Shown piece after piece: positions 1 through 35,601 of a DNA stretch of 35,601 nucleotides. Source of the DNA: Methanobacteriota archaeon (GTDB lineage: Archaea > Thermoplasmatota > Poseidoniia > Poseidoniales > Poseidoniaceae). A model generated the notes under the pieces. It was not told the origin of the DNA. It saw nothing but the letters and a program-made list of their open reading frames with translations, and did no database searches. The stretch is from assembly GCA_011522915.1 (NCBI GenBank), contig WTIA01000104.1:1-35601 (forward strand), read 5' to 3'. Made by a program: the position numbers and the translations under genes. Numbering within the stretch: the stretch's first letter is position 1; each line of letters starts with the position of its first letter.

Positions 1-2
1 GA

Positions 3-182
3 GTTCTTCCTGATGCATTTGTAGTTCCAAATAATATCGAAGCCAAGCAACTTGCTTACAAGGTACATTCAGACCTTGGAGACGGCTTCATCAAAGCAGT
101 TGACGGACGCAGTCGCAGAGTCGTGGGCGCGGACCACGAATGCAGCGATAGTGACGTAATCAAAATCCACGCCAAATCATAG
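3..182 (+). CDS. Obg-like GTPase, C-terminal TGS domain (5' end outside window)
   Basis: Frame 3 is open from the left edge to a TAG at 180-182 and encodes the last 59 residues of a protein. The text (VLPDAFVVPNN near the start, then VHSDLGDGFIKAVD, VVGADHE and DVIKIHAKS at the end) matches the C-terminal TGS domain of archaeal Obg/YchF-like GTP-binding proteins, where a conserved HxDxGDGFxxAxD stretch leads to a final DGDVxKI strand. The GTPase domain lies outside the window, so nucleotide-binding motifs cannot be checked. Family role: ribosome- or translation-linked GTPase/ATPase in the cytoplasm; the TGS domain is thought to bind RNA or ligands. The stop codon lies inside the left arm of a long inverted repeat (175-263). 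The family call is good; the exact subfamily (YchF-type or DRG-type) is uncertain. Confidence 0.72.
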   Translation, partial: VLPDAFVVPNNIEAKQLAYKVHSDLGDGFIKAVDGRSRRVVGADHECSDSDVIKIHAKS

Positions 183-263
183 GGTAGGCTATGACAAAGC
201 CCACTGCGAGTTCATTTATTGGCTCGAAACGAATCAGTGGGTTTGTGCATTGACCCTATGATT
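175..263. repeat. 89-nt structured inverted-repeat element at a convergent gene end
   Basis: AATCATAGGGT at 175-185 is the exact reverse complement of ACCCTATGATT at 253-263, an 11-bp perfect closing stem. Inside it, 197-206 pairs with 235-244 (10 bp, one G-U, core CCCACTG/CAGTGGG), and CGAG 207-210 pairs with CTCG 223-226, leaving a 12-nt terminal loop. The left arm contains the stop codon of the upstream GTPase gene. The element may be a bidirectional 3'-end or terminator structure, or a small structured RNA. It has no T-arm and does not fold as a tRNA by eye. Confidence 0.6.
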
Positions 264-280
264 CGGTATGAGAATGAGCT

Positions 281-445
281 TTAGCCACATTGCCCGCCAT
301 ACATAAATGAACAAAGTAACCATGGGACTCCATACTTCATCAGAATGAAAATTACAACGATGGGAAGAGAGAAGAGCAATATAATCCGAAACAGGATTGA
401 TACCAGGCCGGGTTCAGGTGGAACCGGGGGGAGCTGTTGTATCAT
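281..445 (-). CDS. Small one-helix membrane peptide, 54 aa (putative)
   Basis: A short minus-strand reading frame starts at ATG 445-443 and ends with TAA at 283-281. The peptide starts MIQQLPPVPPEPGL, runs into a hydrophobic helix at about residues 16-42 (SILFRIILLFSLPIVVIFIL), and ends in a cysteine-containing tail (WLLCSFMYGGQCG). A GGGAG sequence lies 8 nt before the ATG, a reasonable Shine-Dalgarno site. It follows the Asp-box protein gene in the same direction, after about 120 nt, and could be the last gene of that run. Proline-rich start, single transmembrane helix and short charged linker are what a real small membrane protein shows. I recognise no family. Without it, 183-566 would hold no gene. 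Confidence 0.42.
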   Translation of the reverse strand: MIQQLPPVPPEPGLVSILFRIILLFSLPIVVIFILMKYGVPWLLCSFMYGGQCG

Positions 446-566
446 GCTTTTAACTCCCTCATTTTGGTTTATGTTAATTTCTCCTACAAACCAAGAACCA
501 ATGAATCAGAGGGAGCTCTTCTGCTTATACGCCCTATCATAGGCTGTCCTACGATTAAACAGCGGC

Positions 567-2225
567 TTAGTCGTAGTCTTCTCTGGATGCTTCGAGTTCA
601 ATCATTGGAATATATTCGAATGAGATCTCTTCTCCACCAGATGGTTTGACTGAAGTTAAGATTCCCTTGTCCACGTATAGACTTGGGCCGGTATCAAGCA
701 TGAACATCATGCCTAGTTTATCTCTAGAGTTAGCCGGAGTACGATTACTTGGATCGGTTGCACAAATTCCTGTGCAACCATCTGCAATTGCGATGAAAAC
801 TCTACCCTCTCTGTCAATGTGTAGGTCATTGAAGTCGAGCAGGTTTCTGTTTGAACCACCTTGGTCACTTCTGCAGTCTCCACTGTTTAGGCAAATAGCT
901 CCAACCTGCACTGGGTCCGTAGTCAACCTCCTAGTGTGGAATACAGGCTCTTCATCCAGGGCATTCAAACTGAATGTGACGTAAAGGTGGTAATGAACTT
1001 CGTTAGGTGCATAGTGTCCATTGCCATCCCACGGATTTCCATCGAGGTCAGGTTCTCCGAGCAGTGAAGCATTTTCGCTTCCCAGATAAGTGACAGCAAA
1101 CCTTCCAGGGTCGCCAGCATCAGTTTGTGGGAAAGCGGTTGAGATGACTCCCGCAGGGCTTACTCTGAGGCTTTCCTGTTCCCAACTCTCTCCAGAATCT
1201 GTGCTCCTTGCGAGATAAATGCCTTCATCGGCACCAGTCCACAGGTGATATACATTGGAATCCGTATCGGTTGATACTTCGGAATTTTTCCTTGGATTTG
1301 GCGTACCAGCATCCTCTCCCATAGTTCTCTCAAACCAAGTAAATCCGTTATCCTTGGAAACTATTACAGTAGGAGTTGCAACTCTAGGAGTTACGTACAC
1401 AGTACCGTCTGGGGCGGTTTGGATTGCACCGTGCAGTCCGCCGTTGGTTGTTGCTAATCCGACAATTAGGCCGCCAGTGTCGAATGTTGCTCCACCATCG
1501 AAACTCGTGAAACAGAAAATGCCAGCGAGTTTGTTGTAGCAATAGTAAACAGCAGTTTCATAAATTACGCTACCAGTTATTTGACCTACTGCGCCGTAAC
1601 CTGCGCTTGTCCAAGGCCCGGTAGCGAGTTTGATGTGGTCGTTTAGAGGAGTGGTTCCTGAATCGTGAGGATTTCCTAACCAAGTCTCTCCATCATCATC
1701 ACTCCAACAAATCCAAGATGTCTCTAATCCTATCATCTGCACACCAAACACTCTGTCTGTTATCGGGTCAACCCATCCGTATGGGTCACTTGTCGTGGGA
1801 GAACACGCGACAGGGTCTTGTTTTGCTTCCCATGTCCCGCCATAATCACAAGATCTCATCACCTTCTCAAAGGCGATGAAGAAGACACAGCCAGTAGAGG
1901 TTATTCCAATGCTTGGCTCAGCAGCGTCTTCTCCAACGCTACTGGAAAAGAATGTCATATCGATTGGATCTACATCGATTGAAGCACCACTCGAATCTGT
2001 TACAAAAACAGCGGGGTCGTCCAAAGGTTCTACCTCACCAACTTGTGAAGATTTGTTATCATCTCCTGACAAAATCGAATATAGAATCGTTGAGGAAAGA
2101 AGGAGGAAAACAAGCATCAAGCTCAATGCTTGAATCCTCGTTAATGGCCCCACCATCGGCGTATTTTCCCCTTCGATTAGTGGTGCATCATCAACCAATT
2201 CAGCATCATGAATTTCATCAGACAC
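567..2225 (-). CDS. Membrane-anchored Asp-box (BNR/sialidase-fold) surface protein
   Basis: About 552 residues. A charged acidic N-terminal tail precedes one transmembrane helix (ALSLMLVFLLLSSTILYSIL, near residues 33-52), followed by a large outer domain. That domain carries five Asp boxes of the SxDxGxTW type: SCDYGGTW, SDDDGETW, SFDGGATF, SKDNGFTW and STDSGESW. This is the hallmark of a sialidase-like six-bladed propeller. Catalytic sialidase residues (arginine triad, Tyr/Glu pair) are not evident, so enzyme activity is not claimed. The outer domain is cysteine-containing (CICATD, CFTSF), suggesting disulfides. The frame opens with GTG at 2234, but GGTGAT lies 5 nt before the GTG at 2225, so I chose 2225. 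It follows the zinc-ribbon gene by about 20 nt. Likely role: surface binding or processing of glycans or polymers (inference). Confidence 0.72.
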   Translation of the reverse strand: MSDEIHDAELVDDAPLIEGENTPMVGPLTRIQALSLMLVFLLLSSTILYSILSGDDNKSSQVGEVEPLDDPAVFVTDSSGASIDVDPIDMTFFSSSVGEDAAEPSIGITSTGCVFFIAFEKVMRSCDYGGTWEAKQDPVACSPTTSDPYGWVDPITDRVFGVQMIGLETSWICWSDDDGETWLGNPHDSGTTPLNDHIKLATGPWTSAGYGAVGQITGSVIYETAVYYCYNKLAGIFCFTSFDGGATFDTGGLIVGLATTNGGLHGAIQTAPDGTVYVTPRVATPTVIVSKDNGFTWFERTMGEDAGTPNPRKNSEVSTDTDSNVYHLWTGADEGIYLARSTDSGESWEQESLRVSPAGVISTAFPQTDAGDPGRFAVTYLGSENASLLGEPDLDGNPWDGNGHYAPNEVHYHLYVTFSLNALDEEPVFHTRRLTTDPVQVGAICLNSGDCRSDQGGSNRNLLDFNDLHIDREGRVFIAIADGCTGICATDPSNRTPANSRDKLGMMFMLDTGPSLYVDKGILTSVKPSGGEEISFEYIPMIELEASREDYD

Positions 2226-2245
2226 TCGAATCACCCTTTGTTGAC

Positions 2246-2632
2246 TCAGTGCCCTTTTGGCCTCTCATATTCAGGAGTGAGTCTAGACATCACGGCCATG
2301 TGCTTTGATGAAAAGAAGAGCATGTAGACTGGGACAATAAGGGTGAAAACACCTAGAAGAATTAGAGTGTATAATCCCCATGGTTCAACCTCATTGAGGA
2401 AGACAATCCATGCAATCCATAGGACAGACAGCCACATGAGGGGCGACCAGCGGCGTGCTAAAGCGGAGAATCTTGCATTGGCTGTTGAGTTTGAGTAGAA
2501 TGCTGCAACCTCTTCCTCGCTAACCAATCCTTTGTCAACACCACAGCGAACACAAACTTGGGCTCTTGGCCCATTTCCGTGAATAAACTGTTCCCGAGGG
2601 TAGACACTGTAGCAGTGACGACAGGTCGGCAT
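2246..2632 (-). CDS. Small zinc-ribbon protein with two transmembrane helices
   Basis: 128 residues. The N-terminus has two CxxC knuckles (CRHC at 4-7 and CVRC at 27-30), a classic zinc ribbon. After a short linker come two hydrophobic helices at about residues 65-81 (LMWLSVLWIAWIVFL) and 87-107 (LYTLILLGVFTLIVPVYMLFF), then a short basic tail ending RPKGH. The zinc ribbon would sit on the cytoplasmic side. It lies 26 nt after pabBA and about 20 nt before the Asp-box gene, all on the minus strand, so it is probably co-transcribed. The function is unknown; zinc-ribbon two-helix proteins of this size are common and mostly uncharacterised in archaea. No clear Shine-Dalgarno sequence is seen before the ATG. 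Confidence 0.65.
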   Translation of the reverse strand: MPTCRHCYSVYPREQFIHGNGPRAQVCVRCGVDKGLVSEEEVAAFYSNSTANARFSALARRWSPLMWLSVLWIAWIVFLNEVEPWGLYTLILLGVFTLIVPVYMLFFSSKHMAVMSRLTPEYERPKGH

Positions 2633-2658
2633 GAAACAATCCAGCCATAATCACCACT

Positions 2659-4611
2659 TCAAGAATGCGCTATACGATGCAAAAATTCCGCTAGCACTTC
2701 CATACCACCCTCTGACCCGATAGACTCTGGGTGGAACTGTACTCCATACGTATTCCCATCTCTAATTTCCATAGGTAGAGTTCCAGTTTCATCCACACCA
2801 GTTACCAAAATATCGCCACTGCCTGAAAGAATAAGTGAATTGTATCTAGTCATTGAGTATTTACCTTCTCTCAGCAGTCCATTTCCATCGGAGATTACTG
2901 TTGATGGTACCCCATGCACCGGTCCGAGAGGACTCTCAATCAGTTTCATTCCGCGAGTAATTCCAATTGCTTGATGCCCTAAGCAGATTCCAAGAACGGG
3001 GATTTTTGACTTTGCAGCATGCATTGATAGCGGTGAAATTTCAGGTCTCCCAGGTCCTGGACCGATTACTATGGCATCATGGTCGAAATCGATAATTTCC
3101 CCTCTGCCATCGATGATATCGACTTCACATCCAAACATCTGAAACGCGTGTATGATGTTGTATGAGAAGGAATCTAAATTATCAATGAAAGCGATCCTAA
3201 GATTGAACCTTTCTTTGATATTGTACTCTTTCTGTTCCAAGTAGAGTGGATAAATACCCAATTCGCCTTTCGTCATTGGCTTTATTTCTGGACTGAGCCA
3301 ACCGCAGGCCCTACGCAGTGCAGCAGCTTTCCAGACCGCTTCAGCCACTTCTGATTCGGGATTGCTTTCTATTGTAATCCCTCCACCAGCAGAAATTCTT
3401 CCATGCCACCCATCTGTGGTGTAATTTGCTTCAAGCGTCCTAATCATGATATTCCACGTTGAATCACCTGAGTGAACATCAATCCATCCCATAGATCCGG
3501 TCCAAAATGACCTCGACCTTCCTTCTAATTCGTCTATTGCAGCGCATACAACAGTCTTGGGACAACCGGTGATACTACCGCCAGGAAATAAAGCCTGTAT
3601 GGCATCTATTCCATCCTTTCCATCTTCAAGAATACCACTTACCTGAGAGACCAGGTGTTGGACATTTGAATAGGCTTCAACATCAAATCGAGATTGGTGT
3701 ACAGTGCCTGGTTTGGAAACGATTCCCAAATCGTTTCTTTCCAGATCCACTAGCATCCTATGCTCTGCTCTTTCTTTTTGGTCATGAACCAAATCTCTTC
3801 GAAGAAGTGTCTCTTGGTCTTGGTCTGCACCTCTTGGCCTCGTTCCCTTGATTGGAGCAGTCATGACCGAACCATCCTTTGTTTCTAGTAGGATTTCGGG
3901 GGATGATGATGCTAATGCAAGACCTAGGTCTGCTGCCTCAATATATCCACTAAACGGAGCGGGATTATTGATTGATAATCTGTGGAAAATCTTGGCTGGG
4001 TCCTCACTAAGTGGTCCTTCCCAAGTTCTTCCAAAGTTGAGTTGGTACAGTTCCCCAGAAACGATTGAATCTTTGATTCGTTGTACAATTTCAGCATGCT
4101 CTTGGTCGGTGTGCGATGATTGTTCTCCTTTAGTTCGAGATGGTTTGGGTAAATCAGGAAATACCACTTCTCTCTCAATCCACTCATCCACAAGCCACAA
4201 TACTGCGAGAACTTCTCCTTCCTTTGGAGGATATTGAAGAGCTATTGGCTGGGTCCATTGTACAAGGTCATAAGATAGTGCACCGGCCCAAACAGAACCA
4301 ATTGGTGTGTGTGGCTTTAGAGCCCTCAGGATTCCATCGATTGAAACCGAGTGCAGTAATTTGGTAACTTTCCATCCACTCTTATCCAATTCTTGCAGAC
4401 TACCGTGCATTGGAATTTGCTTGTCGCTAATTTGGGTTTCTCCGTTTAGAGGAGAATGTTTAGACTGTGCTGGAATGTTTGGTTGAGTAATTACCAACCT
4501 CTTTGTCATCCCTTTCGCAAACATGCTCTTCCTAGCAAGATGAGATTTTGGGCCTCCAGAGAGAAGTAAAATCCGGTCTTCACCTATTGAAGATATTAAT
4601 TCATCAATCAT
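2659..4611 (-). CDS. pabBA: Aminodeoxychorismate synthase, fused PabB-PabA
   Basis: 650 residues joining two activities. The first 430 or so form a chorismate-binding domain with PIKGTRPR (Lys about 255), the GSITGCPK region and an AGGGITIESNPESE segment. The second part, from about residue 470 (RIAFIDNLDSFSYN), is a class I glutamine amidotransferase with GICLGHQ (Cys543), FHPES (His627, Glu629) and an IGPGPGRP oxyanion stretch. Lys in PIKGT is typical of PabB; anthranilate synthase usually has PIAGT. The enzyme therefore most likely makes 4-amino-4-deoxychorismate from chorismate and glutamine. ATG at 4611 overlaps the pabC stop as ATGA, with a GAGGA site 6 nt upstream; a longer start at 4641 would overlap pabC by 34 nt and lacks this logic. 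The N-terminal 150 residues are divergent. Anthranilate synthase is the alternative, but less likely. Confidence 0.88.
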   Translation of the reverse strand: MIDELISSIGEDRILLLSGGPKSHLARKSMFAKGMTKRLVITQPNIPAQSKHSPLNGETQISDKQIPMHGSLQELDKSGWKVTKLLHSVSIDGILRALKPHTPIGSVWAGALSYDLVQWTQPIALQYPPKEGEVLAVLWLVDEWIEREVVFPDLPKPSRTKGEQSSHTDQEHAEIVQRIKDSIVSGELYQLNFGRTWEGPLSEDPAKIFHRLSINNPAPFSGYIEAADLGLALASSSPEILLETKDGSVMTAPIKGTRPRGADQDQETLLRRDLVHDQKERAEHRMLVDLERNDLGIVSKPGTVHQSRFDVEAYSNVQHLVSQVSGILEDGKDGIDAIQALFPGGSITGCPKTVVCAAIDELEGRSRSFWTGSMGWIDVHSGDSTWNIMIRTLEANYTTDGWHGRISAGGGITIESNPESEVAEAVWKAAALRRACGWLSPEIKPMTKGELGIYPLYLEQKEYNIKERFNLRIAFIDNLDSFSYNIIHAFQMFGCEVDIIDGRGEIIDFDHDAIVIGPGPGRPEISPLSMHAAKSKIPVLGICLGHQAIGITRGMKLIESPLGPVHGVPSTVISDGNGLLREGKYSMTRYNSLILSGSGDILVTGVDETGTLPMEIRDGNTYGVQFHPESIGSEGGMEVLAEFLHRIAHS

Positions 4612-5294
4612 CTCCAATCCTCTCCTAAAGCAGCAATGCATACCTTTTGCAGATTAGAAGTGCCGTCCCCGATATCCACGTCATCAAGAACCGTAAGTCT
4701 AGCAGCTCCCATTCCGCTTCCAAGCAAAACGACTTCCTTCGCTCTCGCTACTAGCCTTTCATTCAGTCTGCCTTCACTGATGATGAATCCCGCTTTTTCG
4801 ATATGAGGTTTGCAAACATCAAATGTCACCGAGTCTACACCTCCAAATTCAGGACCGCTGATCCAAACTACTCCATCCTCATCCAACACGATTGGCATCA
4901 CCCTATCGCCGTCAATAATGCAATGTTCGTGAACTAGAATAGCAACATCAGCACCTTTGTTGAAAGCATCCTCAGTTATCTTTCGGTATGCATCCCAATC
5001 ACCATGCTTAGTTCCAGAAACTTTCCTAGTCCATCTTGGCGCAGGTGCTGTTACACCTTCTGCATCCATGTGTATTGGTTGGTAGAACGGCTTTGAAGTA
5101 AATGTGGCTCCGTTTTCATCAACTTGCAATCTTACTAGGCCATCTAAATTACCTGGAATTTCGAATTCTGGAAGATTTATTCCAAGGCGCTCAGCGTGCC
5201 TAGAGAGCCTTTGTAAGTGCAATTCTAGATGGAATAGATGTCCATCTCTCGCCCTCACAGTAGTGAAAACTGCGCTCTTCGGACCGCTCATCAT
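4608..5294 (-). CDS. pabC: Class IV aminotransferase fold, aminodeoxychorismate lyase
   Basis: About 228 residues, near the usual length for a small PabC. Near the N-terminus, SAVFTTVRARDGHLFHLELH followed by LQRL is the family's FxTxR...G..F.L..H..RL motif. GTKHGDWDAYRK carries the candidate pyridoxal-phosphate lysine (residue 96 from this start), followed by the expected NKGADVAILVHE strand. The usual catalytic Glu after that strand is not obvious (HEHCIIDGDR), so substrate specificity rests on context: the next gene is PabBA, with a 4-nt ATGA overlap. Role: releases pyruvate from aminodeoxychorismate to give 4-aminobenzoate, a precursor of folate or a related C1 carrier. The start is uncertain: ATG at 5312 overlaps the giant gene's end by 14 nt, while the ATGATG pair at 5294-5289, just after a GTGAT, fits the family N-terminus better. 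Confidence 0.78.
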   Translation of the reverse strand: MMSGPKSAVFTTVRARDGHLFHLELHLQRLSRHAERLGINLPEFEIPGNLDGLVRLQVDENGATFTSKPFYQPIHMDAEGVTAPAPRWTRKVSGTKHGDWDAYRKITEDAFNKGADVAILVHEHCIIDGDRVMPIVLDEDGVVWISGPEFGGVDSVTFDVCKPHIEKAGFIISEGRLNERLVARAKEVVLLGSGMGAARLTVLDDVDIGDGTSNLQKVCIAALGEDWR

Positions 5295-5298
5295 GCAA

Positions 5299-8200
5299 TC
5301 ACAACAGGTCATCTAAGAAGGAAGTGTCTATTTCTTCTTGCGGTCTTTGTTGCTGCAAAGGCTGTGTAGGGGTGTAGGTTTGTCCCCAGTTTTGATTTTG
5401 CGGCGGAGGGGTTTGGTTTGGTTGTTGTATTCTTTGTGCGGCAGCATAAATTTCGTTTTGTTGCGCTGGCTGAATTGCTTGTGGAGCCGCAACAGGAGGC
5501 GCTGCTTGTCCTCCAAATGTGCCTACGTCGTCCCAACCTGAACGTGCTTCAATTCCCCACGTTGCTTCTTGTAATTCCCATTGCTTATCTCTAACTGGCT
5601 TTTTTCCTCTTCCTCTCAGTAGTAACATAAGCAGAAGTACGGAAACTAAAACCATGATTGCAATGAATAGGTTATCTGTTGTCAATAACTCTCCTAAATC
5701 TGTAGAAGAGTCCTTCTCTGAATCATCTTTCGAGGAATCACCAGAATCTTCCTGAGGATCTAATCTTTGAGATTCTATCAATTTCCTATTATTTACATCA
5801 TCTTTTGCGGATACTCCAATCCACCATGAGGTCTCATTTGAGAGCTCGGAAAATTCTTGTGGGGTGATTAAAAACGTGTTCGAAGCACTTGTCTCACCTA
5901 CATTGTTAGCATCTGCAACATTTTGGAACTGAGAGTCTGAGATGTATACAACGTATCCTCTAACACTTGGATTTGTTGAATGTTCCCATGAAACTAAGAT
6001 TGAATCGTCTACCCATTGGAGAGAAATTCCTTCAATGTCAGGCAAATATGCGCCCACATCATCAATGCCATCATCAATCGCTATTGCTGTGGATGTCACT
6101 AAATTATCGTAGTGAGCATTTCCAGACCAGTCAACAGGAACTACAGCTACTGTTACTGGTGTATTTGGAACAACTAGCGTATCGAATACCAAAATTTCGA
6201 TGGTTAGAGGAAGAGTTGGTGACCTATCCAAGGTCGCAATTGGGGATTTAACTGTACCCGTATCGCCTACAGAAGTGAAGGTGAATGCAGCAGCATACAC
6301 CTCGTAGAATGCCACATCACTGTCTTCTGATAATTCGAATTCCAGCATAACAGCGGTACCATCGTCACCTGGTCGGTCATACAGATTTAGTTCACTTAAT
6401 CGTTCAGGAGCAGTGGTATCTGCTAGATTGTCTACAGGAGTAGCAGTAGCTGTATTCAGATTGTTAAGGTGCACATTTCCTTTTACATCGTGAACTGTGA
6501 TCGCAACATAAAGAGGGATATCTGGTACAATCTGCTTGGGAGAAGAAGAAGACAGGTCATTACCGCCATACAATGCTGTATTGAGGGTTAATTCGATTGG
6601 ACTTTTCTCAGTATCAATCCATTGTTTGTCCATAACAATACAACCGCATATTCCCGGTTCAGTTCCGCCGGCATTCCACATCTCTGTCAGGTCACCAAGA
6701 GGATACTCTGATGCCCATATTACATAGAAATCAAAATCGTCAACCTCGCTAGGAGACCACGAAATATCGATTGCAGTGCCATCGTCATTCGGATGGTCCC
6801 AAGCAGATAATTCACTGATTCTTTCAGGTTCTGAAGGGCCGTTCAAATTGTTCACAAATGGTGTAACTTCTAGAACGGTTACGTCTCCTGTATCACCATT
6901 TAGCCACTTGTCGAATGCAACAGCACCAATCCAGTATGCTTGGCCATCGATCAATGAATCTTCACCGATGGAATCGATAATTGTCATGTTGGTTTCGCAA
7001 TCGGGTACGATTGCTACTTCCACCATATCATCGACATTGGTTGGGATACTTTGTCCCAAGTCGATATTTGCTGGGTTTTCAGCTGGCATCATGTATACTG
7101 CAACAAAGGCACAATCATCTGCCACCGAGTTTTGCCATCCAATTTGTACACGACCACCATCGTCATTGGGTACGTCTTCTGCCCACACACCCGTTAGTTT
7201 CGGAGGTGGAACGCCGTCATTAATTCCGCCTGTTGGTACTATTGGGCCGATAACGGTTGCATTAACCAAGTCCTCTTGTCCAGATTCATCCACACATGTG
7301 AACGCTAGCCAATGTGGTTTTCCAGCCTCAAGTGTCATCACACTTGCGTTCCCGATTTGTGGAATAAACTCGGTGTGTACTTCTAGTCCGAGGGCGTTCG
7401 AGATGTCAGAGGTCGATGCATAGACATTAGTAGTTGCCAAATCCAAAGCCTCGCACCTAGCCCACTCCGCAAATACTTCACCATCAGCATTGACTACGCC
7501 TCCACCTGAAATGGCAGTTGCCCATTTTGGAGGAATTGGGACTTCATCGCTTGGAGTAGCAGGACCAAATGGTATCGATGGTGTTCCGAATCTGCCATCG
7601 TTGTACTCAACAACAACCACTGCCCAATATTCAACCCCATCTTGCAACGGTTGTCCATTAATTGTTGAAATTTCAGTTTGTAGTCTTGAGTGCAGGCTAA
7701 CCGTTGCATCCGGAGCACGAGGCTGGAGGTCAGCAGCGGTAGGCTGAGTTGCCCACGGACCTTCGTTTAAGTAAACGGCATATCTTGCAAAGTCATCATC
7801 GTGTACCAATGACCAATTTGCCATGAGTGTTTGACCACCATCATCGGGTCTGTCCCACAGTGATAGGCCCTGAACAGGGGTTTCCGTTCTATACCAGTCG
7901 TAAGTCAATTTAACCCACATGCTTCCATTTGATGGCGAGTTTAGACTCAGACTAACAAGTCGTGTACCGTTAAGCAAAACGCCATTGTCTATAGCATACT
8001 GCATGCTTGTAATGAAGGCTGGATCGTTGGATAGATTGACAGTTGAATTCCACTTCAAGTCAACTAACTTAGCCCAGGTTGCAGCACCATCAACGGGAGA
8101 TGAGAAAGTAAGCGGAGCGGTTTGCATCAAAATACCATGAGGCCCCGTAGTACCGTCATTTGAGAGTGTAACAGGATTGGCAGGGTCAACAACTGTTACT

Positions 8201-11200
8201 TGCATTCCCGGATGAGTGAAATTGGAAATGTCTTGGAATTGTAACTCAAATCCAACAGATAGAGGGTCAGCGCGTCTCATCGAAATCTGTGGAACTTCTT
8301 GTCCTGAATTTAGTTCCCACATCTTTAGTCCGTCTGCTGTTGCGATAGAGACGTATGAATTACTGATTACGCTTCCACCATTTGAATCACTTACTGCATA
8401 TCTTCCAATAATCTGTCCAGGATTTGAACCCGATTGAATGACAGTTGCCCCGTTTTCACCGACTATGATTAGATAATTGCCGTCAGATCTCATACTGTAA
8501 ACAGGCCAATCCTGCATAGCAAAGGTAGTGACACCGGTCACGAAATCTCCAGTACTTCTAGTCCAGTGAACCAGAGGTCCAACATCGGTTGCAATGTGAA
8601 CTCCGTAAAGGTCGGAAGTTACCGCAGTAACTCTGTTAGAAGGAAGTTGGTCGAATTGATGGAGTGAAATTACACTTTGTGTTGAGGTGTCGAATTGGGT
8701 GATTCCGGGCCTATCTGTTCCTCTTCCGTCGTGAGAAATGAATAGGCTGTTTTGGGTTACAGTAACTCCTGATGCGTCTGTAGTGGTCGTAATAGCACTG
8801 GTTAGTCCCCAAGTTGACAATCCCATCAGTCCGTCTGACTTATCGAAGTTATTGATTGACATTGACGAGGTGTCGTATTGGGAAAGGCCGCTTGGTGTAG
8901 CCATCCATATGTCGCCATCAAATTCGATTACGTCTTCCACGTATGAGATAGGTAGCCCGTCAAGTGACGTCCACGCAGTTTCCCAGTTATCTCCTGTAGC
9001 GTTCCATCTAGCAACACCGTTGTCTGTGGCGATGTAAATCGTTTCTGAGGTAATTTGACCAACACTGTTGGAATTGGTAACGGTTAGGAATGAGTTGACG
9101 TTATTTGAAGGCAGACCAGCCAGCAGTCTACCTGCTGTATATGTTTCAGTAGTTGTATTGAAAATTTGGATTCCGGCTGAAGATGAACCAGAACCTTGTA
9201 ATCCAATGAAAAGGTCATCGCCTAGAACCTTCAGGCCATCTTGGAAATTATGGATTCCCGTAGGCAGTGGTAACAATGTACCATTGGTTGTATCTAGTAG
9301 CCGTAAGCCTCTGTTGTTGCTAGCAAGGTACAAATCTGTACCTACCAGTTCGATATCAGTAACCGCTGCGTTTGCAGGAATAGTCCAACCTTTTTGCCAT
9401 TCCACAGATCCATTTGGAAGCTTGATTCCTTGCAAAACTCCAGATCCTGTATTTTGCCATGAAGCAGACGCAACCCAAATGTGGGTTTGATTACCTGACA
9501 TCGAGGTAACTTGACCGCTTACAAGGTTGGGTAGCGCATGAATTGTATTCTGACCTGCTTGATTGATTGTATCCACGTGTGAGTATCCAGATGTACCACC
9601 TGCTTGACCGATTAACCACTCTGTACCCAACCAATCTACTGAAGAGACGGCTGAACCTGTGGACCTAATGCCGGCGGTTCCAACAGATGCACCATTAGCA
9701 GATAAAATCGCTAATCCTCCGCCGATTACATTGTCTCCTTGGTTTCCAATATCATAGCCGATTACAAGTTTGCCCGAAGCATATGTCATTGCGCCCCACC
9801 AAACAGGGTCGCTTGGAATATTGTGAGTTGATGAAGAAAGACTCGACAACCAACCGCTGTTAGCATAATCATAGCGAGAAATCGGTTCACCATTGTCATG
9901 GTAAGCAACATACAAGATGTCATTTGCATCGTCGCATGCTACAGCCGCAGCATTTCCGTCATCCAATCGGGTTGATGTTGTAAAGGATGAAAGAATTGTA
10001 CCATTTTCTAAATCGAATCTAGCAACTCCTCCATTGTTTGCCGTTATTGAAACGTGGAATATCCCTGCACACATCTCCATTCCTATCGGATATCCATTTG
10101 GAATTCCGTTCGAGCCGCCATCCCACGAAACCCAGTTTCCTGACGAGTCGAGATGCATAATCTCTCCATCAATTCCCTGCCATCCTTGATTTCTAGCAGT
10201 TCCAACAACCAAGTCAGTGCCATTTGTCCACAGTTCGTAAACGACATCATCAGCCGTATTTGGCAGACCATTACCTGCAGTCCAATCTGACAACCATTGT
10301 TCTGAATTCTCATCGTACCTAGCAATACCGTCTTCGGTTGCGAAAAGAGTTTCTCCATCGAATTCTACAATTTCTCTGATTGGGAACTCAAGGTCATCCC
10401 ATTCATCTAACTTGGTTCCATTTGAATAGAACGCTTCAAGTTTTTCTTCGCCCCAAGAAATCCACTGTATGCCGTTTGAGGAAATGTGCGATGTGACTCT
10501 ATTTACAGCTCCGCTTGGCAGTAGTTCTGCCTGCCATGAATCGGTGCTTAGGTTGTAAAGTGCGATTCCTCCACTCCCCTCTGTATTCCACCATTGTCCG
10601 CTCGCTACTGCGATGTGTAGAACATCACCAATGATTTCCATTCCGTAAACGTCTCCCCCGTTTTCATCTAATTGCACACCAGCGTCAAGCACCGATTTTG
10701 TGGTGAAATTTACGATATCTATCCTGTAAACACTATCCGAAGTAAACTGTTGGTGGTAATACATTGTATCTCCATAAATTGCCAAATCATACGGGTTTCC
10801 GCTGCCTACATACAGGCTACCGGTTTTTTCAATATCGTATACTTCAGATCCGGTTGTAACGTTGAGAAGCTGGAAACCATCTGCTCCGCCCACCCATATT
10901 TGGCCAGGTCTTATGTCAGCGATTAGTCCTGTTACATCGCCATTTCCTCCGTCAAGAACGTTACTTTCGGTCCAAGTTGGTAACCATTCATTGTTAGGGA
11001 TGTCATATCTTGCAACGCCTATTCCGTTCAAGCCGATGTAAGCGATATCGTCTATAATTTCGACAAGAGCATTGTTTGTATTTTCTCCTGCTTCCCATGT
11101 ATCGTAAACAGTGAAAGAAGATTTATCGATTAATCCAATACCACTAGCAGTCCCTCCAAAGACTGTTGAGGCGTTCATACCTACTGCGCTTACCGCCCAG

Positions 11201-13659
11201 TTTGGCATTCCATCTTGTGGATTCATACAATCGTCAATTGCTCTAGTTGAAATAGAGTACTTGCATACCCCTATGTTTGTTCCAGCGTAAAGGTCTCCCC
11301 CGTTAGGAGAAGAGTCAATTGCGAAATCGAAAAATTGGAATGGCCGCAGATTCCAGGTGCTACCACTTGTAAGTTCTGATGCTGTATTTCCGTCCCAATA
11401 GATTGCTCCGTTTGAAGTACCAATGTACATACCTGAGTTGCCTGCAACCGACTCCATTGCGTAGACTTGATTTGTCGGAAGAATCTCTGTAGACCCTGCG
11501 TTTGCTCTATTCGGTTTCACGGTCAATGGAATTAGTATTTCCCCGGTCGAAAGGTCCTTTCTCGCAACTCCGTAGCCTGGTAGTCCAATATGCAAAACTT
11601 GGGGGTTAGTTCCCAATATTGCAATTGGTGCGAAGTCTACGTCATTTATTCCAGTTGAGACCCAAGAGCCAAGGAACGAATTGTTCGCAATAATGTACCT
11701 ATTTAGCCCATCTTCAGGGGTTCCAATGTATGCAACACCGTTGTGTATCGCAACGCCGGTTGGGTTGTTTGAATCTAGATCAGTTGTCGCCTCGTTTAAG
11801 GAAATAACGGGGTCGTTTGTAGATTTGTTAAATACTGAAGCACCATCTTCGGGATGGATTGCAACAACCCAATCGCCCTCAACATCAAGCCCTGAAACAT
11901 CATCTGATTGTAATCCGTCAGATGAGTCCCATGTATCGATTACATTTCCAAAAGAGTCAACGATATGTATTCCACTGCCCATTGTGCTAACCAGAATATT
12001 ACTTCCATCGTTCACAATTTGTGAGATAACATCACCCATGTCGATTGGACTTAGCCATCTTGATTGGCCTACCGAGTATCTATCAAGGTAGTTTTCACTT
12101 CCAACGTAAATCACCCCGTTGAATTGCATAGCGTCTTCCATATCGCCCGAACTTGGACTGCTACCGATTACAAAATCACCAGTGTAGAGGGGCGAATTAC
12201 CCGGTTCAAGCATTGCAAGAACCGCACTACCATCTGTGACCATAACGGTATCATTGGTTGGACTTCTTGAACCTGAATTTGGCCAATAGAGGATATTTTT
12301 ACCGCCCCCGATTAGACCGAAATTAGTAAGAGGAATTGATGAGGAAAAAGTGCCAGAATTGGTATTGTAAACGTGGACAGTATCCGAGGTAAGAATTTGA
12401 ATTTCGTTATTCACTACTGTAATTCCAGGTACTTCATCAGAAGACAACCAGTTTCCGCTATTCCAGGTTGCCAACCAGAAGTTATTGGTTAACTCTCTTC
12501 TAGCAATACCAGCATCGAAGGATGAAATTAGGAGTTGATTTCCAGCTATGGCGAAATCGCTGATGAAATCAGAATGCAGAGTATTCGCTGTAGACCAAGG
12601 AGATAATGGAGACATTGACCCAACGTCCCATCTTCCAACTCCTCCATCCAGCAATGAAACATAGATGATGCTGTTGTGCTCAAAAGTTTTCCAAGGAGTT
12701 CCAGAAGGCCAATTGCTAGTTGAACTCGCTTGCTCTAATGTCCATCCTGTTCCTGCAGTATTAATCCTGAAAACTCCCGAGTTACTGAACGCGAAAAGGT
12801 CTCCGTTGCTGGCGAAATGAGTGTTGCTCCACTCCCCGCCGGATGGCTCTGCAGGTAAATCTGGACCCCAACTAGTGTCTGATAGATTGAGAGAGTGAAT
12901 GTATCCTTGATCAGTTGTTACCAACATCAAGCTGTTTGAAATATCCATTTCCAAATCAAGAATATAGTCTCCATCCTCTGAATTTTGGATTTCAAAAATA
13001 TCGATTGCGCTTGGAGAGGATTGGGCATCCAAGACTAGTATGAATGTCCCAATCGCAGCGTACATCCTTCCATCTGTTGGGTGAATTTCATAATCTTGAA
13101 TGTATAACTCAACAGGTTCAAGGGAGGTGAACGGGTCTGCAGGGGCCAGTGCTTCCAAGATAAATTCAGTGATTTCAGAGCCCGACGGCATAGTTACCGT
13201 GGCACCAACATCAGCGTTTGGTGCTAATCTTGCTTGATGCGGATTGTTGGAGTCGAAACCAAAGGTTTGCCCCATCCATCCATGATTTCTCCAATCAAAG
13301 AAAACTTGGCCGGTATCAGGAGAAAATAGCAGAGGTTGCTGAATTGTTACTCCTTGAGAGCCATCGACTCTGACTTCCATGGACACGTTTCCAAGAATTG
13401 CACCCGGAGCGAAATCTAATACCAACTCATCGCTAGCCTGAGTTCCATTTATTGGATTTGCACCGGTGGCGTTCATCAGCACCCAGCCAGTGTCTTCTGT
13501 CCCCTCCATCGGCCATATTACTTCGTTCGGCCCATCGTGTGCACTAACCACTGGAGAGTATAGAACTGGACCTAATGAAGCAAGCAACATCACACAGACA
13601 AGACCCACTGCCCTAAGACCGGATTTGGCAGAGCCTACGGCTCTGTGGGAGTTGTTCAT
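5299..13659 (-). CDS. Giant membrane-anchored beta-propeller/Fn3-like surface protein, 2786 aa
   Basis: Residues 1-40 form a signal peptide with cleavage after SPVVSA. From about residue 170 to 1800 runs a long series of propeller blades with an x-I/V-x-G-T/S-x-x-G-(V/I)-x-R-(Y/W)-D pattern (for example GDIWMATPSGLSQYD, ETIYIATDNGVARW, GDLYAGTNIGVCKY), resembling the Reg_prop blades of sensor ectodomains. Residues about 1935-2630 hold five Fn3-like modules, four with a W/Y-x-x-P-x-DDG signature (DRPDDGG, VPNDDGG, HPNDDGT, RPGDDGT). An acidic Ser/Asp stretch precedes one transmembrane helix (2664-2681). The last 105 residues are cytoplasmic and Pro/Gln-rich, ending EEIDTSFLDDLL. No kinase, protease or other output domain follows. 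It heads the minus-strand run and its 3' end abuts or overlaps pabC. A TATA-like box lies about 21 nt upstream. Role: sensing, adhesion or polymer binding at the surface (inference). Confidence 0.85.
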   Translation of the reverse strand: MNNSHRAVGSAKSGLRAVGLVCVMLLASLGPVLYSPVVSAHDGPNEVIWPMEGTEDTGWVLMNATGANPINGTQASDELVLDFAPGAILGNVSMEVRVDGSQGVTIQQPLLFSPDTGQVFFDWRNHGWMGQTFGFDSNNPHQARLAPNADVGATVTMPSGSEITEFILEALAPADPFTSLEPVELYIQDYEIHPTDGRMYAAIGTFILVLDAQSSPSAIDIFEIQNSEDGDYILDLEMDISNSLMLVTTDQGYIHSLNLSDTSWGPDLPAEPSGGEWSNTHFASNGDLFAFSNSGVFRINTAGTGWTLEQASSTSNWPSGTPWKTFEHNSIIYVSLLDGGVGRWDVGSMSPLSPWSTANTLHSDFISDFAIAGNQLLISSFDAGIARRELTNNFWLATWNSGNWLSSDEVPGITVVNNEIQILTSDTVHVYNTNSGTFSSSIPLTNFGLIGGGKNILYWPNSGSRSPTNDTVMVTDGSAVLAMLEPGNSPLYTGDFVIGSSPSSGDMEDAMQFNGVIYVGSENYLDRYSVGQSRWLSPIDMGDVISQIVNDGSNILVSTMGSGIHIVDSFGNVIDTWDSSDGLQSDDVSGLDVEGDWVVAIHPEDGASVFNKSTNDPVISLNEATTDLDSNNPTGVAIHNGVAYIGTPEDGLNRYIIANNSFLGSWVSTGINDVDFAPIAILGTNPQVLHIGLPGYGVARKDLSTGEILIPLTVKPNRANAGSTEILPTNQVYAMESVAGNSGMYIGTSNGAIYWDGNTASELTSGSTWNLRPFQFFDFAIDSSPNGGDLYAGTNIGVCKYSISTRAIDDCMNPQDGMPNWAVSAVGMNASTVFGGTASGIGLIDKSSFTVYDTWEAGENTNNALVEIIDDIAYIGLNGIGVARYDIPNNEWLPTWTESNVLDGGNGDVTGLIADIRPGQIWVGGADGFQLLNVTTGSEVYDIEKTGSLYVGSGNPYDLAIYGDTMYYHQQFTSDSVYRIDIVNFTTKSVLDAGVQLDENGGDVYGMEIIGDVLHIAVASGQWWNTEGSGGIALYNLSTDSWQAELLPSGAVNRVTSHISSNGIQWISWGEEKLEAFYSNGTKLDEWDDLEFPIREIVEFDGETLFATEDGIARYDENSEQWLSDWTAGNGLPNTADDVVYELWTNGTDLVVGTARNQGWQGIDGEIMHLDSSGNWVSWDGGSNGIPNGYPIGMEMCAGIFHVSITANNGGVARFDLENGTILSSFTTSTRLDDGNAAAVACDDANDILYVAYHDNGEPISRYDYANSGWLSSLSSSTHNIPSDPVWWGAMTYASGKLVIGYDIGNQGDNVIGGGLAILSANGASVGTAGIRSTGSAVSSVDWLGTEWLIGQAGGTSGYSHVDTINQAGQNTIHALPNLVSGQVTSMSGNQTHIWVASASWQNTGSGVLQGIKLPNGSVEWQKGWTIPANAAVTDIELVGTDLYLASNNRGLRLLDTTNGTLLPLPTGIHNFQDGLKVLGDDLFIGLQGSGSSSAGIQIFNTTTETYTAGRLLAGLPSNNVNSFLTVTNSNSVGQITSETIYIATDNGVARWNATGDNWETAWTSLDGLPISYVEDVIEFDGDIWMATPSGLSQYDTSSMSINNFDKSDGLMGLSTWGLTSAITTTTDASGVTVTQNSLFISHDGRGTDRPGITQFDTSTQSVISLHQFDQLPSNRVTAVTSDLYGVHIATDVGPLVHWTRSTGDFVTGVTTFAMQDWPVYSMRSDGNYLIIVGENGATVIQSGSNPGQIIGRYAVSDSNGGSVISNSYVSIATADGLKMWELNSGQEVPQISMRRADPLSVGFELQFQDISNFTHPGMQVTVVDPANPVTLSNDGTTGPHGILMQTAPLTFSSPVDGAATWAKLVDLKWNSTVNLSNDPAFITSMQYAIDNGVLLNGTRLVSLSLNSPSNGSMWVKLTYDWYRTETPVQGLSLWDRPDDGGQTLMANWSLVHDDDFARYAVYLNEGPWATQPTAADLQPRAPDATVSLHSRLQTEISTINGQPLQDGVEYWAVVVVEYNDGRFGTPSIPFGPATPSDEVPIPPKWATAISGGGVVNADGEVFAEWARCEALDLATTNVYASTSDISNALGLEVHTEFIPQIGNASVMTLEAGKPHWLAFTCVDESGQEDLVNATVIGPIVPTGGINDGVPPPKLTGVWAEDVPNDDGGRVQIGWQNSVADDCAFVAVYMMPAENPANIDLGQSIPTNVDDMVEVAIVPDCETNMTIIDSIGEDSLIDGQAYWIGAVAFDKWLNGDTGDVTVLEVTPFVNNLNGPSEPERISELSAWDHPNDDGTAIDISWSPSEVDDFDFYVIWASEYPLGDLTEMWNAGGTEPGICGCIVMDKQWIDTEKSPIELTLNTALYGGNDLSSSSPKQIVPDIPLYVAITVHDVKGNVHLNNLNTATATPVDNLADTTAPERLSELNLYDRPGDDGTAVMLEFELSEDSDVAFYEVYAAAFTFTSVGDTGTVKSPIATLDRSPTLPLTIEILVFDTLVVPNTPVTVAVVPVDWSGNAHYDNLVTSTAIAIDDGIDDVGAYLPDIEGISLQWVDDSILVSWEHSTNPSVRGYVVYISDSQFQNVADANNVGETSASNTFLITPQEFSELSNETSWWIGVSAKDDVNNRKLIESQRLDPQEDSGDSSKDDSEKDSSTDLGELLTTDNLFIAIMVLVSVLLLMLLLRGRGKKPVRDKQWELQEATWGIEARSGWDDVGTFGGQAAPPVAAPQAIQPAQQNEIYAAAQRIQQPNQTPPPQNQNWGQTYTPTQPLQQQRPQEEIDTSFLDDLL

Positions 13660-13680
13660 AGGATACTATCCGAATTCAAT

Positions 13681-13690
13681 GGTATATCAA
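13681..13690 (-). promoter_or_regulatory. TATA-like box before the giant surface-protein gene
   Basis: On the minus strand this reads TTGATATACC, ending 21 nt before the ATG at 13659. The same 9-mer TTGATATAC precedes radA at nearly the same distance. Archaeal TATA boxes sit about 25-30 nt before transcription starts, so the transcript would begin at or close to the start codon (leaderless or nearly so). Confidence 0.45.
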
Positions 13691-13834
13691 GCGAATGCTA
13701 TATTGTTTTAACAAAAATAAATGAAATTTCACCTCTGTGATGCCAGAACCACCCAATAATCAACGCTCAATCGATTAAGTTTCACACAAAGGTCAAACCC
13801 TTTCTCTTTCCGCTTTAGACTCGGAGAGAGAACT

Positions 13835-16135
13835 TTGGACGAAGACTGGCGAGAGCGGACTATCAAAAAAGAAGCTCTAGATTATCATGAAGCATCGCCA
13901 AGAGGCAAAATCAAAGTCGTCCCGACCAAACCCCACTCTACATCTCATGAACTATCCCTAGCGTATTCTCCGGGGGTTGCATATCCATGTTTAGAGATTG
14001 CAGACAAACCGGATGATGCTTATCGATATACTTCAAAGGGTAATTTAGTGGCAGTAATTTCAAACGGAACCGCTGTTTTAGGTCTAGGCAATATTGGAGC
14101 CCTGGCTTCCAAGCCTGTGATGGAAGGCAAAGGTTTGCTGCTGAAAACATTCGCAGACATCGATGTTTTCGATATACAGGTTGATACAGAAGACCCAGAG
14201 GAGTTTATCAAAACTGTTTGCAACATCGCTCCGACATTTGGAGGAATAAATCTTGAAGATATCAAGGCTCCAGAGTGTTTCGAAATCGAGAGAAGAATTG
14301 CAGAGGCTACCGATATTCCTGTTATGCATGATGACCAACACGGTACTGCAATAATATCAGGTGCTGCACTACTAAATGCTGCAGAATTACAGGGTAAAGA
14401 TTTGTCAAAAATCAAAGTGGTAGTTGCCGGTGCAGGCGCTTCAGCAATCGCTTGTGCAAATCATTACGTTGCCCTTGGTGTCAAAAGAAGCAATATCATA
14501 ATGTGTGATTCTAATGGAATTATGACAAAAAAACGTCTAGAATCGGGCGAATTAAACGAATTCAAAGCACCCTATGCAGTTGATGGACCTGATGGTAATC
14601 TAGCGGATGCTTTGGTCGATGCGGATGTGTTACTGGGTCTCTCAAGGGGTGGTTTGGTATCGGGAGAAATGGTTGCTAAAATGGCCCCTAAACCCATTAT
14701 TTTCGCACTTGCAAATCCAACACCTGAAATCATGCCTCATGAAGTATTGGCAGTACGCGATGATGCGATAATTGCAACAGGGCGCTCAGACTTCCCAAAT
14801 CAGGTGAACAATGTACTCGGATTCCCATATATCTTCAGAGGGGCCCTCGATGTACGTGCAAGAGATATTACACAAGGAATGAAAATGGCCGCAACTAAAG
14901 CATTAGCAGCATTAGCAAAGGAACCAGTTCCAGATTATATCGCTCATGCTTATTCGGGCGAAGAAATGCAATATGGTCCACAATACATTATACCTAAGCC
15001 ATTCGATAGGAGGGTTTTGATTTGGGAAGCCGCAGATGTAGCAGAGGCTGCCGTTATGGAAGGCATAGCAGCAATCAAGCCAGAGGATTTTGACAAGCAA
15101 GCATACAAAGAATCCTTGGAAGCAAGACTGGGTATGTCTTACTCCGTAATGCGAGGAGTATTCAATCAGGTGAAAGGTAAGAAAAAGAAAATCGTATTCC
15201 CAGAAGGAGATCACGAAAAGGTCATTCGTGCCGCAGCACAGTGTGTGGACCAAGATATCTGCAAACCAATTTTGTTGGGTAATGTGGAGAGTATCCAAGA
15301 AAAGATGAATGATTTGAACCTTGACTTTGATTGTGAAATAACAAATCCGAGATATGACGAAAGGCGTATTGGAGATTATGACCTCAAATTATTGGAAAAT
15401 CGAAGTCGGAAAGGAATGACGATTGTTGATGCGCAAAGACTGCTGAAAAGCAGACCTTATTTTGCAGCTCAAATGGTTGAGCAAGGCGATGCAGACGGGT
15501 TCTTGGGAGGAATAAGCAGGAATTATGCTGACGTTCTGCGCCCGTGTTTAGAAGTCATTGGAAGCGATGCAGACAGTCACTGTGCAATCGGTTGTTACAT
15601 GATGGTAGTAAAGGGAAGGCTGATTTTCTTGGGGGACGCGACGGTAAATGTATACCCTGACGCCAAAACTTTGGCAGATATTGCAGTTCAAACCGCAAAG
15701 GTTGCAAGAAGATTCGGACTTGAACCTAAAGTTGCAATGCTTTCATTCTCGAATTTTGGCAGCAGTCGAGCCCAACGTTCAGAGAGAATCGAAGAGGCCA
15801 TTGAAATGGCTTTAGAAATGGATTCATCATTGAAAATTGATGGTCCAATGCAGGCAGATACTGCTCTAGATGTAGAGGTACAATCCGAATATCCATTCAT
15901 GGCATTTGAGGGCCCAGCCAATGTTTTGATATGCCCCAATTTGGCTTCAGCAAATATAGCATACAAACTTCTTGAGAAGTTGGGAGATGCCGAAATGACA
16001 GGTCCAATTCTTGATGGTCTAGACAAACCAGTTCAGCTTCTAGCAAGGGCAGATGGAGTAAGGCACATTGTCAACATGGCTGCAATATGCGCATTGGATG
16101 CCATTAGACAAGAATCCTACTGGACTACTCTTTGA
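13835..16135 (+). CDS. maeB: NADP-type malic enzyme fused to phosphotransacetylase-like domain
   Basis: 766 residues, the usual length of the MaeB hybrid class. Residues 1-430 are the malic enzyme: LAYSPGVAYPC, SNGTAVLGLGNIG, the DIKAPECFEIE metal site, HDDQHGTA, and the Rossmann loop VVAGAGASAIA. Residues about 435-760 are a PTA_PTB (phosphate acetyltransferase-like) domain, starting MSYSVMRGVFNQVKG and IVFPEGDHEK. In characterised hybrids this domain acts as an acetyl-CoA-sensing regulatory module rather than a transacetylase. Reaction: malate + NAD(P)+ to pyruvate + CO2 + NAD(P)H. The start is TTG at 13835, 8 nt after GGAG at 13823-13826, and the resulting N-terminus aligns with the family (ALDYHEASPRGKIKVVPTKP). 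It diverges from the giant gene; its end overlaps the convergent SUMF1-like gene by 11 nt. Confidence 0.93.
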   Translation: MDEDWRERTIKKEALDYHEASPRGKIKVVPTKPHSTSHELSLAYSPGVAYPCLEIADKPDDAYRYTSKGNLVAVISNGTAVLGLGNIGALASKPVMEGKGLLLKTFADIDVFDIQVDTEDPEEFIKTVCNIAPTFGGINLEDIKAPECFEIERRIAEATDIPVMHDDQHGTAIISGAALLNAAELQGKDLSKIKVVVAGAGASAIACANHYVALGVKRSNIIMCDSNGIMTKKRLESGELNEFKAPYAVDGPDGNLADALVDADVLLGLSRGGLVSGEMVAKMAPKPIIFALANPTPEIMPHEVLAVRDDAIIATGRSDFPNQVNNVLGFPYIFRGALDVRARDITQGMKMAATKALAALAKEPVPDYIAHAYSGEEMQYGPQYIIPKPFDRRVLIWEAADVAEAAVMEGIAAIKPEDFDKQAYKESLEARLGMSYSVMRGVFNQVKGKKKKIVFPEGDHEKVIRAAAQCVDQDICKPILLGNVESIQEKMNDLNLDFDCEITNPRYDERRIGDYDLKLLENRSRKGMTIVDAQRLLKSRPYFAAQMVEQGDADGFLGGISRNYADVLRPCLEVIGSDADSHCAIGCYMMVVKGRLIFLGDATVNVYPDAKTLADIAVQTAKVARRFGLEPKVAMLSFSNFGSSRAQRSERIEEAIEMALEMDSSLKIDGPMQADTALDVEVQSEYPFMAFEGPANVLICPNLASANIAYKLLEKLGDAEMTGPILDGLDKPVQLLARADGVRHIVNMAAICALDAIRQESYWTTL

Positions 16136-16946
16136 CCTGAATTAAGTTGCCTTCAGAGTCAACTCCCCAGGTTGGCCTCTTTGGTCTCCAAAACGCTCCG
16201 GTTACAAATCCAGCACACAAACCACCGAACAACAGGTTCGCCCAGCCATCAACTGCGTATGATGAAAAGCCTCTCAAAATTGGGATTGTGAAACTTGGAA
16301 TTATTCCCAAGATGGTTGTCCAAAATAACTCGCTTCTAATGTTTGAAGATAGGTTAGCGTTGTCAGGTACGCGCAGCGCTTCTCCTTGCCGTTTTGGAGA
16401 TATAACCAATCTGAATCCTACCTTTGGAAGGGGCCTATCGCCCGGAGTTGCAACTTGGGCATACACTCCCTCTCGAGTAGGGTGAGCGGATTGAGACACC
16501 CTGTGTCCCGACATAGGCCCAATCATTTCTCCCACTCTTGGTCGCCCATCCAAGGTCGCACCTCTGTGGTTGCCAGTAGCCTCATCAGCAAGCAATTCAG
16601 TCCATCCACATGGAAGTTTGATGTAAGCTTCAGCCGCTTTCCATTCGGACTGAGTTGGCCTTCTAACATCATCATCAAAATGATTGGATAACGCAGAGCA
16701 AATTAAGTCAACATCATCATTCGTAATCATGTCCTTTAACTCGTTTGTATCACTATTTTTACCGAGAATTTCAGCGTATTGAGTTTCCGTAATAGGTGTC
16801 TCCATTATCATGAAAGATGGTAAATTCACCCTATGCCGCGGCCTTTCACTGGCATATACCCAAGCCCCTTTATCAGTTCCAAGAAAGATCTCAGTCGAAT
16901 CAATTTTAATGAAACGAAGCCCAAATGGACCTTCAACGATTTCCAT
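16125..16946 (-). CDS. SUMF1/FGE-fold domain protein with C-terminal membrane helices
   Basis: 273 residues. The N-terminal 190 show the formylglycine-generating-enzyme (SUMF1) fold: FLGTDKG then RPRHRVNLPSF, ETPITETQYAEILG, RRPTQSEWKAAEAY and a closing KVGFRLVI. It is shorter than true FGE, and the paired active-site cysteines of that enzyme are absent, so it is more likely a non-catalytic or binding member. After a linker come two hydrophobic segments (LFWTTILGIIPSFTIPIL and WANLLFGGLCAGFVTGAF) and a short tail. ATG at 16946 lies 2 nt after the upstream GST-like gene's stop and 6 nt after AGGTG; the longer ATG at 16985 would overlap that gene by 37 nt. Likely co-transcribed with the two genes upstream. 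No sulfatase is seen nearby. Confidence 0.75.
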   Translation of the reverse strand: MEIVEGPFGLRFIKIDSTEIFLGTDKGAWVYASERPRHRVNLPSFMIMETPITETQYAEILGKNSDTNELKDMITNDDVDLICSALSNHFDDDVRRPTQSEWKAAEAYIKLPCGWTELLADEATGNHRGATLDGRPRVGEMIGPMSGHRVSQSAHPTREGVYAQVATPGDRPLPKVGFRLVISPKRQGEALRVPDNANLSSNIRSELFWTTILGIIPSFTIPILRGFSSYAVDGWANLLFGGLCAGFVTGAFWRPKRPTWGVDSEGNLIQVKE

Positions 16947-16948
16947 AA

Positions 16949-17671
16949 TCACACCTTCAATGTCGATTCGACGGCTTTGTACCATTTCATTCCAGATTCG
17001 TGGTCCTTAATTTGGGAAAATTGCGGATAAGGTGAAATTGAACGGACATAACCAAAGGCAGCCAAATCGATTAGATTTGGTGAATCACCGCCAAAAAATT
17101 GCTTTCCGTTGAATTCATTCGTGAATTCAGTAAGTAAGTCATGCCACAATTTTTTGGGAGTCCTTCCATCTTTCTTCACTCGTTTTCGTGCTATGATTCC
17201 CCACATTATCGGGAATCCCGCCCAAGCATACAGGCGCTTTGAAATGAAACCAAATTTTTCTAATTTCGACACTCTAGTTGTGGTTTTTAGCGCAGATCCT
17301 AAGCTTCCATAGAGGATTGGAATTGTCGCTTTTGACAAATGTAGGTCGACCCAGTCCATCCATTTGTCTCTCCTTTCTTCATCGTCTGCTGCCCAAAGTT
17401 TTCCCTCGTTATGCTCAGCATCAATCTGCTTCATTATCGGAGTGGAATCGATATGGATTTTCTCTTCTGCATCAACCCAAACAGGTACCTTGGTCCATTC
17501 AGGTGCGCTGGGAAGTGTTTTTCTTTGGCGCATTGGATTTACTTGGACCCTTTCATGTGGTATGTCAAGATGTTCCAGCAATCCACGAACCTTCCAACAG
17601 AAAGGACACGTGTACAACATGTGTAACTGTCCAGCACTCGCCATGAGTCGGGGGGGATGGCGCTCCTTCAT
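16949..17671 (-). CDS. Glutathione S-transferase-like protein with CPFC thioredoxin-fold motif
   Basis: 240 residues. The N-terminus has a glutaredoxin-like domain with CPFC at 22-25 (YTCPFCWKVRGLLEH), then VPVWVDAEEKIHIDST, which matches the cis-Pro and glutathione-binding S/T region of GST N-domains. The rest is helical, and FFGGDSPNLIDLAAFGYVRS is the conserved N-capping/hydrophobic staple segment of GST C-domains. The closest general type is the PGES2-like or GrxB-like GST. Archaea of this group are not expected to make much glutathione, so the thiol partner is open. ATG at 17671 overlaps the stop of the upstream 112-aa gene as ATGA, supporting translational coupling and this start. Function: thiol-dependent redox or transferase (inference). 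Confidence 0.78.
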   Translation of the reverse strand: MKERHPPRLMASAGQLHMLYTCPFCWKVRGLLEHLDIPHERVQVNPMRQRKTLPSAPEWTKVPVWVDAEEKIHIDSTPIMKQIDAEHNEGKLWAADDEERRDKWMDWVDLHLSKATIPILYGSLGSALKTTTRVSKLEKFGFISKRLYAWAGFPIMWGIIARKRVKKDGRTPKKLWHDLLTEFTNEFNGKQFFGGDSPNLIDLAAFGYVRSISPYPQFSQIKDHESGMKWYKAVESTLKV

Positions 17672-18006
17672 GATTCATCCGTATCTCTGGACCCTTCTGG
17701 CCTCCAGCCGGGTTTCCAAAAATTTAGGTCATCTAACCATCGCGAGAATTCATCGTCAGTACAATTCAGTAGTCTATATGCACGCATGTTTAGACCTTCC
17801 AAGAGTGAATCTTCCATTACCCCATCACGATTTGCATCGCTCCATTCTCCTGCCATTTGCCGAATCTGTCTGCGCGCTTCCTCAGGGGCATCGAAATTAC
17901 GCTCACAGGTTTCTTGCAAATCTGAAAGCCACGACCTAGTATCCCTTCTAATGACATCAGGAATTGATTGAGCCTTTGGTTTCTTCTTGAACGGCCACCA
18001 ACCCAT
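17668..18006 (-). CDS. Hypothetical 112-aa cytoplasmic protein
   Basis: Not recognised. The protein starts with a basic Trp-rich stretch (MGWWPFKKKPKAQ) that could lie on the membrane surface, followed by a helical, charged body (IRRDTRSWLSDLQETCERNF, ARRQIRQMAGEW). An EF-hand-like SDANRDGVMEDSLLE segment sits near residues 56-70 (DANRDG), then WLDDLNFWKPGWRPEG and an acidic end. No signal peptide or transmembrane helix. It is first in a three-gene minus-strand run with the GST-like and SUMF1-like genes (ATGA overlap with the former) and diverges from rlmH across 56 nt. The codon pattern resembles its neighbours, and the tight coupling supports a real gene. Confidence 0.6.
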   Translation of the reverse strand: MGWWPFKKKPKAQSIPDVIRRDTRSWLSDLQETCERNFDAPEEARRQIRQMAGEWSDANRDGVMEDSLLEGLNMRAYRLLNCTDDEFSRWLDDLNFWKPGWRPEGSRDTDES

Positions 18007-18062
18007 GCAATCTGCTAAAGGTTCACATCAATAGTCTTGGTGTTGAACTGTTTGGGAGAGAT

Positions 18063-18476
18063 ATGGGCCGAATAATTGTTCATTTACATGGCCGTGCGTC
18101 AGATTCCAAAATGAGTGCACTGATAGATGATTATTCAAGTAGATTGAAATCAAAAGTTAGAACAGAAATTCATAATTCTAAATTATCTGGTTATGATTAC
18201 CTAGCAAAACTTCCTGATGATGTAATCCTGCTTGACGAAGTTGGAGAAGAAATGAGTTCATTTGAATTCTCAAAGCGTTTTGAGAAATGGACGATTTCAA
18301 CAAGCGATGTACATCTTGCGGTAGGGCCTGCAGATGGCTTTCCCAAAAATCATGGCAAAGATTCAATTTCCATGTCAAAGATGACTTTCCCGCATGAATT
18401 AGCTGCAGTCTTATTGATGGAGCAATTGTATAGAGCGCATGAAATTTCTCGTGGTAGTTCATATCACAAACCATGA
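18063..18476 (+). CDS. rlmH: RlmH-type SPOUT rRNA methyltransferase
   Basis: 137 residues, close to the roughly 155 of the family. The C-terminal half is diagnostic: LAVGPADGFP (the AdoMet-binding GGxDG loop, here GPADG), then MSKMTFPHELAAVLLMEQLYRAHEISRGSSYHKP, the trefoil-knot helix and YH end of YbeA/RlmH. The bacterial enzyme methylates N3 of pseudouridine 1915 in helix 69 of 23S rRNA. The family is mostly bacterial, so presence in this archaeal context suggests transfer or a sporadic archaeal branch; the archaeal substrate is not known to me. A GGGAG stretch lies 5 nt before the ATG. The N-terminus differs from the bacterial form (MGRIIVHLHGRASD). It is followed by a membrane-protein gene on the same strand. 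Confidence 0.85.
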   Translation: MGRIIVHLHGRASDSKMSALIDDYSSRLKSKVRTEIHNSKLSGYDYLAKLPDDVILLDEVGEEMSSFEFSKRFEKWTISTSDVHLAVGPADGFPKNHGKDSISMSKMTFPHELAAVLLMEQLYRAHEISRGSSYHKP

Positions 18477-18512
18477 CAAAAAGTCAAGAGTAAGTCGCTA
18501 CACCCGTTGGGT

Positions 18513-19232
18513 ATGGAGAATTGGTGGTTTCTTCTTTTGGAGTTCGCCGTGGCGCTAACTCTGATATTGATGAGCAGCCGTCAGCCATTTCCAGGGCCTT
18601 CGAAAAGATATGGCAGCGTATTGTTAATCATCGCATTACTGCTGCTGATAGGAGAGACGGGCCCCAGACCCACCGATGTTCAAGTTCATCTTTTCCTCAT
18701 GCTGGCTTATGGCTCACTTGGATTGGTGAAAGGCGTCCACAACATGCTGGTAACAAGAGAAGAAGTGATTGTCGCCCCCTTTGCAGGCGTACTATTCTCT
18801 GTATCTGCAACTGCGATAATGGCTGACCAGTGGAATACTCTTACAGCGTTTGAAGAATACGCAGCCTTTGGAACTATTGTTGTGATCGGGGGGTGTCAAA
18901 CCTGGTTAGTTTTCCGAGGTTTGCTAATTGGAAGACTTCCCTTGGCATGGTCCAAAGCGGGTTTAGTAGCATTAGAAAGAGGGCAGGTCTCTGGTCCCCA
19001 CGGAGCAATAGAATGCTTCGAAAAGTCTTGGGATTTGGAAGAAGAACACTTGAATCCAATGGCCTGGTTAGCGCTTCAAAGAATACATGTTTTCATCGGC
19101 AACAGTTCAGAATCTGAACATTGGAGCAAAAGGCTAGCTGAGTCGGGTGGCGAAGAAGCCGTTGCGAAAGAATGGATAGATGCAATAGAAAATGCGCTCT
19201 CAAAATTATCCACAATAACCGAACAGGAATGA
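18513..19232 (+). CDS. Multi-pass membrane protein with helical (TPR-like) C-terminal domain
   Basis: About 239 residues. Four to five hydrophobic helices occupy the first 145 residues (WWFLLLEFAVALTLILM, SVLLIIALLLLIG, VHLFLMLAYGSLGLV, FAGVLFSVSATAIM, FGTIVVIGGCQTWLVF). A soluble helical tail from about residue 155 resembles TPR units (ALERGQVSGPHGAIECFEKS followed by WDLEEEHLNPMAWLALQRIHV). No family recognised. ATG at 18513 is taken; an in-frame TTG lies 6 nt upstream, and neither has a convincing Shine-Dalgarno sequence. It is 36 nt after rlmH on the same strand. A scaffold role on the inner membrane face is possible (inference). Confidence 0.65.
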   Translation: MENWWFLLLEFAVALTLILMSSRQPFPGPSKRYGSVLLIIALLLLIGETGPRPTDVQVHLFLMLAYGSLGLVKGVHNMLVTREEVIVAPFAGVLFSVSATAIMADQWNTLTAFEEYAAFGTIVVIGGCQTWLVFRGLLIGRLPLAWSKAGLVALERGQVSGPHGAIECFEKSWDLEEEHLNPMAWLALQRIHVFIGNSSESEHWSKRLAESGGEEAVAKEWIDAIENALSKLSTITEQE

Positions 19233-19277
19233 TAATATTGGGAATTGTAACATTCTCTGAATCAAAACGGGGTTTCA

Positions 19278-19285
19278 TTTAATAG
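19278..19285 (+). promoter_or_regulatory. TATA-like box before the 98-aa membrane protein gene
   Basis: TTTAATAG starts 29 nt before the ATG at 19307, the right distance for an archaeal TATA box driving a leaderless transcript. It lies in the 74-nt gap after the preceding gene, suggesting a new transcription unit begins here. Confidence 0.3.
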
Positions 19286-19306
19286 GATGCACGCTAATGT
19301 AATACT

Positions 19307-19603
19307 ATGGGAAGGCATCAAGAGAGTCAAGATTGGGCGTTTTCAACCATGTGTTGGTATGCAGTGTTCATTTGGTTTGGTGCATCACTATTTTCTCAAA
19401 GCCTCTACATGGCATTCAATGGCACGCCATATGATGCCAACCTTCTGCTAAAATCCGCAGGACCATTTGCTTGGATTGTCATTGGAGTGGAAATTATTGT
19501 TTGGGCATTCTTAGCCTTCGCAATCGGTGGGAAGTTTGTAAATCGCATTCATGTTCCTACCCAAGAAATCCCCGCATCGGAACAAATAACACCACAGACT
19601 TGA
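19307..19603 (+). CDS. Small two-helix membrane protein, hypothetical
   Basis: 98 residues. Two transmembrane helices are clear: about residues 14-36 (TMCWYAVFIWFGASLFSQSLY) and 51-75 (GPFAWIVIGVEIIVWAFLAFAIGG). The N-terminus is short and polar and the C-terminal tail (about 20 residues, IPASEQITPQT) is soluble. No conserved motif recognised. It is 18 nt upstream of the DUF2203 gene and on the same strand, so probably co-transcribed with it and the adenosyltransferase gene. A TATA-like box at 19278 could be the promoter of this unit. Confidence 0.6.
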   Translation: MGRHQESQDWAFSTMCWYAVFIWFGASLFSQSLYMAFNGTPYDANLLLKSAGPFAWIVIGVEIIVWAFLAFAIGGKFVNRIHVPTQEIPASEQITPQT

Positions 19604-19621
19604 AGAAGCCTCAGTTTGAGT

Positions 19622-20113
19622 ATGCTGTTCGTGCAGAACGAATGGGACCCTCCACCACTCGCAGGCCAACCTATGGCAATAACAGAATTACTTGATGAAA
19701 TGGCGTTACTAGCACTTCCAGCGGGTTCAAGAGTTGTAACTATTGATGAGGCTAGGGAAAATTTGCCTAGAGCTAGTAAGATTCTCATCGCTATGCAATC
19801 ATTACAGGATCTTGCTCACGATTTAACAGAGGAATTAGAAGTTCTCGTGGAACAATTACCTCCGCACGATGAGCACGTCGTTGAGGTAGCAGACCAATTA
19901 GGCAGTCTTGTGAAGGAATGGCAATTCCTTGGAGACGCTCTTGAAGACACAGGCGCAAGGGTTGCAGGATTTGACCCTGGACATTTGGAATGGCATGGTG
20001 TTGTAGATGGCTACCTAGTCTTGTATTCTTGGTCTCAAGGTGAAGACGATATCGAGTGGTGGCATCCATTAGATACCGGCATTAACGGCCGCAGACCTCT
20101 TGTTGAGGCATGA
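19622..20113 (+). CDS. DUF2203 family protein
   Basis: 163 residues from ATG at 19622 (an in-frame TTG at 19616 adds two). The middle is a helical coiled-coil-like region (LQDLAHDLTEELEVLVEQL, VADQLGSLVKEWQFLGDALE). The C-terminus carries the DUF2203 signature: GFDPGHLEWHGVVDGYLVLY, WSQGEDDIEWWHPLDTGING and RRPL. The function of DUF2203 is not established; bacterial members are small cytoplasmic proteins with a helical half and a beta-rich end. Here an extra N-terminal segment of about 30 residues precedes the domain. It lies 12 nt before the cobalamin adenosyltransferase gene, whose GGAGGGG site sits in the gap, so the two are coupled; whether it has a cobalamin link is open. Confidence 0.72.
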   Translation: MLFVQNEWDPPPLAGQPMAITELLDEMALLALPAGSRVVTIDEARENLPRASKILIAMQSLQDLAHDLTEELEVLVEQLPPHDEHVVEVADQLGSLVKEWQFLGDALEDTGARVAGFDPGHLEWHGVVDGYLVLYSWSQGEDDIEWWHPLDTGINGRRPLVEA

Positions 20114-20125
20114 ACTCGGAGGGGC

Positions 20126-20785
20126 ATGGTCCGAATCACAAAGGTTCACACCGGCGGCGGCGATGGCGGTGAAACCTCCCTTGTTGACGGTAGTCGAGTT
20201 GCTAAGAGTAATGCAAGAATTGGTATCGTTGGAACCTGTGATGAAGTGAATGCATTACTTGGTATGGTTTTGATGGAAACGAACCGTTTACCGGACACTC
20301 ATGCTGATGGTGGAACAAGAATAACTGTTAGACGCGTAAAGGATGTATGTTCGGCCGCTATTGGAAGGATGCAAAGTGAACTTTTCGATTTGGGTGCTGA
20401 ATTAGCATGCCCACCCGACCAAATTCCAGAGTACATGCAATTAATCGATCAAGAGGATTCAGACAGATTGTGCGAGGAAATGGATGCATGGATTGAGGAA
20501 CTTGAACCTCTTGAGAGCTTTATTCTTCCAACAGGCTCAGGTCCAATTGCTACAATGCATCTTGCAAGAACAGTCACAAGAAGATTGGAAAGGTCGATGG
20601 TTGCTATCAAGAATGAAATGCGCCCATTATCATTACAATATGTAAATCGTCTCTCCGATTGGCTTTTCGTTCTGACGAGATGGACATCTGCCAGGCTAGG
20701 CGAAGATGAAACATTGTGGACTCCTAAAGGCAAAAGAGAAGCAGGAATTGCAGAGATGACTCGTCGACAAAACGCTAACCGATAA
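20126..20785 (+). CDS. PduO-type cob(I)alamin adenosyltransferase
   Basis: 219 residues, slightly longer than the usual 180-200. N-terminal TKVHTGGGDGGETSLVDGSR is the ATP-binding TGxGDxGxTxLxxGxR motif of the family, followed by IGIVGTCDEVNALLG. The C-terminal half has the RTVTRRLERSM helix and YVNRLSDWLFVLTRW, matching the RxxER and LNRLSDxLFxLAR motifs. Reaction: ATP + cob(I)alamin to adenosylcobalamin + triphosphate, in the cytoplasm. An insertion of about 15 residues (NRLPDTHADGGTRITVRRVK) sits after the first helix. A strong Shine-Dalgarno site (GGAGGGG, 20118-20124) precedes the ATG. Expected partners are adenosylcobalamin-dependent enzymes such as methylmalonyl-CoA mutase or ribonucleotide reductase, none of which is in this window. 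Confidence 0.9.
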   Translation: MVRITKVHTGGGDGGETSLVDGSRVAKSNARIGIVGTCDEVNALLGMVLMETNRLPDTHADGGTRITVRRVKDVCSAAIGRMQSELFDLGAELACPPDQIPEYMQLIDQEDSDRLCEEMDAWIEELEPLESFILPTGSGPIATMHLARTVTRRLERSMVAIKNEMRPLSLQYVNRLSDWLFVLTRWTSARLGEDETLWTPKGKREAGIAEMTRRQNANR

Positions 20786-20803
20786 TCAGAGGGTACCCTC
20801 TGA
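20786..20803. terminator. 18-bp perfect palindrome between convergent genes
   Basis: TCAGAGGGT (20786-20794) is followed directly by its reverse complement ACCCTCTGA (20795-20803), with no spacer. It starts at the base after the adenosyltransferase stop codon and ends 4 nt before the Nudix stop codon on the other strand. The position suggests a shared 3'-end signal or a protein-binding site; archaeal termination normally relies on T-tracts, and none is evident here. Confidence 0.45.
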
Positions 20804-20807
20804 AGAG

Positions 20808-21218
20808 CTAGTCTCTGCCAATCGATTTCATGTGATTGTGGGCTGCAGCAAGAACAGACTTACTCTCATCATGAGTGAGTTGCATCATTGCACTATCCCA
20901 TTCTAGCCACAAGTGTTCTCTGTGCTCGTGACTAATTTTGACAGCCATAGTCTCGGTTTCAGCAATATACCAGAAAACCTGTTTATCGATTCTCTTACCC
21001 TTGTGTCTGAAATCATACGCTGTCCTGAATTCGAAATCACTGACAAATTCAATGTCTGTGATGCCCGTTTCCTCAGCAAGTTCTCTTGCTGCAGTTGACT
21101 TTTTGTTAAGATCTCCCTCTTCTACGTGACCTTTTGGAAAATCCCAGTGCCCTTGCGGATATTGAAGGAGCAGAATGGAACCAAAGTTGACAAGAACCAC
21201 TCCACATGAGGTCTCCAT
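20808..21218 (-). CDS. Nudix hydrolase, Ap4A-hydrolase-like
   Basis: 136 residues, a compact single Nudix domain. CGVVLV near the start and LLLQYPQGHWDFPKGH followed by VEEGD lead to TAARELAEETGI, the Nudix helix. The GHWDFPKGHVE lead-in is typical of bis(5'-nucleosyl)-tetraphosphatases (NUDT2/Ap4A type). Family role: asymmetric cleavage of Ap4A or house-cleaning of nucleoside diphosphate derivatives, Mg-dependent. The box departs from GX5EX7REUXEEXGU: Asp stands in place of the first Glu, and 8 rather than 7 residues precede RE. The REL and EE metal ligands are intact. The protein diverges from the DHH gene and converges with the adenosyltransferase gene. Confidence 0.87.
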   Translation of the reverse strand: METSCGVVLVNFGSILLLQYPQGHWDFPKGHVEEGDLNKKSTAARELAEETGITDIEFVSDFEFRTAYDFRHKGKRIDKQVFWYIAETETMAVKISHEHREHLWLEWDSAMMQLTHDESKSVLAAAHNHMKSIGRD

Positions 21219-21270
21219 GGTTCTTTCCCCACACTAACCTATTCATAGCCTCATCGCTTTTCTACTACCC

Positions 21271-21278
21271 TATAAATT
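21271..21278 (+). promoter_or_regulatory. TATA box before the DHH phosphoesterase gene
   Basis: TATAAATT begins 36 nt before the ATG at 21307, in the 88-nt gap between the divergent Nudix and DHH genes. At the usual 25-30 nt spacing, transcription would start a few bases before the ATG, giving a very short leader. Confidence 0.45.
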
Positions 21279-21306
21279 CAAGAATTAGACGCTCTCGGAC
21301 AACGTT

Positions 21307-22293
21307 ATGTCGCCATTGGATGGGATTGTCAGGGTTGTCGCAGACTCCGATTTAGACGGATTAATGGCTGCTGCTGTACTCAAGGCAAGCAAGCCCGAAA
21401 TCGAAGTACACTTTGCTCATCCTGCGCTCTTGAGGGCCGGCAGTATCGACCATTTAATTGACAGACAAACTGCAATTTGTGATTTACCGTTTCATGAGAA
21501 ATGTGGATTATATCTCGACCACCATCTAACCAACCGTCCATCTCCAGAAGAGCAACAAGAGTTCGAAGATGCGGGAGGAATATGTCACTGGAGAGATACT
21601 CCGTCGGCAGCAAGGGCCGCATTTGAGCTAATGAAAGACCAACTCGACCTTTCACATTTGGAAGAGGTAATGCCGATAGTAGACGCCCTTGATTCAGGAG
21701 GCATATCATTGCAGGACTTTATGGAAGACGGCCCAGTAATCCGTTTATCCCGCTCCCTTTCTCTTTCTGATGTGAGCCACATGCAAGTTGTTCTACATCA
21801 ATTTGCCTCAGGTATGTCGATGGAAGAGATTCTAGATAGCCATAGTGAACGCTTGTCTAAACTTGCATTGGAGAGAGAGGAACATGCGAGAGTTGTGAAA
21901 GACTGTACGAAAATAGTAGACGGTCTTGCAATCTGTGATCTCAGTGAATCTGGCCTGAGAAGTAATGGTTACTTGGTGACAGCGTTAGCCGGACCTGAGG
22001 CATTAGCATGCTGTGTAATTCATGGCTACTATGATGGAACTATTGAAAATCCAAATCGTCCAGCATTAGGTGCTTCATTTTATGCAAATTCATTCCGAGA
22101 GGAAGAAAATCCGTATGATTTGTCAATGCTTGCTACATTGCTGGACGAAACTGGAGGCGGCCACGCAAATGCTTGTGGTTGTCGTGTTCAGGCACAGGAT
22201 AATAAGAATATAATAACTGAATCAGATAAGGAATACAACCTAGGTGAATGGCTTGATTTATGGGCAAAGAGAGATTCTCTTATGTTGAGATGA
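21307..22293 (+). CDS. DHH/DHHA1 family phosphoesterase
   Basis: 328 residues. DSDLDG at 13-18 is the first metal-binding motif (DxDxDG) and LDHHLTNR (DHH at 71-73) the signature motif; the C-terminal DHHA1 domain ends with the GGGHANACGCRV motif that binds substrate phosphate. The domain order and length fit the RecJ-like/NrnA-like superfamily: manganese-dependent exonucleases or phosphodiesterases acting on short oligonucleotides, cyclic dinucleotides or DNA ends. I cannot assign which substrate. It has its own TATA-like box, and 102 nt separate it from the transporter gene downstream. It is soluble, with no transmembrane helix or added domain. Confidence 0.85.
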   Translation: MSPLDGIVRVVADSDLDGLMAAAVLKASKPEIEVHFAHPALLRAGSIDHLIDRQTAICDLPFHEKCGLYLDHHLTNRPSPEEQQEFEDAGGICHWRDTPSAARAAFELMKDQLDLSHLEEVMPIVDALDSGGISLQDFMEDGPVIRLSRSLSLSDVSHMQVVLHQFASGMSMEEILDSHSERLSKLALEREEHARVVKDCTKIVDGLAICDLSESGLRSNGYLVTALAGPEALACCVIHGYYDGTIENPNRPALGASFYANSFREEENPYDLSMLATLLDETGGGHANACGCRVQAQDNKNIITESDKEYNLGEWLDLWAKRDSLMLR

Positions 22294-22395
22294 TTGATAA
22301 TTTTTCTCGGTAACAACTCTGCAGAATTACAGGATTTCGAATCGATTGAAAGATAGCATACATTACTTCAAATACTAATTTTCAGGCGGTTAACT

Positions 22396-24723
22396 ATGGA
22401 AAGCGTCACTGACCCTGAAATGCTGAAGGACAGGGCGTTTTACAAACTTGGCGAATTCACCTACGACAACCGAAAATCAGTGCTAATAATTGGTTTGTTA
22501 TCCTGTTTCTTAATGTCGTCTCTAGTCGCTATGGGGCCAAACTGGGCAGAATCTTGGGGAGAAGGAGATTTAGAGTCAATAAATGCTGGAGATACCCTAG
22601 AAGACGCATTTTTCGGAGAAGAAGAGGATGTCCAGGGATTCACATATCTTGTTCATCATGATTCCCTAAATGATTCCTCAGAGGAGTGGCGACAAGAAGT
22701 AATCGAGGCTTTGTCAACATTCTCTGAAATGGATGATGTCGAAATTGAGTATTCTTGGGAGAAGACTGGCGACGAACGTGACGAATTTGTATACGAAGAC
22801 GATGATGGTTTTTGGGCAAAAAATAGAGTGATAATTAGCCTTGATAGAAAAGAAGCAAAATCGCTGTACTCAGACAACTACGAATCTATTGAGATAGATT
22901 CTGATTTCGAATCATGGAGAACTGGAAACATTGCAATAGATGTGACATTCGATACAAGAATTCAGGACGATCTCATCAAGGCAGAATTGGTATCCGGACC
23001 TCTTACATTGATTATACTTGGAATTGTGTTTGGTACTCTGATAGCAGCTCTTCTGCCGCTGGGAGTTGCAATACTGACTGTCCTTGCCGCAATGGGTATA
23101 ACAATATGGCTTTCAAACACTACCGATGTCACTCAGTATGCTTTGAATATTATCACATTGATTGGTATCGGAGTATCGGTTGATTATTCACTATTCATGG
23201 TTAATAGGTTCAGAGAAGAACTCAATCGAGATAGAGACCTAAGAACATCCACTGCAATGACTGTGGCAACCGCAGGTAAAGCCGTCTTCTTTAGCGGAGT
23301 TACCGTTGCAATAGGGTTGATGGGAATGCTGTTTTTCGAGAACACAGGCCTACCTAGCCTGGGCATCGGTGGTACACTTGCAGTAACCGTTGCGATGATT
23401 TTCTCGATAATTGTACTGCCTGCAGTTCTTGCTATGCTTGGTCATCGTCTTTTCGATTACAAAATACCGTTTGCATTCAGCACCGATAACGACGACGGTG
23501 AGGGTATCTGGTCCAAAATTGCAACAACTGTGATGGAGAGGCCGTGGGCTGTATTAATTCCGACTCTGATTATCTTACTTGGAGCAGGTCTACCTTTCTT
23601 CCAAGCTGATTTTTCGATTGCATCCAGAGACGCCCTTCCACCTGATGATGAGACGCGAGTCGGATTCGAACACATGGATGAAAAATGGCCGGAAGGTGCA
23701 GTAAATTCAGCAACGGTTGTGATTGACTTTGATGGAGAAGATCCACTATCTGAAAACAATATTCGCGTACTTCACAGATGGATGAGTGAACAATTAGAAG
23801 ATGAGAGAGTATTGGAATCCTTTGGTTATGCTATGCCATATCCAGGCGTTAACGAATCGATGGCGGTAGCGTATTGGCAAACACCAAGCGAAAATTTGAC
23901 AGTTGAGGAAGTGGCTACTCGTGATTACATAAGAGAGCAATTCGTTTCCGATAATGTGACATACATTGTCTTCTCACTCGACGGCCCAATAACAGGAAAG
24001 GATAGTCGTAATTTCGTAGGTGAAGTAAGAGATGAAAGGTCGGACTTAATCGATGACTTGAGCATGGGCGAAGACGGCGTTTTGATGGTTGCTGGATTTT
24101 CAGCATACAGTTTAGATGTTCTTGATGCGATAGTCGAGAATCTACCAATCGCAATAATCTTCATTTTTTCCTCAACTATTGTACTGATATTCATCCAGGT
24201 GAGAAGCGTAATCATACCAATAAAAGCCATAATCATGAATATACTATCAATCTCAGCATCCTTTGGAATGCTGGTATTTGTGTTCCAATGGGGTAATGGT
24301 GCCGAACTCTTGAACTTCACACCACAGCCGATAGAAGCGACAAATCCTGTGATAATGTTCTGTATTGTTTTCGGACTTTCGATGGATTATGAGGTTCTTA
24401 TGCTGTCTAGGATTCACGAGGAGTGGGAAGTAACCGGTGACAACACACAAGCGGTTGCAAACGGCCTTCAGAAAACTGGCCGGCTAATCACCGGTGCTGC
24501 AGCGATCATGGTCGTTGTCTTCATGGCGTTCGGTTTGTCCTCGGTTGTAATATTGAAACAAATCGGACTTGGACTTGCATTGGCAATCTTACTCGATGCT
24601 ACGATTGTCAGAGCCCTTGTAGTTCCATCGACAATGCGCCTGATGGGCAAATGGAATTGGTGGAGTCCAAAATGGCTTGGCGGGTCAAAGGACCTCGAAG
24701 ATGTAAAGGAATCCGAGGAATGA
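22396..24723 (+). CDS. MMPL/RND superfamily membrane transporter
   Basis: 775 residues with the duplicated RND layout. The first helix (about 29-47) is followed by an acidic outer loop of about 150 residues, then a five-helix bundle including LTLIILGIVFGTLIAALLPL and GIGVSVDYSLFMVNRFREEL. The second half repeats this: helix at about 380-400, a second outer loop (PPDDETRVGFEHMDEKWPEG), then LPIAIIFIFSSTIVLIFIQV and FGLSMDYEVLMLSRIHEEW. The two GxSxDYxxxMxxRxxEE segments are the typical proton-relay and amphipathic elements of MMPL proteins. Known relatives move lipids, hopanoids or other hydrophobic compounds using the proton gradient; the cargo here is unknown. AGGCGGT lies 5 nt before the ATG. 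The 3' end overlaps a convergent gene by 39 nt. Confidence 0.88.
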   Translation: MESVTDPEMLKDRAFYKLGEFTYDNRKSVLIIGLLSCFLMSSLVAMGPNWAESWGEGDLESINAGDTLEDAFFGEEEDVQGFTYLVHHDSLNDSSEEWRQEVIEALSTFSEMDDVEIEYSWEKTGDERDEFVYEDDDGFWAKNRVIISLDRKEAKSLYSDNYESIEIDSDFESWRTGNIAIDVTFDTRIQDDLIKAELVSGPLTLIILGIVFGTLIAALLPLGVAILTVLAAMGITIWLSNTTDVTQYALNIITLIGIGVSVDYSLFMVNRFREELNRDRDLRTSTAMTVATAGKAVFFSGVTVAIGLMGMLFFENTGLPSLGIGGTLAVTVAMIFSIIVLPAVLAMLGHRLFDYKIPFAFSTDNDDGEGIWSKIATTVMERPWAVLIPTLIILLGAGLPFFQADFSIASRDALPPDDETRVGFEHMDEKWPEGAVNSATVVIDFDGEDPLSENNIRVLHRWMSEQLEDERVLESFGYAMPYPGVNESMAVAYWQTPSENLTVEEVATRDYIREQFVSDNVTYIVFSLDGPITGKDSRNFVGEVRDERSDLIDDLSMGEDGVLMVAGFSAYSLDVLDAIVENLPIAIIFIFSSTIVLIFIQVRSVIIPIKAIIMNILSISASFGMLVFVFQWGNGAELLNFTPQPIEATNPVIMFCIVFGLSMDYEVLMLSRIHEEWEVTGDNTQAVANGLQKTGRLITGAAAIMVVVFMAFGLSSVVILKQIGLGLALAILLDATIVRALVVPSTMRLMGKWNWWSPKWLGGSKDLEDVKESEE

Positions 24724-25107
24724 GTGGAAAACCATCAATGCTATCAGCAGGTCAGCAGCCCTTCCGTGTTTGGCCTTTTGCAACTTATCTTTACGTGAAT
24801 TCCTACCCCATCGAGCCATGATATAGAGCAATACTATGCCAATTGGACCTGTGAAACCATGAAGGCTGCCAGGAAGAAGGCCCATTCCAGTATAGTATCT
24901 AGCAATGAATGCGATTAGGACGGATATTATCGCCGCTTGAAGAATTCTTTCTCCAATTTTTTCATGGCGGAGTAATTCCTCCTGACGACTTACACCCTTC
25001 ATTTCTCGACTTTTTTTCTTCCAGCCATACTGCCACCACATCCAACCGAGGATTGCTGCAGCCGTAATAGGATGCAGTAACAGGATAATGGTGTTGGCCG
25101 TGCCCAT
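24685..25107 (-). CDS. DUF4079-like four-helix membrane protein
   Basis: 140 residues, four hydrophobic helices. Conserved-looking histidines lie at or near helix ends: LLLHPITAAAILGWMW, RHEKIGERILQAAI, GSLHGFTGPIGIVLL and AKHGRAADLLIALMVFHSF. This HP-, HxxxG- and LHG/H-type pattern resembles DUF4079 proteins and, more loosely, cytochrome b561-type heme-binding bundles, so heme binding by the histidines is possible (inference). Its last 39 nt are antisense to the end of the MMPL gene; the overlap is coding on both strands. It diverges from the PIN-fusion gene across a GC-rich 100-nt gap holding two perfect hairpins. It is alone in its transcription unit. Confidence 0.66.
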   Translation of the reverse strand: MGTANTIILLLHPITAAAILGWMWWQYGWKKKSREMKGVSRQEELLRHEKIGERILQAAIISVLIAFIARYYTGMGLLPGSLHGFTGPIGIVLLYIMARWGRNSRKDKLQKAKHGRAADLLIALMVFHSFLGFLYIFEVL

Positions 25108-25153
25108 TAATCATAACTCGGGGGGCCTCCCTCTCATTGTTGTTTGGAATGGA

Positions 25154-25172
25154 TTAGAGCCGGTGGCTCTAA
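25154..25172. promoter_or_regulatory. Perfect 8-bp triloop hairpin upstream of the PIN-fusion gene
   Basis: TTAGAGCC (25154-25161) and GGCTCTAA (25165-25172) are exact reverse complements around a GGT loop. It lies in the divergent intergenic region 20 nt upstream of a second perfect triloop hairpin. It may be a dyad operator on DNA or a leader-RNA hairpin. Confidence 0.45.
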
Positions 25173-25191
25173 AGAGGTCGGACTAGGGGGC

Positions 25192-25208
25192 TCACCCCGT
25201 AGGGGTGA
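25192..25208 (+). promoter_or_regulatory. Perfect 7-bp triloop hairpin covering the ribosome-binding site
   Basis: TCACCCC (25192-25198) pairs exactly with GGGGTGA (25202-25208) around a GTA loop. GGGGTGA is also the only Shine-Dalgarno-like sequence for the gene that starts at GTG 25205 or ATG 25211, so in RNA the hairpin would hide the ribosome-binding site. Translational control is a reasonable inference. Confidence 0.5.
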
Positions 25209-25210
25209 AT

Positions 25211-28200
25211 ATGCTGCAGGAGAACAACCTTGCTATTTGCCTCAAAACCGGGATGTTGGACAATCTCCCTCCCAGAACAAGGCAATCCAAAGTTGCAAAG
25301 ACTGCTGAATGGAGAGCTCTAGACAAACCCTGGAAATCATTACTTCTGATTTGCTTACATGAAGTACAAATCCCTGACGAAGAAGAAGGGACGAGTGCAC
25401 CGATGATGCGAGGCAGAAGAGGAGCACGTGGCAGGCGTGGTTCAAGAACTAATTCAGGACCGCTTGAATGGCTTCCAAATGCCGATGAAGTGTTGATTGC
25501 AGACGGTTCTCCAGCAGCCTTCCGTCTAGCAGTTTTACTGATACGAAAGACCCTATTCGCTGACGAATGGGAGGATTCCTGGGATGAGATACTGGATGGT
25601 CTAAGAGATGAAGCAACAAATGATGGTGTACATCCAGTCTGGTCGAAGATGGCAGAGGCAACCCCAATCCTTGCACAATTTGCTTCATTTCCCAAATCTG
25701 AAATTGTTGAAGTAGTGGAGGACAAACTCAATTTGTCAAAGGCAAAAATAGATCCGAAAAACGCAAAGAAGTTGGCAAAAATCTTGTCCGATTTTGAAAC
25801 CGTTTCATCGGATGCAGGTGTAAAAATGGCTCTCAATAAGGCTAAAGCCCAACTAAACGGTAAAAGAGGATTAAGGGATATTTCTGGCCTTGAAAGTTTG
25901 GAAGGAGATGCTTCTGTAATCAGTGTAATGTTACATATCCATTTAGGAAATGATGCCACAGATTCATTGAAAGAATTATCAAAAGTAGATTCTGATTTAG
26001 CCGATTCATTCAGCGATTTGGTTGAACTTAGAAAAGGAAATGCTTCCGATTGGAATCATTCACGCTCGCTTACAGATGACGATGATTTATCCCTAGCAAG
26101 GAGAAGAGAGGCTTGGGCGTTAATGCCTGCTGAGGCAGCAGACTTGTCAAGTAGTGAAATCCAAAAAGGAATCGATTTGGCCTCGAGTTCAAAGCAAAAA
26201 GAAACCATGATTTGGTGGAAATTGGCTGCATTGGTCAGTGAAGGTTCATCCGACCTTGCTCTGGAATTACTTACCTCACTAACCGTTGAAGCGGATGCAG
26301 ATATCAGTACACTAATTCCACTCGTCCAACAACTTGGTGAAAGTGCTTCTAACTGGTTGGTATCACAAATTGACTTATTTTCTGAAAAATCCCTATCCGA
26401 GATAGTAACAGATTTCAGCCTTGACGAGTCTATTCGTACCGCTGCAGCATGCAGACTTCACGATAGTGGAGCTTCGATTGCGATTGAAGAATCCATTGAC
26501 TTATTCTCTAGAAATTTAGATCTCATTCGTCTTGCAGAGATACTGTTCGTTGACGAGCAAAGGTGCATTGAGAATCCTTATGCGACTTTATTGGTCGCTC
26601 ATCTCTTGCCTGCAAAATCCAAAGGTTGGGATTTTGAAACAATTAGAAAAGCAAGGAAAAATGCCCTAAGTACTGTTGAAAACGCAGAGGTGCCAGACGC
26701 AATCTCACCTGCAAGTAAAGGGCTTATCCTAATGTTAGATGGTGGCGCACAGTCCGATGACGATTGGGTTGTAGAAACATTGGATAAGAGTGGAATTAAA
26801 GCATTCAATAATTGCAAACAAGCGCTCAAGGATGGCGGCGATGGCCTAGCAGATTCAAAAATACTTGATAATTTGATTAAGAGCGTATCTGATGCAGACC
26901 TATCCGATATTGAATCTAGACTATTCAATGCAGTAATCGAGACACTCAGGCTTAATCGCGCATCTTGGTTATTGCAGACTGGTAAATCCAAGGGAGTGGT
27001 TGAACTTCTAGACGGCCTTCTTTCAGGAGACGTCACCGCTATGCCTATGATGCAAGCGGTGCGTCATCTCGTATTGGAATATGATATTGGTTTAACCAAC
27101 TTAGTGTCCTGGTATCAAGAAAACGATCCTCAATCGCCATGGCACACGCTTGCTCGTGCTGCTATGCACGTCAGCAACAATGACGAACTAAACGCAGCAC
27201 GTGACTATAAGAAAGCCGGCGACCACGAAGAATTCGATTATGAGCACAGGATATTGCTACATCGTAAGGCGTTAATCCACCTTGCCCATGCAGAGCAATG
27301 GTCAGAAGCAGTCTCTTTGTTGGAGCAAGAGCCCGCTCTAAAGTCTGCTTTGACAAAGAGATTCCAACTTTATCTCAATGTTTCACACGTTGCTTCAAAC
27401 AAACGCAATACGGATGAAGCAACTCGAATGTTGACAAATTTCGTTAAGAGAACGGTGATGGTAGAACAGGAAGATCAGTTTGGTAAAATCGAGAATGTAG
27501 AGCGAGTGAAGCACTCGGAAGAAGAGCTAGATATGTTGAGGAATTATCCAACTTCTCACCCCCGCCCTCTTCCTCAAGAACCATTCTCTGGAAGAGTAAA
27601 AGCAGCACTAAATTCACTCCAAAGAGAACGTCGAAGGAATCGACATACATTCGAGAATCGATATTCTCAAGCAATGCTTCTCGAACCTTCTGGGGAGGAA
27701 ATTTACGAAATTGCTCTTGCGGCATCTGAAGAAAGGCCACTAGAAGGACTAATGCTGCTAGAAAGAGCACAAAATTCGGGTAAATTTAGTGTCTTGGACA
27801 TTAAGCGGCTGGCAGATGCAGAAAGAAGGCTGTTTGCGATTCACCGCCGCAATTTACCAGTTAAGCAAAGGTCTTACTTGCGTCATTTGGCGCTAACGCC
27901 ATTGGTAATTATCGATACCAATATCTTAATCGATGAACTACAATCGAGGATTTCAGATAAACTTGGAATAAATTCTGACGCCTCTCTTGACTTAGGAGGA
28001 AGAGGAAGATTCCACAGAATTCTGAAGCATAGAGCAGCGGAAGGGGTAATTCACCTGTGGTTACCAAAGATTGTTCAAAATGAGTTAATCGCTATAGCAA
28101 CCGATATTCAGAGAATAAGAGATAGATTCTCAGAGACCTTAGTTTCTGAAGAAGATTTGCAATCTGTACTTAACGAGGAATCACTCGTCAGTATTGCTAA

Positions 28201-28582
28201 GGAAGTAATTTCACAATTTTCCAATTGGAAACCATTGGATTTGCATATAGAGTCCGAAGCTGATGATGAAGATATTCGTGCTGATTTAGAGAGATTCTTG
28301 ATCGATCACACGGAAGTTTATGATGAAATTACTGCGATGAAGAGAATACACGGTGAACCAATGAGGACTGTAATTGATGGCAAAGACGTCTACCCAGAAA
28401 AGGCAGACAAATCTCTGATGTGTCTATGTACTGCAATGGCAAATAGACCATTGGATGAACTTGGAAGTATCTTAATCGCAACAAGAGATTCTGATTTCGC
28501 TTTAGTCGCTAGAGCCATTGAAGAGAGATTTGGATTTGGAGTCATTGCAAACAGCCGTGATCTAAACTCTTGGCTTCGCTAA
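25211..28582 (+). CDS. Large helical-repeat protein with C-terminal PIN nuclease domain
   Basis: 1123 residues from ATG 25211 (GTG at 25205 adds two; residue numbers here count from GTG). A basic RGG-like patch (MRGRRGARGRRGSR) near residues 60-80 suits RNA contact. Residues about 150-890 are almost wholly helical, acidic and Leu/Ala-rich; about 645-755 look TPR-like (AARDYKKAGDHEEF, EHRILLHRKALIHLAHAEQW followed by SEAVSLLEQ). The last 225 residues are a PIN domain: VIIDTNILID (Asp904), IVQNELIAI (Glu960), EKADKSLMC (Asp1068) and ATRDSDFALVARAI (Asp1095, Asp1097), the expected acidic metal-binding set. PIN domains are Mg/Mn-dependent RNases. No antitoxin-like small gene lies beside it. An in-frame stop at 25184 rules out a more upstream start. 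Probable role: RNA cleavage guided by a repeat scaffold (inference). Confidence 0.82.
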   Translation: MLQENNLAICLKTGMLDNLPPRTRQSKVAKTAEWRALDKPWKSLLLICLHEVQIPDEEEGTSAPMMRGRRGARGRRGSRTNSGPLEWLPNADEVLIADGSPAAFRLAVLLIRKTLFADEWEDSWDEILDGLRDEATNDGVHPVWSKMAEATPILAQFASFPKSEIVEVVEDKLNLSKAKIDPKNAKKLAKILSDFETVSSDAGVKMALNKAKAQLNGKRGLRDISGLESLEGDASVISVMLHIHLGNDATDSLKELSKVDSDLADSFSDLVELRKGNASDWNHSRSLTDDDDLSLARRREAWALMPAEAADLSSSEIQKGIDLASSSKQKETMIWWKLAALVSEGSSDLALELLTSLTVEADADISTLIPLVQQLGESASNWLVSQIDLFSEKSLSEIVTDFSLDESIRTAAACRLHDSGASIAIEESIDLFSRNLDLIRLAEILFVDEQRCIENPYATLLVAHLLPAKSKGWDFETIRKARKNALSTVENAEVPDAISPASKGLILMLDGGAQSDDDWVVETLDKSGIKAFNNCKQALKDGGDGLADSKILDNLIKSVSDADLSDIESRLFNAVIETLRLNRASWLLQTGKSKGVVELLDGLLSGDVTAMPMMQAVRHLVLEYDIGLTNLVSWYQENDPQSPWHTLARAAMHVSNNDELNAARDYKKAGDHEEFDYEHRILLHRKALIHLAHAEQWSEAVSLLEQEPALKSALTKRFQLYLNVSHVASNKRNTDEATRMLTNFVKRTVMVEQEDQFGKIENVERVKHSEEELDMLRNYPTSHPRPLPQEPFSGRVKAALNSLQRERRRNRHTFENRYSQAMLLEPSGEEIYEIALAASEERPLEGLMLLERAQNSGKFSVLDIKRLADAERRLFAIHRRNLPVKQRSYLRHLALTPLVIIDTNILIDELQSRISDKLGINSDASLDLGGRGRFHRILKHRAAEGVIHLWLPKIVQNELIAIATDIQRIRDRFSETLVSEEDLQSVLNEESLVSIAKEVISQFSNWKPLDLHIESEADDEDIRADLERFLIDHTEVYDEITAMKRIHGEPMRTVIDGKDVYPEKADKSLMCLCTAMANRPLDELGSILIATRDSDFALVARAIEERFGFGVIANSRDLNSWLR

Positions 28583-28614
28583 ATCGGGGTACTTGAAATC
28601 AAGCCGAGAAGCGA
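28576..28614. terminator. Long imperfect hairpin between convergent genes
   Basis: Three nested stems share one axis: TCGCT/AGCGA (28576-28580 with 28610-28614), TCGG/CCGA (28584-28587 with 28604-28607) and CTTGA/TCAAG (28592-28596 with 28599-28603). It overlaps the PIN-fusion stop codon and ends 2 nt before the icd stop codon. It may act as a two-way transcript end. Confidence 0.42.
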
Positions 28615-28616
28615 TA

Positions 28617-29855
28617 TCACATATGGGAAATAATCGCTTTCCCAAACTCAGAGCAAGACAGTAACTCAGCATCATCCATCAACCTTTCAAAGTCATAAGT
28701 GACGGTCTTTGCTGAGATTGCTCCCTCCATGCCGCTGACAATTAGGTCTGCAGCTTCCGTCCAACCCATATGCCTCAGCATCATCTCTGCTGATAGTATG
28801 AGCGAGCCGGGATTTACTTTGTCTTGACCTGCATACTTTGGAGCGGTTCCGTGAGTTGCCTCGAAGATGGATATTCCAGTATCATAATTGATGTTAGCAC
28901 CTGGTGCAATGCCGATTCCTCCAACCTGTGCAGCGAGAGCGTCTGAGATGTAATCGCCATTGAGGTTCATGGTGGCCAATACTCCATATTCAGCAGGTCT
29001 AGTGATGATTTGTTGCAACATTGCATCTGCAATTACATCCTTGATTGTGATAGTGTTTCCAGTCTTTGGATTTTGGAAGGTACACCAAGGTCCTCCATCT
29101 AATTCAGTAGCTCCAAATTCATCTTTTGCCAACTGGTATCCCCAGTCTCTGAAACCACCTTCTGTGAATTTCATAATGTTGCCTTTGTGCACCAGAGTTA
29201 CACTGTCCTTGTCATTATCAACAGCGTATTTTATAGCAGCACGTACAATTCTTGCAGTTCCCTCCTTGCTAATCGGTTTGATTCCAATTCCAGAGGTGTC
29301 AGGGAATCTGATTTTGTCAACACCCATCTCGTTTACAAGGAAATCGATTACCTTTGCAACGCCCTCAGAGCCTGCTTCCCATTCTATTCCAGCATAGACG
29401 TCTTCGCTATTTTCTCTGAAAATAATCATGTCAACATCTCCTGGCGCCTTCACTGGAGAGGGAGTACCTTCGTACCAGCGTACTGGCCTTACACAGGCGA
29501 ACAGGTCTAGCTTTTGTCTCAATGCAACATTGAGTGAGCGAATACCACCGCCTACAGGCGTGGTTAGTGGTCCCTTAATTGACACTAATCCGTTTTTCAT
29601 AGCATCAAGTGTTGCTTCTGGCAACCATTCTCCAGTGTTGTTGAACGCTTTCTCACCTGCTAATGTTTCGCTCCATGTAATTCCACGACTCCCAGAGTAT
29701 GCTTTGGATACTGCAGCATCTACAACCTCGATCATTACTGGTGTAATATCAACCCCAATACCATCTCCTTCAATGTAGTGTACAATTGGATTTTCTGGTA
29801 CAATTAGGACTCCGTTTTCCATCGTTATTGGACTGCCTGACATGGTGCTCATCAT
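28617..29855 (-). CDS. icd: NADP-dependent isocitrate dehydrogenase
   Basis: 412 residues, the usual length. Signature segments: [35 protein letters not shown] (the serine equivalent to the E. coli phosphorylation site is present); [43 protein letters not shown]; and [17 protein letters not shown], where Lys-Tyr and Val match NADP-binding positions in the E. coli enzyme. Reaction: isocitrate + NADP+ to 2-oxoglutarate + CO2 + NADPH in the TCA cycle. The C-terminal third is very close to E. coli Icd as I recall it, pointing to a bacterial-type enzyme. ATG at 29855 is used; ATGs at 29852 and 29843 are alternatives. It diverges from osmC and converges with the PIN-fusion gene. Confidence 0.95.
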
Positions 29856-29928
29856 ACCCCAACTTGACTCCCTTCATCAACAAAGCGGTCAACGGTGGAT
29901 TCATTTTGTAGACGGATTTGGGGGTAAT

Positions 29929-30318
29929 ATGCAAGGAAGAGTCGAATGGAGTGGTGGTAAGAATATGGTTGGGATAAATTCCAGCGGCCAGCGTATTGAA
30001 ATGAATTGGGAAGATGGACCTAGCCCTATGCAACTCGCCTTGCAGATGGTTGGTGCCTGCTCAATTGTCGATGTTGTGATAGGCCTAAAGGAAAGAGATT
30101 TCACGAAAGTATGGGTAGAAATGGATTCGACAAGAAATGATGAGTCTCCACGATATTTCACATCAATTCATTTCGTTTATCACGTGGAGGGAAATGTTCC
30201 GAAAAAGCTCGTGGAAAGAGTGGTTCACAAATCCCATGAAAAGTACTGCAGTGTTTCAAACAGCCTAAGAAAAGATTGCAAGATTACCTCTGAAGTAATC
30301 ATTCATCAAAATCAATAG
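29929..30318 (+). CDS. OsmC/Ohr-family protein
   Basis: 129 residues from ATG at 29929. The opening MQGRVEWSGGKNMVG and GPSPMQLALQMVGACSIVDVV segments are the OsmC pattern (GPSPxELLLxALGACxxxDV). Cys44 (GACS) and Cys107 (KYCSVSNSL) match the paired reactive cysteines used in peroxide reduction. Family role: thiol peroxidase or general stress protein; many archaeal members have no proven substrate. The reading frame is open upstream to 29842, but those 29 extra residues do not resemble the family and overlap icd, whereas a GGGGGT stretch lies just before the chosen ATG. The 3' end overlaps the convergent hypothetical gene by 20 nt. Confidence 0.85.
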   Translation: MQGRVEWSGGKNMVGINSSGQRIEMNWEDGPSPMQLALQMVGACSIVDVVIGLKERDFTKVWVEMDSTRNDESPRYFTSIHFVYHVEGNVPKKLVERVVHKSHEKYCSVSNSLRKDCKITSEVIIHQNQ

Positions 30319-31348
30319 TAATCCAGCCATCGTCAATCATCAAATTGCTAAATTCAATTTGAAGACCAGCAGCTTGAAGCAATTGTCTTGGTAGAGTTTC
30401 AAGGGCTGTCAATAGTAGATTTCCAATTCCATCATGAATCTTAACCCAACTCTCACCAAGTCCTTCTGGAGCTGGGTTCATATCCGCTTTTCCGTCAATG
30501 CTCACACTAGCCCAAGGCCTCACTAATCCGCCTTCCCCAAGGTCAACAATCATTGAAATTTTCAGATTATTACCATCTCTTTCTAATTCACTAGATGATG
30601 GCATGACTTGGAAACCTTCGGGTAACTCCTCTAGTCCTGTTTCCCCTCTTTGATGACGCATTGAGATGAGTCTTCTAACCCAGGCTAGAAGAACGGAATT
30701 ACACAATACTAGGTCCTTATTTGGAGGGTCCGTTGAAGTTTGACTGCCGTCTTTCCAACCCCATGCACATTGCTGGTTTTTGACCGGAACTAGGTCTGGC
30801 ATCCAAGATAGTCTGCTTGGTGTTGCATCAGGATGGCTGATAACCACAAAAGAATCACCTTCGATAAGTTCAGTCTTTTTTTGTTGAATTGCTGCAGGAA
30901 CAGACACTACAAGACCGAGTATAATGGCAAGTGGGTCCAATGCCGCCGGCCATCCATCTAATGGTTCAGCGTCTTCTTCAAGCCATATGCCAGTAGCTAA
31001 CTCATTACCTAGACCTAGGCCTTCTGCGAAAAGAAGAGCATCTCTCCATCCGGATTTTGATAGTCCAATATCTAGTGCAGCACGACCCATAGATCGAACA
31101 CTTTCGGCTAAATTTTCCTTGTCGGCCAAACCATCAAGCCATTCGCTAAGAATTTGGTCTCCGTCTCCAAAAGACCTTCTCTCATTTTTTGATATATCAG
31201 CAAGCCATTTTTGTTCTTGTTCGGCTCTATCCTTGTCACTCAAGCCTAGTTGCTGTTGCAGTGCTTCTAGCATCAAAGCCCCTTCTCTTGAAAGAGCACC
31301 ATCTGACCATGCTAGTGCAAGTCCATGCTCAAAAGGGGTAGGAGCCAT
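30299..31348 (-). CDS. Hypothetical 349-aa protein, partner of the upstream acidic-repeat protein
   Basis: Not recognised. The N-terminus (residues about 8-50: EHGLALAWSDGALSREGALM, then LEALQQQLGLSDKD) is a helical segment with W-x-D/S-x-x-L-x(3)-E-x(2)-L-x(3)-LGL spacing that recurs at the C-terminus of the protein encoded just upstream. A hydrophobic stretch (ALDPLAIILGLVVSVPAAI) near residues 136-155 could be a buried helix or a membrane segment. The C-terminal part is mixed alpha/beta, ending IEFSNLMIDDGWITIDFDE. The start ATG at 31348 is 3 nt after the upstream stop codon (TAA at 31354-31352), so the two are almost certainly translated together. The end overlaps osmC by 20 nt on the other strand. 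Cytoplasmic or peripheral; function unknown. Confidence 0.62.
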   Translation of the reverse strand: MAPTPFEHGLALAWSDGALSREGALMLEALQQQLGLSDKDRAEQEQKWLADISKNERRSFGDGDQILSEWLDGLADKENLAESVRSMGRAALDIGLSKSGWRDALLFAEGLGLGNELATGIWLEEDAEPLDGWPAALDPLAIILGLVVSVPAAIQQKKTELIEGDSFVVISHPDATPSRLSWMPDLVPVKNQQCAWGWKDGSQTSTDPPNKDLVLCNSVLLAWVRRLISMRHQRGETGLEELPEGFQVMPSSSELERDGNNLKISMIVDLGEGGLVRPWASVSIDGKADMNPAPEGLGESWVKIHDGIGNLLLTALETLPRQLLQAAGLQIEFSNLMIDDGWITIDFDE

Positions 31349-31351
31349 TGA

Positions 31352-31804
31352 TTATCCCCCGATTATTTCTCGAACTAATTGGAGATGTCTCTCAAAAGTT
31401 AGACCTAATTCACCACGCTTTCTCGCTAGCAATTCAACTTCGGAAGGGTCTAGAATATCGTCAACCCATACTGTTTCTAACAACAATTTGTAGGTTGCTT
31501 CTGAAGGGTTTTTTGAATCTCTAGTTTCGTTTGTCAAATCAGGGACGGCTTTGTCTTCAAAAGAAATTACAGTATCTTCAGCAGTATCAGAGTCATCATC
31601 AGCGAATGCTGATAGTGGGTCATCGTCATCAGTAAATGCAGATAATGGATCTTCATCTTCAAACGCTGACAATGGGTCTTTACCGGCGTGGTATGCTGGT
31701 TTTGTCCCAATCTCTAGTTCAGCGAAAGGGTCGATTTCTTCTTCATCTTCAGGAGGCAAATCATTAGTCTCAAAAGGTAACACATCGCTCACTAAAAATA
31801 ACAA
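31352..31804 (-). CDS. Hypothetical acidic protein with DPLSAF tandem repeats
   Basis: 150 residues. The first half is strongly acidic and probably disordered: FETNDLPPEDEEEIDPFAEL, then three tandem copies of DPLSAF followed by acidic residues (DPLSAFEDE, DPLSAFTDDD, DPLSAFADDD) at about residues 43-71. The C-terminal 45 residues are helical (YKLLLETVWVDDILDPSEVE, LLARKRGELGLTFERHLQLV) and share spacing with the start of the next gene's product. A short acidic tail-plus-repeat design suggests a docking or scaffold protein; DPLSAF-type repeats could be short binding motifs (inference). No catalytic motif seen. The next gene starts 3 nt after its stop. It diverges from the secreted CxCH protein gene. 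Confidence 0.58.
   Translation of the reverse strand: MLFLVSDVLPFETNDLPPEDEEEIDPFAELEIGTKPAYHAGKDPLSAFEDEDPLSAFTDDDDPLSAFADDDSDTAEDTVISFEDKAVPDLTNETRDSKNPSEATYKLLLETVWVDDILDPSEVELLARKRGELGLTFERHLQLVREIIGG
31592..31678 (-). repeat. Coding tandem repeat, three copies of a 27-30 nt unit
   Basis: Three adjacent units (31652-31678, 31622-31651, 31592-31621, in order of translation) encode DPLSAFEDE, DPLSAFTDDD and DPLSAFADDD. Third-position differences between the copies (gac/gat, cca, ttg/tta/cta) show they are not recent exact duplications; the amino-acid pattern has been kept. Confidence 0.75.
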
Positions 31805-31921
31805 AATCAGTCATTGTTATTGAAACCATGTATTGCTGCTTCCCCATATTTCCTTAGTGCGTACTGTTTTTTTAGGCGAGTTGTAAGACATGTTATCAAA
31901 GAATGGCGCTTGGAGAAACAT

Positions 31922-32509
31922 GTGCGAAAACTTGTGTTTCTTTCAATCCTGTTGCTATTAGTTGGTCAAGCAAATGCTAGACCTGACGGGATTGGAGATG
32001 TGGCTAATGACGGTTGTGTATGTCACGGCGGGTCTGATGACACTGTCAATATCTCATTTGTAGGATTACCAGATGTTTACAACTCTTCAGAGGAGTATCA
32101 AATTACTTTGGTCATCGAATCTTCAGTGGAAGAAAATGACGTAAAAGGTGGATTTAGAATCTTAATTTCAGAAGGAGAACTCAGTGGCGAGCTTCAAGAA
32201 ATTGAAGAAGGCTACACTCATTCTAGTCAAACAAATAAGCAGAGGTCATGGAATTTTTCATGGAAAGCACCCGAGAAGGATGATAAGTTAGCAAATTTCG
32301 TAGTTCATGCAAACACTGTGAATGGTAATGGAGAAACCAATGGTGATGAATGGAATTCTCGTTCATTTGCGATACCCGGTTCGGGTTACGAGGGTGAAAT
32401 AACTACTCCTGATGTTGGCAAAACTGAAATTTCAAATGCTCAAACAATAGCTGCATTAATCGGATTATCCGTACTTATTGGCTTGGCAATTATGGTCGCC
32501 AAAGATTAG
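31922..32509 (+). CDS. Secreted CxCH-motif protein with C-terminal anchor helix
   Basis: 195 residues. The signal peptide (RKLVFLSILLLLVGQANARP) gives a start at GTG 31922, with GGAG 6 nt upstream; the frame opens earlier, but only this start yields a clean signal. Soon after comes DGCVCHGGSDD, a CxCH motif resembling the CxxCH heme-c site but one residue shorter. A beta-rich domain of about 110 residues follows (ITLVIESSVEENDVKGGFRI, RSWNFSWKAP), resembling Reeler/choice-of-anchor V-type domains in length, cysteine position and the GxxxHSSQT element. One transmembrane helix closes the protein (TIAALIGLSVLIGLAIMV, about residues 174-192). The function is unknown; redox or metal binding by the Cys/His cluster is possible. 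Its stop codon overlaps the ftsZ stop codon. Confidence 0.66.
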   Translation: MRKLVFLSILLLLVGQANARPDGIGDVANDGCVCHGGSDDTVNISFVGLPDVYNSSEEYQITLVIESSVEENDVKGGFRILISEGELSGELQEIEEGYTHSSQTNKQRSWNFSWKAPEKDDKLANFVVHANTVNGNGETNGDEWNSRSFAIPGSGYEGEITTPDVGKTEISNAQTIAALIGLSVLIGLAIMVAKD

Positions 32510-33639
32510 TTTACAAACTCAATATTTCTTGATTTTAGCGCTCTTAGTTGCCTATTCTCACTAGCGCCGTGAATTTGATCTGAGCGAACACCGGTTAAGA
32601 CAAGCATAACCCGAATGTCCTCTCCTAAGCTTTCATCGACTGCTGCTCCCCAAATGATACGAGCATTTTCAGAGACTTTACCTTGAATCAATTGTGCACA
32701 TTTTTCAGCCTCACCCAAAGTTAGACTAGAGCCACCAACTACATTGATTAGTGCACCCCTTGCATCTGAAACATCGAGTTCAAGCAACGGTGAATGTAGT
32801 GCTTCCAAGGTAGCGGCCTCTGCTCTTCCTGGGCCGCTTGCTGCGCCTAGCCCAATCATTGCAACTCCCGAACCAGAGTTGATTACAGCCTTCAAATCCT
32901 CAAAGTCAAGGTTTACCATTCCATCTGTTGTCAATAATTCTGTGACTCCTGTGATTGCTCTAACTAGCAACTCGTCACCAACTCTGAATGCGCTAGCGAT
33001 TGGGAGATCTCTTACTCCCTCAATTTCTAATAATCTCTCATTTGGAATGACTAAGATGGTGTCACAGTATTCTCTCAATCGCTCTAATCCCCACTCTGCA
33101 TTTTGTTTGCGTAGAGTCCCTTCAGAATTGAATGGATAAGTAACTACTGCAACAGTAAGTGCACCTTGCTCCTTGGCAAGACGCGCAATGTGACCTGCGG
33201 CACCTGTTCCAGAACCACCACCCATTCCGGCAGTAATGATAGCCAGTTGCGTATCATCTGTGATTTTTCTGAGATTATTTTCGCTTTCAAGGGCTGCTGC
33301 TTCTCCTTTGGTTGGATCTCCTCCAGCGCCTCGTCCTCTCGCAGTTCTACCAATCAGAATCTTATTTTCTAGTGGGCTCATCAGTAAAGCCTGTGCATCA
33401 GTATTGATTGCATGTCCTGTAACGTAGCGGTTCTCAAACAGTCCCTCTTCGTGCAGACGACTTACAGCATTACACCCAGCACCGCCAACTCCATAGACTC
33501 TGATTCTTGGCTGTAGTGATTCTAATAGGCGCTTTAATTCAGCATCATTGGACTCCATCTCTTCGACACTCGTTGGTCGGATAGAAGGCCCCTCTTCTTC
33601 ATCTGCAAGCTCAAGTACACGCTCGATGAGGTGTCGCAT
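32506..33639 (-). CDS. ftsZ: Cell-division GTPase FtsZ
   Basis: 377 residues. An N-terminal extension of about 45 residues (ELADEEEGPSIRP...) precedes the GTPase domain: VYGVGGAGCNAVSRL at 48-62, the GGGSGTGAA tubulin signature at 140-148, VVTYPFNSEG, and the T7 loop NLDFEDLKAVI near 245-255, which completes the active site of the next subunit. The end (RALKSRNIEFVN) is short and lacks the long C-terminal linker of many bacterial FtsZ. Role: filament former of the division ring. I cannot say which archaeal paralogue (FtsZ1 or FtsZ2) it is; only one copy is in the window. It follows radA after 78 nt on the same strand. Its stop codon interlocks with the stop of the convergent secreted-protein gene (TTAG, 4 nt shared). 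Confidence 0.95.
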   Translation of the reverse strand: MRHLIERVLELADEEEGPSIRPTSVEEMESNDAELKRLLESLQPRIRVYGVGGAGCNAVSRLHEEGLFENRYVTGHAINTDAQALLMSPLENKILIGRTARGRGAGGDPTKGEAAALESENNLRKITDDTQLAIITAGMGGGSGTGAAGHIARLAKEQGALTVAVVTYPFNSEGTLRKQNAEWGLERLREYCDTILVIPNERLLEIEGVRDLPIASAFRVGDELLVRAITGVTELLTTDGMVNLDFEDLKAVINSGSGVAMIGLGAASGPGRAEAATLEALHSPLLELDVSDARGALINVVGGSSLTLGEAEKCAQLIQGKVSENARIIWGAAVDESLGEDIRVMLVLTGVRSDQIHGASENRQLRALKSRNIEFVN

Positions 33640-33668
33640 AGCGTCTCATCCCATTTGCACCTAATTTG

Positions 33669-33694
33669 AAGGTGCCGCCATTCAATCGCACCTT
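33669..33694. repeat. 7-bp inverted repeat between radA and ftsZ
   Basis: AAGGTGC (33669-33675) is the exact reverse complement of GCACCTT (33688-33694), separated by 12 nt. It lies in the 78-nt gap between radA and ftsZ. It could be a radA 3'-end hairpin or a protein-binding dyad for ftsZ. Confidence 0.4.
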
Positions 33695-33717
33695 GAAGGG
33701 GATTATAGGACCCAATT

Positions 33718-34740
33718 TCAGTCGCGGAGACCATCTTCACAAACCTGGTAAACGCACTCTCCATCTGGTAGGTTTGGAGAGTCTACTAAGCGAGCAATTC
33801 TTCGTCCACCTTTTGCTTTTCTTAGGTAAAGTCTGAATGTTGATGCGTGAGCTAGAACGTGACCTCCGATAGGCTTGGTTGGATCTCCCCACATAGCATC
33901 AGGCTTGCTCATTACTTGGTTAGTAACTAGCACTAGTGCATTATTTACGTCAGCTAGTTGCTTCAAGTCTTTCAGATGTCTGTTGAGTTTCTGCTGCCTG
34001 TTGGCTAACATGCCTCTTCCGACGAACTCTGCTCGGAAATGACTTGTTAAGGAATCAACGATGATCATTTTGACATTTATTCCTCTACTCATTCGCTTAA
34101 TTTCTTCCGCCAGTAGCATTTGGTGAGCAGAATTGTATGCGCGTGCAACGTGAATTCTTTCTAGGACAGCTTCAGGGTCTAGTCCGTGACCTCTTGCCAT
34201 CTGAGTGATTCTTTCTGGGCGGAATGTGTCTTCAGTATCAATGTAAAATACGTCTCCATCAAGTCCACCCTGCTCAATTGGCATTGTGCAGTTTACTGCT
34301 AGTTGGTGACCGATCTGAGTTTTTCCAGAGCCGAATTCTCCGTAGACTTCAACCAGTGACTGGGTTTCGAATCCACCTGCTAATAAATCGTCAATAGATT
34401 GTACCATTGAGGAGAGTTTCTGAACCTCTCTCCTCCTTTCCAGAAGCGCGGTACCAGATACGAATCCACCAATGTTAGCCATCTTCTTTGCAGCCTGGAT
34501 TATTTTACCAGCAACCGCTTCTCCAAGTTCTGCTTGCTCAGCAAGGTCAGGCGGGCTCATTACAGCAAGAGCTAGTAATTCGTCAAAACCTGCTTCACGC
34601 AACTTTTCTGCGGTTGCTGGTCCTACACCTGGAAGGTCTTCAATACCGACCTCGGGTACCTCTGGCTCCTCCATATTGACTACCTCTGTATCAGGGGACT
34701 CTTCTTCTTTCTGCTTCTTCGACTTGCTCTTTGCTGCCAT
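33718..34740 (-). CDS. radA: DNA repair and recombination recombinase RadA
   Basis: 340 residues. After a Lys/Glu-rich N-terminal tail, helix-hairpin-helix motifs ([19 protein letters not shown] at about 33-52) form the DNA-binding N-domain. The core has Walker A GEFGSGKT (134-141), [12 protein letters not shown], Walker B MIIVD (225-229) and the L2 region leading to [20 protein letters not shown]. This is the archaeal RadA/Rad51 pattern rather than RadB or bacterial RecA. Role: ATP-dependent homologous pairing and strand exchange. The linker FxxA motif used in filament assembly reads FVSG (93-96), with Gly in place of Ala, a small departure. A TATA-like box lies 20 nt before the ATG and no Shine-Dalgarno sequence is seen, so the mRNA may be leaderless. 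Confidence 0.95.
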
Positions 34741-34760
34741 GATGCTGACTATTTAGCCTT

Positions 34761-34770
34761 AGTATATCAA
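34761..34770 (-). promoter_or_regulatory. TATA-like box before radA
   Basis: On the minus strand this reads TTGATATACT, ending 20 nt before the radA ATG at 34740. It shares the 9-mer TTGATATAC with the box before the giant surface-protein gene, where the spacing is 21 nt. Such spacing predicts transcription starting at or near the start codon. Confidence 0.45.
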
Positions 34771-34870
34771 GGAAAGAAGGTCTCACCGGATGAATCTGAA
34801 AGTGGTGTCTATTCAACCCATGCATTTAGTTTGAGGTACTGCGAGGTTGCAGTTCACTTTCACTTTAGTT

Positions 34871-35601
34871 TCACTCTGTACGAGGGTTCACAGGATCTTC
34901 AGAGCCCTCGGGGTAAACAATCGTGACCTCATTGTTTACGTTCACACTGTCTCCTTGTGTAACTTCAACATCTAGGGTCCAAATTCCTGCAATAACATCA
35001 CGGGTTGTATCGTCCCAAGATTGCGTTTGTCCGTTCCCTATTGTACCACTTTCGGAGCCAACTTCTTCTCCATTAGGGTTGTTGTAAGTCCACGTTACGT
35101 CTGAATTTCCACCAAATAACTGACCAGGATTTTCTACAGTAGATGTGATTGTTATTCTATCAGCAAGTGGCTCTTGGTCTTCACAATCTGGTGTTGCGTC
35201 AAATGACATTGAAGCAGAATTGGTGTTTGTATCAGACCAATCGATGAACATATCAATTCTGACTACAACTTCTATACTGTGTGAGTTGCCATTTTCGTCC
35301 TCTGCTGTCAATGTAGTCTCAAAGACTCCGTGAGTTACCCATGTGTATGATATTACTGCATCATCGGCTGGGTCGCCCTCAACTGGACTCGATCCATCGT
35401 CAGGGTCAAGAATAATTTTGGTTATTGCTCCATCATCTGATGTTGTGTCAGCAAAATCAAAAGACAACTCAACTCCTGTAGTTGGGCCCTGTTGACCGTT
35501 GGCAATCGATGTTTCTACCATTCCTGAAGTGGAGTCGTAGAATACTACCAAATTAATTGGTCCAGAGTATTCTCCATCTCCCTCATCATCTCCTCCAATG
35601 C
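34871..35601 (-). CDS. PKD-like surface protein, C-terminal part (5' end outside window)
   Basis: The frame is open from the right edge to a stop at 34871, giving about 242 residues of a larger protein. The window starts in an acidic Gly/Asp-rich linker (GGDDEGDGEYSGP), then a PKD-like beta-sandwich (ELSFDFADTTSDDGAITKII, AVISYTWVTHGVFETTLTAE, DENGNSHSIEVVVRID), and a second beta-rich module (ITITSTVENPG, VTWTYNNPNGEEVG, IAGIWTLDVEVTQGD). It ends VYPEGSEDPVNPRTE without a membrane anchor or sorting signal, so anchoring must be at the N-terminus or by association. A TTG at 35551 is not the true start; coding continues past it to the edge. It is separated from radA by 130 nt. Likely a secreted or surface protein; function unknown. 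Confidence 0.68.
   Translation of the reverse strand, partial: IGGDDEGDGEYSGPINLVVFYDSTSGMVETSIANGQQGPTTGVELSFDFADTTSDDGAITKIILDPDDGSSPVEGDPADDAVISYTWVTHGVFETTLTAEDENGNSHSIEVVVRIDMFIDWSDTNTNSASMSFDATPDCEDQEPLADRITITSTVENPGQLFGGNSDVTWTYNNPNGEEVGSESGTIGNGQTQSWDDTTRDVIAGIWTLDVEVTQGDSVNVNNEVTIVYPEGSEDPVNPRTE

Follow-up and report, generated by a model that had tools for sequence, protein, structure and literature searches.

The window (the whole stretch of DNA analysed here, 35,601 nucleotides) carries a large open frame on the forward strand, at 25205-28582 (+), with 1125 codons when counted from GTG. The first-pass annotation had described this large ORF, and its extent was upheld here with a different likely start. 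Orthologues begin at an equivalent position with M-L-Q-E-N-N, using ATG, GTG or TTG as the codon. Because they have the same start position, we prefer ATG 25211 as the most likely start, which would give a protein of 1123 aa (referred to here as solenoid-PIN). The GTG used previously overlaps the sequence GGGGTGA just upstream of this ATG. Residue numbers follow the ATG and equal the earlier GTG-based numbers minus 2. Full-length orthologues share 61-81% identity inside the genus and 28-47% across the order.

Table 1. Predicted features of the solenoid-PIN gene and protein (window coordinates, ATG residue numbering)
Feature	Coordinates	Strand	Basis
Solenoid-PIN gene	25211..28582, stop codon included	+	Open frame, full-length orthologues, common start position
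N-terminal helices, residues 2-49	25214..25357	+	AlphaFold2 model
Disordered loop, residues 58-81, with Arg/Gly patch MRGRRGARGRRGSR (66-79)	25382..25453	+	pLDDT <50, R+G enrichment
Acidic alpha-solenoid body, residues 102-744	25514..27442	+	AlphaFold2; 34 helices
Beta hairpin, residues 746-768	27446..27514	+	AlphaFold2
Conserved basic linker, residues 785-818, LPxEPFxGRVKAA...RRRxR	27563..27664	+	Alignment
Long helix leading into PIN domain, residues 861-881	27791..27853	+	AlphaFold2
C-terminal PIN-type nuclease domain, residues 895-1123	27893..28579	+	Model, profile matches, alignment
D902-T903-N904, first catalytic motif (PLVIIDTNIL)	27914..27922	+	Invariant, 45 sequences
E958, second acidic position	28082..28084	+	Invariant, 45 sequences
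P1062-E1063-x-x-D1066, third acidic position	28394..28408	+	P1062, E1063, D1066 invariant
D1093-x-D1095-F1096, fourth acidic position (ATRDSDF)	28487..28498	+	Invariant

The gene is flanked upstream by a divergent DUF4079 gene and downstream by a convergent isocitrate dehydrogenase gene. No antitoxin-like gene, tRNA or Rfam RNA was identified near it, in agreement with the earlier statement that an adjacent antitoxin is absent. The surrounding syntenic block is kept to varying extent in both families of the order (f1 and f2). As the same block holds unrelated metabolic genes, synteny says little about function.

A conserved near neighbour (21307-22293, +) encodes a DHH-type phosphoesterase-like protein with a weak DHHA1 match and, in relatives, a TDSDLDG motif; searches of three sister-family genomes found zero matches to it. 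In this genus, an MMPL transporter gene (22396-24723, +) is located between the DHH-type and DUF4079 genes. It is reversed in some relatives and was not found at that place in most others, and the site is a point of insertion or rearrangement. Elsewhere in the window, a 2786-aa open frame (5299-13659, -) had zero Pfam matches.

The predicted C-terminal PIN-type domain

Six of 183 Asp/Glu residues are invariant across 45 orthologues, and all six are inside the PIN domain, in the last 230 residues. Five of them occupy the catalytic positions (D902, E958, D1066, D1093 and D1095). The full PIN acidic set proposed in the first pass is therefore invariant, and a check for orthologues without these residues found that all 45 keep the five. 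The acids follow the PIN order D...E...D...D(xD), with D902 of the DTN motif placed directly after a predicted strand (896-901).

The AlphaFold2 model of the domain has a pLDDT of 87, and its order of strands and helices fits PIN topology. Strand 896-901 leads to D902 and strand 948-950 to E958, followed by a long helical insert (966-1050), a helix with D1066, and strand 1084-1090 leading to D1093 and D1095. A structure prediction and fold search of the C-terminal region had been suggested as a check; the predicted topology is compatible with PIN, but the search gave zero PDB fold matches at E <0.001. The best match of the model among viral structures was a phage protein described as “PIN like domain” (E 0.019, probability 0.99).

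When single PIN domains were scanned against Pfam (n = 26), PIN matched 10 of the 26 (best 7.5e-4) and PIN_12 matched 7 (best 1.1e-4). PIN_3 and NYN were matched too, and any other model was found in at most three members. No model in the Pfam and NCBIfam scans was at or above its curated cut-off. Alignment with hhalign to three small PIN proteins gave E 1e-5 and probability 82, spanning the D and E motifs, a signal not matched by a clear result against one single PIN_12 protein. Searches of PDB sequences with the protein and both profiles returned chance-level matches only, and PHROGs and NCBIfam scans of the protein were uninformative. From sequence and model alike, we consider it very likely that the C-terminal domain is of the PIN type.

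Helical body, linker and Arg/Gly loop

The body is predicted to have a two-helix repeat of ~37 residues over 34 helices, i.e., the tandem antiparallel helix pairs in the 34-40 residue range that characterize an alpha-solenoid. The net charge is about -33 over residues 93-600, and the earlier description of an acidic helical-repeat body agrees with both this charge and the helical AlphaFold2 model. The top PDB fold matches were the HEAT/TPR solenoids Transportin-3, IFT-A, SKI3 and CAND1 (E 4e-4 to 9e-4). They are generic (TM 0.1-0.2), and such model-based matches indicate fold class only, not kinship. SKI3 is an RNA-decay scaffold, and we counted its occurrence in favour of an RNA-related role. 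Between the body and the PIN domain, residues L787, P788, G794 and R795 of the basic linker are invariant (45 sequences).

The Arg/Gly patch has 12 R+G per 18 residues; in 100 shuffles the mean was 6.6 and the highest value 9. It is placed alike in 44 of the 45 orthologues, in which the R+G-rich stretch starts at residue 48-70. The basic RGG-like patch noted in the first pass thus stands as to enrichment and conserved position, but the copy in the window consists of RG/RRG repeats with zero literal RGG. Many orthologues have RRGGR.

Distribution, inheritance and loss

Of 61 relatives, 55 had a match to solenoid-PIN. Across the phylum, 77 of 293 genomes had one, and each of these 77 belongs to Candidatus Poseidoniales (Marine Group II), archaea that are abundant in surface oceans. 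At E 0.001, there were zero matches in the sister (third) family of the class or in the remaining phylum. Beyond the phylum, homologues were sought solely by a pattern-based scan of a public genome collection. It returned 230 relatives, and the best 80 of these 230 loci were named Euryarchaeota, Poseidoniales, Poseidoniaceae or Poseidonia. Both families of the order keep the fusion in full, and its neighbours as well, which answers the earlier question of orthologues in Poseidoniia. The orthologues make up a genuine family that is restricted to the order, has no curated name and is most probably a variant of the PIN nucleases. A literature search for Poseidoniales or Marine Group II together with the PIN domain found nothing relevant, and a description of this protein did not come up in any of the literature searches.

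In the tree, f1 and f2 are each recovered as a clade (support 1.0 and 0.999), and for this reason inheritance looks vertical. A close pair of orthologues has dN 0.039 versus dS 0.86, and the gene is, as judged from its sequences, under purifying selection. The copy number is usually one. One genome carries a second copy of the PIN end (G005:C17:4232-5101), which is partial, divergent and 34% identical; contamination or a second strain may explain it.

The gene is absent in three genomes of genus g14. In two of these (G039 and G058) neighbouring genes from either side are there and the solenoid-PIN gene is gone between them, and in the third (G043) the slot beside DUF4079 is occupied by a different gene. 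Two g14 loci (L178 and L180) have a clean loss between the DHH-type and isocitrate dehydrogenase genes, and DUF4079 was not found there. Given that g14 lives without the gene, it is dispensable in this genus and thus not strictly essential. Elsewhere, the absence in G298 looks like the effect of a contig end, as the neighbouring gene is 103 bases from the end on the side where the solenoid-PIN gene should come. In G307, also without a match, the neighbouring gene is 830 bases from the contig end.

Searches of phage, plasmid and viral-contig sequences found zero matches, and a mobile or viral origin was rejected. The layout of a solenoid with a C-terminal nuclease also occurs in defence proteins; on such a reading, solenoid-PIN would have a sensor solenoid that unleashes the PIN nuclease upon infection or stress. 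A marginal PADLOC HEAT-ARM match (E 0.041) was obtained for one orthologue, but the protein in the window had no PADLOC match, and neither an NTPase nor a sensor domain was detected. Moreover, the gene is near-universal at a single fixed chromosomal place and vertically inherited, not patchy, and lacks phage or plasmid matches. A defence or stress effector is quite improbable.

A reading as a VapC-type toxin, unusually extended at its N terminus, would account for the PIN-domain chemistry and for the small PIN proteins among the hhalign partners. However, this 1123-aa protein has no antitoxin gene beside it, is usually encoded once per genome, and occurs order-wide at a fixed locus. We rejected the toxin on gene context and conservation; vertical inheritance, purifying selection and flanking genes on the opposite strand make it barely conceivable.

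Proposed role and known systems

We propose a housekeeping role for solenoid-PIN, as a chromosomally encoded endonuclease that is specific to Poseidoniales and positioned by its solenoid, with RNA as the likely substrate. We put the probability of this reading, which draws on sequence and predicted structure, at roughly 0.6. The PIN domain would be a metal-dependent cutter, with D902, E958, D1066 and D1093/D1095 as ligands of one or two Mg/Mn ions. Binding to RNA and/or a partner complex may be provided by the alpha-solenoid (650 residues) together with the flexible Arg/Gly loop and the basic linker. The solenoid would position the PIN domain, and specificity would come from this scaffold, not from a small VapC-like domain. 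The RNA probably cut would be a substrate of mRNA turnover or surveillance, or of a processing step. We infer catalysis, RNA as the substrate and recruitment by the solenoid. Of the scaffolded, non-toxin PIN layout suggested in the first-pass annotation, the architecture stands (a PIN domain fused to a helical scaffold, not a VapC, with the fusion order-wide), and nuclease activity, RNA rather than DNA as its target, and the RNA-decay role proposed there are predictions.

The main rival reading is DNA cleavage: solenoid-PIN would be a structure-specific nuclease from the FEN1/Exo1/XPG side of the wider PIN-like superfamily, and its solenoid and RG loop would hold a repair complex or the DNA itself. 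RG loops bind both DNA and RNA, a radA gene lies 5 kb from the solenoid-PIN gene, and the PIN model has weak fold matches to human Exo1 (ranks 15, 20 and 23). However, the probability of the Exo1 matches is at most 0.14, the families matched are PIN, PIN_12, PIN_3 and NYN, not XPG/FEN, and the radA surroundings are simply the general syntenic block. We consider a DNA nuclease a rather unlikely explanation.

If solenoid-PIN does act on RNA, its role would be additional to RNase P, Nob1 and the exosome, not instead of them. Among the 60 genomes of the class, archaeal RNase P RNA was identified in 51 and Nob1 in 53, and both also occur in the genus that lost the solenoid-PIN gene. Exosome core genes are present elsewhere in the same genomes. 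Replacement of Nob1, RNase P or the exosome was rejected, as all three are retained alongside in the order. The genome of the window is 78% complete and had no match to RNase P RNA or Rrp41, most likely a result of incompleteness. When RNase J-family proteins were searched for, every genome gave similarly weak matches. Most f1 and f2 genomes encode, in addition to Rrp41 and Rrp42, a further RNase PH-like protein of ~280 aa; most genomes of the sister family have two matches only.

Solenoid-PIN could also be devoted to the processing of one stable RNA, either pre-rRNA or pre-tRNA, with a layout like that of PRORP, which combines a helical-repeat domain with a PIN-like NYN domain (PMC10941002). 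Order-wide conservation would suit such a core process. However, RNase P RNA and Nob1 are present at the frequencies given above and kept in the gene-free genus, and the PRORP zinc module was not identified, so this more specific role appears improbable.

The nearest sequence models of the proposed endonuclease are PIN_12 (PF16289) and PIN (PF01850), which have the order of acidic motifs in common with it. Solenoid-PIN scores below their curated cut-offs, and most of what they match elsewhere in the phylum lies in short open frames, in contrast to the 1123 aa and long helical insert found here. VapC toxins have the same acidic set, but solenoid-PIN is without an antitoxin, is not mobile and shows housekeeping-like conservation. 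Nob1, the archaeal rRNA endonuclease, likewise belongs to the PIN superfamily but is encoded by a separate PF17146 gene in the same genomes, and its PIN_6 profile (PF17146) had no match in the solenoid-PIN protein.

The protein-only RNase P, PRORP, has N-terminal helical repeats and a C-terminal PIN-like metallonuclease (PMC10941002), and solenoid-PIN is predicted to share both elements. It differs in that homology to PRORP was not detectable, the zinc module was not found, the alignment contains no invariant Cys/His set, and RNA-based RNase P is kept in the order. SMG6, the endonuclease of eukaryotic nonsense-mediated decay, comprises a TPR-like helical domain, a long alpha-helix and a C-terminal catalytic PIN-like domain (PMC12923823), a layout like that of solenoid-PIN. 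However, sequence homology to SMG6 is not detectable, the body of solenoid-PIN is much longer, and the SMG5/6/7 14-3-3-like TPR domain was found neither by sequence search nor among the best 50 fold matches listed. We tentatively suggest that solenoid-PIN might be an independently evolved archaeal counterpart of SMG6 and PRORP, and a core RNA surveillance or processing enzyme of Poseidoniales. An order-wide candidate nuclease with defined residues, together with a naturally gene-free genus, makes its role directly testable. If RNA is cut, archaea and eukaryotes would have arrived at the solenoid-plus-PIN combination independently.
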